A stretch of 47,628 nucleotides of DNA from a virus. Below the pieces are notes generated by a model that was not told where the DNA came from, did not search any database, and was given only the letters and a program-made list of their open reading frames with translations. Location of the stretch: positions 1 through 47,628 of IMG/VR virus record IMGVR_UViG_3300046777_001427; one strand, 5' to 3'. Below are positions 1 through 47,628 of the stretch, piece by piece (within the stretch, counting starts at the first letter, position 1; each line of letters starts with the position of its first letter). The translations under genes were made by a program, and so were the position numbers.

Positions 1-210
1 CCTAAAAAAATCAGCTTTTATACATCCCAGTTTAATGCTATGGAAAAAATCTACATGCGATGAATCATATTCCTTTGAAAGAAATTTTACAATATCTTCA
101 TCAGTAAAAAAGAGTATTTCTTTGTCTGGATTTAATCTCTTGATGTTGCTAAAAACATAACTTGGAATATTATCATTCTTATAAGTTAGTATGATATTAT
201 TTGGTATCAT
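1..210 (-). CDS. GT32-like glycosyltransferase, N-terminal part (runs off window edge)
   Basis: About 70 N-terminal codons are present, from an ATG at 210 to the window edge; the C-terminus lies outside. The start (MIPNNIILTYKND) and the later stretch KLGCIKADFFR resemble DXD-containing sugar transferases of the GT32/Gly_transf_sug type, in which a K(A)AD.(F/L)R motif precedes the DXD metal site. The DXD motif itself would lie beyond the edge, so activity cannot be judged. The start codon directly follows the TAA of the SSB-like gene, so the two are cotranscribed. The family call is inferred from a short stretch. Confidence 0.6.
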   Translation of the reverse strand, partial: MIPNNIILTYKNDNIPSYVFSNIKRLNPDKEILFFTDEDIVKFLSKEYDSSHVDFFHSIKLGCIKADFFR

Positions 211-522
211 TTAGTCCTCAAAATCACCATGACAAAAATCAAATTCATTTACTCTAAATACTATTTCAAAACTATCTTTTGATGGATGTTTAGCAGATGC
301 ATTAACAACCAATTTGGTGCCTTTTGTAGCATACTTTTCTATAGTCTCTGCACCGGTATGCCACGCCTCACATTGTATGTAAGTTGGTATTCTATTCTTT
401 TCCCCATTTTTAGTCTTACGATATGTATAAACTACCATGGTGAATTCTGCAAAAACAATATCATTAACTATAGAAACTCTTGGATTTTCCGTCAAGTAAC
501 CTGTAAAAGAACATATATTCAT
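211..522 (-). CDS. SSB-like OB-fold protein (second ssDNA-binding protein)
   Basis: This 103-residue protein has the layout of a bacterial SSB OB-fold core. It opens with MNICSFTGYLTENPRVS, like the usual MN.....GrLt.DPE.r start, followed by an aromatic strand (FAEFTMVVYTYRKT), a basic loop, YIQCEAWHTGAETIEKY and KGTKLVVNASAK. It ends acidic (GDFED), a very short version of the SSB protein-interaction tail. It probably binds ssDNA during replication, as it directly follows the polymerase operon. A second, more typical SSB is encoded at 34.0-34.4 kb. A purine-rich Shine-Dalgarno (AAGGAGAGAGG) precedes the ATG. Confidence 0.7.
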   Translation of the reverse strand: MNICSFTGYLTENPRVSIVNDIVFAEFTMVVYTYRKTKNGEKNRIPTYIQCEAWHTGAETIEKYATKGTKLVVNASAKHPSKDSFEIVFRVNEFDFCHGDFED

Positions 523-539
523 CCCTCTCTCCTTATCTT

Positions 540-545
540 ATTATA
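540..545 (-). promoter_or_regulatory. -10-like TATAAT upstream of SSB-like gene
   Basis: Read on the minus strand the gap contains TATAATAAGATAAGGAGAG, a perfect -10 hexamer running into the Shine-Dalgarno sequence. No good -35 box is seen at 16-17 bp. Almost the same string precedes the rIIB-like gene at 38.13-38.15 kb, so this may be a recurring phage promoter or translation-initiation module. Confidence 0.4.
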
Positions 546-573
546 TTAGCAGGGACACAAGAAAAAAACAACC

Positions 574-2142
574 TCATAGTTCATGAATCTTTTCAATAAT
601 GAAAGATGTATCATTACCACCAACCGATCCGCAAAAGATCAAGTTATTGCCTTCATACAGAATATACTTATATTTTTCTCTTACTTTCGGAAATGCTATT
701 ACGCTGTCTAATATGCATGTGTCATCTTCGATAGTCAAAAATGACATAACTTGCCCCTTTGATTCTCCTTTGTTTATCGTATAATCTGACAACCTTTGAA
801 TATTTGCCACTATACACATATCCTTACCCTTTTTGCCATTTACAATTTCTTTGCAAGTGGTATTAGCAGCAGATGTATCAGAAGTTTCTACCTTTGTCAT
901 AGTTACAGGACAACCTAAAAACTTGATTTCTTGATCTATAATCCAGCTTGGATCATCTTCTAGATCATAGGGTGGATTGTTCAAAAGTTGTATTTCATTT
1001 TCTACTGCTTGTTTTCTATCAGCTTTGCTAGTTCCACCACCCTCTTTCTTGGTGGGTGCCAAATCTCTTAAGCAATCTATGAATGTATTCCATTTTTTAG
1101 TGGTATAGTTGTCTAATATCCAAGATTGCTCTGACTTAGTAAGCGTTCTATATATTTCATAATCATACAACGCCTTATTTCTGCTAACACCGCCTTTGAC
1201 ATTTCTAAAAAATCCTATAGAAGCTAAAGCCTTAAAAGATGTGGAACTTATGTTTCCGCCAATGAATAGTAAGATTTCAAGCCAAGTGAATTTATCAACA
1301 CTTTTTCCTAGATCTTGTTCTGCAACTATGATAGTTTCGATTAACTTGTCGCCCGTTGCACCGGTCAATGATTTGATATCTTTAATACCAAAGTAGATCT
1401 TGCCATTCTTGATATTGAATTTACGATCAAAATTTGTTAAGCTTGGCGTTCTAGTCTCAATATCGAATAGTTTGGCTTCTGATATTAATTCATAGACCTC
1501 TTGATGAGGATCTTGTTTTTCGTTAGCATAGTACAGATATGATAAGAAGAATTCTTTGGTATTGTGAGCCTTAAAATACGCACTCCAATATGAACATACT
1601 GCATATGAAACGCTGTGTGACTTATTGAAAGCATACCGTGAAGACTTTTCAATCCATCCGAAGATTTGCTCTGCCTCATCTTTAGAAACGGTTCCAACAC
1701 GCTCTGCCCCAGCTATGAATGATTTTTTTACTTCATTCATGAGATCAGCTTTTTTCTTTCCAATGGCCTTACGAAGAACGTCAGCTTCCTGTAGGTTGAA
1801 TCCTGCGATTTTTTCAGCTATACGCATAGATTGTTCTTGATACACAAGAACACCATAAGTGGGCTTTAATATATCCTCTAGTGCGGGATGTAAATATGTT
1901 ACTTCTTCTCTACCGTGCTTTCTATCAACATAACGCTGAGTCATGCTTTTTCCATCAACGAAAGCCTTCAAGGTTCCGGGTCTAATAATAGCAATTAGTG
2001 CAGATAATTCTTCTAAGTTAGTTGGTGCTAGTTTTTTAGACCAAGACTTTCCAAGGTTACTTTCTAATTGAAAGATACCCTTAGTTTTACCTTCTGCGAA
2101 CAATTTCCAAGTATCTGCATCATTATAGTCAATATCGATCAT
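574..2142 (-). CDS. dnaE: DNA polymerase III alpha subunit, C-terminal half (fingers and OB fold)
   Basis: The 522-residue protein matches the second half of bacterial DnaE. It starts exactly where the fingers begin (TKGIFQLES near residue 23, IRPG near 53, DRKHGREE near 74, YGVLVYQEQ near 97-105, FNKSHSVSYA near 172). It ends with an OB-fold domain (CIVANIQRLSDYT, MSFLTIEDDT) at about 435-520. The tau-binding C-terminal domain of E. coli DnaE seems absent. The three catalytic aspartates are not here but in the separate gene at 3.2-4.8 kb. Translation has its own Shine-Dalgarno (GAGGA, 6 nt spacing) and the ATG overlaps the HNH stop as ATGA. The two halves presumably associate to give one polymerase. 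Confidence 0.93.
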   Translation of the reverse strand: MIDIDYNDADTWKLFAEGKTKGIFQLESNLGKSWSKKLAPTNLEELSALIAIIRPGTLKAFVDGKSMTQRYVDRKHGREEVTYLHPALEDILKPTYGVLVYQEQSMRIAEKIAGFNLQEADVLRKAIGKKKADLMNEVKKSFIAGAERVGTVSKDEAEQIFGWIEKSSRYAFNKSHSVSYAVCSYWSAYFKAHNTKEFFLSYLYYANEKQDPHQEVYELISEAKLFDIETRTPSLTNFDRKFNIKNGKIYFGIKDIKSLTGATGDKLIETIIVAEQDLGKSVDKFTWLEILLFIGGNISSTSFKALASIGFFRNVKGGVSRNKALYDYEIYRTLTKSEQSWILDNYTTKKWNTFIDCLRDLAPTKKEGGGTSKADRKQAVENEIQLLNNPPYDLEDDPSWIIDQEIKFLGCPVTMTKVETSDTSAANTTCKEIVNGKKGKDMCIVANIQRLSDYTINKGESKGQVMSFLTIEDDTCILDSVIAFPKVREKYKYILYEGNNLIFCGSVGGNDTSFIIEKIHEL

Positions 2143-2504
2143 TTATTCCTCGACAATAAGTAATTCAAAGCTTTTACTAAACCCTCAATATTATCCCCAA
2201 GTTTTCCTATTCCAGAGTTGCATCTATCACAAAGCCACCCTCTAAATTGATTATTAATATGATCATGATCTAGACACCAAGTTGGCTTTCCGGTATTAGG
2301 ATGAATTTTTGGAATCTTTCCACAGCATTCGCATACTAAGGGTTTTTCTGGTGCTAATAGCTTTAATTTCTTTCTTACTAATGTATGTTCTTTTTTACAA
2401 TCCCTACATCTATTATCAACGCCAAGTCTATATCTACTATGGGGAGGGAATTCTGATAGATTCTTAACTTGTTGACAATAAACGCACTTTTGTTCATTTG
2501 ACAT
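2139..2504 (-). CDS. HNH endonuclease (recombination endonuclease VII-like)
   Basis: A small protein of about 121 residues if started at MSNEQKC (2504), the best ATG after the exonuclease gene. It has two CxxC pairs at the N-terminus (CVYCQQ, CRDCKK), a CECCGK knuckle, and the HNH core WCLDHDHINNQFRGWLCDRCN followed by GIGKLGDN. This is the endonuclease VII/HNH arrangement (Zn-bound beta-beta-alpha-metal fold). It probably nicks or cuts DNA, either as a free-standing homing endonuclease or in DNA processing. It lies between the two halves of dnaE and overlaps both neighbours (exonuclease stop 2494; dnaE C-half start 2142), which suggests the polymerase gene was split by mobile-gene insertion. 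Confidence 0.88.
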   Translation of the reverse strand: MSNEQKCVYCQQVKNLSEFPPHSRYRLGVDNRCRDCKKEHTLVRKKLKLLAPEKPLVCECCGKIPKIHPNTGKPTWCLDHDHINNQFRGWLCDRCNSGIGKLGDNIEGLVKALNYLLSRNK

Positions 2505-3174
2505 ATAAGTTTCCATCAGCAAATGCCTTATCAAAATTCATATTCTGATACACTGCACGATGGGTTTTCATAAGCTTTATGAATATATTAGCTTCATCTT
2601 TAACGTCTTGCAACGCATCATGTGCATTATCAAATGATAGCCCCATTCTTTCTCGTAGTGAATCCATACTTATAGATCTAACACTGGGATCACTTTCGGT
2701 CCAAGCAAAAATGCTATCCATAATGTCTATCTTATATACTCTACTAAATAGTTTCTGTTGTTCTCTTTCTTTGTCCCAAGGTCCAAACTCTTTACATAAT
2801 CGATTAATAATATGCATATCAAATCCAAGTATATTGAAACCTACCGGAATGGGATTGTAATATGGATCGCCTTTCCAGTTATATTGGTCAACGAATTTGG
2901 TGAACTTAGTCCATACGGATTTTAAAGATGGTGCTAACTCAAGTTGTTCTCTAGTTTTCTTGGTTATTTTTAGAGCTTCATCTTGTACCGGATCAAATCC
3001 AGCAGCTTTGGCTTTTTCATCATCAAAAATAGGTTTGATTTCACTATTGAATTGCCCCTTTACTGTTAAACTTCTACCATCTAAAGCAATAGCAGCTATT
3101 TGTGTTGGTTGAGTTTTGTGTGGATTTCTACTTCCAGTTTCAAAGTCAAAAATAATATAGTCCCTGTTAGCCAT
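2494..3174 (-). CDS. DnaQ-like DEDDh 3'-5' exonuclease
   Basis: The 226-residue protein has the DEDDh exonuclease motifs in order: ExoI DFETGS near residues 10-15, ExoII GFNILGFDMH near 112-121, and ExoIII HDALQDVKDEA near 182-192 with the catalytic His. This is the fold of polymerase III epsilon, so a proofreading role is likely. The gene sits inside the dnaE locus: its ATG overlaps the stop of the N-terminal polymerase half (TAATGG) and its end overlaps the HNH gene. Proximity supports co-assembly with the split polymerase, but that is inference; RNase T- or oligoribonuclease-like roles remain possible. Confidence 0.9.
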   Translation of the reverse strand: MANRDYIIFDFETGSRNPHKTQPTQIAAIALDGRSLTVKGQFNSEIKPIFDDEKAKAAGFDPVQDEALKITKKTREQLELAPSLKSVWTKFTKFVDQYNWKGDPYYNPIPVGFNILGFDMHIINRLCKEFGPWDKEREQQKLFSRVYKIDIMDSIFAWTESDPSVRSISMDSLRERMGLSFDNAHDALQDVKDEANIFIKLMKTHRAVYQNMNFDKAFADGNLYVK

Positions 3175-4780
3175 TATTTGCTCCTGTTAGTTCTTCAATT
3201 TTCATAATCTTGTCCAAAAGATTAATCCCTAAAACGTCAAACTTTACATGGCCTAACGCTTCTAAATCTGACATTTCTAATCCGGCAATTTTTTCAGATG
3301 ATCCCTTTTGTTTTACCATTGGGCATACTTGTTGTAAAGGTTCGGCAGATATGACCACTCCAGCGGCATGTTTACCTTGAGTTTTAAATGTACCCTCTAT
3401 TTGAATAGCTTGCTCAAAATATTCAGCATACTCTCCTTCTAGCTTACCATCTTCTGATAATCTACAAAAGTCACGTAGTGCATCGGCATTATTTATCAAC
3501 GCCCACTTTATGATAGATCTATCTTCATCATCCATTTCTGCTAATTGGTCTGAAATCTTAGCCTCATCTGGAATGCAATTACTAATAGCATTCATCTCCG
3601 CAAAAGAGCAGGCTTCATTAATACGCAATACTTCTTTTATAGCACTCTTTCCCTGTAGTCTACCAAACGTTAACATTTGACTTACTCTTTCGTGACCATA
3701 CTTGTCTTTTATATATGAGATAATTTCATCACGTTTAGTACCGGGAACGTCCATATCAATGTCTGGTAAAGATATATGATCAGCCGTATTTCGTCCAGCA
3801 TTGTAAAATCGTGCAAATAGAAGGTCAAATTCTATTGGGTCAATTTTTGTAATACCAATTAAGTATGAAATCAAACATCCGGCGGCAGACCCTCTACCGG
3901 GACCAGAAAGCCATCCCATATTGTTAACATGTTGTATAATATCTTGAACAATCAGAAAATATCCGAATAGATTAGCATCTTTAATAACGTCAAATTCTTC
4001 CTTAAATCTACTAAGATACTTCTGCTTATCTTCTTCTTTGGATACTTTATTTTGATCTATCAATATTTTCTTCCAACCCACTCGACATAATTCTTTCAAA
4101 TAGTCTTCTTCTGTTGCACCTTTTGGACATTCAAACTTTGGAAGCATTGGCTTGCTAAGAATATCGTAGTCTTCGCATTGGTCATAAATCTTTTTTAGCT
4201 TAGATGTATCTAAACCCTTAGATTCACTCTTGTTCTTCACATAGAATGAATCTTGCATAAAATATACTAGTTTATCCATATGCTCCTGTGGATACTTCAA
4301 ATCTACACTACCGTCTGGTTTAATACTCTTTTTTATTTTGGGTAGAGTAGTCTTCATATCTGAACATAATAATATTCTATGAAGCTTGGCATCTTCACGA
4401 TTAGTATAATAACTAATAGGTATTGACTCATCTGGAGCATTGAAGATACTAATGAGATTTTTACTGACCTCTAAACTATCAAAATCTCTTGGAAGCTTCC
4501 CATTTTCATCTAACGCTGAAACCATTTCAATCAATTCGTACCAACCCTCTTTATTCTTAGCGAATAATGTAGTGGCATTAAAGGAGCATCCAATAATTGG
4601 CTTTATACCATACTTTTTACAAGCCTTGTAAAAAGCTACTGCTCCAGATAGTGTCTTATAATCACAGATACCACACGCTGGATATCCATTATCCTTACAC
4701 TTTTTAGCTAATTCTTCTGGCTTTGAATAGCCTTTGAGCAAACTGTAATGAGTATAATTCTTCAATGGGAACCAATTCAT
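3167..4780 (-). CDS. dnaE: DNA polymerase III alpha subunit, N-terminal half (PHP and catalytic palm)
   Basis: About 537 residues match the N-terminal half of bacterial DnaE. A PHP domain (NYTHYSLLKGYSKPEELA, CGICDYKTLSGA, IKPIIGCSF) is followed by the palm: GPGRGSAAGCLISYLIGIT, LPDIDMDVPGTKRDE near residue 340 (two catalytic Asp), GKHAAGVVIS, and VKFDVLGINLL near 516 (third Asp). The PHP metal site looks degenerate because the usual first His motif is missing. The protein ends 24 residues after the third Asp, just before the fingers, which are encoded by the gene at 0.57-2.14 kb. ATG 4780 is preferred over 4786 because the AAGG is then 6 nt away. A strong promoter lies upstream. Confidence 0.93.
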   Translation of the reverse strand: MNWFPLKNYTHYSLLKGYSKPEELAKKCKDNGYPACGICDYKTLSGAVAFYKACKKYGIKPIIGCSFNATTLFAKNKEGWYELIEMVSALDENGKLPRDFDSLEVSKNLISIFNAPDESIPISYYTNREDAKLHRILLCSDMKTTLPKIKKSIKPDGSVDLKYPQEHMDKLVYFMQDSFYVKNKSESKGLDTSKLKKIYDQCEDYDILSKPMLPKFECPKGATEEDYLKELCRVGWKKILIDQNKVSKEEDKQKYLSRFKEEFDVIKDANLFGYFLIVQDIIQHVNNMGWLSGPGRGSAAGCLISYLIGITKIDPIEFDLLFARFYNAGRNTADHISLPDIDMDVPGTKRDEIISYIKDKYGHERVSQMLTFGRLQGKSAIKEVLRINEACSFAEMNAISNCIPDEAKISDQLAEMDDEDRSIIKWALINNADALRDFCRLSEDGKLEGEYAEYFEQAIQIEGTFKTQGKHAAGVVISAEPLQQVCPMVKQKGSSEKIAGLEMSDLEALGHVKFDVLGINLLDKIMKIEELTGANNG

Positions 4781-4815
4781 ATGCATCCTTTTTCAAATCA
4801 AGAGATCAACAACTT

Positions 4816-4844
4816 ATTATACCGTCTTGGGGGCCATAAGTCAA
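4816..4844 (-). promoter_or_regulatory. sigma-70-type promoter of the dnaE operon
   Basis: Minus strand: -35 TTGACT (4844-4839), 17-bp spacer ending in GG, -10 TATAAT (4821-4816), about 30 bp before the start codon of the polymerase N-half. The GG before the -10 is shared with the three other strong promoters in the window. The -35 lies in the loop of a 12-bp inverted repeat. Confidence 0.8.
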
Positions 4845-4856
4845 TATGACCCCCAA
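4827..4856 (-). terminator. 12-bp hairpin between bacterioferritin-like gene and dnaE (terminator or operator)
   Basis: The arms TTGGGGGTCATA and TATGGCCCCCAA pair over 12 bp with one G-T wobble around the six-base loop TTGACT. The hairpin is 8 bp past the bacterioferritin-like stop codon, as expected for a terminator. No U-run follows, and the loop is the -35 box of the next promoter, so it could instead be an operator or an RNA-end stabiliser. Confidence 0.5.
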
Positions 4857-4864
4857 CAAAATAA

Positions 4865-5386
4865 CTAAACCTGTATGCTTAAGAAATTATCAAGACCCAT
4901 TTGCTCAATAAGCTTCAAATAACCTTCATATAATTCAATACCATCTTCACTACCTTGTAGTAATGGAATCATCATATTAGCAGTAATTTCGTCACCAATA
5001 GCCCTAGCTGCCACAATAGTTGCCCTTTCAGCAGCAGATGCTTCTTTTACGGATGCAAGATTATATTCAATCATTGATACCATATCATGACGTTTCCAAG
5101 AAGGTGGACTTATCATTAATGGTTGATAGTCAACGTCAAAAAATTCAAGTCTTTTAATATTGATTGCAGCGTGTTCTTGCTCTTGCTTCGAATCTGCTTT
5201 AATAATTTCTGCTAGCTTTTTGTATCCCCATCTTTCAAGATGTTCTGCTTGTGCTGTTAAAACAGTTGTTTGCTGCCAGTGAATATTGAGCGATGTTTTT
5301 AGCAATTCTATGACTTGATCACTGGAATAACCAGTAATCTCTTGAGCTTTTGATTGCTGATCTAATAGGTCATCTATTTTATTCAT
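4865..5386 (-). CDS. Bacterioferritin-like protein with degenerate di-iron site
   Basis: About 173 residues from the ATG at 5386, which has a GGAG Shine-Dalgarno; the in-frame ATG at 5398 lacks one. The four-helix ferritin layout is clear: [54 protein letters not shown], and an ending [13 protein letters not shown] that closely matches the bacterioferritin C-terminus (LIEK.GLQNYL). By eye against E. coli Bfr, the E..H pair of helix B is kept. The helix A Glu appears replaced by His, the helix C Glu by Val, and the helix D E..H by Ser and Gly. Ferroxidase activity is therefore doubtful; a shell or binding role is possible. It ends at a hairpin and overlaps the methyltransferase gene. Confidence 0.75.
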
Positions 5387-5948
5387 AGTTTTCTCCATTG
5401 ATATGTAACACTAGTCTATCTTTTTCAAAGAATTCGCTTGGTAAATAGTAATAATTTTTTATTCTGTTAGTTATTGTTTTTAGTATATTTTCAACTTCTA
5501 TATCTTCCCAATTGCATATATCATTAGTTTTATTTGGACCAGTGCCAAATAATCTTATGTCATCTATTATGATTACTGCTTCATCTTTGTGGTAGAGATT
5601 TATACTATCTATTTCTTCCATAAGAGGACAATCTTTCACTCCCTTCCCAGTGTCGCCAGAACTCCAATGACCATCTAGAAAAAATATAGATTTACCAGTT
5701 ATAGACTGTAAAATGTTTTTCAGTTCTATAGAACTATCTCCTAAGATAAATTCTATCTTGTTACCAGAGTAAGTTTTTTTTACACTATTGTATATATCCT
5801 CTTTTACTTCTATAGTATACAATTTATCAAAGAGTGGTTCCATATTTAATATGGTTTGACCCATATATGTACCAGTTTCTATGAAGTTAGTATAGTCTTT
5901 GTAATCACATTTTAATTGAAGTATAAAATCTTGATTTATTGATGGCAT
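5379..5948 (-). CDS. Class I SAM-dependent methyltransferase-like protein
   Basis: The 189-residue protein shows a Rossmann methyltransferase pattern: [16 protein letters not shown] (motif I region, residues ~21-36), [10 protein letters not shown] with an acidic strand end (motif II), EFILGDSS (motif III), FFLDGHWSS and [12 protein letters not shown]. Similar proteins in phages and polysaccharide clusters are annotated as methyltransferases acting on sugars or small molecules; the substrate is unknown. It starts one base after the stop of the Cys-rich protein gene and overlaps the bacterioferritin-like gene. Its context among glycosyltransferases suggests a modification pathway, which is inference. 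Confidence 0.65.
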
Positions 5949-6377
5949 TTAATTGTCTCTTGTTATTGGACCGCCCATGATCCAAGCATCACATGTTCTA
6001 TCTCCAGCACATTTAAAGTCAAATAGCTCACAATATCCTAAATTTGCTTTATTTACTATATCTTTTGCTATCTGTTCTTCATCTATTTCAGAAGCAATTC
6101 CTTTTTCTATGCAATTCATCATTTTTTCTTTTTGGATAAATGCTGCACAATTTTTGCATCTCATAGTTTGTGCTTGTTCAATATCTGTTTTAAATAGATC
6201 TGCCTTCTTTTGCCAAAAATCAGAGTTATCTAATTCTGGATTAGCTGGACCATAGTTGGCTTGATCTACACATTTCTTTCTATTAGCTAAATTAATAGTG
6301 ATATCCTGAGTTGCTGGAGGACATTCTATTTTAGCTTGAACTGATTTTATTAGTTCTTCTGCTCTAGACTTTTTCAT
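5949..6377 (-). CDS. Cys-rich phage protein of unknown function
   Basis: The 142-residue protein carries a cysteine cluster in its C-terminal half: CKNCAAF near 74-80, C near 89, GYCELFDFKCAGDRTCDAW near 114-132 and a GGP ending. From memory, this pattern (CxxCxxF ... GYC..FDFKC...RTCD.W) recurs in head-region proteins of T4-like marine phages and looks like a metal or iron-sulfur site. No enzyme motif is recognised. It lies just downstream of the mosaic protein at 6.4-7.4 kb, a common association in my recollection. The function is unknown; a virion or assembly role is only a guess. Confidence 0.6.
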   Translation of the reverse strand: MKKSRAEELIKSVQAKIECPPATQDITINLANRKKCVDQANYGPANPELDNSDFWQKKADLFKTDIEQAQTMRCKNCAAFIQKEKMMNCIEKGIASEIDEEQIAKDIVNKANLGYCELFDFKCAGDRTCDAWIMGGPITRDN

Positions 6378-6386
6378 GATTGCTCC

Positions 6387-7361
6387 TTACCAGCTTTTGC
6401 AAGCCCAGTATCGTGCTTTCCACTTTGGGCCGGGGTTATCACAATTGTGTCTTGCTCTAAAACTCTTGCGTCTTTCTGGAATATTCTTCTTTATTTTCAT
6501 GTTAGGATCACCAAAACGAACTATTACAACATTACCACTCTCATTTTTTACATATACAGCAAATTTTTTCGGACCACTTGGTGTACGAAATGGCTTATTA
6601 AGAGTAACCTTTCTTCCTTGATATTCACTGGCCTCACCCATGTACATCAAAAGTCTGCCATCTTTCTCATAATAACCTTTGCGTCTATATGTATAAACCT
6701 CTCCAGTTTTTGTATCTTGATATTCATATGATGCATCTTCCATCTCCATCTCTGGAGATTCTTGATCATATTTATTTGGCTCATAATACTTTACAAAATC
6801 ATATATATTTTGCAAATATATTTCAGCCTTGGATACCATATCTTTTGTCCAATCTTCTAATTCTAGATCTGGCATAGATTTTAATTTAGTATTAATTTCT
6901 ACTAATTGATCATACATTTTCTGTAGTTGCTCTTTTGCCATTTCGTCACCATTATCACTTTGAGCCTTCTTCCAAGCTTCTGGATCTGGACGATCTTTAT
7001 CGCCCCGTTTAGCTGGCTTGTAATTCTTACCTTCTCGTTCTTTCTTCTTTCTTATATTGTCCCAAAGTCCCGGTTTTTCTCCAGCAACATCCCAATCTTC
7101 TATTTCTTCACCAAAATCTTCATATTCTGCTTGGGATGGAATGTAAAAATTATTCTCATCAAGTTCTTCTTCATATCCAAATTCCATTTGCATATAGAAA
7201 TCTGCTGCTTCTATGCAATCGCAGTCTGCTGTTGCTTGACCAATACATATTGCCACTCTTTGAGAATTATCTGGATATTCTTTTTTCATTATTTCGCTAC
7301 TCATGCAGCGGGCTACGAACTTATCTTTATCTTCGTCTTTGTTTCTCTTAGGAAGTGGCAT
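6387..7361 (-). CDS. Mosaic phage protein built of short conserved motifs (putative virion-associated)
   Basis: About 324 residues from MPLPKRN (7361), the ATG following a GGAG Shine-Dalgarno. Three segments resemble short modules reused across phage proteins: an N-terminal KFVARCMSS...YPDNSQRVAICIGQA block, a central GLWDNIRKKKEREGKNYKP...RPDPEAWKKA block near 100-135, and a C-terminal GNVVIVRFGDPNMKIKK...RKSFRARHNCDNPGPKWKARYW block. The last is a small domain often seen at the C-terminus of phage structural or maturation proteins. The middle is acidic and rich in helix (residues 140-220). No catalytic motif is visible. Function unknown. Confidence 0.55.
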   Translation of the reverse strand: MPLPKRNKDEDKDKFVARCMSSEIMKKEYPDNSQRVAICIGQATADCDCIEAADFYMQMEFGYEEELDENNFYIPSQAEYEDFGEEIEDWDVAGEKPGLWDNIRKKKEREGKNYKPAKRGDKDRPDPEAWKKAQSDNGDEMAKEQLQKMYDQLVEINTKLKSMPDLELEDWTKDMVSKAEIYLQNIYDFVKYYEPNKYDQESPEMEMEDASYEYQDTKTGEVYTYRRKGYYEKDGRLLMYMGEASEYQGRKVTLNKPFRTPSGPKKFAVYVKNESGNVVIVRFGDPNMKIKKNIPERRKSFRARHNCDNPGPKWKARYWACKSW

Positions 7362-8220
7362 AGTTTTCTCCAAGTATTAGTTTTTTAGCGTCGTTAAAAA
7401 TATTGTCTAAACTTTCTCGCGGTATTCTATTTCTAAAGTAATTATATGCACTTAATACCATTATATCATTCGGATTTTTTGTAATTTCTAACCATCCAAC
7501 AAAATAATTCCAAACTCTATCTTCTAAAACTAGTCTATATTTAACACCTTCTGGTCTACCAAATCTGTGTAACCATCCCAGTTTTGGTAAACATATTGCT
7601 TGTCCACCATTTTTTCTGAATTTTTCGTGTATATACCCTTCTTCTCCACCAAAACCTTTAAAATGCTCATTGAATCCTAACCAATTCTTTGTTTCACATG
7701 AGAAAAGACCAAGCCCCATCATTGGTATTTTGAATGGCCCACCTTTTTCACAAGCTTCTTTGTTTGTTCCCCATACTCCAAACATATCTCCACGCCATGC
7801 AGGATCAAATTGAGTTGAGTAACTTACTTGATCATCATATATCATTGGGCCTTGAATAATATCTTTGCAGTCAGGATTATCCTCATAGTATTTTAATAAA
7901 TTTTCTAATCCACCGGGTTTTATTAACACATGGCAATCAATAGAGATGGTATATTTTCCCAATGAATTTGTAAAAATTTCGTTTCTTACTGCTGTACTTG
8001 CTTTTTTTTCGTAGGGTATATATTTTACATGATTTCTAAGCCATCCAGACATATCCTTAACGGCTTTTCCGTGTTTACCGCTTGGATTATTGTCTATGAT
8101 TAAAATCTCATAGTCTATGTTTTTTAATATGTCTTGATACATTACCAATGATTGAGTAGTAAAATATACTCCATCAAAATCATCGTATGTAGCCATCCCA
8201 ATAGTAAGTAATTTACTCAT
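7348..8220 (-). CDS. GT2-family glycosyltransferase
   Basis: The 290-residue protein begins with the GT-A nucleotide-sugar binding pattern of family 2: LLTIGMATYDDFDGVYFTTQSL, YEILIIDNNPSG, then KYTISIDCHVLIKPG near 95 as the probable DXD region (here DCH). GFGGEEGYIHEKFR further on fits the acceptor-side ED-like acidic motif of GT2 enzymes. It probably transfers a sugar to DNA, a virion protein or a host glycan; the acceptor cannot be read from the sequence. It lies between a RecB-like nuclease and the mosaic protein and overlaps the latter slightly. The DXD is not canonical, so activity is likely but not certain. Confidence 0.8.
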   Translation of the reverse strand: MSKLLTIGMATYDDFDGVYFTTQSLVMYQDILKNIDYEILIIDNNPSGKHGKAVKDMSGWLRNHVKYIPYEKKASTAVRNEIFTNSLGKYTISIDCHVLIKPGGLENLLKYYEDNPDCKDIIQGPMIYDDQVSYSTQFDPAWRGDMFGVWGTNKEACEKGGPFKIPMMGLGLFSCETKNWLGFNEHFKGFGGEEGYIHEKFRKNGGQAICLPKLGWLHRFGRPEGVKYRLVLEDRVWNYFVGWLEITKNPNDIMVLSAYNYFRNRIPRESLDNIFNDAKKLILGENYATS

Positions 8221-8228
8221 ATTTATTA

Positions 8229-9248
8229 TTAACCGGGAGCAGAATAGAACCCGATATCAAATCCTTTCCTTGTACAGTCTTTTATTGTTTGTTCCATACC
8301 ATTAGTTTTTATGCTATTCTCTATATATATACACATGTTTTGATCGGTTTCGGGCCAGTTGTGCTTACAATAGTGGCATAATTTGGTGCATTTCCAGTTC
8401 TCGCGATTCTGCGAAATTGGCTGTGGTTTTTCATTATTTTTGATGTCTAGAAATCTATCCTTTAGCATTTCTAGGAATCTTTTTTCGTCACTTTTGTCGA
8501 AACACATGGAGAATGGACCACCATCCTTAATAAAAAATATGCTCATTATTGATTGCTTATACTGTGGAAAAAGCTTAGAAATTGCATAATTGTATAGCAA
8601 CAATTGTGGGTCTGAACATAATTTGCCATATGTCTTTTCTTCTCCCGTAGCCCAATCTAATCTACGTCCAGTTTTCCAATCTATTACTTCTATAATTCCA
8701 TCATCGGTTTCTGTCACTAAGTCAATAGTACCCTTAATAGCCAACTGACCTTTGACCTTTTGGCCATTTACTTCATATTCGTAGAATGCCCAATCTTCAT
8801 CAATTGGTATATCAAAATGAGGTTCTGCCGCAACTATTTTTCTAAGCCTAGGATCAAATTGACCATCATTATACTTTAAAGTGTCCCACACCAATTTCAA
8901 GCATAAATCCTTGTCACCTTTTGTAAAAGTATGTTTCGATCCGCCGGTATAAAAATCAAAACTTCTAGACAATAATTTGTCAACTAATGTGTTTGTTAGT
9001 AACTCATTCTTTTTGATTGATACTGTTTTTAGAGCATCATCTTCTATGCTTAGTGTTGCTTTCTTAGGATTATCTTGCTGATACTTTTTAAGTTGAGCTA
9101 GAGTCTCCATAACCTTATGAACAATAGTTCCTAGTTCTGCCTTTTTCCCACTATCTGGTTGATGACCCAAAACATAGGTAATAAAATACTGCATTTGACA
9201 GTAGGCATAATTGTTGTAACTAGATGATCTTATGTATGTTACTAGCAT
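8229..9248 (-). CDS. PD-(D/E)XK nuclease, Cas4/RecB-like, with probable Fe-S cluster
   Basis: The 339-residue protein has the RecB/AddB/Cas4 nuclease motifs: ELGTIVHKVMETL (conserved His), IKGTIDLVTETDDGIIEVIDWKTG (catalytic D...E.K, residues ~173-196) and QLLLYNYAI (motif QxxxY). A single Cys near residue 17 (YAYCQMQYF) and three C-terminal Cys in KCTKLCHYCK, with another in NMC, match the layout that holds a 4Fe-4S cluster. The likely role is 5' or 3' end resection in recombination-dependent replication. It is cotranscribed with dNMP kinase, primase, helicase and the RecA-like gene upstream. Confidence 0.85.
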   Translation of the reverse strand: MLVTYIRSSSYNNYAYCQMQYFITYVLGHQPDSGKKAELGTIVHKVMETLAQLKKYQQDNPKKATLSIEDDALKTVSIKKNELLTNTLVDKLLSRSFDFYTGGSKHTFTKGDKDLCLKLVWDTLKYNDGQFDPRLRKIVAAEPHFDIPIDEDWAFYEYEVNGQKVKGQLAIKGTIDLVTETDDGIIEVIDWKTGRRLDWATGEEKTYGKLCSDPQLLLYNYAISKLFPQYKQSIMSIFFIKDGGPFSMCFDKSDEKRFLEMLKDRFLDIKNNEKPQPISQNRENWKCTKLCHYCKHNWPETDQNMCIYIENSIKTNGMEQTIKDCTRKGFDIGFYSAPG

Positions 9249-9992
9249 TCAAATTCTCCAAAAAGTATTGTTTTTAAGTTCACTACATAAAGTTTCTAGT
9301 GTCATGTTATGATTATCAATGACCATATCAAAATTATGCCAATCAAATTTATCACTATCTAATGATGATTCAGATTCAGAATCACTATTGAACACATTTC
9401 TTGTTAGACGCACCACAATGCCACCATGGTCTTTTATTGATTTGACTTCGTTGGGGAATCTTACATCTGGTATGATTGCCAACTGTGAATCTTCGCTTAC
9501 GACCTTATTTATTGTAGCGTCTACCCACGCTGTTGACTTTATTTTTCTTATTACTTTTGTGCCAAAATGCTCTAAAAATTCTCTATGCGTCATGTATCCA
9601 GACTTGTTATTATCATTATTTGGTATATCTTCCCACTTGATACTTGTTAATTGATTTTTCTGATCATCTGTACCATATACATTATCTGGTTTAAATCCAA
9701 ATAAATTGACACACATATCTTTCAAGTAATCTGCAAAATGGTATACTTTGATGTATGGCCACAATTCTCTCTGTGCATACTCTACAAACGTACTATCTTT
9801 TCTAGTAACATCGAATATACCATAACCGCTAGTTCCAGAAGCATCTTTTGTTTGTATTCCTAGATTACCATTGTTTTCAATGAAAAATTGTTCAATCATT
9901 GCTTTATTCTGTAAAACATCACCATTGATATAGTTTGCAATGGTATTCTTTCCAGACTGTTTTCTACCGGATATACCTATTATTTTAACCAT
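9249..9992 (-). CDS. Deoxynucleoside monophosphate kinase
   Basis: The 247-residue P-loop protein starts VKIIGISGRKQSGKNTIANYI (Walker A, residues ~3-23) and continues with features of phage dNMP kinases such as T4 gp1: HFADYLKDMCVNLFG, GTDDQKN, MTHREFLEHFGTKVIR, AIIPDVRFPNEVKSI and VVRLTR. It should convert dNMPs to dNDPs, working next to the RNR, dUTPase and ThyX encoded elsewhere here. Its stop is directly followed by the nuclease start; its own start overlaps the primase end by 8 bp. Confidence 0.87.
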   Translation of the reverse strand: MVKIIGISGRKQSGKNTIANYINGDVLQNKAMIEQFFIENNGNLGIQTKDASGTSGYGIFDVTRKDSTFVEYAQRELWPYIKVYHFADYLKDMCVNLFGFKPDNVYGTDDQKNQLTSIKWEDIPNNDNNKSGYMTHREFLEHFGTKVIRKIKSTAWVDATINKVVSEDSQLAIIPDVRFPNEVKSIKDHGGIVVRLTRNVFNSDSESESSLDSDKFDWHNFDMVIDNHNMTLETLCSELKNNTFWRI

Positions 9993-11019
9993 TAACTATT
10001 CCCCGCATTTGTGGTATTACTATTTTATTGATTTGTTCTACGCTCATCTCTCCAACATCCTTAGTTGGTATTCTTGGAAAAGAAAGCTTATACATTCTGC
10101 CTAGCTGTCTTTGTAGTTGAACTTTTGCTTCTCTTCCTGCTTGATCATTGTCCATTAGAACTACTATATGTGTAAGTGGCATTTTATACAGTTTGGTTTC
10201 TTGTTCTTTACTCAAAGTTCTTCCAAAAATACTCATAGATTGAGTAATTCCCGCCTCATAAAGTCTCCATACATCTCCTTGTCCCTCGACTAATACCAAG
10301 GATGAGGTTTTCTGTACACCACTTATTGCTCTGTGATAATTGTAAAAAAAGTATCTTTTGTCAAATCCTTTGGGATCTAATAAGAACTTTGGATGTTTGT
10401 AATCTTTAATCGATCTAGCTATACATGCTATTACTTTTTCACCAGTGTCATTATGAATAGGTATAATAGATCTATCATATAATTTGGATGATTTGTCTTT
10501 ACAATCTCCTACTCCAAAATGTATTAATGTTTCTGGCTTGAATCCTCTAGAAAGAAAATATCTTGACGGTAATTCTGAACATATTTCTTCCCTAATAGCT
10601 GGGTAATCTTGATCTAGAGATATACTAGAATTTATGGTATTTACAAGCTTAGAGAAATCGTCTTCTTCAAGTTTGGGCTTAGAAACTACTTTAGATTTAC
10701 CTTGTTTATTTATTCCTAGAAAATTACAAGACCACTTTAGGGCTTCTGAAAAACCAGCATCAACTCCAGTTTCTTTGGATAATGAACCTCTAATGACTCC
10801 AAAAATATCGTTTCTATATTGCTCTTGACAATCTCTAGTCCAACACTTCCATATGCCTTTATCCTTAGAAAAAGAAAAAGCCCTTGGATTATCACTACCA
10901 TCATGAACTGGACAATGACAGTATATATTATCTCCCAAAACCTCGTATTTCATTCCGAGACTTGAAAATACTTCTTCTGCCCGATTGTTTAGATCACTTT
11001 TGATCTTCTTCAAGTCCAT
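9985..11019 (-). CDS. dnaG: DnaG-type primase
   Basis: The 344-residue protein has a CHC2-type zinc finger (CHCPVHDG...WKCWTRDC, residues ~34-65) and a TOPRIM domain with LVLVEGQGDVWRLYEAGI (conserved Glu, ~242-259), SIFGRTLSKEQE and HIVVLMDNDQAGREA (DxD, ~286-300). It is shorter than bacterial DnaG (about 580) and lacks a clear helicase-binding C-terminal domain. It makes primers for lagging-strand synthesis. The gene overlaps the end of dnaB by 26 bp, so the two are expressed together. Confidence 0.92.
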   Translation of the reverse strand: MDLKKIKSDLNNRAEEVFSSLGMKYEVLGDNIYCHCPVHDGSDNPRAFSFSKDKGIWKCWTRDCQEQYRNDIFGVIRGSLSKETGVDAGFSEALKWSCNFLGINKQGKSKVVSKPKLEEDDFSKLVNTINSSISLDQDYPAIREEICSELPSRYFLSRGFKPETLIHFGVGDCKDKSSKLYDRSIIPIHNDTGEKVIACIARSIKDYKHPKFLLDPKGFDKRYFFYNYHRAISGVQKTSSLVLVEGQGDVWRLYEAGITQSMSIFGRTLSKEQETKLYKMPLTHIVVLMDNDQAGREAKVQLQRQLGRMYKLSFPRIPTKDVGEMSVEQINKIVIPQMRGIVNG

Positions 11020-12460
11020 TTATTTTTAACTTGTCTAATGTATCTTGATCTACCATGCCAGTATCTCCTACTGGTTGATTCTTAAATTCATTTCTAGTCT
11101 TTAGTTCTCTTAATTTAGCGTGTGATCCTTGCATAACCATGTTTATGTAATCACCATCGTCTAATCCACCGCCGTGTCTTGATACAATGGGAACTAATTT
11201 TCTATTACCAGCATTTGGACCATCTTCCGCTAACTCTTCTGGCGACTTAGTCTTAAAGATACTAAACGAGGTACATAGCCAAATTAGTCTATCTGATCCG
11301 CTAACGGCGTCTGTACTTTCCTTGGTTATACCATCACGGTTTAGCTGAACGAATGAAAGGCATGGTATGTCGAGTTTAACACAAAGATTATGAAGAGAAG
11401 TAATTTGAAAGCCCAGTGCTTGGTATTCTTGTATATTATTGGTTATAGAGCTAGAAGACATTAGCTTAAGATAGTCATATATGATAAGACAGTTGTTTGT
11501 CTTACCATTGTCATCCATCCTAACATCTTGCATGATCCATCGTCTTATTAGGTTAAGTATTTGCTCAAAAGGCTTTCCTGCAACGCTAACATAACTATAC
11601 GGTATGGACTCAATCTTTTCAATAGCGTCCAATACCTTTTGTCGTTTTTCATCATCATCTGTGAATTTGCCAGTGGCGATTTCGTTGATTGGCACTCCAC
11701 TTATGTTTGCCAACAATCTATTTAAATGATCTTCTTTACTCATCTCAGTATCTAACATTAATACTGGAATTCCTTTAGAAGAAACATTTAAAGCTACATT
11801 ATCGGCAAATACGCTTTTACCAACTTTTGGTCGTGCGGATATAAGATCTACGCACTTTCTTCTTAATCCACCGCCAATAGCTTCATCATACTTATTAAAT
11901 CCTGTAGGTATTCCTATAATATCACATTTATTCTCTTCTAGGAATTCCAAATATTGTTTGGCATCCTTGCCAATTTTTTCTGGAAGATCGCCGCTATCAT
12001 CTTCTCGTAAAAAGTCTGTAACGGGATTTTCTAAGATTTGTATGATTTCATTTATAGACTCTGACCCAGTAACATCATCTATATCCTTATGAATTTTTGC
12101 TGTAAGACCTTTTATCTTACGTGCAAATTCAAACTTCTTCATTTGTATTGCAAAGCTAAACACGTTATCTTTGTTGATCGGGAAGTCCATTAAGGACTTT
12201 ATGTACTTCAACTCTTGATCTGTATTTATGCTTTCAGAAAGATTTAACTGTTCTGATGCAGATAAAATAGATGGTATATCTACTTTCTGGTCATTTAATA
12301 TAACTTTTTCGATGCACTTGAACAATACTTGATTATTGAAGTGACCAAAGCTATCTTGATTAACAACATCAGATATAGACACATAAGCGTCTATACCATG
12401 TTGTAACAATCCAGCTAAAACTGCTCTTTCCGATCCAATATCAGTTAATTTAGTTTCCAT
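10994..12460 (-). CDS. dnaB: DnaB-type replicative helicase
   Basis: About 488 residues from METKLTDIGSERAVLAGLL (12460), the ATG that follows the Zn-finger gene and matches the DnaB N-terminus. The N-terminal helical domain is followed by the RecA-like motor: TGFNKYDEAIGGGLRR, ISARPKVGKSVFAD (Walker A, ~208-221), VLMLDTEMSKEDHLNR, LIIYDYLKLM (Walker B), LCVKLDIPCLSFVQLNRD (sensor and Arg finger region) and GSDRLIWLC. It unwinds the fork and recruits primase, encoded immediately downstream with an overlap. A longer frame back to 12508 uses a non-canonical start inside the upstream gene and is less likely. Confidence 0.93.
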   Translation of the reverse strand: METKLTDIGSERAVLAGLLQHGIDAYVSISDVVNQDSFGHFNNQVLFKCIEKVILNDQKVDIPSILSASEQLNLSESINTDQELKYIKSLMDFPINKDNVFSFAIQMKKFEFARKIKGLTAKIHKDIDDVTGSESINEIIQILENPVTDFLREDDSGDLPEKIGKDAKQYLEFLEENKCDIIGIPTGFNKYDEAIGGGLRRKCVDLISARPKVGKSVFADNVALNVSSKGIPVLMLDTEMSKEDHLNRLLANISGVPINEIATGKFTDDDEKRQKVLDAIEKIESIPYSYVSVAGKPFEQILNLIRRWIMQDVRMDDNGKTNNCLIIYDYLKLMSSSSITNNIQEYQALGFQITSLHNLCVKLDIPCLSFVQLNRDGITKESTDAVSGSDRLIWLCTSFSIFKTKSPEELAEDGPNAGNRKLVPIVSRHGGGLDDGDYINMVMQGSHAKLRELKTRNEFKNQPVGDTGMVDQDTLDKLKINGLEEDQK

Positions 12461-12461
12461 A

Positions 12462-12881
12462 CTACTTTCCGGTGCATCGATTACAGCGATAATAGTCGCC
12501 GTGAACAAATCGTGAGTCCTCTTTAAATGTTTTACCGCAAACGTGACACTCTACCTCAACTCTTTTATGTGGCTGGCGACGGCGAGGAGTTTTTTCAAAC
12601 TGGGGAGTTTCTACATCTCTAAATTCGCCCGTATCTTGCCACTCATTCTTTCTAGCTCTCACTGGTTCTTTTCTCCTAGTATTAGAAGTATTTTCCTGCT
12701 TAAACATTGTAAAATCTTCATTCGCACTTGCAGGCGGTGCGGAAGACTGTATCTTTTTTATGCTTTCCTTCTTTACTTCTTCTGGAACGCTTGGTAATGT
12801 TTGGCTATCGCCAACTAATGCCTTTAACAAGGCTTGTTTTTGCTCATCGTTGAGCATGTTTATGAAATCGTTCATACTCAT
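12462..12881 (-). CDS. Zinc-ribbon protein of unknown function next to dnaB
   Basis: The 139-residue protein has a short helical N-terminus (MSMNDFINMLNDEQKQALLKAL), a long polar low-complexity middle rich in Lys, Arg, Thr and Glu, and a C-terminal zinc ribbon CHVCGK...YRCNRC (residues ~114-136). Its start overlaps the preceding gene as ATGA and its stop is 1 bp before the dnaB start. The position suggests an accessory replication protein, for example a helicase loader or ssDNA-binding adaptor, but no family is recognised. Confidence 0.6.
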   Translation of the reverse strand: MSMNDFINMLNDEQKQALLKALVGDSQTLPSVPEEVKKESIKKIQSSAPPASANEDFTMFKQENTSNTRRKEPVRARKNEWQDTGEFRDVETPQFEKTPRRRQPHKRVEVECHVCGKTFKEDSRFVHGDYYRCNRCTGK

Positions 12882-13354
12882 GATCGTTTACCTTTCTCAA
12901 GTAATATATCAGCTTTTCTCTTTAGTTCAAACACTTTGCCATCTAGTGATTGCAATCTAGCTTCTGCTACTTCTCTCATATTTTCTAGAGATGCGGCATA
13001 CGAGTTACTGTTAGCAAGAATATGTTTTTTAGATTCGTGCTTAGTATATTGACCAAACTCTTGACTATTCTTAACAATTAGCTTTTCCATTTGATCATTA
13101 CACCAGTTTAATGCCACCTTGTTCTTACTTATTTCATCTTGAACATAAGTAGCATAACCGTATAGAAGATATGCAGCATCAAAAAGCTCTACTTGTGTGA
13201 GTTTCCTAAGTTGCTCAGATGACATATCTGCGACAACCAAGTATTCTTCTCTAAAAGACGAAAACTTAGTATTACTCAAATTGATATAGTCATTGATAGA
13301 TGCTATATGTTCTGCTAACTTATCAGACGCCTTTGATTCTTTGTCGCCACTCAT
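12878..13354 (-). CDS. Alpha-helical protein of unknown function in replication operon
   Basis: About 158 residues from the ATG at 13354 (MSGDKESK). The sequence is highly charged and almost entirely helix-prone, with a probable coiled coil in the C-terminal 50 residues (NMREVAEARLQSLDGKVFELKRK) and no Cys cluster, P-loop or nuclease motif. It overlaps the PD-(D/E)XK gene upstream by about 32 bp and the zinc-ribbon gene downstream by 4 bp. Context between recA-like and dnaB genes suggests a recombination or replication accessory; this is a guess from position only. Confidence 0.55.
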   Translation of the reverse strand: MSGDKESKASDKLAEHIASINDYINLSNTKFSSFREEYLVVADMSSEQLRKLTQVELFDAAYLLYGYATYVQDEISKNKVALNWCNDQMEKLIVKNSQEFGQYTKHESKKHILANSNSYAASLENMREVAEARLQSLDGKVFELKRKADILLEKGKRS

Positions 13355-13745
13355 CGTCACTTTCTGAATATTTTAGGGTTATTAGTTCAATTCCATTCAA
13401 CTCACACCAGTTTATCTTATCATCGTCACGCACTTGACCTTTTATGAAATCTGCTTTGCTCCTATGGAAGAATGGGTTGTACTGATAATGCTGTTCCCCA
13501 TGAACCTCAACCCCTAGTTTAATAGAAGGAATGTAAAAGTCAAGGTACAGAACAGATTTTCTATGTAAGGCTGTGCTTCCCGGTAACTTTACTTCTTCTA
13601 ATATTCTATAACTATTGTAGATCTCTTTTAATAGGTTTCTAGCCCGAATATGATATTTAGATCGCTTGCGTTTATCATCATTGAAAACATCATATCCAGT
13701 TAGATTCCACGTATATTCCTTACCATTAATGCCGGTAACTTTCAA
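13323..13745 (-). CDS. Vsr/PD-(D/E)XK-fold endonuclease-like protein
   Basis: The 140-residue protein has VLYLDFYIPSIKLGVEVHGEQHY near 66-88, where an Asp on one strand is followed by E.HGEQH on the next, as in very-short-patch-repair/DUF559-like nucleases of the restriction-endonuclease fold. The later DDDKINWCELNGIELITLKYSE resembles the K..l...Gy.vlr.w. C-terminal part of that fold. It probably cuts DNA in recombination or repair; it directly follows the RecA-like gene (ATGA overlap). The canonical final Lys of PD-(D/E)XK is replaced by a His/Gln arrangement, as in several such families. Confidence 0.65.
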   Translation of the reverse strand: MKVTGINGKEYTWNLTGYDVFNDDKRKRSKYHIRARNLLKEIYNSYRILEEVKLPGSTALHRKSVLYLDFYIPSIKLGVEVHGEQHYQYNPFFHRSKADFIKGQVRDDDKINWCELNGIELITLKYSESDDEWRQRIKGV

Positions 13746-14848
13746 TGAAGCTCCTTTATCTTATTGTACAGAAATGATGAAATGGCTAGATTGCTGTTCA
13801 AAAACTCTGCTACGTTATTTACTCCTTGAAACTTGAAGAATCTTTCTATTTCATCTGGAGTCTTTCCTATCTGATTCTCTTCTAATACCTTTGATACTAT
13901 TGGATTATCTGGTTCATCTACTGCACACTGTATAGTGTACCAAGCACCAGCGGCCTTTATAAGTCTAAATTCACAAGCAATTTGAATTATCTCTTGTACT
14001 TCATCAACACCAACTCCGTACTTAATCCAACTCTCTGCTGTGCTATTTGGTCTACCACCAGCAGTTGATGTTTTTATTACCCAGTTTGCTATCTGACCAA
14101 CGTGTACACCAGTGTCTTTTGGTACTTGCCACTTTCCGCGATGGGTAATTACCATATTTGTACCGGCTTGATATTGTAACATATTTCCACAATCTGCCAT
14201 CTTTTGTGGTGCATATGGAGATCCACCAGTATTAGCAATATTGTGAGTGATGCAAATTAATATAGTCTTATTTTTCATGAGTGTGCCGCTGATACGCTTG
14301 AAAAACATAGAGAGTAATCTAGGTAGTGCATTTCTGACACCGGTTCGTACTTCACCTTCTAGTTCACATGCTGGAACCATATTAGATAGCGAATCTGTGA
14401 TAATAACACAACCGGGATCGTTGTTAATGTAAAACTCAATAATGTTTAGAAAGTCTTCAGCGGATAGAACTCTCTCGTCAGTGGATTCTATAATGATGAT
14501 ATTATCTGGCTCTAGACCTCTAATACCATCAAAGTTTTGCTTAGATAGTCTACCTTCCGTATTGATGTAGATAATTCTCTTATTAAGTTTTTGACACTTA
14601 GCAGCAAAATGCAATGCTGTGGTGGTCTTTCCGCTCTTTGGATCTCCCGTCATTACTACGACAGAACCTTCTCTAAGTCCACCGCCTAAAGCGATATCTA
14701 AAGCTGGAGAAATTCCTATAACACCAAGATTGTTTATATTTTGAAGAACTTCTGTTCCACTTCTAACAACATCACCGTACTTACTTACTATTGAATTACT
14801 AACTGCATCTTCTGAAAATTTGCCTGTTGTCTTTTTGGTCTTGCTCAT
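13742..14848 (-). CDS. RecA/UvsX-like recombinase
   Basis: The 368-residue ATPase has GDPKSGKTTTALHFAA (Walker A, ~68-83), a RecA-style acidic/aromatic region after YINTEGRL, and CVIITDSLSNM (Walker B, ~144-154). It also has GVRNALPRLLSMFFKR, LICITHNIANTGGSPYAPQK (Gln-containing L2-like loop) and KWQVPKDTG. It should form filaments on ssDNA and drive strand exchange in recombination-dependent replication, like T4 UvsX. It overlaps genes on both sides by 4 bp. Sequence is closer to phage RecA-like proteins than to cellular RecA, which lacks the C-terminal extension seen here. Confidence 0.88.
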   Translation of the reverse strand: MSKTKKTTGKFSEDAVSNSIVSKYGDVVRSGTEVLQNINNLGVIGISPALDIALGGGLREGSVVVMTGDPKSGKTTTALHFAAKCQKLNKRIIYINTEGRLSKQNFDGIRGLEPDNIIIIESTDERVLSAEDFLNIIEFYINNDPGCVIITDSLSNMVPACELEGEVRTGVRNALPRLLSMFFKRISGTLMKNKTILICITHNIANTGGSPYAPQKMADCGNMLQYQAGTNMVITHRGKWQVPKDTGVHVGQIANWVIKTSTAGGRPNSTAESWIKYGVGVDEVQEIIQIACEFRLIKAAGAWYTIQCAVDEPDNPIVSKVLEENQIGKTPDEIERFFKFQGVNNVAEFLNSNLAISSFLYNKIKELH

Positions 14849-15360
14849 AAATTCCTCAGTTTGTTCAACGTTGTCCTTTTTGTATTATAGCTGCCAGACG
14901 CTCTGGTTTCAAGTGGTACATTTTCTTCTTTTGCCTCAAGGTTAACTTGAGGTTTGTTTTTTTCTTCTTCAATTTTTTTATGGTACTTGGCTATTACCTT
15001 TTCGGCCTCTGGATTAACTTTGTATCCTCGACCATTTTGTACTCCAAGTACAAGCAATTTATCAAAATCTTTAGACTGTATGGCTTGTAGTATAGCTTCT
15101 TCGCTATATTTCTTTCTTAATTGAACAGCGGCACCGTGCTGCTTTTTCCATATCCAATGTAATGGATCTCCTTTGGTCCAGAATTTATACGCTGGTTTGC
15201 CAAGGTTTAATTTCTCCGATCTTCTAATCACTATATATTCAGCAATATATGACTCAAATGTACAATATTCACCAGTATGAATATGCTTGTACTTGTGAGT
15301 CTCAGACCATTGCTTTTGATAGTCTTGATTAAAAAGCTCAGGTTTTTCTTTCTTCGTCAT
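14845..15360 (-). CDS. Conserved-looking phage protein of unknown function
   Basis: The 171-residue protein is basic and rich in aromatic residues in its first half (KHIHTGEYCTFESYIAEYIVIRR, KLNLGKPAYKFWTKGDPLHW, WKKQHGAAVQLRKKY). A Lys/Glu-rich tail (EEEKNKPQVNLEAKEENV) follows. No known catalytic motif is visible. The gene overlaps the end of the 15.3-15.8 kb gene by 23 bp and the RecA-like start by 4 bp, so it belongs to the replication operon. The first half could bind nucleic acid; this is not established. Confidence 0.55.
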   Translation of the reverse strand: MTKKEKPELFNQDYQKQWSETHKYKHIHTGEYCTFESYIAEYIVIRRSEKLNLGKPAYKFWTKGDPLHWIWKKQHGAAVQLRKKYSEEAILQAIQSKDFDKLLVLGVQNGRGYKVNPEAEKVIAKYHKKIEEEKNKPQVNLEAKEENVPLETRASGSYNTKRTTLNKLRNL

Positions 15361-15772
15361 AATTATATATCAACGCTTCTTCAAAACAATTTTCAACTTT
15401 ATCTTCGTCTTCAAATTCTTGTAAAAGTTCGGGAATTATCCATATAGTCTTCTTAACAGTTCCTTCTATCAATTTTCCGATAGTGAATGTTTGCTTAGTA
15501 GATTCCCCAAAGGATCCTAGTATAGACCTTGTTAAGTATACACCATCACACTCTGATGTGTCAACTTCTATTGAATGAGATCTATACTGTAATCCTATTT
15601 TTTTGATTGACAATTTGTTCTCTTGACAATATGATTTTAACTTTGTCCATTCTGAATAATCTATTAAATAGATTTCAATTTCATTTGACAAAATGGCTCT
15701 TATCCAAGTTTTATTCTTGTCTTTTTTATATTCATCAAGCCAATCTTTATATGATGTTATGAAAGTATTCAT
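15338..15772 (-). CDS. Hypothetical protein in replication operon
   Basis: The 144-residue protein has predicted beta-alpha character: YDEWK-type helices at the start, EIEIYLIDYSEWTKLKSYC, LSIKKIGLQYRSHSIEVDTSECDGVYLTRSILGSFGE, then KQTFTIGKLIEGTVKKTIWIIPELL and an acidic C-terminus. I do not recognise a family. It overlaps genes on both sides (ATGA with the HTH gene upstream), which supports that it is translated. Confidence 0.5.
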   Translation of the reverse strand: MNTFITSYKDWLDEYKKDKNKTWIRAILSNEIEIYLIDYSEWTKLKSYCQENKLSIKKIGLQYRSHSIEVDTSECDGVYLTRSILGSFGESTKQTFTIGKLIEGTVKKTIWIIPELLQEFEDEDKVENCFEEALIYNYDEERKT

Positions 15773-16053
15773 CTTATTTTAGTTATACAATTAGATTTGT
15801 TATTTACTGGTCTACGTTGATTGTCGATCATAGATGATGCATTTTCTGTCATTATAGTTGCACCATTTTGCCTAACAAACTGTTGATCTATTATGGTTTT
15901 TGGTGCTTCTACTTTGTTCTTCTTTATATGTTTTTCAATTGCACTAACTGCCCTGTCTAAATCTGTAGCTATTTGTTCTATAGTTTGACCAGACTTAAAT
16001 TTTTCTTCAACGTAAAAAGATTCTGCTTTTCCAAGCGGTCCTGTTTTAGCCAT
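15769..16053 (-). CDS. Small HTH-type protein
   Basis: The 94-residue protein has a helix-turn-helix-like segment at ~10-45: SFYVEEKFKSGQTIEQIATDLDRAVSAIEKHIKKNK, in which IEQIA..L.R....IE.H. matches the recognition pattern of small DNA-binding HTH domains. The rest is polar and probably flexible (RPVNNKSN). It may bind DNA as a regulator or accessory of replication. It overlaps both neighbours by 4-8 bp. Confidence 0.6.
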   Translation of the reverse strand: MAKTGPLGKAESFYVEEKFKSGQTIEQIATDLDRAVSAIEKHIKKNKVEAPKTIIDQQFVRQNGATIMTENASSMIDNQRRPVNNKSNCITKIR

Positions 16054-16393
16054 CTATAAAGCTCCTTTGCGCTCTTGTCATATATAATGAGTTTTTAGTT
16101 TTTAGGTATGACAGATAATAGTTATATGTTTTTTGACTAACTGATTTTAATTCTAATCTGAGATTTTGTTCTCTGTGACTATCTGTGCCATATGGATCGT
16201 ATGGCTGACTGTTGTATACTAAGATAAAGTATTTAATTTGATTTTGTCCACTTCCTAAATCTACACTAATTGTTTTTCCAAAAACCAATTCATTATTGCC
16301 ATCTGTTGGGCGACCAACCTTATTGAATAAGATTTCAATGCTATCTTTTTTGTCAACATTCTCAATGTTGTCTGATGAACTAATAAACTTCAT
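16046..16393 (-). CDS. Hypothetical protein
   Basis: The 115-residue protein has VGRPTDGNNELVFGKTISVDLGSG followed by KYFILVYNSQPYDPYGTDSHREQNLRLE and a C-terminal TYNYYLSYLKTKNSLYMTRAQRSFIDG. It looks like a small folded domain with a basic tail that could contact DNA or protein. No family is recognised. The ATGA overlap with the FmdB-like gene upstream and overlap with the HTH gene downstream support expression. Confidence 0.5.
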   Translation of the reverse strand: MKFISSSDNIENVDKKDSIEILFNKVGRPTDGNNELVFGKTISVDLGSGQNQIKYFILVYNSQPYDPYGTDSHREQNLRLELKSVSQKTYNYYLSYLKTKNSLYMTRAQRSFIDG

Positions 16394-16740
16394 TTTTCAC
16401 CTGTCATTATGTATTTAGTTTTCTGAGCTTCTGTCATTTTGCCTATTTCTTTTTTGGATGCTGAACCAAAAGAAGAAAAGTACGAAGGTTCTTCCGCACT
16501 CTTCTTCGATTGGGCTTCTATTTCAGACTTTTCGTAATGACCTTTTTTAGACCAGTTACTATCCGCGATACTTCCAATGGTCTTTGGTTCCTTCATGAAT
16601 GAAGCTATCCCACCATATATTACCCGTCTGAGGCTATCTTTTCCACAACTTGGGCAACTGACTAGTGCTTCATCCTTTATAGATTGATAAACATCCTTCA
16701 TTTCATGCGAACATTCATCACAAATATAGTCATATAACAT
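16390..16740 (-). CDS. FmdB-type zinc-ribbon protein
   Basis: The 116-residue protein starts MLYDYICDECSHEM and continues CPSCGKDSLRRVIYGGIASF; the two CxxC pairs (residues ~8-11 and ~29-32) match the FmdB/CxxC-CxxC-SSSS regulatory family. The C-terminal half is charged (KKSAEEPSYFSSFGSASKKEIGK). Such small ribbons are thought to bind zinc and act as regulators or accessory factors; the role in phage is unknown. It follows phoH by 7 bp and overlaps the next gene. Confidence 0.72.
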   Translation of the reverse strand: MLYDYICDECSHEMKDVYQSIKDEALVSCPSCGKDSLRRVIYGGIASFMKEPKTIGSIADSNWSKKGHYEKSEIEAQSKKSAEEPSYFSSFGSASKKEIGKMTEAQKTKYIMTGEK

Positions 16741-16747
16741 ATTTTCC

Positions 16748-17434
16748 TCAAGATTCTAGAGCGTGTAAAACTGCTCCTAATATTCCATTTCTTTGTATAT
16801 CTTGATAACCTAAACTACAAATACCAATACCATTGATATTGCTTAACTTATCTATGCATTCTAATAGTCCATTTCCACGATACAAGTCTGTTTGTTTTGT
16901 ATCACCATTAATCATGACTTTAGAATTTTCGCCCATTCTAGTTATAAACATTTTAATCTGTTCTAATGTACAGTTTTGGGCTTCGTCTAAAATCATGTAC
17001 GCATTATGGAATGTTGACCCTCTCATTGTTTCTAACGGCTCAAATCTTATTCTTCTAGTATTATAGTACAATCCAAACTTATCTCTACCTAGAAAATACT
17101 TAAGATTTTCTTCCATAGGCTGTAGATATGGCTTGATCTTTTCTCCAAGTTCTCCCGGTAAAGAACCAATATCTTTTCCGGTACAGACTAAGGGTCTTGT
17201 TACTATAATTGACTCTATCTTATCCTTCATAAGATGTTCAGCAGCTATACCGGCAGCAATAAAAGATTTGCCAGTACCAGATGGGCCAGTGCAAAAAATA
17301 ATATCATTCTCAACAATAGATAAGATATATTCTTTTTGATTGTCCGTTTTAGCTATTAAAACATTTTCTTTAGGAGTTTGCTTTTTATTTTTTTTGTTGT
17401 TCTTTCTCGGATTGTTATTTGCCGCTGCTGCCAA
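16748..17434 (-). CDS. phoH: PhoH-like P-loop ATPase
   Basis: The 228-residue protein has FCTGPSGTGKSFIAAGIAAEHL (Walker A, ~47-68), IIVTRPLVCTG, IGSLPGELGEKIKPYLQPMEENL, MILDEAQNCTLEQIKMFITRMG (Walker B, ~141-162) and GDTKQTDL, all PhoH hallmarks. PhoH is an ATPase linked to RNA metabolism and is frequent in marine and other phages; its job there is unresolved. The only in-frame start is TTG at the beginning of a Lys/Asn-rich leader, with GAGGAG about 10 nt upstream, and it lies inside the dUTPase 3' end. Confidence 0.92.
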   Translation of the reverse strand: MAAAANNNPRKNNKKNKKQTPKENVLIAKTDNQKEYILSIVENDIIFCTGPSGTGKSFIAAGIAAEHLMKDKIESIIVTRPLVCTGKDIGSLPGELGEKIKPYLQPMEENLKYFLGRDKFGLYYNTRRIRFEPLETMRGSTFHNAYMILDEAQNCTLEQIKMFITRMGENSKVMINGDTKQTDLYRGNGLLECIDKLSNINGIGICSLGYQDIQRNGILGAVLHALES

Positions 17435-17834
17435 AGCCGTTGTCTCCTCGTTGCGAGGAACCTAACGTTTCATGGACCTCCATACTTACGCGAGGAACCT
17501 CTTGGAATATAATCTGAGCGATTCTATCCCCGGTATTTATACCTACAACTTCATCAGAAGTATTGTATAAACATACCATTATTTCTCCTCTATATCCGCT
17601 ATCCACTACTCCTGCTAAAACATCAATTCCATGTTTAACTGATAGGCCCGATCTAGGCCAAATTAAACCGGCTAGATGATCTGGCATTTGTATTGCTATC
17701 CCCGTTCTGACAGTCTTACGTTGTTTTGGTGGTATGACGGTATCAATAATTGAGTATAGATCAAATCCTGCGTCATTAGCATTGGCTTTTGTTGGAACCT
17801 TGGCATTATTATCAAGTAATTGAACAGAAATCAT
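17415..17834 (-). CDS. dut: dUTPase (trimeric)
   Basis: The 139-residue protein contains all five dUTPase motifs: NDAGFDLYS (~19-27), WPRSGLSVKHGIDVLAGVVDSGYRGE (motifs 2 and 3, ~59-84), GDRIAQIIFQEV (motif 4) and the C-terminal RGDNGFGSSGK (motif 5, P-loop-like). It hydrolyses dUTP to dUMP and pyrophosphate, keeping uracil out of DNA and feeding ThyX. Length is standard. ATGA overlap with nrdB and a 20-bp overlap with phoH place it in the nucleotide-metabolism operon. Confidence 0.96.
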   Translation of the reverse strand: MISVQLLDNNAKVPTKANANDAGFDLYSIIDTVIPPKQRKTVRTGIAIQMPDHLAGLIWPRSGLSVKHGIDVLAGVVDSGYRGEIMVCLYNTSDEVVGINTGDRIAQIIFQEVPRVSMEVHETLGSSQRGDNGFGSSGK

Positions 17835-18910
17835 AGATCGAATCCTCCTAAGTCAACGTCCTCTAAATCATTCTTGCTAGCACCAATTTTATATGAAGTA
17901 ATTTCATGCTCTTGTGGTGCAACCTGCACAGACTCACTATTCATCCAAGGGTCAGTCCATCCAGATATTGGATTTCTACATCCCTTATCATATGGCAATC
18001 CTATGTTTTTTCTTCTTGTCATACATAGCCAATCAATATATTCCGCCATGACCTTTTCATTTAAGCCAATGATAGATCCATCTTTGAATAGATATTCTGA
18101 CCATGCCTTTTCTTCATTTGCTGCTGATTCAAACATAGCTATTGCTTCTTCTTGGCACTCTTCTGCTATCTTTACAAACCCTTCTTCTGGTACATTATGA
18201 AGAATCTTGATAATTTCTTGAGTATTATAAAGATGCAATGCCTCGTCACGCTTGATGAGCTTGATGATATCCGCATTCCCAATCATTTTCTTGTTTTCCG
18301 CAAATGCGAAGGCACAAATAAATGATACATAAAATCTAACCGCTTCAAGGATGTTAACGCTAATGAGAGTTAGGTAAATCTGCTTTTTTATATCTTTAAC
18401 TTTGCCGGAATGACCTATTTCTCGTAAAGCGTTATATTCTTTTATTGCTACGTTAGCTCGTTTGAGAATTTCTTTATCAGTTAAACAGCTATCTAATACT
18501 TCGCTAGGATTATTATAGACATTCTTGATAATATATGTATAGCTGTAACTATGAATTTGTTCGAAAAATTGCCAAACATTCATACATGCTTCTAATTCTG
18601 GATTAGAAACATACTCTGTAAGAGTTGGCACACCGCGACAGATAACACTATCCATCATGGTTTGATACTTAAGATTAGAAGTAAAGATGAAACGCTCATT
18701 CTCTGACATTATATCGTCATTTTTGAAATCGTTGCGATCTTTTTTTAGCTCTATTTCTTCTGGACGCCAGAAAAACTCAATCTGTTTCTTGTATAGATCA
18801 AAAAATACAGGATACTTAAACTTATCGTATCTCTGTAGAGAAAGGTCTTCACCAAGAAAAAGCGGTTGAGCAAGATAATCAACGTTGTGTTTGTTTAATA
18901 TTGTTTTCAT
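17831..18910 (-). CDS. nrdB: Class I ribonucleotide reductase, beta subunit
   Basis: About 359 residues from ATG 18910, which overlaps the nrdA stop as ATGA; an upstream TTG at 18919 is less likely. Metal ligand motifs are present: ENERFIFTSNL (helix with first Glu), EQIHSYSYTYII near 115-126 (E..H plus the radical Tyr in SYTYI), and KRDEALHLYNTQEI near 225-238 (E..H). The C-terminus EDVDLGGFDL should insert into NrdA. With NrdA it reduces NDPs to dNDPs. Fe or Mn use cannot be told from the sequence. Confidence 0.95.
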   Translation of the reverse strand: MKTILNKHNVDYLAQPLFLGEDLSLQRYDKFKYPVFFDLYKKQIEFFWRPEEIELKKDRNDFKNDDIMSENERFIFTSNLKYQTMMDSVICRGVPTLTEYVSNPELEACMNVWQFFEQIHSYSYTYIIKNVYNNPSEVLDSCLTDKEILKRANVAIKEYNALREIGHSGKVKDIKKQIYLTLISVNILEAVRFYVSFICAFAFAENKKMIGNADIIKLIKRDEALHLYNTQEIIKILHNVPEEGFVKIAEECQEEAIAMFESAANEEKAWSEYLFKDGSIIGLNEKVMAEYIDWLCMTRRKNIGLPYDKGCRNPISGWTDPWMNSESVQVAPQEHEITSYKIGASKNDLEDVDLGGFDL

Positions 18911-21135
18911 ATTGAGCAAGACCCCGATTCACATCCAGATGATTTTTCAGTATTACCGTCGCCATCTGGTGTGTTGCAATAGTAAAAGTTCTTCACACCA
19001 TATTTATACCCCTGTATCTGATCTTTTATTAAAATACTCAAGGGGATATTCCCGTCAGGATAATGAGAATAATTGTAATACAAGTTCACGCTTATGCTCA
19101 TGTCTACGAATTTCTGTAAAACTGCACAGATGTTTAAAATAGCCTTATTATTTTCCATTTCCCACGCTAGAGTATAGTAATTCTTACGAGAGGCATAATT
19201 TGGCACAAGCTGCTTTAGGATGCCGTTTTTAGCCTTCTTGTAGGACATTAGACTCCTGACAGGTTCAATACCGTTTGTGCTGTTCTGGATGACGCTAGAG
19301 GACTCGCAGGGCATTATAGCGGTAACTGTTGAGTGTCTAAGACCATACTCTTTGATTCTGGTTCTTAGACCTTCCCAATCCATAGTATACTCTGGCTTAA
19401 CCAGTTCGTCAACTGTCTTTTTGTACCAATCGATAGGTAGCAATCCGCGAGAATATTTAGTTTCGTTGAACTTATTACATGGACCCTTTAATCTAGCAAG
19501 TTTGCAGGACTCATTAAGCAAGTGCCACTGAATTTTCTCCATTATCTCATGAACTAACTTCAAAGCTTCTGGATCATCATACTTTAGTTTGTGTTTTGCC
19601 AAAAATGCTGCAAAGTTAGTTATACCAACACCTAATGATCTACGATTTTTAGTGAAATTCTCTCCAGCCTTAACTGGATAGTCTTGATAATCAATTATTG
19701 ATTCCAATGATCTTACAACTATTGAACAAGCTTTCTCTATATCTTTTTCGCTTTCCAATTCAAGTAAGTTTAGTGCAGAGAGAATACAAATACCGATCTC
19801 ACCCTCTTCATCATCAATAGATGATATTGGAACAGTTGGGTGAAGAATTTCTTGACACAAATTACTCATGTAAACTGGAGCGTCCCATGACCCATGCTCG
19901 TTAGCATTATCAATGTTCATTACATAAATACGACCAGTTTCTAGTCTTTCCTTAGTAAAGATCTCAGCTAACTTTCTAGCATTAATTTTCTTCTTCATTT
20001 TTACATGACGAGAGTTCTCATACTTCTCATATAGCTTCTTAAAGTCCTCATTGTTATTCATAGAGCTATAAAGACCACCGGTTTCGTGCGGACTCATTAA
20101 TGTGATGTCCTCGTTCTTGATCAAACGTTCATAGAAAAGCTTATTAAACTGAACAGAGTAATCTAACTTTCTTACTCTATTATCGTCAGTTCCGGCGTTA
20201 TTCTTTAGAGTCATTACGTCTTCAATTTCATAATGCCAAAACGGAATGTGAACAGTGGCGGAACCGCCACGAATACCATTCTGACTTGTAGCCTTTACAG
20301 TAGATTCAAATATCTTTAAGTATGGGATAAGACCGGTATGGATTACTTCACCACCTCTAATACTAGAATTTATGGGGCGAATACGACCAATATTTAGACC
20401 AATTCCAGCCCTTCTAGCAGTATATTTTCCAACAGCATGTATGCTTGAGAATATAGAATCAAGATTGTCTTCAACGTCTACTAGAACACAACTAGCAAAT
20501 TGTTTGATCTTGGTTCTTACTCCAGCCATAATTGGAGTTGGGAGGTTAATCTTGAATGTGGAAAAACATTCGTATGCTTCTTCTACGTCTTCTACTGTTT
20601 CAAATAAAGACATAGCAATAGCTACATAAGCAAATTGTGGTGTTTCGTATATCTGGCCGGTTAATCTATTCTTTATGAGATACTTGTCCATCATCTGCTG
20701 TAATCCAGCATAAGTAAATAGGTAATCTCTATCATGATCAATAAACTTTTCGATCTTATTTATTTGATCTTCACTCCACTTAGACAGTATAGCTTCATCA
20801 TATACGCCAGCCACTACATTATCTGATATATGAGATAAAAGACTTGGTGGAGAATCGTGTTTTTTCCATAAGTCTTTTCTAAGGGACATATTTAATAGTC
20901 TAGATGCGACATACTGGTAATTAGGCTTGCTTGGAGATGTTAAATCATTGGCTGACTTTATTAAGATTTGATGGATTTCTTCTGTTGTTATTCCATCCTT
21001 TAAAGAGAGTTTGGCATTCATCTCTATATCTGACCAAGAAACATTGGCGATATCCTTAATCGCCCATTCTACAACCTTATGAATTTTCTCAACTGTATAG
21101 ATTTCGAAACTACCGTTCCTCTTCTGAACGCGCAT
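18907..21135 (-). CDS. nrdA: Class I ribonucleotide reductase, alpha subunit
   Basis: The 742-residue protein starts with an ATP-cone (MRVQKRNGSFEIYTVEKIHKVV). The catalytic residues are visible: KQFASCVLVDVEDN (redox Cys), MSNLCQEILHP (thiyl Cys and Glu), GEIGICILSALNL (second redox Cys), PCESSSVIQNSTNGIEPVR, a YY pair in NFYYCNTPDG, and the C-terminal CESGSC shuttle pair ending CSI. The length matches E. coli NrdA (761). The ATP-cone means allosteric activity control by ATP/dATP is probably retained. It heads the nrdA-nrdB-dut-phoH run. Confidence 0.97.
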   Translation of the reverse strand: MRVQKRNGSFEIYTVEKIHKVVEWAIKDIANVSWSDIEMNAKLSLKDGITTEEIHQILIKSANDLTSPSKPNYQYVASRLLNMSLRKDLWKKHDSPPSLLSHISDNVVAGVYDEAILSKWSEDQINKIEKFIDHDRDYLFTYAGLQQMMDKYLIKNRLTGQIYETPQFAYVAIAMSLFETVEDVEEAYECFSTFKINLPTPIMAGVRTKIKQFASCVLVDVEDNLDSIFSSIHAVGKYTARRAGIGLNIGRIRPINSSIRGGEVIHTGLIPYLKIFESTVKATSQNGIRGGSATVHIPFWHYEIEDVMTLKNNAGTDDNRVRKLDYSVQFNKLFYERLIKNEDITLMSPHETGGLYSSMNNNEDFKKLYEKYENSRHVKMKKKINARKLAEIFTKERLETGRIYVMNIDNANEHGSWDAPVYMSNLCQEILHPTVPISSIDDEEGEIGICILSALNLLELESEKDIEKACSIVVRSLESIIDYQDYPVKAGENFTKNRRSLGVGITNFAAFLAKHKLKYDDPEALKLVHEIMEKIQWHLLNESCKLARLKGPCNKFNETKYSRGLLPIDWYKKTVDELVKPEYTMDWEGLRTRIKEYGLRHSTVTAIMPCESSSVIQNSTNGIEPVRSLMSYKKAKNGILKQLVPNYASRKNYYTLAWEMENNKAILNICAVLQKFVDMSISVNLYYNYSHYPDGNIPLSILIKDQIQGYKYGVKNFYYCNTPDGDGNTEKSSGCESGSCSI

Positions 21136-21161
21136 AATTCCCTCTTTCTTTTAATCAACTA

Positions 21162-21800
21162 TCAATATTCGTTAAAAAGTTTTCTAAATAATCTCTCAAG
21201 TATGAATTTCAATATTACGGGCAATACAACATACATTAGTAAGAATGTTAATATAACAGATCCATACATTATTTCTGGATCTTGTTTTAAGTTAGACATT
21301 ACAAAGTCTTTGCAGTCTCTTTTTAGTTGCCTTTTACTATATGAATCACACTCCGCAAAGTTGGTTCCGCCTTGGCTAGCTATTGTAGCCCATTCGTTGC
21401 CATACTGCAAACATTTCTTGGCTAAAAAGTTTCTTTCTTCATCTTGATATTCAGCATCAATTTGAGCTTCTATATCACTAGTATCGAAAGAATTACCAAA
21501 TAAAGTTTCTGAGTTCTCATCATAAGAAAACTTTATGTCTGGTAGGTACTTTAGCTTTAGTGTACCACCCTCTTTGCCTAAAGTCAAGCCTTGCACATAA
21601 GCACTCAATTTGATCAATTTTTTCCAAGTGACTTTTGGTAGAGACTCTGTAAAAGATAGAATTATATTTTCAGAGGTATCTTTGATTATCTTTATATCTA
21701 ATGGCTGCGGAAAACTGATATTTAGATTCTTGATATCATAGCCATTTTTTGAAAATATGAAATCAACAATTTGTTTAATTTGTGAAATTGGTATTGCCAT
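21162..21800 (-). CDS. Membrane-anchored protein of unknown function
   Basis: The 212-residue protein has a soluble N-terminal part of about 170 residues and one strong transmembrane segment near the C-terminus (GSVILTFLLMYVVLPVILKF, ~180-199) followed by a basic tail (RLFRKLF). That suggests a tail-anchored protein. Three Cys (KKCLQYG, AECDS, RDCKDF) lie just before the membrane segment. It begins one base after the end of the next upstream membrane protein gene; the run of four membrane or lipoprotein genes here could act in host envelope interaction or lysis. No family is recognised. Confidence 0.55.
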   Translation of the reverse strand: MAIPISQIKQIVDFIFSKNGYDIKNLNISFPQPLDIKIIKDTSENIILSFTESLPKVTWKKLIKLSAYVQGLTLGKEGGTLKLKYLPDIKFSYDENSETLFGNSFDTSDIEAQIDAEYQDEERNFLAKKCLQYGNEWATIASQGGTNFAECDSYSKRQLKRDCKDFVMSNLKQDPEIMYGSVILTFLLMYVVLPVILKFILERLFRKLFNEY

Positions 21801-21801
21801 G

Positions 21802-22266
21802 TTAATTTTTCTGTATTAGTGACCAAGCTAAACCCATGAATCTGTCTGATAATTTAGTTTTTTCTTCATCTGTTAATTTATGGTTGTCATCACCAGTTAT
21901 GTCGGTGATAAGACTTAATAAACCTTCATCAAATGATTCGTATTTATCTTTTATAGAACCTTGGAAGAAATCTGTTGCCGCTAAAACTAAAACATCATTT
22001 AATTGCTGTAAATCGGTATCATATTTTTTAATGCGATTGGCAAATTCTTGACTATAGATAGCCACTTTAGCCCTATCTGTTGGGTCAGTAATCAATGATG
22101 ATATCGGTTTGACTAATTCAATTATTTCTTCATTTGGCTTATCAATATTTAGAATGGCGATATCTGGCTTTGGAGTCATTGGAATAATACTCAATAATGG
22201 TTTATATAGAGCTATTCCGATCAGCACAAGTGCTATTAAATTTCTGATTTTAAGAAACTTTTCCAT
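21802..22266 (-). CDS. Signal-anchored protein of unknown function
   Basis: About 154 residues from ATG 22266. The first 25 residues (MEKFLKIRNLIALVLIGIALYKPLL) form a basic-then-hydrophobic signal anchor; the rest is soluble and helical (DRAKVAIYSQEFANRIKKYDTDLQQLNDVLVLAATDFFQG). No catalytic motif is seen. It overlaps the preceding gene by 17 bp. With the neighbouring membrane proteins it may form an envelope-spanning complex, for example a spanin or host-takeover device; this is speculation. Confidence 0.55.
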   Translation of the reverse strand: MEKFLKIRNLIALVLIGIALYKPLLSIIPMTPKPDIAILNIDKPNEEIIELVKPISSLITDPTDRAKVAIYSQEFANRIKKYDTDLQQLNDVLVLAATDFFQGSIKDKYESFDEGLLSLITDITGDDNHKLTDEEKTKLSDRFMGLAWSLIQKN

Positions 22267-22525
22267 CTGTATCCTCAATTACTTTGTTTAGTAGGGGAAA
22301 TACTTCGTCTAATTTTTCAGAAGCAACTGTTAGATGATATTCATCACATTTGCTCTTAAGCTGATACCATAAACTTACTATTTCCAAAAAACCTTCTTCT
22401 TTATTTTCAACTGCTTTTATCTTAGACTTAGAAAACAATCTAGATACCCAATATGGTAAATCAACAAAATTACTTGCTAATATGAGTAAAGCAATGACAA
22501 TTAACCAAATATTCCACGATTCCAT
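22250..22525 (-). CDS. Small membrane protein
   Basis: The 91-residue protein has one N-terminal transmembrane helix (WNIWLIVIALLILASNFVDL, residues ~4-23) followed by a charged helical domain (KSKIKAVENKEEGFLEIVSLWYQLKSKCDEYHL). The start ATG follows the lipoprotein gene by 4 bp. Size and layout would fit an i-spanin-like or regulatory membrane protein next to a small lipoprotein, but the order and lengths are not diagnostic. Confidence 0.5.
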   Translation of the reverse strand: MESWNIWLIVIALLILASNFVDLPYWVSRLFSKSKIKAVENKEEGFLEIVSLWYQLKSKCDEYHLTVASEKLDEVFPLLNKVIEDTDGKVS

Positions 22526-22529
22526 CTTA

Positions 22530-22835
22530 TTACCTCTTTAAATTAGTGGTCTTTGCGTGAAATGGACATACTGTTTTATGACCATCTCCTTGAACAATTA
22601 TTCCTGTGCCTTTGCATATGCATTTTGCAGGATCTGGATCAGTATCTACAACCGGCTGTGGTTTTGGATCTACCTTGAAAACCTGTTTCTCTGCATTGTC
22701 AAAAGCCGCTTTACACTTCTCTTGCCACTCCGTTACGTAAGAAGAGTACATATTTGTTATATCTTCTGGATTGACAGAAAACATATTATTTGAACATCCA
22801 GTTAATAATAATGTTAATAGTATGTATTTTTTCAT
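22530..22835 (-). CDS. Small lipoprotein with Cys/His motif
   Basis: The 101-residue protein starts MKKYILLTLLLTGCSNNMF, a signal peptide with lipobox LLTGC, so it should be lipidated at Cys14. The C-terminal half carries PAKCICKGTGIIVQGDGHK and CPFH, a CxC...GTG.I..GDGH...CPxH motif that I recall from other phage proteins and that may bind metal. A proline/aspartate linker (DPKPQPVVDTDPDP) joins the two parts. It could be an outer-membrane spanin subunit or a surface protein; the metal-site motif argues against a plain spanin. Confidence 0.6.
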   Translation of the reverse strand: MKKYILLTLLLTGCSNNMFSVNPEDITNMYSSYVTEWQEKCKAAFDNAEKQVFKVDPKPQPVVDTDPDPAKCICKGTGIIVQGDGHKTVCPFHAKTTNLKR

Positions 22836-22847
22836 TTTAATATACCC

Positions 22848-24140
22848 TTAATATGAGTTAAAGCTTGAAAGATCGACTGTAGAGATAGTGTGTGAATCGC
22901 CCCAAGCCGTAATTTGGTTTTTGATTTGTTGTATGATTGAATAATATGGATATTCATCTTGATGTCTTATTAGGCAGTATCCGAATTCTGGACCAGTGTG
23001 ATTTGATAAAAATACAGCACTGCCATTGATAATGAGATAAATTGGACTACCAGAGTCTCCAGCTACGGCTGATGGGGCATATTGAGAATAAGACGCATAA
23101 GCAGTTGAACTTTTTTGATAAAAAGAATCATCTCTATTAATAGATATCAATCTCAATCTAGCTACATTGTTTTGATCTATCCATACTGCTGGTATACTCA
23201 AATCTCCATCTCCACTAACGCAATTGCAATTATCACCAATTCTTTGATTTGGAAAGTATGAAGAAAAATTACTTGGTAGTATCTTGGCTGGAGATATCAC
23301 ACTAGGAACATCTGATGACAATCTTATCAATCTTTTATCTCCAGAGATACTATTGCTAACATTGACTACAGTTCCTATGTAGATTGGTTCTTTTTGATTG
23401 GTAGCCGCAGATTTTTCAGCAAAATGTATTTGAGATCCAACAGATGGAAAATAATTTGAATGTGATGTGAATATCATATGTTTTCTTGTCAATAAGCACC
23501 CTCCCATTCCAAATCCACCGCTAGTATTCCATACTCCCTTGCTAGTAAAATCAATATCATTTACCCAGCAATTAGAATTTCTTATATATTCCTGAGTAGC
23601 AGGATTTTGAGTAGAAAAAATTGGAAGAGATGGATTGTTATTTAATCTGCTAAGAATTTGAACTAAATGTTGAGCCAAAGATCCTGTTGCATAATTAGTA
23701 AATGAATAAGCATAAGAACTATTTGTTGAAAAAGATTGTACGTTTAGTATTCTTTTGACACCTAAACTATTCGTTGCCACTATTTTAGCCATACCATCTG
23801 ATACATAATTACAAACCCATAAGGTATCAGAGGTCTTTACTAAACTTATTGATGAGGAATCTGTAGTAAGGCTTATAGTAGATGCGGTGTTATTTATGTT
23901 TTTTTCTGTAATATTCAACAAATATTTACTTTTAAATGAAGCAGATGCTTTATAGGAATAAACCCTATCTTTAAAAGTCTGCGAACCCGAACTATTTCCA
24001 GCTAACTCTACGAGATCACTTGTTATATCAATATTATATGGAATTTCTGATATTTTTGTCTTGTTAAATCTACGAGAATTGAAATTCGTAGTTGGTGATC
24101 CACAATTAATTGGATAATTTTTTGCTGGTAATAAAGTCAT
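22848..24140 (-). CDS. Trypsin-like serine protease A (virion or secreted)
   Basis: The 430-residue protein has a chymotrypsin-fold catalytic domain in its C-terminal half: GGCLLTRKHMIFTSHSNYF (catalytic His), a central SGDKRLIRLSSDVP (candidate Asp) and AVAGDSGSPIYLI (catalytic Ser). It begins AKNYPINCGSPTTNF, a motif shared with protease B at 24.8-26.0 kb, and both end in LSSF.SY, so the two are paralogues. No signal peptide is seen, which fits a virion component rather than a secreted enzyme. The start codon overlaps the adhesin-like gene at 24.1-24.8 kb. It may process a tail or host-surface protein; inference. Confidence 0.75.
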   Translation of the reverse strand: MTLLPAKNYPINCGSPTTNFNSRRFNKTKISEIPYNIDITSDLVELAGNSSGSQTFKDRVYSYKASASFKSKYLLNITEKNINNTASTISLTTDSSSISLVKTSDTLWVCNYVSDGMAKIVATNSLGVKRILNVQSFSTNSSYAYSFTNYATGSLAQHLVQILSRLNNNPSLPIFSTQNPATQEYIRNSNCWVNDIDFTSKGVWNTSGGFGMGGCLLTRKHMIFTSHSNYFPSVGSQIHFAEKSAATNQKEPIYIGTVVNVSNSISGDKRLIRLSSDVPSVISPAKILPSNFSSYFPNQRIGDNCNCVSGDGDLSIPAVWIDQNNVARLRLISINRDDSFYQKSSTAYASYSQYAPSAVAGDSGSPIYLIINGSAVFLSNHTGPEFGYCLIRHQDEYPYYSIIQQIKNQITAWGDSHTISTVDLSSFNSY

Positions 24141-24832
24141 ATAACTCTTCTTATCTTAATATATGCTATAGTTGCACCGGATTCTTGGTTATCATTCTGT
24201 TCTTTAAATACAAATAGCCCGGTACCAGAAGATACAGTAAACATGCCATTCACTTTTAATGTCTCGCTATCACTAGCAACATTACATGTTATATCACTAT
24301 TTATTAAAGAAAAATGTTGTGCAGTGTTAGTCGTACTATCTATATATGTTAAAGTTCCTAACAGATTTTGTATGTTTGTAGATGAAGAAAATGAAAATGT
24401 TGCTGTACTATTTCCTTCTGAGTACAAACTAAAATTGGCATATATATCAAATTCCCAAACTGAATTTTGAGGACTAAGACTAATAGAAAACCAAGGTGTA
24501 TTATTTCCGCCAGACAAGCCAGTAAATTTGTATGCTTTCGTTGGATAAGCTATTGGGATGCCACTATAAGTAGATTCATCCCCAACATAAAGGATTTTAT
24601 TTGTAGTATCCCAAACAGGCTCACCTTGTAATGGAATATATGATGCTACTTCAGACTCTGTTCCCCTATTAAACTGTAAATTAGCTGGTTGATTCAATAA
24701 CGAACTTCTCAATATATTGGCTGATATTTTTTTTGTTATTGCAACACCGCTTGGATCATCTACCATTAATAGTAGATCATCATCTGTAATGGCTACGCCA
24801 GATGGCAGTTGAGTTATTTTTACTACTGGCAT
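24137..24832 (-). CDS. Adhesin/tail-fibre-like protein A
   Basis: The 231-residue protein starts VVKITQLPSGVAITDDDLLLMVDDP and continues AITKKISANILRSSLLNQPA, ESEV.SYIPL.GEPVW and LYVGDESTYSG; this N-terminal region of about 95 residues is shared with the larger adhesin B at 26.1-27.4 kb and resembles tail-fibre or tropism-determinant N-terminal segments. The remaining 130 residues (SVWEFDIYANFSLY, FVFKEQNDNQESGATIAYIKIRRVI) look like a beta-rich trimeric C-terminal head. It probably binds host or shields the virion and is paired with protease A. Confidence 0.65.
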   Translation of the reverse strand: MPVVKITQLPSGVAITDDDLLLMVDDPSGVAITKKISANILRSSLLNQPANLQFNRGTESEVASYIPLQGEPVWDTTNKILYVGDESTYSGIPIAYPTKAYKFTGLSGGNNTPWFSISLSPQNSVWEFDIYANFSLYSEGNSTATFSFSSSTNIQNLLGTLTYIDSTTNTAQHFSLINSDITCNVASDSETLKVNGMFTVSSGTGLFVFKEQNDNQESGATIAYIKIRRVI

Positions 24833-24841
24833 ATATATCTC

Positions 24842-26050
24842 CTAATAAGAAGTAAAAGAGGATAAGGATATTTCTGTTAATTGATATCCACCACCAAGCT
24901 GTTGCATCATTTGATTTATTGCATCTTTTTGTAATGACGTAAAACTTCCAGATCCTCCTATTCCCCAAGTTGTTACAAATATAAGCACTAGTTCGTTATT
25001 TATCAATAGAAATGCTGGACTACCAGAATCGCCAGCATATAATTCTCTAAAAAATGGTCTACGTATAGAAGTTAATTCTTGACCTATACATTTTGCTATA
25101 GAAGATAATTGATATAAGTTTGTTATACTAATATATTCTGACTGATCTATTATTATAACTGGTATTTCTATTCCACGTTTAATACTTGGTAGATATTTTC
25201 CAAAGTCAATTGGAAGAATTTTTGTAAATGAAATAGTATTTGGAAGATCTGAATCTAACAAAGCAACTTGTATGTCATTTGACTTACTTGTAGAATTATA
25301 ATTTGGGTGAGTAATAACACCTGTGATAGTTCTAGTTATTGATACATTATTATTTGTTACAAATCTTATAGTTGATCCACTTGCAATAGGATAGTGGGCA
25401 GCAAACATTACATGCCTAGGGCTTATCAAAACGCCTGCCCTATTTGTTATTCCGTAGGAATTCCATGGGCTGATGCATGTAAAATCAACATTTTTAAATA
25501 CAAAAGAAGAATTTCTAGTGTAAATATTATTTGCATGATTTTGAATAGAGTATACTTGCTGTGAAGAGGTTGGTGATATTCCAGATATTTTTAAGTCTAC
25601 TTGATCTGTTATATGACTTGATAAACTATTATTCACAAAAGACAAAAAGGTATCTTGATTTGATGTACTACCAATTGGAGAATATTGTATATTGATATTA
25701 ACATATTGATTAGATCCATCATCAAAAGATAGTTCTAGTGTATCATTCCCTACTGATATTCCAGAACATTGCAGATTATTAATAAGAACATTATTTGAAT
25801 AGCTTTTTATAGATATTATTTTTTTATTAGATGATTCAAAGATAAAATCTCTGATTCCAGATGAACTAGATACTCTATATATATTTGTATCTTTGTCAAC
25901 TATAGAACCCGAAGATGATGGCGAAATGGGCCTAAAATAACTATTGTATTCCAACTTTGAAGATAAATTGGGTTTACTAAATGTCCAAGATGGAGGATTA
26001 TTAGTAGATCCACAGTTTATCGGAACGCCTTTTGCTTGTAAAATAGACAT
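24842..26050 (-). CDS. Trypsin-like serine protease B (paralogue of protease A)
   Basis: About 402 residues from ATG 26050 (MSILQAKGVPINCGST), one base after the adhesin B stop. The chymotrypsin-type motifs are present: GVLISPRHVMFAAHYPIASG (His), SNDIQVALLDSDLP (Asp) and LYAGDSGSPAFLLI (Ser). The N-terminal ...AKG.PINCGS and C-terminal ...LSSFTSY match protease A, though the rest is strongly diverged. The triad looks intact, so the enzyme may be active. It lies directly downstream of its adhesin partner, as protease A does, indicating an ancient duplication of a two-gene cassette. Confidence 0.75.
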   Translation of the reverse strand: MSILQAKGVPINCGSTNNPPSWTFSKPNLSSKLEYNSYFRPISPSSSGSIVDKDTNIYRVSSSSGIRDFIFESSNKKIISIKSYSNNVLINNLQCSGISVGNDTLELSFDDGSNQYVNINIQYSPIGSTSNQDTFLSFVNNSLSSHITDQVDLKISGISPTSSQQVYSIQNHANNIYTRNSSFVFKNVDFTCISPWNSYGITNRAGVLISPRHVMFAAHYPIASGSTIRFVTNNNVSITRTITGVITHPNYNSTSKSNDIQVALLDSDLPNTISFTKILPIDFGKYLPSIKRGIEIPVIIIDQSEYISITNLYQLSSIAKCIGQELTSIRRPFFRELYAGDSGSPAFLLINNELVLIFVTTWGIGGSGSFTSLQKDAINQMMQQLGGGYQLTEISLSSFTSY

Positions 26051-26051
26051 A

Positions 26052-27380
26052 TTATGTAGTTGTTGTATCAACGATGTAGTTTTTGGCAGTTGCTATACTA
26101 GTATTATGTGTGCTAATACCCGGATTCCCATATACATAAATAGTTTTTGATGTTGCCGCCGTTGGTAAAAGATTGTAAATATTATTTAACTGTGCCGCTG
26201 AAAATTGACAATTCTTGAATGAAAAATTTCCATATGAATTGTTAAAATTTATTTGAGAAAGATTTGTACATCCATCTAAAACAAATGTATTAGATGATAT
26301 GATTGATGGAGAAAAAGTAATTGATTGAAGTGATGTTGAATTTGTCAAGTCTAAGTTATTTATCTTGTTATTACTAAAGTTTAAAGATGTTGTTTTTGCA
26401 TTCGTAAATACTAACCAAGCTAAATTAATATTGCTAGATAAATCTATAGAAGACAGATTACTATCACCAATGAACAAACTTGATAAGTTAATGCAATTTT
26501 TAAGATTTAGTTTTGATAATGATGAATTGGAACTAAGATATGCTGTTGTTAAACCAGAAGCACTAGAAAAGTCTACCCATTGTAAATTACTATTTGCGTT
26601 TACATTGCAGTATTTTGCCGTTGGACTTTTAATCCATTCTAAATTTGGTAATAAGTTTGCAGTAATATCTACTCCGCTCACATTATTTTTTAAGTGAATA
26701 TATTTCAAAGTATCATCACTATTAATAGATACGCCTGTCAAGGATGTCATTTCTTCAAAGTTAATCTCAAAATTGTTAGAACTAGCACTACTGGAAAAGT
26801 TTATTATGTTACCAGACTGAGCAGCATTACCAGATGAGCAACTCCAATAGTACAATTCTTTTATTGAATTTTTAGCATATATTCCCGTATTCGAAGCATT
26901 AAGGGTAATTGAGGCTGTTATAGAACTGTTTGGATTTCCATTTCCAAAAACTCTAACATCACCACTTGGTGTTTGTACAGCTAAATATCCAGTTGATGTA
27001 TTAAATGTTGCTGAGTGTGATGATGAACTACTATTGCTTTTTATTCTCATCATGCCACTGGGAATACATAATGGGCTTGGATATATTGGGCCAGTGTATA
27101 CTGGATATCCACCTTGAGTATATCCATCTCCTATGTATAGATTAGATTTATTTGTAGAAAATACCGGTTCACCAAGAGAAGGAATGACTGATAATAATTC
27201 AGATTCAAGCCCCTGTCTGAGCTGTAATGCCGCTGGCTGGCTTAATAAAGAATTTCTTAGTAAACTTGCAGATATTCTTTTTGTTATGGCATTGCCATTT
27301 GGGTCATCTAATATCAGCAATAAATCATCGTCAGTAACAGATGATCCAGACGGTAATTGATTAATTCTTACTATACCCAT
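26052..27380 (-). CDS. Adhesin/tail-fibre-like protein B with leucine-rich repeats
   Basis: The 442-residue protein shares its first 95 residues with adhesin A (VRINQLPSGSSVTDDDLLLI, AITKRISASLLRNSLL, ESELLSVIPSLGEPVF, LYIGDGYTQGG). After a Ser/Asn-rich stretch, residues ~205-415 are leucine-rich repeats: LKNCINLSSLFIGDSNLSSI, LSSNINLAWLVFTN, NNKINNLDLTNSTSL. That is the repeat style of bacterial surface LRR proteins. A receptor-binding or host-protein-binding role is likely. It is followed by protease B. Confidence 0.7.
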   Translation of the reverse strand: MGIVRINQLPSGSSVTDDDLLLILDDPNGNAITKRISASLLRNSLLSQPAALQLRQGLESELLSVIPSLGEPVFSTNKSNLYIGDGYTQGGYPVYTGPIYPSPLCIPSGMMRIKSNSSSSSHSATFNTSTGYLAVQTPSGDVRVFGNGNPNSSITASITLNASNTGIYAKNSIKELYYWSCSSGNAAQSGNIINFSSSASSNNFEINFEEMTSLTGVSINSDDTLKYIHLKNNVSGVDITANLLPNLEWIKSPTAKYCNVNANSNLQWVDFSSASGLTTAYLSSNSSLSKLNLKNCINLSSLFIGDSNLSSIDLSSNINLAWLVFTNAKTTSLNFSNNKINNLDLTNSTSLQSITFSPSIISSNTFVLDGCTNLSQINFNNSYGNFSFKNCQFSAAQLNNIYNLLPTAATSKTIYVYGNPGISTHNTSIATAKNYIVDTTTT

Positions 27381-27381
27381 G

Positions 27382-27630
27382 TTAAACTCCTAATATACCA
27401 GAAGTTCCGGTTGTGTAATAGGTAACATCATCAAATCTATCTTTTAATCTGGTTTCATTAGCAGTATAAGAGTAAGATTTTTCATATTCAAATGGGCTAA
27501 TTAATGCTTGATAACTTCCACTTCCGCTGACAGGTTTACCAAACCAGCAATAAACTACTGCTGAACCGTTCTGAATTGTTTCTCTACCAGATACTACATT
27601 GGTAATTACATCTGTTGTTGTTATAGCCAT
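27382..27630 (-). CDS. Small protein of the virion block, unknown function
   Basis: The 82-residue protein (MAITTTDVITNVVSGRETIQ, then VVYCWFGKPVSGSGSYQAL and YTANETRLKDRFDDVTYYTT) is beta-prone with many Thr, Tyr and Ser, as in tail or decoration proteins. It lies one base before the adhesin B start. No family recognised; a structural role is inferred from composition and position. Confidence 0.5.
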   Translation of the reverse strand: MAITTTDVITNVVSGRETIQNGSAVVYCWFGKPVSGSGSYQALISPFEYEKSYSYTANETRLKDRFDDVTYYTTGTSGILGV

Positions 27631-27642
27631 TTTAGCCCCTTA

Positions 27643-28560
27643 TTAAAATATGTCTTTTAGTGTCCAAGTTACTTTTCTTGGTGGGAATCCGTTTACATCA
27701 CTATATACCCAAGAGCCATTTTGTGCAAGCATTTCTGCCGCATCTCTTTCTCTAATCCAAAAACTACCATCGGGTTGATCTAAACGTTTTTCACCATTGT
27801 TCCAAACTCCCCAAGAGTTTTGGACTAAGAATAGTGTTTCATTATATATTTCATGAGTATCATCCATGGCTATCCAAGCCATAGCGTGACCCCAAGAGCC
27901 GGATCGTGCTGCTATTCCGTACTTATCTCTTCTAGAACTAAATCCAGAATTACTACATACACTGATCGAATAACCATTAAATATCGCATCGCGAGCTTGA
28001 TCTATAGTGTTGATCAAACTTATAGTCTTGACTTGATTTTTTTGTGCATATTTAACTAGGTCTGCTGGTACTCCAGAGCGTCCCCATTTTCCGCCAATTG
28101 CACTATATTCTGAGAGGTCATATTCGCCATACTTCTTACGAAGTAAAATACCACCAGTTTCATGAACGAAACGTGCAGCACCGCCGCATGTCATGCCCTC
28201 GCCACCGTGACCGCGTGAGCCATAGATGCCTTCCGTGGCACCACGGGCTACGAATTCTTCTCGTTCTCCACCTATGATTTCACAAGTGCGTGTAATATCT
28301 ACGCTATTTCGCGTTGCGTGTGAAACACAGTCACCTTGAACCTGTCTTTCCGATGGTCCAAATGTGGGATCAAACTTGAGTAAGGACTTGAAGGGTAGTG
28401 CTAATTTTCCTTTGCCGCTTCCAGAAAGATCATAAGCTGCCACACCGAATAATGGATGTGGCAGTTCTCCTAAGAGTTTATCTAGCTCTTTTGCATCACA
28501 ATATGATCCTACAAAGCCCTCTTTATAGGCTTTTAATAAGTCTTTAGGTGTTTTAAACAT
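27643..28560 (-). CDS. Papain-like (C1-family) cysteine protease
   Basis: The 305-residue protein has the papain-type catalytic set in order: RQVQGDCVSHATR with oxyanion Gln75 and Cys78, SWGHAMAWIAMDD with His near 224, and LVQNSWGVWN with Asn near 250. The Gln-x-x-Cys, His and NSWG motifs match peptidase family C1. It lacks a signal peptide and a clear propeptide, so it may be packaged or act inside the host. It sits between the holin-like gene and a small virion-block protein. Possible jobs are virion processing, lysis or cleavage of host proteins; not decidable here. Confidence 0.85.
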   Translation of the reverse strand: MFKTPKDLLKAYKEGFVGSYCDAKELDKLLGELPHPLFGVAAYDLSGSGKGKLALPFKSLLKFDPTFGPSERQVQGDCVSHATRNSVDITRTCEIIGGEREEFVARGATEGIYGSRGHGGEGMTCGGAARFVHETGGILLRKKYGEYDLSEYSAIGGKWGRSGVPADLVKYAQKNQVKTISLINTIDQARDAIFNGYSISVCSNSGFSSRRDKYGIAARSGSWGHAMAWIAMDDTHEIYNETLFLVQNSWGVWNNGEKRLDQPDGSFWIRERDAAEMLAQNGSWVYSDVNGFPPRKVTWTLKDIF

Positions 28561-28565
28561 TGTAA

Positions 28566-28790
28566 TTACTTCGCTGTGTTATCTTTGGCCCACTTAACGA
28601 CGGTGTTAATTACCACTACGGTAACTGGGACAATTAACGCTGTCATGCTACCAAGATCTAATTTAGTTAGATTTTCACCGACATATGTTAACAATGCTGC
28701 TAAACCAACTAAGGCTGCATTTTTGCCAACTGAAATTAAATCAGTTGTGTTTAATGAAAATGATTTTGAACCTACTTTTACGTCTAACAT
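28566..28790 (-). CDS. Small holin-like membrane protein
   Basis: The 74-residue protein has two hydrophobic stretches (KNAALVGLAALLTYV, ~22-36, and MTALIVPVTVVVINTVVKW, ~49-67) and a short basic C-terminus (KWAKDNTAK). This size and topology resemble small phage holins. No endolysin is recognisable next to it; the neighbouring genes encode a papain-like protease and a PAS membrane protein. It begins MLDVKVGSKSF and the PAS gene upstream ends 2 bp before it. Confidence 0.5.
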   Translation of the reverse strand: MLDVKVGSKSFSLNTTDLISVGKNAALVGLAALLTYVGENLTKLDLGSMTALIVPVTVVVINTVVKWAKDNTAK

Positions 28791-28792
28791 TT

Positions 28793-29386
28793 TTATATCT
28801 CCTTGAGTTGAGAAATGCTTACTAAAAATCCTCCATGCTCTTTTTCGTTAATCCTATATGGAAATCCCGTCATTTTGACTGTCTTACCATCTATTGTTTT
28901 AACTGTTTTGACTAGCTTTCTATTCATCTTTAAGCAAGATTTCAGTTCATCAAAAAGGTCAATCCTATCGTCTTCTACTACATAATTTAACCAATCGAAA
29001 CCCTCTACACTACTGATAACATCTTGTGTTAATTCATAGAAGTTGTTATTGGTCCAAGTTAGTCTACCGTGATCATCTGTTTCAAACAAAGCTACATCAT
29101 TGTAATGAAGTGCGGCTTTTGTTCTTTGTTCTATTACTTTTTGTCGTTTTTCCATTCTATTAATAGTGGATCGTAAGTCTACAATAGCATCTTTTAGGCT
29201 ATTTCCACCATTAGTTGTTAATTCTTTTTTGATTGTTTCTAGCGATTTACCAAGCTCTTCCTGTCCTTTTACGAAGTTTAGCGTAGGCTTGATTGCTTTT
29301 ACCCACATTATGCTAAAAAATGTTCCTAAACCACCAACAATACTGAATATAAAGGTGATATGTTCTGGATTTTTTATGTCTAGCAT
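28793..29386 (-). CDS. Membrane-anchored coiled-coil PAS-domain protein
   Basis: The 197-residue protein has an N-terminal transmembrane helix (ITFIFSIVGGLGTFFSIMWV, ~10-29), a coiled-coil region (~35-92, LGKSLETIKKELTT and DLRSTINRMEKRQKVIEQR) and a C-terminal PAS domain (~95-195): DVALFETDDHGRLTWTNNNF, DVISSVEGFDWLNYVVEDD, VKTIDGKTVKMTGFPYRI and HGGFLVSISQ. PAS domains sense small molecules, redox or light and drive dimerisation. There is no kinase or cyclase domain, so it may act as a stand-alone sensor or regulator, possibly of lysis, given the adjacent holin-like gene. That link is inferred from position. Confidence 0.72.
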   Translation of the reverse strand: MLDIKNPEHITFIFSIVGGLGTFFSIMWVKAIKPTLNFVKGQEELGKSLETIKKELTTNGGNSLKDAIVDLRSTINRMEKRQKVIEQRTKAALHYNDVALFETDDHGRLTWTNNNFYELTQDVISSVEGFDWLNYVVEDDRIDLFDELKSCLKMNRKLVKTVKTIDGKTVKMTGFPYRINEKEHGGFLVSISQLKEI

Positions 29387-29409
29387 ATGTGCCTCCGTAG
29401 GAAAAAGAA

Positions 29410-29454
29410 GGATGTGGTGCCTTAAGATTTCTCAAAAGGCACCTATTTTCATCC
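29410..29454 (-). terminator. Hairpin with U-rich tail after virion-like gene
   Basis: On the minus strand GGTGCCTT and AAGGCACC form an 8-bp stem around a 12-nt loop. GGATG and CATCC can extend it across an asymmetric bulge. A pyrimidine-rich stretch (TTCTTTTTCC) follows. The position, just past the stop of the 29.5-30.1 kb gene, fits a terminator. Confidence 0.55.
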
Positions 29455-29466
29455 GTAAATAACGAA

Positions 29467-30081
29467 TTATTCGTTACTATCTTTAGCCTTGTAGGCAACA
29501 TTACGTGTTGGTAAAGCCGCTCCAAATCTGTAGGTAAGTTCACCGGGAACTGCTCTGCTTAAGGTAGCAGCATCGTCAACGGATGGATAATTACCACTTG
29601 TTGAAGGATAAGTCACAGCTGTGCCAGCACCTGTTCCTCTTGTCAAACCGGGGAAATTGCCACTGGATGGAACTGCTAAAACATTAAATGTCTTTGTAGC
29701 ATATGTACCACCCTGTGTTGTTTTTAGGTTTTTATTAACAACAGACCCTGTAACACCGCCGGGGATAGTTAATATAGTAGATGATGTTCCATTGATCTTA
29801 CCAGCATTTGTATCGCCAGCCGCCATTAGTAAAAATTCACTACCAGCAGGTGGTGTATAAGCAAAAGTGCCAGCACTTTTTACTTTGGTGACACCATGAG
29901 GGTCATTGAAATTATTTGGGGCCGATGGAGTATCTTGTGTTACTACTGTACCATAGCCGGGAACGTCGGCTAAATTATTGATAAGTGATAGATCTGTTAG
30001 ATTTTCACTAACAGCACCACCATTTAGAACGATACCGCCATCATTTCTTGTACCAGCACCAGAAACTGTTGTGGATGCCAT
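29467..30081 (-). CDS. Putative virion structural/decoration protein
   Basis: The 204-residue protein is Gly-, Ser- and Thr-rich and beta-prone: GAGTRNDGGIVLNGGAVSEN, DLSLINNLADVPGYG, PHGVTKVKSAGTFAYTPPAGSEFLLMAAGD and VLAVPSSGNFPGLTRGTG, with few charged residues and no enzyme motif. Such composition is usual for head decoration or head-fibre proteins. The gene stands alone between a promoter-like site (30.15 kb) and a hairpin terminator (29.4 kb), which would suit high late expression. I do not recognise the family. Confidence 0.55.
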   Translation of the reverse strand: MASTTVSGAGTRNDGGIVLNGGAVSENLTDLSLINNLADVPGYGTVVTQDTPSAPNNFNDPHGVTKVKSAGTFAYTPPAGSEFLLMAAGDTNAGKINGTSSTILTIPGGVTGSVVNKNLKTTQGGTYATKTFNVLAVPSSGNFPGLTRGTGAGTAVTYPSTSGNYPSVDDAATLSRAVPGELTYRFGAALPTRNVAYKAKDSNE

Positions 30082-30149
30082 AATATTCTCCTTTTAAATT
30101 AAGTTTTGCAAAATAATATGTCCGCATCCTTTAAAGTCCAGTTCCTAAG

Positions 30150-30160
30150 ATTATATACAC
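30150..30160 (-). promoter_or_regulatory. Promoter-like GTGTATATAAT upstream of virion-like gene
   Basis: A perfect TATAAT -10 hexamer preceded by GTGTA lies about 70 bp before the virion-like gene start and just past the sigma-factor gene stop. No -35 TTGAC is found at a proper distance, so a host extended -10 or a phage-sigma promoter are both possible. Confidence 0.4.
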
Positions 30161-30162
30161 AT

Positions 30163-30636
30163 TTAGCAGAATTTGTCCTTGATGTTATCAGCAAGTTTGT
30201 GTATTTTTCGTCTTATACTTTCCCTATTTTTCCCATGTTTTTCAGAAATTTCTGATATTGTCATATTACTCATTCTATCTTCAATTAGTTTTTTATCTTC
30301 TTCGTTTTTGAACTCATCCATAAGATCTATCATCAAAAAGTGATCTCTATTTGATGAAATATTACCATGCAATTTGCCTCCAAACTTATTTTTCTGATCA
30401 AACTTAATCTCTTTCATACATTCAATGAAAACACCTTTGTATAGATAGGTTGTGAATTTTGCCCCCTTTGTTTCATCATAATTGACGAAAGTTTTCCAAA
30501 GAGCATTTATTTGGCAAGTTCTAATGGAATCTGAATCTAGCTGATTTCTAAATCTTCTAGATGCTTTATTCATTATCTTTAATATGTTATCGTCTTTAAG
30601 AGCTTCTTCAATCTTTGTGTTAATGCAGTCACTCAT
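30163..30636 (-). CDS. Small phage RNA polymerase sigma factor (sigma-70 family-like)
   Basis: About 157 residues from ATG 30636. The N-terminal half has a region-2-like helix set (NALWKTFVNYDETKGAKFTTYLYKGVFIECMKEI), where the YD..KGAKF.TYL pattern is typical of sigma region 2. Near 115-155, LIEDRMSNMTISEISEKHG and NRESIRRKIHKLADNIK form a region-4 helix-turn-helix. Regions 1 and 3 are missing, as in ECF-type or phage late sigma factors. It probably directs host RNA polymerase to late promoters; the downstream virion-like gene with an atypical promoter is a candidate target. Confidence 0.8.
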   Translation of the reverse strand: MSDCINTKIEEALKDDNILKIMNKASRRFRNQLDSDSIRTCQINALWKTFVNYDETKGAKFTTYLYKGVFIECMKEIKFDQKNKFGGKLHGNISSNRDHFLMIDLMDEFKNEEDKKLIEDRMSNMTISEISEKHGKNRESIRRKIHKLADNIKDKFC

Positions 30637-31087
30637 TATCAAATTCTCCTTTTATTATTTTGTCCTCAATTTCAAATCTTACATCTTGGAAATCAAACAT
30701 TTCTCCTATCCCAACAAAAAATCGATATCTGCTAAATATTTTTAGTATCTCAACACCGGGCATTTTATTAAGTTTTTCTTTTACTTTAGGCGTTATGTCA
30801 AAATTTGTATGCCCAATCCAGCAATCAAAGTTAGATAGCATAGAAACATCTTCTATAATTTGTGGTGTAAGTGGCATCATTTGACCTATAGCTATAGAAG
30901 GAATATCTTTTTTGATAGGTTCTTCAAGAAAAGAATCATCATCATCGTCATCTTCATGCTCTTCATCATTATCTATATTCTGAGATATCATGGTATGTAT
31001 AATATTCTGTAATATAGGACAAGACAGTTGTTTTTCAATATAGTCTTCATATTTTTGCCAACCGATCTTTTTTTCTAGCTTTGCCAT
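30629..31087 (-). CDS. Hypothetical acidic protein
   Basis: The 152-residue protein has an acidic run (NDEEHEDDDDDDSFLEE, ~41-57) between an N-terminal helical part and a C-terminal part of about 90 residues (DCWIGHTNFDITPKVKEKLNKM, VEILKIFSRYRFFVGIGEMFDFQDVRFEIEDKI). The last part looks like a small folded alpha/beta domain. It overlaps the sigma-factor gene start by 8 bp, so the two are coexpressed. No family is recognised. Confidence 0.5.
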   Translation of the reverse strand: MAKLEKKIGWQKYEDYIEKQLSCPILQNIIHTMISQNIDNDEEHEDDDDDDSFLEEPIKKDIPSIAIGQMMPLTPQIIEDVSMLSNFDCWIGHTNFDITPKVKEKLNKMPGVEILKIFSRYRFFVGIGEMFDFQDVRFEIEDKIIKGEFDNE

Positions 31088-31102
31088 ATTTATCTCCCTA
31101 TA

Positions 31103-31468
31103 TTATCGTAAAACGTCTGATGGTTTTATACAAGGTTCATTACTGTTGTTCGTCTTTGATGATCTGAATTTATTTTTTTGTCCAATGTGAGTAAAAATTT
31201 TGATTAAGTATTCTTCCTGACCATCTGCTATCATTCCATCTTTTACTATGCCCATTGTCTCAATAAACGCACCATCTTGTGACAAAACATCTAATATATC
31301 ACATAAAGCATCTATACATTTGTCGTTATATTCTTCTATTTCAACGTCAACTATTGGAGATTTAGATCCTTCAATGATACAATAACTTAATTTTGCTATA
31401 ATTTTATCGGGCTTGAGTGAATCTTCTTTAGTTTTTTCTAGGCTCTTTTTGAATAGATTAAAGAACAT
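31103..31468 (-). CDS. Hypothetical protein
   Basis: About 121 residues from ATG 31468 (MFFNLFKKSLEKTKED), preferred because it overlaps the glycosyltransferase stop by only 11 bp. The body is a mixed alpha/beta protein (KIIAKLSYCIIEGSKSPIVDVEIEEYNDKCIDALCDILDVLS, then EEYLIKIFTHIGQK) with a polar C-terminal tail. No motif recognised. Confidence 0.5.
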   Translation of the reverse strand: MFFNLFKKSLEKTKEDSLKPDKIIAKLSYCIIEGSKSPIVDVEIEEYNDKCIDALCDILDVLSQDGAFIETMGIVKDGMIADGQEEYLIKIFTHIGQKNKFRSSKTNNSNEPCIKPSDVLR

Positions 31469-32525
31469 TGAGTATCTTCCTTCCCGTATTTTTCCAACTG
31501 AATTCACGGGCAGTTTTTATACCATCTTCATTTGGAAGTAAGTTATTATTCATGTTGAGATGATGTATATTCTTCATATGCTGTATAGCATATCCTATAG
31601 CATTATCATCTAATCTAGCCCAATTTCCTTGACCGTGGAACCATTTACCATCATATGCTGTTTCGGTTTCCTTAATTGGTATCAATAATGAATTATTAGA
31701 ATTGCAAAACTCTGTATGGGCAGAATAATCGGTTGTTATGACATGTTTTCCGCAAGACATCATCTCTAATAATTCTAAATTCCATCCTTCTGCTCTCGCT
31801 GGAAATATGCCACAATGTGTTTGCTGCATTATATTATACACTTCTTCTTGAGTGTTTTGTCTTGGAATTATATGTATTTTAGAACCCAATTTGGAGTTTT
31901 TGTAAAGATTGATCCATTCTTTTTGTTCTTGCTCTGTGCAAAATGGATTTTCACACATCATAAATAATTCTACATTATCATCTTCATTGAATGCAGAATT
32001 AAAAATATCAACTAATTTGTCATGCCCCTTTCGTATTTCCCATTTGCCGCAATTGAAAAATCTTGTCGGGACACCCTGTGGCATTGTAGATGGTTTGAAT
32101 ATAGAAGAATCAACGCCAAGTGGTATTACCTTTACCTTACTGTCACTAGTCTTGATGTTATCAAGTATAACCTTTTTTGCCCAATTTGAACAAACAAAAA
32201 TAATGTCTAAAGATTGTAACTGATGTTTTTCTATATTATTAAACTGATCTAATTCAAATATCGGAAATCCTATCCTTTGACCTCTTCCAGCAAATTGGGC
32301 CATATCGTGTTGATGCCATATTTTTATACATGGAGCATTGTAATCGAACAAATGAGTTTTTTTTATGCACTCAGATATAATGTCTGCATCTTCTTGATTA
32401 GTGACTTGTGGTTGACCAATTATAAACAAGGAAACATTATTATCTTCGCTAAGTGTTTTAGTTATATTCAAACCAGTTATGCCATAACCAAGTTGATTTA
32501 TTGGCGATACTATATTTATGTTCAT
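31458..32525 (-). CDS. GT4-type glycosyltransferase
   Basis: The 355-residue protein shows the GT-B layout of family 4: N-terminal SPINQLGYGITGLNITKTL, IIFVCSNWAKKVILDNI and KVIPLGVDSSIF near 140-150. The C-terminal nucleotide-sugar site reads RFFNCGKWEIRKGHDKLVDIF, HIIPRQNTQEEVYNIMQQTHCGIFPARAEGWNLELLEMMSCG (E-x7-E signature) and TDYSAHTEF. It transfers a sugar from an NDP-sugar to an unknown acceptor. It overlaps the deoxyribosyltransferase-like gene by 4 bp. Confidence 0.87.
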   Translation of the reverse strand: MNINIVSPINQLGYGITGLNITKTLSEDNNVSLFIIGQPQVTNQEDADIISECIKKTHLFDYNAPCIKIWHQHDMAQFAGRGQRIGFPIFELDQFNNIEKHQLQSLDIIFVCSNWAKKVILDNIKTSDSKVKVIPLGVDSSIFKPSTMPQGVPTRFFNCGKWEIRKGHDKLVDIFNSAFNEDDNVELFMMCENPFCTEQEQKEWINLYKNSKLGSKIHIIPRQNTQEEVYNIMQQTHCGIFPARAEGWNLELLEMMSCGKHVITTDYSAHTEFCNSNNSLLIPIKETETAYDGKWFHGQGNWARLDDNAIGYAIQHMKNIHHLNMNNNLLPNEDGIKTAREFSWKNTGRKILNVL

Positions 32526-33082
32526 GTATTATACCTTATGTTGTTATATTTGAAAAAGAACCATCTCTTTAGTTTTTTGACATCTGTTTCTTTGTTAACT
32601 TCGTCAAGATAACTTATTATTTCACCGAGTGAACCAAATATGTGTTCATGAGGCAGCATGAAAAATAACCAATTTGGGGCATTCTTTTTTCCTTGTTGGC
32701 ACCACACTAATATTGGTTTTTTTTGACGATTAGCGGTAACTATTTCTTCATATGTTCCACATGCATGTATATCTAAATCTATATGTGCAATTATAAAATC
32801 AGATACATCTACGCATCTTAAATCTGCACTTCTTATAATACTGAATTTTTCTTTTATTTTTTCATACTGACCAGTTTCTTTATAGTGTTCGATCCAATGT
32901 CTTGTTTCTTCATCTTCTATCACACCATTTATAGGCTTATTACATGGATCAATTACTACTATTCCCATTTTTTGCAGTATTCCGGTTACTCTTTGTCGCC
33001 AACCAATACCTCCGTCTGGTACTCTATCCATAGCACCAACAAGATAAGTTCTCATACCTATTAAGTTATTTGTTGAATCCAT
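32522..33082 (-). CDS. Nucleoside 2-deoxyribosyltransferase-like protein
   Basis: The 186-residue protein resembles the nucleoside deoxyribosyltransferase/DNPH1 Rossmann-like family: RTYLVGAMDRVPDGGIGWRQ at the start, ADLRCVDVSDFIIAHIDLD in the middle, and HACGTYEEIVTANRQKKPILVWC, where GTYEEI carries the catalytic Glu. It could exchange bases on deoxynucleosides or hydrolyse dNMPs. The start at 33082 has GGAG 8 nt upstream and is preferred over the internal ATG at 33055. It overlaps the deaminase-like gene and fits the window's nucleotide theme. Confidence 0.7.
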   Translation of the reverse strand: MDSTNNLIGMRTYLVGAMDRVPDGGIGWRQRVTGILQKMGIVVIDPCNKPINGVIEDEETRHWIEHYKETGQYEKIKEKFSIIRSADLRCVDVSDFIIAHIDLDIHACGTYEEIVTANRQKKPILVWCQQGKKNAPNWLFFMLPHEHIFGSLGEIISYLDEVNKETDVKKLKRWFFFKYNNIRYNT

Positions 33083-33473
33083 TGTCTATACTCCACCAGA
33101 CTTTGTGTATTCCAAGAGATTGTATTATACGTTCGCATCTTTCGCAGGGTTGACTACATCTAAGTTCTCCACGCTTGTTCAAGCGAATGATTACCATTTT
33201 TAAACTACTATCTATGTAATGTTTACCCCATAGTCTAGATATTAAATCTGTTTCTGCATGAAAATATGGGTACTCAAGATCAGTATTGAACCTTTTAGCA
33301 AGTATTAATGCTTGAGTATGGGTCTTCTCTGGATTATTTTGACCAATAGCAAGAAGTTTGTTTTTCTTGTATCCAAACGCAAAATGAAAAAATTTATTCT
33401 TGGTATTACGCTCTTCTTTTGCTTTTGGGAGTAAACTCATTGCTATGTCAAGAGACTGATCTAATATGTTCAT
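33066..33473 (-). CDS. Cytidine/deoxycytidylate deaminase-like protein
   Basis: The 135-residue protein has the zinc-deaminase core: YFHAETDLISRL (HAE, residues ~73-84) and SQPCERCERII (PCxxC, ~106-116). It is thus a second deaminase in addition to the dCMP deaminase at 35.1-35.6 kb; the two are quite different in length and flanks. Substrate may be a free nucleoside, a nucleotide or nucleic acid. ATGA overlaps join it to the membrane/UBA-like gene upstream. Confidence 0.78.
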   Translation of the reverse strand: MNILDQSLDIAMSLLPKAKEERNTKNKFFHFAFGYKKNKLLAIGQNNPEKTHTQALILAKRFNTDLEYPYFHAETDLISRLWGKHYIDSSLKMVIIRLNKRGELRCSQPCERCERIIQSLGIHKVWWSIDNGFNK

Positions 33474-33910
33474 GATGGCATTCCAAGTGCTATTCTAAGA
33501 AAATCTTGTATGGTGCTAGGTTGTGGATCCATGTTTGAGAAAACAAACTTAGCCTTTCTCTTAGCTTCTCCCTTTTTCATACCTAGAGCAACAAGAGCGT
33601 CTATACAGTCAACATACAATTGCTGACTTTCAAAGCTCGGTTTTGTCTCAACTACTTTTTCTATTCTGACTTTTTCTGTTTTTTTCTCAATTATCTTTAC
33701 CGGCTTGATTTCTTTATGTGTTTGATAATGTTTCTCTATGATTTGTGTTTGTACTGGTGTTTCTTCAATATAGCCAATTACAAAATTGTCTAACTTAGCT
33801 ATGTTTATAGATTTACCTTCAAGATAAGACTTGTACGTGTAGAACATAATACCAGCTACAAATAAAAATGCAAAAAATTCACCAACAATGGGATCTGGTT
33901 GTGGATTCAT
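33470..33910 (-). CDS. Membrane-anchored protein with RuvA-C/UBA-like domain
   Basis: About 146 residues from ATG 33910 (MNPQPDP). An N-terminal transmembrane helix (VGEFFAFLFVAGIMFYTY, ~9-26) is followed by a long charged linker (KHYQTHKEIKPVKIIEKKTEK). A C-terminal three-helix domain follows: YVDCIDALVALGMKKGEAKRKAKFVF, whose AL..LG....EA....... pattern resembles the RuvA C-terminal or UBA domain. Such domains bind a partner helicase or protein. The promoter at 33.93-33.96 kb drives it. Function unknown. Confidence 0.6.
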   Translation of the reverse strand: MNPQPDPIVGEFFAFLFVAGIMFYTYKSYLEGKSINIAKLDNFVIGYIEETPVQTQIIEKHYQTHKEIKPVKIIEKKTEKVRIEKVVETKPSFESQQLYVDCIDALVALGMKKGEAKRKAKFVFSNMDPQPSTIQDFLRIALGMPS

Positions 33911-33928
33911 AGTATTTCTCCATACTCC

Positions 33929-33956
33929 ATCATACCACAAGTATCGTCTTGGTCAA
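33929..33956 (-). promoter_or_regulatory. sigma-70-type promoter with extended -10
   Basis: Minus strand: -35 TTGACC (33956-33951), 16-bp spacer ending TGTGG, -10 TATGAT (33934-33929). The spacer ending (GATA..TGTGG) is nearly the same as in the rIIA promoter at 40.3 kb, and the upstream CCGC is shared. It follows the SSB terminator and drives the 33.9-30.2 kb gene run. Confidence 0.75.
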
Positions 33957-33967
33957 GCGGAAAACTT

Positions 33968-34003
33968 AAAAAAAATGGCCCGAAGCACAAGGCAACGGGC
34001 CAT
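33968..34003 (-). terminator. Rho-independent terminator after ssb
   Basis: ATGGCCCG and CGGGCCAT form a perfect 8-bp stem with a 13-nt loop, followed on the minus strand by a run of eight T. It ends the transcript of the 34-37 kb genes just after the ssb stop codon. Confidence 0.88.
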
Positions 34004-34028
34004 CTATTAGACAGATTGACTATCCAAT

Positions 34029-34361
34029 TCATTCTTTAGAATCTTGCCCTACAATTCCAGATGGACCTAAAGAAATTTCGTCTGCCATTACGCAGATAGA
34101 ATTCTTTTGATTTCCATCCTTATCTTGATAATCATCAATCTTTAACTTTCCTTGAACGCCAACCAATCTGCCCTTTTTTAAGTGATCCTTCAATGCTTCA
34201 GCCATCTTTCCAAAGCAAAGGATATTTAAAAACAGAGTATCTTCATTACGACGATCATTAACAGCCATACGAAACTTCGCCATAGCAGTACCCTTTTGGG
34301 TTGTACTTAGTTCCGCATCTTTTGTTAATCTACCGCATCCTAACCATGTATTAATATTCAT
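34029..34361 (-). CDS. ssb: Single-stranded DNA-binding protein
   Basis: The 110-residue OB-fold protein starts NINTWLGCGRLTKDAELSTTQKGTAMAKFRMAVND, the standard SSB N-terminus, and continues DTLFLNILCFGKMAEALKDHLKKGRLVGVQGKLKIDDYQDKDG. The C-terminus is short and ends GQDSKE, so the usual acidic DDDIPF tip is missing. It protects ssDNA at the fork. It is the last gene before a strong terminator. The second OB-fold protein at 0.2-0.5 kb is clearly different. Confidence 0.9.
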   Translation of the reverse strand: MNINTWLGCGRLTKDAELSTTQKGTAMAKFRMAVNDRRNEDTLFLNILCFGKMAEALKDHLKKGRLVGVQGKLKIDDYQDKDGNQKNSICVMADEISLGPSGIVGQDSKE

Positions 34362-34365
34362 GCTA

Positions 34366-34683
34366 TCATACCTCCAGTGCTGAACGAATTCTTCCTCTAA
34401 CTACCTGTGTATTGCCACGATTATAAGTGCCTAATGTAGCACTATATACATTTCTAGCAATTGATCGTGGAATACCTAGAAGTCTAGCGGCGAATTCTGT
34501 ATCTTCACGATTATTATTGAAAAAACCAAATCCAGACTTATGAGCAAGTGCTGTGATCGGATTTAGAGTAAAACCCTTGTAATGACCGCTCTGAATTGTA
34601 GCGGTAACACGATTCTGATTAATATCCCAATGATACGCATCAGCTAAATTGGAAAGTCTATCAAAAAGTTCATTATACTTCAT
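34366..34683 (-). CDS. Hypothetical phage protein
   Basis: About 105 residues from ATG 34683, preceded by GAAGGAGATT and beginning 1 bp past the previous stop. The sequence (MKYNELFDRLSNLADAYHWD, IQSGHYKGFTLNPITALAHKSGFGFFNNN, LGIPRSIARNVYSATLG) looks like a small folded protein. The spacing of NRGNTQVVRGRIR suggests a basic C-terminus. No family recognised; a role near replication is inferred from the neighbouring ssb. Confidence 0.5.
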   Translation of the reverse strand: MKYNELFDRLSNLADAYHWDINQNRVTATIQSGHYKGFTLNPITALAHKSGFGFFNNNREDTEFAARLLGIPRSIARNVYSATLGTYNRGNTQVVRGRIRSALEV

Positions 34684-34684
34684 A

Positions 34685-34864
34685 TCAATCTCCTTCTTCA
34701 TTGCTATTTGATTCTTCGAAAACTTGAACATCTTTAATGCCATTTTGCACATAAGCTTTTAGTTGATCAATTTCATTTTGAATTAAACCCTGTTGTTTGG
34801 TTAATTCTTCAATTCTTTGAGCAACATTTTGCAAATGTGCTTTAGCCAAATCTACAACTGTCAT
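34685..34864 (-). CDS. Small coiled-coil protein
   Basis: A 59-residue protein from ATG 34864 (MTVVDLAKAHL), which follows AAAAGGAG. Residues ~10-42 (NVAQRIEELTKQQGLIQNEIDQLKAY) form a short coiled coil; the tail is acidic (EESNSNEEGD). Small proteins of this type are common in phage middle operons. Function unknown. Confidence 0.5.
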   Translation of the reverse strand: MTVVDLAKAHLQNVAQRIEELTKQQGLIQNEIDQLKAYVQNGIKDVQVFEESNSNEEGD

Positions 34865-34918
34865 ACTTTTTCTCCTTTTTGTATACTCTGTTATACCTTG
34901 CGATAGCTTTAAAAACAC

Positions 34919-35125
34919 TTACGGTTTTTGTTCGTATGTCATATAATCCAATACTTGAGTATGAGTCCAACCTATTTGATAGTTATCATCTGTAGCAATT
35001 CTAGCTATATCGATGTATTCCATTTCTAGTCTAACTATTAATTCTGCTAAAAATTCAAGTTTATTTGAGTAGACACATTCTTCTATTAAATCTAGAGTTT
35101 CCTTTACTGTTCTTTTATTAGTCAT
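34919..35125 (-). CDS. Small hypothetical protein
   Basis: A 68-residue helical protein (KRTVKETLDLIEECVYSNKLEFLAELIVRLEMEY) with a C-terminal WTHTQVLDYM segment. The ATG overlaps the dCMP deaminase stop (ATGA). No family recognised. A gap of about 55 bp to the next gene holds only a weak -10-like GGTATAAC. Confidence 0.45.
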   Translation of the reverse strand: MTNKRTVKETLDLIEECVYSNKLEFLAELIVRLEMEYIDIARIATDDNYQIGWTHTQVLDYMTYEQKP

Positions 35126-35559
35126 TTTGGATAATACTCTATTAATTCTGTCTTTGCTTGTTCAAAAAGCCAGCGAGACAATATGAAATCTTTTTCCCAT
35201 CTGTCTATTGAGTTTTTCCATGATACTACTCTATTAATTCCAGATTGTATTATCATGCTAGCACACCTTGGGCATGGAATGAAAGGATAAGTATATAAAG
35301 TACAGCCCACAAGAGATCTGTTTGCAAATAATATAGCATTCATTTCTCCATGTACTATCATATTATACTTGGTTTCTCTGTTATTTAACATTTCTGGACA
35401 ATCATCAATATTCTTTGGGAATCCGTTATATCCAACGGATACTATTCTATTGTCACTGTCTGTTATAACTGCACCAACCTTAGTAGACGGATCTTTAGAC
35501 CAACTAGAAATAAATTCTGCTAAGTCTAGGAATCTATAATCCCATTTTAGTAAATTCAT
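35122..35559 (-). CDS. dCMP deaminase
   Basis: The 145-residue protein has the zinc-deaminase motifs HGEMNAILFA (H.E, residues ~70-79) and PCPRCASMIIQSGINRVV (PCxxC, ~98-115), plus STKVGAVITDSDNRIVSVGYNGFP near 20-43, the classic dCMP deaminase N-terminal block. It converts dCMP to dUMP, the substrate of ThyX. It overlaps both neighbours (FkbM methyltransferase start, small protein start). Confidence 0.92.
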   Translation of the reverse strand: MNLLKWDYRFLDLAEFISSWSKDPSTKVGAVITDSDNRIVSVGYNGFPKNIDDCPEMLNNRETKYNMIVHGEMNAILFANRSLVGCTLYTYPFIPCPRCASMIIQSGINRVVSWKNSIDRWEKDFILSRWLFEQAKTELIEYYPK

Positions 35560-36125
35560 GACTTATCTTTAAGCTGAAAGATGTAATCTTCTCCAATGGG
35601 CTGTGTTTGCGGATTCCATGTATTGTCTACTATTTCATAGTTATTCTCATTCATCCAATTCATTATATCATCAAAGTGTGGATTTTTATATCCTACTCCA
35701 AAACTGTACATCTCTACAGAAATTTGTTTTGGTCTACTTACTAAATTTTTAATAATATCGAATTCACTACCTTCTGTATCTAGTAATAGAAAATCTATAT
35801 CCCCATTATCTATTTCTTTAATAGATCTTATTTCTATAGATACTTTCTCTAACTCAGACTCTGCATTTGGTTGATAACTTTTTTGAGGAGATGATATTCC
35901 CTCTAGGAATGATGAAGGTCCAGCCAAACAAAGATTACATGTTTTATTTTCAGATCCAACTGCATAATTAAATAATTTGAAATTAGGATAATTAGACAGT
36001 GCAGATTTTAACTCTTCGAAACATACCGGATTTGGTTCAAATAAATAGCATTCGACATTTGTATTAATGAATTGTTTTGTTCTACAATGATACAAATGAC
36101 CAACGCCAATTTCAAATATTTTCAT
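35556..36125 (-). CDS. FkbM-type methyltransferase
   Basis: The 189-residue protein matches the FkbM family: CYLFEPNPVCFEELKSAL (motif I/II region), NFKLFNYAVGSENKTCNL, and IDFLLLDTEGSEFDIIKNL with the typical DTEG.E..... motif near 117-126, followed by ISVEMYSFG. It uses SAM to methylate an oxygen, often on a sugar. The SAM-binding N-terminal glycine loop is reduced (MKIFEIGVGH). It may act on a glycan made by the glycosyltransferases of the window. Confidence 0.8.
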   Translation of the reverse strand: MKIFEIGVGHLYHCRTKQFINTNVECYLFEPNPVCFEELKSALSNYPNFKLFNYAVGSENKTCNLCLAGPSSFLEGISSPQKSYQPNAESELEKVSIEIRSIKEIDNGDIDFLLLDTEGSEFDIIKNLVSRPKQISVEMYSFGVGYKNPHFDDIMNWMNENNYEIVDNTWNPQTQPIGEDYIFQLKDKS

Positions 36126-36136
36126 ATTTAATTCCT

Positions 36137-37180
36137 TTATACTGTTTTGTCGAAATGGACTCTGTTAACTTTAATGAATTCGGCACATTTTGGTAAATCT
36201 TTAAGGCTATCAGAACCAACATATGCACAGGCACTACGTATACCACCTAATATATCATCTATAATGTCTGAAACATGCCCCTTGTATTCTACCCTTTTAA
36301 TACGTCCTTCACTGGCCCTATAATTTTTAACGCCACCATACTTTTCCTGTGCCGCGTGAGAACTCATTCCGTAGAATGTTAGAACTCGTTTATCCCCAAC
36401 GTAAGACCACTCACCGTCACATTGCTCTGTGCCAGCAATCATTCCTCCAAGCATCACAAAGTCTGCACCAGCGGCAAATGCCTTAACAACGTCTGATGGT
36501 GTTCTGCATCCACCGTCAGCACAAATTAATCCTAGGTGTTTGTTTTTAGCTTTAAGCCCATGAGCAGCGTGAGAACATTCGTCTATAGCAGATAGCTGTG
36601 GATATCCTATACCGGTTTTCAATCTTGTAGTACATGCCGATCCCGGCCCAATTCCAACTTTAACAATATCTACTCCACCATGTAAAATCAATTCATGAAC
36701 CATTTCTGGAGTACATACATTTCCAGCCATTATGATTGGCCTGTTACCAAATTTACTTCTTATTTTAGCACAATGTTCTACAAATTGATCAGTATAACCA
36801 TTAGCAACATCGATGCATATGTTGGGGATATCTTCTATTCTGTCAACTATTTTCCTTAGTTTGTCAATTTCATTATCACTAATTCCCATACTATACCAAA
36901 ATGTATTTAGATTTTGAATATTTTCAACGTAGTCTTCTACTTCATAATGTTTGTGTAGACATGTTATACAATTTTTCTCAGATAGAGATTCTGCCATTTT
37001 GAATGTGCCAGTGGTATCCATATTTGCTGCCATTATGGGAATCCCATTCCACTCCATAGAAGAGTGAAAAAATTTAAACGTCCTGTTAACATCAACCAAG
37101 GACCGTGAAGCGGCTCGGGATCGCTGTGGAACGAGTAAGACATCATCAAAGTCTAATTTTTCATCACTACGAATTTTCAT
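36137..37180 (-). CDS. guaC: GMP reductase
   Basis: From ATG 37180 the protein has 347 residues, the usual GuaC length, and no CBS domains. It shows KLDFDDVLLVPQRS at the start, MAANMDTTGTFKMAESL, KVGIGPGSACTTRLKTGIGYPQLSA with the catalytic Cys near 186, LICADGGCRTPSDVVKAFAAGADFVMLGGMIAG, and FYGMSSHAAQEKYGGVKNYRASEG, all GMP-reductase type. It deaminates GMP to IMP with NADPH. A longer frame to 37261 would run through the terminator and is rejected. Confidence 0.93.
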   Translation of the reverse strand: MKIRSDEKLDFDDVLLVPQRSRAASRSLVDVNRTFKFFHSSMEWNGIPIMAANMDTTGTFKMAESLSEKNCITCLHKHYEVEDYVENIQNLNTFWYSMGISDNEIDKLRKIVDRIEDIPNICIDVANGYTDQFVEHCAKIRSKFGNRPIIMAGNVCTPEMVHELILHGGVDIVKVGIGPGSACTTRLKTGIGYPQLSAIDECSHAAHGLKAKNKHLGLICADGGCRTPSDVVKAFAAGADFVMLGGMIAGTEQCDGEWSYVGDKRVLTFYGMSSHAAQEKYGGVKNYRASEGRIKRVEYKGHVSDIIDDILGGIRSACAYVGSDSLKDLPKCAEFIKVNRVHFDKTV

Positions 37181-37202
37181 TTTTCCCCTTACTTTTGTTT
37201 GT

Positions 37203-37241
37203 ACATAAAAACAAACCGGAAGGGAATTGCTTCCCCTCCGG
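37203..37241 (-). terminator. Rho-independent terminator after rIIB
   Basis: CCGGAGGGGAA and TTCCCTTCCGG form an 11-bp stem with a four-base loop (GCAA), followed on the minus strand by TTTGTTTTTATG. It lies 16 bp past the rIIB stop and separates the rII genes from guaC. Confidence 0.9.
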
Positions 37242-37257
37242 TCTGCCCACAACACAC

Positions 37258-38124
37258 TCAAACACTAACTGTTTGGAGTCTCTTTGAAAGAACCTTGTTA
37301 AGTCTCTCCATCTTTGCTGTAACTTCAACAATCCATTCGCGGTTACGCTTCTTACGATTAAAATGATTGACATCATCACTAGTAAGGTGAACGACCTTAT
37401 CAAAAATTGTATTGAATTCAGATACTACTTCATATCGACAAGTGCGAAGCTTTTGAAACTTATGATCAGATGGTACACTCACAACGTCGCGGGGATTGAC
37501 CTTGCAAATCATAAGACGGTTTCCACCATCATTGTCACCATCAAAATCAATTCCACCATAACTCTTTGCGTAGTCAATTGCACCGACATGAAGACCAGCA
37601 CCGCAACCGTTATTACGATTACTATCTACCTTACTACGAATAACTTCACATACAGAACCAATTCTGTTATCGAAAGTACCAGAATAAATGTCCTTATAAT
37701 CTTCACGAACAGCCTTGTATGCCAAGAAGCATCCATCACTAGTAATTGGCATATTCTTGTTCTCCATAAAATCAAACAGTTCAATTACCGCATGGTCAGA
37801 TGGATTCTGACTAAGATTGTCAAGGAAGTTAAGCATAGGTTCAAAAGGAAATCCCTGCTTAATCATATCCAGAATAGTACCAGTAAACATATCTGGCATC
37901 TTAATACCATCCCATGTTAGCGATCCGTCATTGCAGTTAACATATCCTTCGCAAAATGCGTTAACATGAGAAATGATATCGTAACATGCTTCAAAATACT
38001 CGACGTTATTATTCTTAAGGTGAGTGATAAGCTTATCATAATTCGGATGCGACTTACTAAAAGTATAAGTCTGCTCACCCACAATCGCCGTTACTCCACC
38101 GTCATTAGCAATAATGTACTTCAT
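37258..38124 (-). CDS. rIIB: rIIB-like protein
   Basis: The 288-residue protein is recognisable as rIIB: KYIIANDGGVTAIVGEQTYTFSK at the start, HVNAFCEGYVNCNDGSLTWDG, FPFEPMLNFLDNLSQNPSD, FDFMENKNMPITSDGCFLAYKAVR, GAGLHVGAIDYAKSYGG and NPRDVVSVPSDHKFQKLRTCRYEV. Its partner rIIA lies 28 bp upstream. In T4, rIIA/rIIB affect lysis inhibition and protect against the lambda RexAB exclusion system; the biochemical role is still unclear. The gene is flanked by a TATAAT/SD module and a strong terminator. Confidence 0.93.
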   Translation of the reverse strand: MKYIIANDGGVTAIVGEQTYTFSKSHPNYDKLITHLKNNNVEYFEACYDIISHVNAFCEGYVNCNDGSLTWDGIKMPDMFTGTILDMIKQGFPFEPMLNFLDNLSQNPSDHAVIELFDFMENKNMPITSDGCFLAYKAVREDYKDIYSGTFDNRIGSVCEVIRSKVDSNRNNGCGAGLHVGAIDYAKSYGGIDFDGDNDGGNRLMICKVNPRDVVSVPSDHKFQKLRTCRYEVVSEFNTIFDKVVHLTSDDVNHFNRKKRNREWIVEVTAKMERLNKVLSKRLQTVSV

Positions 38125-38143
38125 TGTTTGTCTCCTTTATCTT

Positions 38144-38149
38144 ATTATA
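38144..38149 (-). promoter_or_regulatory. -10-like TATAAT just before rIIB
   Basis: The minus strand reads TATAATAAGATAAAGGAGA directly before the rIIB start, almost identical to the module before the SSB-like gene at 0.54 kb. No consensus -35 is seen upstream. It may give rIIB its own transcript or may be a fixed initiation module. Confidence 0.4.
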
Positions 38150-38152
38150 TCT

Positions 38153-40270
38153 TTACATGAGGTTAAGAACATTCTGAGCGTGAAGTCCACGTTCAACAGA
38201 ATCAATATAATCTGCAACAACTTTCCTATCAGTATCGCTCCAGACATGACCAAGAAGCCTGAGAACAGGATACTTGTTCATTTCAGAATCAAACTGCTTA
38301 CTGAAACGATGGTCAGGCTTGTTTTCGCTAAGATCAACACTATTAACTCCGGGGAAAATCTTAGAGAATTCATGAATGATTCTCATATCATTAGACATAG
38401 CTTCAATCTTGGACGAATATTCCTTATGTTCAAAATAAACCTTCTTAGCAAGATTATCAGTCTGAGTTATTTTAAGGGTATCAATCCACTTGATGTTATG
38501 AAGAGACAACGGAACAGATCGGAAAACATCTTTGATATTATCCTTGTTGGCTTCCACCGCAGTATTAAATACCTTAGTAAGAATAGTCTCTCCGCTGAAC
38601 CAGTTATCACGCTCATCAAGCTTCCTATTTTTAATCACAGAAGGCTTAACAAGATAAAAGGTAGCATCACCAATCATATCTGGATACTTCTCATATGCGA
38701 AGGCAATAGCATTAGCAAGATAATTTTCATCAGTAGACCTATATCCGATGCTAACGTCACCCTTTGATTCCGAGAAGTAATGTGCATTTTCGTACTTTAC
38801 ACTCATATTGCAAATTTCAAACTTACCAGTTTCAACATTGAATACCTTGGCTTGAATAGCAGGACCACCACCAACGCCACTAGAGGTACGATTATACTCA
38901 ACCTTATCAAGCATAGAGGTTGGGATAATGTCACTGATCGTGGCATCGCCCATTATACTGAGCAAACGGCAGTTGTCAAGAGTCTCACCATCGCGGAGCT
39001 TATAGATGTAATGAACTTGATGACCACTCTGATCTTTCATATACTGACGAATACGACTAATGCCACCACGCGGAAGATTATCTACAAAGAACTTGGTATT
39101 ATCTTGAAAAACCATACGTTCTACGCTTTGCTTAACATCAATTTTGGAACGATAAGCAGACTTTTCGGCACAATTGATTTCAATCAAATTCTTGACATTA
39201 ATATATTCCCCCGCAACGCTATCAAAAATCTTATGATCATTCCAAGAGATAGACTTCTGGAGCGATTCAACTGCGGATCGAATAGACGAACACTGATTGC
39301 TAATCTGTACATACTTCATACGAGCCTTGAACAGCGACGGTTGATTAGCGATTTGCTCCTCAATCTTAGCGGCAATATCATCAGCAATATCATTGATAAT
39401 ACCCATAATATTCTTACGAGTATCCTTGCTGTACGAGAGTGCTTCTCGACTAGGAGTAATATCAACATCTCCAATATTTACAAAAATACGCAAGCCGCTG
39501 GAGTACTCAATAAACTTATGCTCTTTATCAGTATTCTGACACAGTTGATTTGCAGTGAGAGGATATGCAATTTGACCCATAATAATCAGATTATCATCAG
39601 CATCAGCATCATAATACCAATTATCTCCAGCAAGAACCTTATTAACCTTCTTGAAGGAAATAGATTGACCAATGAAGTTAGGCTTCGTATTAAAAAATTC
39701 ATAGACCTTGACCGCTTCATGGTAGAAACGATGAATATCGTACTCGTTAACGTTAATAGAAACCTTGATACCATTAGCTTCATTGGTATCAAAAGTATCC
39801 ATCAAAGAAAAAACTGGATTACCATCCTCATCCTTGAAAGCATTATACACACGACGCTGACCATCAAGATAAGCTTCAACCGTGAAACTATCAGAATATG
39901 CGAACGGAGCCTTGCTACCAAGACCAAGGCAACCAACAGCATCATTGCTATTGTTTCTGGTGCTACGAAAATACGTAGTATAAAGCTGCATACAATCTTC
40001 GTGATTCATGCTAGTGCCATAGTCACGAATAAAGAAAGTAGGCTCAAGTCGAGTAGGAATATGCACATCAAATGGCACATCCTTCTTACCAGCTTCAACA
40101 TGAGAATCGTAAGCATTAGTAGAAAGCTCACGAACAACCGCTAGAATTTTGTTAGAATACAGACCGTCAGAAAGGATAAAGAACGCCTTAGACGATGCTT
40201 CGATACTAAACTTCGACTCTTCAAACTGACCAGACTTCTCAATAGTGTGCGTACCAGCGTGAAGTTTCAT
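38153..40270 (-). CDS. rIIA: rIIA-like protein (GHKL ATPase-type N-terminus)
   Basis: The 705-residue protein is close in length to T4 rIIA (725). The first 250 residues form a GHKL/Hsp90-like ATP-binding domain: VRELSTNAYDSHVEAGK (N box, ~47-63), FFIRDYGTSMNHEDCM (D.G box, ~74-89) and GCLGLGSKAPFAYSDSFTV (~107-125, G box). DGDVDITPSREALSY-like residues follow near 265-280 (VDITPSREALSY). It acts with rIIB. It has a strong own promoter at 40.3 kb. A 454-codon frame on the opposite strand is a shadow. Confidence 0.93.
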   Translation of the reverse strand: MKLHAGTHTIEKSGQFEESKFSIEASSKAFFILSDGLYSNKILAVVRELSTNAYDSHVEAGKKDVPFDVHIPTRLEPTFFIRDYGTSMNHEDCMQLYTTYFRSTRNNSNDAVGCLGLGSKAPFAYSDSFTVEAYLDGQRRVYNAFKDEDGNPVFSLMDTFDTNEANGIKVSINVNEYDIHRFYHEAVKVYEFFNTKPNFIGQSISFKKVNKVLAGDNWYYDADADDNLIIMGQIAYPLTANQLCQNTDKEHKFIEYSSGLRIFVNIGDVDITPSREALSYSKDTRKNIMGIINDIADDIAAKIEEQIANQPSLFKARMKYVQISNQCSSIRSAVESLQKSISWNDHKIFDSVAGEYINVKNLIEINCAEKSAYRSKIDVKQSVERMVFQDNTKFFVDNLPRGGISRIRQYMKDQSGHQVHYIYKLRDGETLDNCRLLSIMGDATISDIIPTSMLDKVEYNRTSSGVGGGPAIQAKVFNVETGKFEICNMSVKYENAHYFSESKGDVSIGYRSTDENYLANAIAFAYEKYPDMIGDATFYLVKPSVIKNRKLDERDNWFSGETILTKVFNTAVEANKDNIKDVFRSVPLSLHNIKWIDTLKITQTDNLAKKVYFEHKEYSSKIEAMSNDMRIIHEFSKIFPGVNSVDLSENKPDHRFSKQFDSEMNKYPVLRLLGHVWSDTDRKVVADYIDSVERGLHAQNVLNLM

Positions 40271-40315
40271 AATTGCTAATCTCCTAAAAAGTGCTTGAAT
40301 GTTGTGTATGGCTTG

Positions 40316-40343
40316 AGTATACCACAGTTATCGGCATTGTCAA
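40316..40343 (-). promoter_or_regulatory. Strong sigma-70-type promoter of rIIA-rIIB
   Basis: Minus strand: -35 TTGACA (40343-40338), 16-bp spacer ending TGTGG (extended -10), -10 TATACT (40321-40316), about 45 bp before the rIIA start, with AGGAG before the ATG. Almost the same layout as the promoter at 33.93-33.96 kb. Confidence 0.85.
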
Positions 40344-40361
40344 GCGGCGGTCTTAATTTTT

Positions 40362-40664
40362 TTACCGGTTCTGCTCTACGCAAAAAGATATAGGCTCTAA
40401 TGCAAAATCAACCAAATGACCATCAGCGTATTCCGCCCATTCATCAATGAAAGATGCAATAGTATCTATATCATCAGTACAATATCTATAGCAATCATAA
40501 TCGTTTATAGAATCATTCCATAATATGATAGAATCATTTGTGACTTCTATATTTTTGATGTCTTCATTGAAGTGATGTGATGCTAACAAATGTAGTGGTG
40601 AATATTTAGTATTCTTCATCGCACGTACAATATCGCTCTCTTTCATTACTAATTGAATTTTCAT
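40362..40664 (-). CDS. Hypothetical protein
   Basis: About 100 residues from ATG 40664, which overlaps the thyX stop (ATGA). It reads MKIQLVMKESDIVRAMKN, then KYSPLHLLASHHFNEDIKNIE, SIILWNDSINDYDCYRYCTDD and DTIASFIDEWAEYADGHLVDF. The protein is acidic and mixed alpha/beta with no recognisable motif. It ends just before the rIIA promoter. The family is unknown. Confidence 0.5.
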   Translation of the reverse strand: MKIQLVMKESDIVRAMKNTKYSPLHLLASHHFNEDIKNIEVTNDSIILWNDSINDYDCYRYCTDDIDTIASFIDEWAEYADGHLVDFALEPISFCVEQNR

Positions 40665-41299
40665 TTCCAACCCAAAGCCTCACTAATTGTAGGAAATTGT
40701 TCGATAAAAATTTGCTTACATTCATTGGCAATATCCATATGTTCTTTTTGAGTTCCATTTGCTGATCGCAAATCTATGTAGTGAATCCATGATCTGGCAG
40801 TACCACTTACATAGAGTCTAGTAGGAGTTGCTAGTGGTAATACAAATCTTGCACATTCTTTAGCAACTCCATCTGCTATCATTCCATCGTATAATGCTTT
40901 TGCTTTGGCAAAATGTTCACGAATTTTTGTATTCCATTTTACTATTATCTCATGATCAATGTCATCAATACTATTTTGTCTATTTTTAGTATCTTGTCGC
41001 CTTAATTCAAACAGCGGTATGTCATCGGCTAATAGTGTTGTATCAGCATAGCGTTGACTAAATTCTTGGAATGTAAAACTCCTGTGACGAAGAATTTGAG
41101 TAGCAAGTCCTCTTGTGGTATTGATTTCAACTGTCATAAACCCATGTTCAAAAATACTCCAATGTTGATGATCTATACAATACTTTAGTAACTTAGCATA
41201 GTTATCGTTATCTTGCCCTTTTGGATTTGATACCCTAGCACAATATGCCATTAGTTTTTCTGCGTCTGGTGTGACACTTATTAATTTAACTTGATGCAT
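40661..41299 (-). CDS. thyX: FAD-dependent thymidylate synthase ThyX
   Basis: The 212-residue protein has the ThyX signature RHRSFTFQEFSQRYAD (residues ~76-91, RHRxxSxxxxSxR type with Thr/Phe changes), preceded by EHGFMTVEINTTRGLATQIL, and a later ARFVLPLATPTRLYVSGTARSWIHYIDLR. It methylates dUMP to dTMP using CH2-THF and NADPH. Together with the dCMP deaminase and dUTPase it forms a dTMP supply line. It overlaps the small gene upstream by 14 bp. Confidence 0.95.
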   Translation of the reverse strand: MHQVKLISVTPDAEKLMAYCARVSNPKGQDNDNYAKLLKYCIDHQHWSIFEHGFMTVEINTTRGLATQILRHRSFTFQEFSQRYADTTLLADDIPLFELRRQDTKNRQNSIDDIDHEIIVKWNTKIREHFAKAKALYDGMIADGVAKECARFVLPLATPTRLYVSGTARSWIHYIDLRSANGTQKEHMDIANECKQIFIEQFPTISEALGWK

Positions 41300-41516
41300 T
41301 TAATCTTTCCTTGTATTGTTCTTGATACTCTACCCATCGATTATCCGTATGATGGTTAAATATCGCTCTAGCCAATTTGCTAACGCTTGGAGCAACGCCA
41401 CTACCATTAATACTATTATCACTAGATTTTGCCCAATAATACTGATTATCAGTTTTATCTTTGATAGTTTCATAACCAAGACTTTTAGCCCAAGATCTTA
41501 TTTGTGTCCAAGTCAT
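41286..41516 (-). CDS. Small hypothetical protein
   Basis: A 76-residue protein (MTWTQIRSWAKSLGYETIKD, QYYWAKSSDNSINGSG, VSKLARAIFNHHTDNRWVEYQ). The N-terminal WTQIRSWAK..GY segment looks like a short helical DNA-binding unit, but no family is assigned. It overlaps the neighbours on both sides by 4 and 14 bp. Confidence 0.5.
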   Translation of the reverse strand: MTWTQIRSWAKSLGYETIKDKTDNQYYWAKSSDNSINGSGVAPSVSKLARAIFNHHTDNRWVEYQEQYKERLNASS

Positions 41517-41866
41517 TTTTGTAATTGGTCCTCAGACCTAGCCTTTTGTTTGTGAGAATAACCGTTAGAAAATCCTGCCATAAATGCAGATTTTAATGTT
41601 GAAATATCATCAGAATCAATGTTATTATTGATATACCAATCTATGAACATCTTGTCTTCATCGCATAATTCTGGACCGCATAGTTCATTATACCTGTATT
41701 CTCTAGTATTAAACATACTATCTACACACATGAAATATAAATCATCTTTTACATGTGGGTTTTCAAAATTCTGCCGCCAACCTTTAATAACGACGGGTTC
41801 TCCAATATGAGTGTATATTGTAGTTCCTAGGTTGTAAGTTAATCTCAATGCCTCTTTAAATATCAT
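41513..41866 (-). CDS. Hypothetical protein
   Basis: The 117-residue protein starts MIFKEALRLTYNLGTTIYTHIGEPVVIKGWRQN and continues YFMCVDSMFNTREYRYNELCGPELCDEDKMF, IDSDDISTLKSAFMAGFSNGYSH. The first half may be a small beta-barrel-like domain, and the second is helical. ATGA overlaps place it between the glycosyltransferase and the next small gene. No family recognised. Confidence 0.5.
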   Translation of the reverse strand: MIFKEALRLTYNLGTTIYTHIGEPVVIKGWRQNFENPHVKDDLYFMCVDSMFNTREYRYNELCGPELCDEDKMFIDWYINNNIDSDDISTLKSAFMAGFSNGYSHKQKARSEDQLQK

Positions 41867-42498
41867 AGATTTTCCTGTTCAACAATTGCGTAGTATTCTG
41901 GAGTAAAGCACCCTTTTCTCATAGCCTCACTATACCATGCGGGACTCTGTTTGTCAAACAATATAGTATGATTGGTAGTATTTAATCTTTTGCTACCCTG
42001 CATTTCAAATTCCCAAGGAGTTTCATTTCCATTTTTTATAAGACATGATTTAAAAAAATTTACATTCCATATTGAAGCCTGCATTGATATAGTATATAAG
42101 CTATTTTGATATAATCTGTATATATTGTCAATAACATGTGATTTACTGTAGTACTGACTATCTTCGTGTATTCCAAGTCTGTCAACTCCGGTATCCATCA
42201 ATAGTTGATAGAATTCAAACTTTGATTTATTGATAGTTTTTCTTAGAAAATAGTCATCTTGCATCCATAACACATACTTGGTATCGACTCTATCCAAAGC
42301 ATACTTTAGACAATCAGAGTATGAGACTTTTCCCGGTAATATTGATCTAAATCCATAGTCATTGAATTCTTTTGTTTCAGATAAGAAATATTTTTGTATA
42401 TTTATGCTTTTGTCCCAATATTTGTCAAATAATGTACCAAATTTGTTCCATAAATGAGAATATTTGTCGCAAGTTCCAACTAATAATGTGATATTCAT
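41863..42498 (-). CDS. Glycosyltransferase-like protein (GT-A type)
   Basis: The 211-residue protein starts NITLLVGTCDKYSHLWNKFGTLF and has KYVLWMQDDYFLRK near 92-105 with a DxD-like DDYF metal site, then RLGIHEDSQYYS, and a late ETPWEFEMQGSKR that resembles acceptor-site residues of small GT-A sugar transferases in phages. The donor and acceptor are unknown. It is the fourth sugar transferase of the window. Its start codon is about 60 bp from the plus-strand gene, with which it shares a divergent promoter region. Confidence 0.7.
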   Translation of the reverse strand: MNITLLVGTCDKYSHLWNKFGTLFDKYWDKSINIQKYFLSETKEFNDYGFRSILPGKVSYSDCLKYALDRVDTKYVLWMQDDYFLRKTINKSKFEFYQLLMDTGVDRLGIHEDSQYYSKSHVIDNIYRLYQNSLYTISMQASIWNVNFFKSCLIKNGNETPWEFEMQGSKRLNTTNHTILFDKQSPAWYSEAMRKGCFTPEYYAIVEQENL

Positions 42499-42504
42499 GA
42501 TAAT

Positions 42505-42517
42505 TTTTGTGTATAAT
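42505..42517 (+). promoter_or_regulatory. Promoter-like TGTGTATAAT for the plus-strand gene
   Basis: TTTTTGTGTATAAT contains a perfect TATAAT -10 (42512-42517) with a TG element just upstream, about 40 bp before the ATG at 42559. No TTGAC -35 box is present. A GTGTATA string also precedes the genes at 30.1, 44.06 and 45.8 kb. Confidence 0.5.
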
Positions 42518-42558
42518 GTATTGAGTACTCAACCTCAGAATCTTATAAGGAGAAATTT

Positions 42559-42927
42559 ATGGCTTGGTCACCAACACAATCTGGTAATATGTTTCCCGGT
42601 AGAAGCGTGTTTTTTCCCGGTATGATCGCTGGATCTTCTACTGTAACTGGAAGTAGCGGCGTATTCATCCCATTTTCCGCATTAGAAAGTTATAACATAG
42701 GTAACAGCGGTGAAGTTGGCGAACTAGTATATTCAATAGTAGATAAGTTTGTCACCGGTTTAAACAATCTATCTGGTGTTGCTACTGCTACAGAAGATTT
42801 ACCATCAAAGTTTTCTGCTTCACGGCAAACATCTTTAACTTCAGATACAACTGCAACAAAGACATTTGGGCTTACTTTTGGTCTAAATGTTTCAAGTGCT
42901 AAATACGATCTACAAAGCGAAACATGA
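42559..42927 (+). CDS. Putative virion structural protein (only plus-strand gene)
   Basis: The 122-residue protein (MAWSPTQSGNMFPGRSVFFPGMIAGSST, GVFIPFSALESYNIGNSGEVGELVYSIVDKFVTGL, then KTFGLTFGLNVSS) is Gly-, Ser- and Thr-rich. Its N-terminal WSPTQSG and IPFSALESY... pattern is, from memory, like conserved head- or tail-associated phage proteins. It is preceded by TAAGGAG and followed by a hairpin terminator, so it is a stand-alone unit that could be strongly expressed. Function is inferred from composition and layout. Confidence 0.6.
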   Translation: MAWSPTQSGNMFPGRSVFFPGMIAGSSTVTGSSGVFIPFSALESYNIGNSGEVGELVYSIVDKFVTGLNNLSGVATATEDLPSKFSASRQTSLTSDTTATKTFGLTFGLNVSSAKYDLQSET

Positions 42928-42971
42928 TGGACAGAGTTTGATAGAAAAATATACGTATGTTTGGTGAAGGG

Positions 42972-42991
42972 AGCAGGCTTTTTAGTCTGCT
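42972..42991 (+). terminator. Hairpin terminator for plus-strand gene
   Basis: AGCAGGC and GTCTGCT form a 7-bp stem (one G-T pair) with loop TTTTTA, followed by the pyrimidine run TTCTTCTTTTTC. It overlaps the last codons of the convergent protease gene. Confidence 0.6.
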
Positions 42992-43749
42992 TTCTTCTTT
43001 TTCATATTCTCTTTTATCCATTCTACAAACTTGCTTACTCTCGTATGTCCACCATCATCATTATACGTTGAGTTGGGCTTCTTGTCAATGGCTGTAACGC
43101 AAGAATTTATACCAGCCAGCCTGTTATCAATAAACAATCCTCCACCGCTATCACCGCTTCCAATCAAAAATTCTAGCTCTGTTTTATCTGATACAGACGG
43201 TGTGCATATCAATAAATCATTTTCTATTCTATCTATTTTGTTGAATCCCGCTCTTCTTTTTCCGTCACCACCCTTTATTCCAGTTATAAATGTGCCGGTT
43301 TGTCCATATCCAGAAATAGAGCATATTCTTCCTAGCTCTTGATCTTGAACATATAATTCTGGATAAGATTCAATGCCTATATCAGACTTAATGTAACACA
43401 GTGCTATATCGGAAAATCCAAATCGTTTTTCTTCAAAATTTTCATGACATATTATTTCTTCAATCAGTATAGCTTTTTTCTTGTTTTCATCATATAAAAA
43501 TGCAAATCTTGCACCGTCCACAACGTGTGCTGCCGTTAAAGCCCAATGAGGATCTATTACTACGGCAGAGGCAGAGAATGTTTGTTTAGTTTTTTCATAT
43601 GATCCCATTATTTCTAGAACGCAATCAAATTTCTTACCATATTCAACGTATTTTTCATCTGGAGTGTTTGGATCTATAGTTCCAGATATAGCACTATTTC
43701 CCAAAAATAAAAGAAAAGAAAGTAGTAGATTTTTGAGTAAAGTTTTCAT
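42982..43749 (-). CDS. Exported trypsin-like serine protease C
   Basis: About 255 residues from ATG 43749. It starts with a signal peptide (MKTLLKNLLLSFLLFLGNSAISG), then has a chymotrypsin-fold domain: WALTAAHVVDGARF (His, ~57-70), FSDIALCYIKSDI (Asp) and IGSGDSGGGLFIDNRLAG (Ser). The triad is intact, and VSKFVEWIKENM at the end matches the C-terminal helix of trypsins. It is a different subfamily from the two virion-block proteases and probably acts in the periplasm or outside. The start codon lies inside the HNH gene, a 56-bp overlap. Confidence 0.85.
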   Translation of the reverse strand: MKTLLKNLLLSFLLFLGNSAISGTIDPNTPDEKYVEYGKKFDCVLEIMGSYEKTKQTFSASAVVIDPHWALTAAHVVDGARFAFLYDENKKKAILIEEIICHENFEEKRFGFSDIALCYIKSDIGIESYPELYVQDQELGRICSISGYGQTGTFITGIKGGDGKRRAGFNKIDRIENDLLICTPSVSDKTELEFLIGSGDSGGGLFIDNRLAGINSCVTAIDKKPNSTYNDDGGHTRVSKFVEWIKENMKKKKAD

Positions 43750-44059
43750 TGTATGGCCTATTTTTGATTTTGGATGAAAGAAATTTAGAATCTTCCACAA
43801 CGTTTTCATTCCAGCTTTTATAGTCCATCAAATGACCAAGTAGTAAATGACAATTTTTAGAGCATAATGTAATTAAATTATTAGGATCCAGTTCTTTTTC
43901 TGGATTATTATGATAAGGTATTATGTGATGAACTTCCAGATCGTCTTTTCTTCCACAAGCCTGACAAACTGGCTGATGCTTCAAATGTTCTTTTCTTGCG
44001 CTTGACCACTTGGGTGATCTAGAATAGTCAGATATTTTTCTTTTTAGCCAATTTAGCAT
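43694..44059 (-). CDS. HNH endonuclease
   Basis: About 121 residues from ATG 44059 (MLNWLKRKISDYSRSPKW), which has GGAG upstream. It has the classic small HNH layout: KHQPVCQACGRKDDLEVHHIIPYH (CxxC and HH), PNNLITLCSKNCHLLLGH (N...LC..CH). It is similar to phage HNH nucleases that act in terminase reactions or as homing endonucleases. It overlaps the start of the protease gene and follows a terminator. Unlike the HNH gene in the dnaE locus it does not split a known gene. Confidence 0.85.
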   Translation of the reverse strand: MLNWLKRKISDYSRSPKWSSARKEHLKHQPVCQACGRKDDLEVHHIIPYHNNPEKELDPNNLITLCSKNCHLLLGHLMDYKSWNENVVEDSKFLSSKIKNRPYNENFTQKSTTFFSFIFGK

Positions 44060-44096
44060 ATTTTCTCCTAAAAGCCCAATATAGTATACACTAAAT

Positions 44097-44124
44097 AAAA
44101 AAGGGGCAGCTTTCGCCACCCCTT
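44097..44124 (-). terminator. Rho-independent terminator after Ig-like gene
   Basis: AAGGGGTGGC and GCTGCCCCTT pair around GAAA with a G-T pair and are followed on the minus strand by TTTTTTATTTAG. It lies about 30 bp past the stop of the 44.2-44.4 kb gene and ends the right-hand transcript. Confidence 0.9.
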
Positions 44125-44152
44125 AGTCTTGATCAACTTAGTTAACTATTGT

Positions 44153-44446
44153 TCACTCTTCGCGAACAAAGGCAACTCCAAGTTCTCCCGGCTGCGATGG
44201 GGGAACAGTATCAACCGCAGTAAACTCGACTGTGGCTGGCGAACTTACATTGCCAGCATCGTCAACGTCAACTAGGGTTAAAACAACCTTATCATTGTCT
44301 GAAAATGATAGTTCACCAAAACTTGTAGTTTCTGGTGGATATGGTGATGTTGAACGAACTTCACCATTAACAGTTACTGAAAGTCTACGTTCTGCAACGT
44401 CCTTCTCAACAACTGGACCGGCGGTCACATTATAAACTAGTGCCAT
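44153..44446 (-). CDS. Ig-like/fibronectin-type beta-sandwich protein (putative virion decoration)
   Basis: A 97-residue protein from ATG 44446 (MALVYNVTAGPVVEKDV), preceded by an AGAGAGGA Shine-Dalgarno. The strand pattern VAERRLSVTVNGE, DKVVLTLVDVDDAGNVSSPATVEFTAVD, and PPSQPGELGVAF is that of an immunoglobulin-like or fibronectin type III domain, as found on phage heads and tails where they bind surfaces. The gene is alone between a small leader and a strong terminator, so it may be highly expressed. A longer frame to 44569 lacks a convincing start. Confidence 0.62.
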   Translation of the reverse strand: MALVYNVTAGPVVEKDVAERRLSVTVNGEVRSTSPYPPETTSFGELSFSDNDKVVLTLVDVDDAGNVSSPATVEFTAVDTVPPSQPGELGVAFVREE

Positions 44447-44574
44447 AAAAGATTCCTCTCTGTATAAAAAATCACACTTAAATGCTGTGGGATGGATACT
44501 ACGCATATCCATCTTTCGCAAAACTTTTAAATATCTGTTGAATAGTCTATCATTTAGCCATAAAAACATAAAAT

Positions 44575-44745
44575 TTACTCTACTTTGTCTCTCATATCAT
44601 GCAACTCTTTCATTATTATACTCAGCTTCTGGTCTTTTATACTGTCGTTTTTGTTAATTTGACTAATCATGTCAACATATAGTAAATTTGCAGATAAAGA
44701 TGATACTAATAACGATAAGAATAATGCTATGAAAGTATATTTCAT
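44575..44745 (-). CDS. Small membrane or exported peptide
   Basis: A 56-residue protein (MKYTFIALFLSLLVSSLSANLLYVDM...) with AAGGAGTT before the ATG. The first 24 residues form a signal peptide or membrane anchor; the remainder is a charged helix (INKNDSIKDQKLSIIMKELHDMRDK). No family recognised. Confidence 0.45.
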   Translation of the reverse strand: MKYTFIALFLSLLVSSLSANLLYVDMISQINKNDSIKDQKLSIIMKELHDMRDKVE

Positions 44746-44780
44746 GTATGAACTCCTTAAGGTGGGAAAAATTAGGTAGG

Positions 44781-44969
44781 CTACCATTTTATACACGCAC
44801 CGGGAGGCTTATCACTTTCTAATATTGCTCGTCTTTCTTCTCGTAATCCAGCTATTTCTTTACGTTGAACTTTGATTTCTAATTTCAATGAGTCTACTAC
44901 ATTCTTAAGAGTTTCTATCTCTTTATGAAGACTATTTATGTAATCATCTATATCTGTTGATATTTGCAT
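44781..44969 (-). CDS. Small coiled-coil protein
   Basis: A 62-residue protein (DIDDYINSLHKEIETLKNVVDSLKLEIKVQRKEIAGLREERRAIL), almost entirely one coiled coil with heptad spacing, ending KPPGACIKW. The start lies 9 bp past the tRNA-Ser end, and no clear Shine-Dalgarno is present, so translation is less certain. Function unknown. Confidence 0.4.
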   Translation of the reverse strand: MQISTDIDDYINSLHKEIETLKNVVDSLKLEIKVQRKEIAGLREERRAILESDKPPGACIKW

Positions 44970-44978
44970 ATATATTAC

Positions 44979-45064
44979 GGAGCAAATAGGATTCGAACCT
45001 ATGGACCAAATTAATGATCGTCGGTTTAGTAAACCGGTGCATTAGACCGCTCTGCCATTGCTCC
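44979..45064 (-). tRNA. tRNA-Ser (anticodon ACU)
   Basis: The 86-nt minus-strand sequence folds as a class II tRNA: acceptor GGAGCAA/TTGCTCC, T-arm ATAGG-TTCGAAT-CCTAT, and a long variable arm. The anticodon arm CCGGT-TTACTAA-ACCGA gives anticodon ACU (reads AGU). The discriminator is G, as in serine tRNAs. No CCA is encoded. The top pair of the anticodon stem would be a C-A mismatch. A34 in a bacterial tRNA-Ser is unusual. The gene lies 19 bp after the tmRNA gene, so the two are probably processed from one transcript. Confidence 0.85.
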
Positions 45065-45083
45065 AAAGTTTAGCATTGTTAAG

Positions 45084-45434
45084 TGGAGGCGGCGAGAGTC
45101 GAACTCGCGTCCAGAATAATTTCAATATAAACCTCTACATCCTTAGTTAATTGTTATCGTACAGTTAACAAAACTAACAGAATTATCTGTGTCAGATTGA
45201 GTACAATCATCATTCCTATTTATGTTTGGTAGGACTACCATATCCGATTATCGGAGTCAGCATGATTGGGCAATACGGTTCATGCACCGCACTCTTACCT
45301 AACTAGGTCAGGCAGCGAGAGCGAGAGTCGAAACTTCGCCAATTAACATTTCAATCGACTTTTATACTGGCCGGTCGATTAACCAGTGGATGCCATCTAT
45401 ATTTACGTTTACCTGTCGAAACCTTTACGCCCCC
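45084..45434 (-). ncRNA. ssrA: tmRNA (ssrA), tag GEVSTLALAA
   Basis: The 351-nt minus-strand RNA begins GGGGGCG...GGTTTCGACAGG, the conserved tmRNA 5' end, and ends GCGAG-TTCGACT-CTCGC (T-arm) plus CGCCTCC. The acceptor stem pairs GGGGGCG with CGCCUCC, with G3-U70, the alanyl-tRNA synthetase identity pair. The tag frame runs from GGC (45340) to TGA (45308), giving G-E-V-S-T-L-A-L-A-A, ending in the usual ALAA degron. No CCA is encoded. It rescues stalled ribosomes by trans-translation. The 5' end directly abuts the thioredoxin stop codon, so it must be cut out of a longer transcript. Confidence 0.93.
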
Positions 45435-45776
45435 TTATTTTAGGAAGTTTGTTAAATCATTTGGTCCTTGATAACCAATCTTTCTTCGTAATTCTTTTCC
45501 GCCCTCGTAAATCACAAAAGCGGGGATCGTCTTTATATTGTACCCATCAACTATGTCTTTGTCAACATCAAAATCTACGTCTACGATGGTATAATTTTTC
45601 ACAATCTCTGACAATTGTGGATCATTTTTCATATTATTTTTAGCTATTTGACAGTACTTGCACCAATCCGCTGAAAATATAATTAGTACTTTTTCGTTAG
45701 TATTGTCAAAAGCAAAAACCGATGCGATAGATATCAAACATGAAATCAAAAGGATAGAAACTAGTGTATTTCTCAT
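45435..45776 (-). CDS. Exported thioredoxin-like protein
   Basis: About 113 residues from ATG 45776, after GGAGGG. A signal peptide (MRNTLVSILLISCLISIASVFA) is followed by a thioredoxin domain: VLIIFSADWCKYCQIAKNNM with active site WCKYC near 40-44, and IKTIPAFVIYEGGKELRRKIGYQG with the cis-Pro motif. It would act in the periplasm, for disulfide reduction or exchange. The stop codon directly precedes the tmRNA 5' end. Confidence 0.85.
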   Translation of the reverse strand: MRNTLVSILLISCLISIASVFAFDNTNEKVLIIFSADWCKYCQIAKNNMKNDPQLSEIVKNYTIVDVDFDVDKDIVDGYNIKTIPAFVIYEGGKELRRKIGYQGPNDLTNFLK

Positions 45777-45839
45777 GCTAAAACCCTCCAAATGGCTAAT
45801 AATATATTCTACCTTGAATATATATACACTTTTATTATA

Positions 45840-46016
45840 TTACATATCTTTCTCAATGAGTTGTTTATTCTGTAAATTGAATAGTTTGGCCATCAAATAG
45901 AATCGTTCATCATCTAAGATGTTTATCTCTTGATTTATTAACTCAATTCTACGCTTGATAGCATCTAAATCATTATCATTTAGATAATCTATAAGTTGAC
46001 TTTCTCTTTTAGTCAT
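45840..46016 (-). CDS. Small coiled-coil protein
   Basis: A 58-residue protein from ATG 46016 (MTKRESQLIDYLNDND), overlapping the stop of a 30-residue membrane peptide (ATGA). The sequence LDAIKRRIELINQEINIL...RFYLMAKLFNLQNKQLIE is one amphipathic coiled coil. Function unknown; pairing with a membrane peptide suggests a membrane-linked complex. Confidence 0.5.
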   Translation of the reverse strand: MTKRESQLIDYLNDNDLDAIKRRIELINQEINILDDERFYLMAKLFNLQNKQLIEKDM

Positions 46017-46105
46017 TTTTTTTCTTTCATACATATTAGAACAGTAAATATGCCACAAAGTATATAAACTAATCCTAAAATCATCCAAACATAAAACTCA
46101 TTCAT
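46013..46105 (-). CDS. 30-residue single-span membrane peptide
   Basis: The minus-strand ATG at 46105 follows AGGA by 8 nt and opens a 30-residue frame: MNEFYVWMILGLVYILCGIF, then TVLICMKEKK and TGA. It is one transmembrane helix with a basic end. The TGA overlaps the next ATG (ATGA), as for most real genes here, which supports translation. Too short for default gene calling. Function unknown. Confidence 0.6.
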   Translation of the reverse strand: MNEFYVWMILGLVYILCGIFTVLICMKEKK

Positions 46106-46194
46106 CTTTATTTTCCTGTTTAAATTATATATGGATATTTATCTTTTTCAGAAAATGTATTAAAGTTCGTGCCAGTATAATACCGAGACTAACC

Positions 46195-46353
46195 TCAAAT
46201 ATTTTGGAAAGACTCAGATATAACATTATGTTTAACTTCCTGCTGATACTGTCTTGGCTTTTTGTAGCCCATAAATACTTGGCTAGTAATAACCCCCATG
46301 CCAGTGATAAGGGTTACTACTATACCTACGATAAATATGGTAAAGTTGCTCAT
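46195..46353 (-). CDS. Small single-span membrane protein
   Basis: A 52-residue protein from ATG 46353 (MSNFTIFIVGIVVTLITGMG), with one transmembrane helix and a basic, Gln-rich tail (YKKPRQYQQEVKHN). The start overlaps the TGA of the next small membrane protein gene upstream. It is one of a run of tiny membrane proteins, perhaps involved in host takeover or superinfection exclusion; this is inference. Confidence 0.5.
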   Translation of the reverse strand: MSNFTIFIVGIVVTLITGMGVITSQVFMGYKKPRQYQQEVKHNVISESFQNI

Positions 46354-46508
46354 TTGAATAAATTTCCTAGAGAAAGGATGCTTGGAACCCACAATCCTAC
46401 GAATAGTGCCTGCTGCCTGTTAAGGTCACTATCTCCTGCAAACCATAGCGTAACACTAAAAACAAAACTAGCAAATGCGGCTACAATAAAATAATTTCGA
46501 CTGTTCAT
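46350..46508 (-). CDS. 52-residue two-span membrane protein
   Basis: The minus-strand frame from ATG 46508 reads MNSRNYFIVAAFASFVFSVT, LWFAGDSDLNRQQALFVGLW, VPSILSLGNLFK and a TGA that overlaps the next ATG. Two hydrophobic helices (residues ~6-23 and ~34-50) are separated by a polar loop. The LWF.G......A.FVGLW.PSIL.LG pattern resembles short inner-membrane proteins seen in several bacteria and phages, from memory. An AGG-containing Shine-Dalgarno (AAAGGAAAGT) lies just upstream. Function unknown. Confidence 0.62.
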   Translation of the reverse strand: MNSRNYFIVAAFASFVFSVTLWFAGDSDLNRQQALFVGLWVPSILSLGNLFK

Positions 46509-46523
46509 AATACTTTCCTTTTA

Positions 46524-46706
46524 TTAAATTTGAAACTCTTTTAGTATTTCTAATATTCGTCGGGCCAACGCAGCACCGCCTACAATTCTTCCATCAGTAT
46601 AGTCTTCGCCATAACCAGCATTACATTCATGCTGCTTTTGACGATCTATTTTTTCATTACATAACTTGATAACTTCAAGTATTCTATCTTTTTGTTTTTG
46701 ATTCAT
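46524..46706 (-). CDS. Small hypothetical protein
   Basis: A 60-residue protein from ATG 46706 (MNQKQKDRILEVIKLCNEKI, HECNAGYGEDYTDGRIVGGAALARRILEIL). It is helical with a GY.EDYTDGR loop. It overlaps the end of the upstream 59-residue gene by about 23 bp. No family recognised. Confidence 0.45.
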   Translation of the reverse strand: MNQKQKDRILEVIKLCNEKIDRQKQHECNAGYGEDYTDGRIVGGAALARRILEILKEFQI

Positions 46707-46863
46707 TGTCTTCAAAGCCTTGATTATATGCTGCTTCTAGCCAACTTTTTATTTGTAACCAGTTGTCCACAGGGTCTTTAGGGCGTTTTACAAGATCATC
46801 GTATATTCTCTCCATTCGTAAAGAGAATCCCTCAGATTCGTTAAGCCACTCATTAAAAGTCAT
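46684..46863 (-). CDS. Small acidic hypothetical protein (59 residues)
   Basis: The minus-strand ATG at 46863 opens MTFNEWLNESEGFSLRMERI, YDDLVKRPKDPVDNWLQIKS, WLEAAYNQGFEDNESKTKR and a TAG. It sits directly behind a strong promoter (46.89-46.92 kb) and AAAAGG, so it is the first gene of its transcript. The W.EAAYNQGFED segment resembles short phage early proteins, from memory. Too short for default calling. Function unknown. Confidence 0.6.
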   Translation of the reverse strand: MTFNEWLNESEGFSLRMERIYDDLVKRPKDPVDNWLQIKSWLEAAYNQGFEDNESKTKR

Positions 46864-46891
46864 GAATCTACCTTTTCAATCTGTACAAACT

Positions 46892-46919
46892 ATTATACCG
46901 CAATTGAGTCTTTTGTCAA
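46892..46919 (-). promoter_or_regulatory. Strong sigma-70-type promoter inside phosphoesterase 3' end
   Basis: Minus strand: -35 TTGACA (46919-46914), 16-bp spacer ending GCGG, -10 TATAAT (46897-46892). It overlaps the last codons of the phosphoesterase gene and starts transcription of the small-protein cluster. It shares the GG before the -10 with the promoters at 4.8, 33.9 and 40.3 kb. Confidence 0.85.
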
Positions 46920-47510
46920 CTGGTAAGTTTCCAATTCGTCTAAACATCTAAACTTAGTATTACCGTATTGTATATTTTTAGATCTATGCCAGTGACCAAA
47001 AAACCACAATTTTGGTTGATGAATATTAAGTAACTCTTGCAAAGCCCAAGTGGTATTATTCTCAATTATTCTTTGATCCATATGCAACATTTGAGTAGCA
47101 ATATCAAATGGACAATCATGAGAGATTACTACATCCGGCTTTACTGAGCGGTATAGTTCTCTGGCTTTCATAAATTGATCAATTGTTACTTGCTCATCTT
47201 GCCACCAATCTATTCCTATAGTTCTATACTGTATATCAATACTATAAGCTCCACGGTAATAGAAAAAATCTATTCCATTTAACCTTGTATAGCCATAGTC
47301 TCCCAAAAAGTGAGAATGATTATAGCAGATATCATAGTTATCATGATTACCGGGTAGAATAAGATGTCTTGTTGAATCAACATTCGACAAAGTATCATAC
47401 TTAAAACCGAAATCACCAATTTGGATCGTATATGGGTGACGTTTAGTTTGTCGTATAATTTCATGGTAATGCTTGTATTTACCGTGAACATCACCGATTA
47501 GAGTTATCAT
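46893..47510 (-). CDS. Calcineurin-like metallophosphoesterase
   Basis: The 205-residue protein has all metallophosphatase motifs: TLIGDVHGKYKHY (D.H, ~3-15), IQIGDFGF (GD, ~30-37), LILPGNHDNYDICYNH (GNHD, ~50-65), VVISHDCPFD (H) and FFGHWHRSKN (GHxH). The family hydrolyses phosphate esters, for example nucleotides, RNA ends or phosphoproteins; the substrate is unknown, though phage members are often like T4/lambda phosphatases. The 3' end overlaps a promoter for the next genes. Confidence 0.9.
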   Translation of the reverse strand: MITLIGDVHGKYKHYHEIIRQTKRHPYTIQIGDFGFKYDTLSNVDSTRHLILPGNHDNYDICYNHSHFLGDYGYTRLNGIDFFYYRGAYSIDIQYRTIGIDWWQDEQVTIDQFMKARELYRSVKPDVVISHDCPFDIATQMLHMDQRIIENNTTWALQELLNIHQPKLWFFGHWHRSKNIQYGNTKFRCLDELETYQLTKDSIAV

Positions 47511-47526
47511 TAATCCTCATGAACTT

Positions 47527-47628
47527 TCATTCTTCATTCTCTCTATACAAAGGATAATCTTGTTCATTCTTTAGAAGATTTTCGGCCAATTCCAATATCT
47601 GACGCTCACTCCAACCAGACCAATATCC
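47527..47628 (-). CDS. C-terminal end of a hypothetical protein (truncated by window edge)
   Basis: The last 33 codons of a minus-strand frame enter from the right edge: GYWSGWSERQILELAENLLK, NEQDYPLYRENEE and a TGA at 47527. The stretch is acidic and helical. The frame is read from the edge without a start, so it may be longer; no family can be given. Confidence 0.5.
   Translation of the reverse strand, partial: GYWSGWSERQILELAENLLKNEQDYPLYRENEE

Follow-up and report, generated by a model that had tools for sequence, protein, structure and literature searches.

In a large clade of uncultivated tailed phages the gene dnaE, encoding the alpha subunit of DNA polymerase III, is likely to have undergone an ancient fission, leaving a polymerase whose halves come together with no peptide bond to join them; the assembly and the activity are inferred. 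The DNA analysed (hereafter the window) is IMGVR_UViG_3300046777_001427, positions 1-47,628, a virus record of 47,628 bases. On its minus strand the genes follow each other in the order DnaE N-half, exonuclease, HNH/endonuclease-VII gene, DnaE C-half and SSB-like gene. The features of this block and of the nearby replication genes are:

3167-4786, minus strand, DnaE N-half with degenerate PHP, palm and thumb (ORF list, Pfam, PHROG)
3167-3174, minus strand, 8-nt overlap of the N-half and exonuclease genes, with AGGAG close upstream of the exonuclease ATG
2494-3174, minus strand, DnaQ/epsilon-like 3'-5' exonuclease of the DEDDh type (RNase_T; Pfam, PHROG)
2494-2504, minus strand, 11-nt overlap of the exonuclease and HNH genes, equal to the exonuclease/C-half overlap of uninterrupted relatives
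2139-2504, minus strand, HNH/endonuclease VII-family gene, a putative free-standing homing endonuclease (Pfam Endonuclease_7, 8.6e-14)
2139-2142, minus strand, 4-nt ATGA overlap of the HNH stop and the C-half start, with GAGGA close upstream
574-2142, minus strand, DnaE C-half with fingers, helix-hairpin-helix region and OB fold (ORF list, Pfam, PHROG)
211-522, minus strand, SSB-like gene adjoining the polymerase block (PHROG 44, 1.7e-8)
9985-11019, minus strand, DNA primase, a nearby replication gene (context)
10994-12508, minus strand, DnaB-like helicase, a nearby replication gene (context)

The likely start of the N-half is the ATG at 4780, where a purine-rich stretch is better placed (AAAAAGGATGCATATG). 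The overlap of the N-half with the exonuclease gene (-8 or -11) recurs in many relatives. Across the family a Shine-Dalgarno-like motif was found before the C-half in 47 of 184 cases against about 19 expected, an enrichment so modest that it counts against the reading proposed below.

The N-half matches the Pfam families PHP (1.9e-19) and DNA_pol3_alpha (6.1e-69, over the whole model, 1-260/260). Its palm contains the GPGRGS motif and the three catalytic Asps in conserved columns; the PDIDMD motif corresponds to D342, D344 and D346, and the third catalytic Asp is D517 in KFDVLG. The C-half matches DNA_pol3_finger (1.3e-48) and, weakly, HHH_6, and carries the GIFQLES and FNKSHS motifs, with H176 aligning to the E. 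coli steric gate H760; no tau-binding domain was seen at its C terminus. Modelled alone with AlphaFold2, each half folds with confidence (pLDDT 92.5 and pTM 0.90 for the N-half, 92.3 and 0.83 for the C-half), and the top Foldseek matches were all DnaE, the best PDB matches of both halves being DnaE structures.

The break falls in the linker between palm and fingers. The N-half can be aligned to E. coli alpha up to residue 565-566 and then continues for 12 extra residues (to ~578), ending 22 residues past D517. Residue 6 of the C-half corresponds to E. coli alpha 591, which places its start at about residue 586, some 22 residues ahead of GIFQLES. The initial annotation, made from sequence alone, had claimed a DnaE alpha subunit divided between palm and fingers into two genes, and this held, as did the open reading frames and coordinates that it gave. 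Its distance of 24 residues between the third Asp and the end of the N-half had to be corrected to 22, and its claim that the second protein begins right at GIFQLES failed, as the start lies earlier, in the linker; that this protein runs on to the OB fold was correct. It had further claimed that no conserved stretch is lost, which also held, since the two halves, aligned with E. coli alpha, lack no more than about 5-8 variable residues of the linker. As for a separate start and Shine-Dalgarno sequence for each half, the window shows the ATG at 4780 with its purine-rich stretch and GAGGA before the C-half.

In the E. coli enzyme the three Asps are in the palm while H760 and S759 belong to the fingers, S759 fitting into a pocket of the palm, and together they form one site (PMC8485763). 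In the window these active-site motifs sit on different chains, and we therefore infer that polymerisation should need both halves.

A first viral scan gave 80 relatives with 46-96% identity, and wherever no part was missing these had N-half, exonuclease and C-half as distinct genes in this order. Two wider scans with alignments extended the set to 225 viral loci, down to ~41%. No intact dnaE was found at this locus in any of the 225. The order N-half, exonuclease, C-half was present in 183/183 unique complete loci (duplicates removed). The N-half and exonuclease genes abut or overlap in 64 unique loci and the exonuclease and C-half genes in 131; in the 37 where both junctions are uninterrupted all three genes do so. 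The same arrangement was seen in two phage-like contigs (L151 and L152) binned in bacterial or archaeal genomes. Three viral scans and one genome scan gave no intact close relative, the intact matches being bacteria or distant phages whose identity across the conserved part of the fingers is at most ~45%. Each scan retained only its best 80 loci, and more distant intact relatives in the collection are not excluded. In 80 intact comparators, bacterial or phage, a single ORF spans the junction. As a separate observation, the bacterial MAG contig L192 has a dnaE broken by an apparent frameshift. Among annotated phages no member of the clade was found, the best match having ~38% identity over half of the query.

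The tree, built from 35 split and 22 intact sequences, places all the split ones on one side of a branch (SH-aLRT 100, stem 0.98), and within the sampled sequences the fission probably is old and happened once. Purifying selection on both halves is strong: when the window is compared with relatives of ~89-96% identity, dN is 0.02-0.07 and dS 0.46-2.2 for both halves, and dN/dS is ~0.02-0.08 for the N-half, the exonuclease and the C-half alike, dS being saturated for more distant relatives. Because the same junction is found in 225 viral loci and dN/dS is well below 0.1, chance, a pseudogene and an assembly error are ruled out as the source of the split. The catalytic Asps, GPGRGS and FNKSH are conserved, and N- and C-halves occur together in all complete loci. 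Their pairwise distances correlate (r = 0.93 over 110 loci), which is expected of linked, co-inherited genes.

Each of 25 long contigs (95-223 kb) contains exactly one palm and one fingers domain, the palm being broken by a further insertion in two of them. A search for PolA or PolB in the same 25 contigs gave no match, so that the split DnaE is the only PolA/B/C-type polymerase found there; since the completeness of these contigs is not given, this absence is provisional. Against our reading, another polymerase could lie off the ends of contigs of uncertain completeness, and the host Pol III might replicate these phages.

The metal ligands of the PHP domain differ within the family. In the branch with a short N-half, to which the window belongs, PLHxH is kept in 0/98 loci and TDHG in 1/98, while the relatives with a long N-half mostly keep them (61/77 and 73/77, respectively). 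Loss of these ligands has been tied to the presence of a separate proofreading exonuclease (PMC3666897), and for this reason their loss in the short-N branch fits the exonuclease as a proofreading partner.

We propose that dnaE was cut once, long ago, in the palm-fingers linker, and that a proofreading exonuclease gene now occupies the break. The N-half supplies the metal-binding Asps and the C-half the steric-gate His in the O-helix that grips the nucleotide, so that neither should be able to polymerise alone. Neighbouring, overlapping genes of a single operon would give the two chains, probably with translational coupling, which is an inference. The halves may then fold independently and dock non-covalently into a normal C-family active site, for which there is no physical or enzymatic evidence and no model of the complex, and the exonuclease is inferred to act as an epsilon-like partner. 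Later, in the window, an HNH homing-type endonuclease entered the exonuclease/C-half junction, leaving the C-half with a new start. A bolder reading, which we regard as no more than possible, is an obligate three-chain core (N-half, exonuclease and C-half) put together during translation of a single operon, with the exonuclease docked at the palm-fingers seam in place of the covalent link. If true, this would be a new architecture of C-family replicase, fixed for as long as this diverse clade of phages has existed.

The HNH gene is a secondary, free-standing guest in an existing gene boundary, where it has taken over the start codon of the C-half. In relatives without it the ATG of the C-half commonly lies within the end of the exonuclease gene, in an 11-nt overlap (for example TTATATGTCAAATGAATATGAAGAC in L027). 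At the equivalent site the window has TTATATGTCAAATGAACAAAAG, and there the same ATG opens the HNH protein (MSNEQ vs MSNEY), the C-half using a new ATG that overlaps the HNH stop (ATGA) and is preceded by GAGGA. Empty sites were found in L004, L007, L010, L027 and L096, and the HNH gene is absent from many relatives. That it is active in homing is inferred solely from its family and its position. The idea that the HNH gene caused the split was rejected, since many relatives without it are also split; an endonuclease gene is thus present in the break, as in genes split by homing endonucleases, without having created it.

Both junctions are hot spots of insertion. The N-half/exonuclease junction takes an FkbM-type methyltransferase and unidentified ORFs, and the exonuclease/C-half junction several HNH types in relatives. 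In four loci (L040, L046, L047 and L120) a split intein in the palm motif of the N-half, between GPGRG and SAAG, leaves the polymerase in three genes, and in three others (L294, L302 and L305) the palm is broken by an ORF with LAGLIDADG-like motifs. No intermediate was found for the origin of the fission. The first break in dnaE may have come from an insertion linked to an endonuclease or intein, with the exonuclease gene filling the gap later, or the exonuclease gene itself might have landed in the linker.

Other explanations can be considered. The halves could be rejoined covalently, either at the RNA level by splicing or as proteins by trans-splicing, through an element that escaped recognition. 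In favour of this, such elements do occur in these genes, as shown by the split intein mentioned above, and in other phages essential genes, those for polymerases among them, are interrupted by group I introns and endonucleases (PMC12363816). Against it, the N/C junction offers no room, as the gap of uninterrupted loci is entirely taken up by the conserved exonuclease gene, which overlaps its neighbours by ~8-23 nt. No Hint/intein domain was found by Pfam in either half of the window. Rfam gave no intron that reached the gathering score, either for the window or for 17 related loci, and no intron match at E<=1 in the polymerase block of the window (E-value mode). The Rfam test is not fully sensitive, since phage G, in which an intron is plausible, likewise yielded none. 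Taken as a whole we find covalent rejoining very unlikely. For a frameshift or bypass fusing N-half, exonuclease and C-half there is no evidence, and it is incompatible with the genes inserted in many relatives. It could also be argued that the two proteins do not form a polymerase and that one or both have other roles, the phage being replicated by the host Pol III. The loss of the PHP metal ligands in the clade of the window (PLHxH in none of the short-N loci) would agree with this, and activity has not been demonstrated. However, the catalytic motifs are conserved, each long contig has one N-half and one C-half and no other PolA/B, loss of the PHP ligands is usual in the presence of a separate exonuclease (PMC3666897), and the phage has its own primase, helicase and SSB-like protein, which makes this alternative highly improbable as well.

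There remains recent damage, with a gene broken by the HNH insertion, or by an error of sequencing or assembly, and now decaying. A homing-type endonuclease does sit in the gap, and the gene of Corynebacterium phage P1201 is split though its relatives are intact, which shows this linker to be open to a simple break of the frame. Nevertheless many HNH-free relatives share the position of the split, the clade of split genes covers ~41-96% identity and dN/dS is well below 0.1, so this explanation can be practically dismissed. The preferred reading remains non-covalent assembly of the two halves into an active polymerase; the initial annotation had proposed the same, and this is supported but is still an inference. 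Its claim that intein motifs are missing held for this junction, the split intein of the four relatives being elsewhere in the N-half. It had named a viral search for the same junction as a check, and this gave 225 split loci and 0 intact; none of the conditions that it had named as refuting the claim applied, since no relative is intact at this locus, no conserved segment is lost and the break is neither an artefact nor a pseudogene, with the same junction in 183 unique loci and dN/dS well below 0.1. It had not mentioned the HNH/endonuclease-VII gene, and the exonuclease is therefore not the sole gene in the gap.

For all members of the C family of polymerases it has been stated that the four core domains (PHP, palm, thumb and fingers) are on a single polypeptide (PMC3666897), which does not hold here, since each of the 225 viral loci has the halves in distinct ORFs. 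An entire clade of phages seems to depend on a C-family enzyme with the active site divided between two halves. This offers a natural system for the study of palm-fingers communication, of whether the exonuclease contributes to holding the enzyme together and of how gene fission becomes fixed. In annotation each half would be taken for a truncated DnaE.

The open-access literature searched, which leaves out subscription papers, contains no description of the split of this clade. The T4-related Aeromonas phages 25 and 44RR likewise have a replicative polymerase made as two proteins (gp43A/gp43B, from gene 43), and in phage 25 the gap contains a homing endonuclease, comparable to the putative one of the window (PMC2988022). 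Their gp43 differs in belonging to family B, with an unrelated fold, in being split in few phages and in having no exonuclease gene in the gap. The NrdA of Aeromonas phage Aeh1 is also an essential phage enzyme active as two chains, with an HNH endonuclease gene in the break (PMC2988022), but it is a ribonucleotide reductase split by the endonuclease, whereas in the window the HNH gene arrived after an ancient split. The gp43 pieces of phage 25 purify together and show polymerase activity, and the two-chain NrdA has full function (PMC2988022), which supports non-covalent assembly by analogy. In cyanobacteria the split DnaE is encoded by two genes and joined by a split intein at another position; intein splitting has been noted (PMC3919608), and no intein exists at the junction described here.

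A split phage Pol III is not wholly new. In group 2.2 jumbo phages Pol III alpha likewise exists as two standalone proteins, described as NTP-binding and Mg/DNA-template-binding parts and proposed to reconstitute the enzyme (PMC7824862). That version is a minimal module without other Pol III domains, from distant genes and alongside a family B polymerase (PMC7824862), whereas the clade of the window has PHP and OB fold, its genes in one block and no PolB (25 contigs). Compared with the split gp43 and NrdA, which it would resemble in its working, the split described here is in the C family, is fixed in a large clade and does not depend on the endonuclease. In Bacillus phage G, DnaE is also in several ORFs (gp329, gp331 and gp339) with a homing endonuclease gene among them, but its breaks fall within the palm and immediately ahead of KFDILG, there is an intein in gp329, and the pieces look interrupted by introns or inteins. 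P1201, an isolated phage, is the other precedent, its DnaE (gp59/gp58) being broken at the same palm-fingers linker. It differs in having a 29-nt overlap and no gene between, and relatives such as Darwin (~60% identity) have one intact gene, for which reason we consider the P1201 break a separate recent event or a sequencing error. As this linker is broken in P1201 by a simple frame change, the palm-fingers linker is likely to be a tolerant breakpoint.

The palm motif of DnaE, GPGRG|SAAG, holds a split intein in the related viral loci L040, L046, L047 and L120, and the polymerase is then spread over three genes:

L046, 2428-3626 (L047 the same): split intein at GPGRG/SAAG
L040, 3174-3600: split intein at GPGRG/SAAG
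L120, around 4000-4290: split intein at GPGRG/SAAG

IntN is about 90 aa and IntC, which ends in ...VEGLGVHN, about 35 aa. Between them, L046 and L047 carry an ORF resembling a TnsA/DUF7487 endonuclease. The intein in gp329 of Bacillus phage G ends at this site too. An ORF with LAGLIDADG-like motifs interrupts the N-half, which carries PHP, palm and thumb, close to the PDID catalytic motif in L294, L302 and L305 (3403-4169); Rfam gave no intron match for L294 or L302.

In sister branches a small gene, of one of two unrelated types, sits between the N-half and the DnaQ-like exonuclease gene. One, conserved, is about 59 aa (...VRxSCCxxxNAQ...) and the other about 75 aa (...YQVWSD...NIDDAVDKF.ELK). 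Examples, among others, are:

L297, 5123-5302: small gene
L116, 5018-5197: small gene
L099, 5080-5307: small gene

Many sister-branch C-halves (fingers to OB fold) start with a CGCxF extension that intact DnaE lacks. These small genes and the extension may be assembly factors.

DnaE of Corynebacterium phage P1201 is broken at the same palm-fingers linker as in the split clade:

NC_009816, 44915-48275, minus strand: DnaE as two overlapping ORFs

The split DnaE has a GTG and a strong Shine-Dalgarno, and DnaE is intact in P1201 relatives. A true fission and a sequencing error are both possible, and we favour neither. The C-half fold also found matches in BFVD among other short viral proteins that hold a DnaE C-terminal part on its own: A0A3G2KGE5 (463 aa, from Mycobacterium phage Fowlmouth), A0A6J5NYG0 and A0A6J5RLW8. 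These may be additional splits.

Elsewhere in the window, long open frames lie antisense to rII homologues, and a phage-encoded tmRNA was found with Rfam (111.8 bits, full model) and missed by ARAGORN:

37258-40270, minus strand: rIIA and rIIB homologues
38780-40144, plus strand: antisense open frame, 454 aa
37363-37920, plus strand: antisense open frame, 185 aa
45081-45434, minus strand: tmRNA

A tRNA-Ser adjoins the tmRNA.
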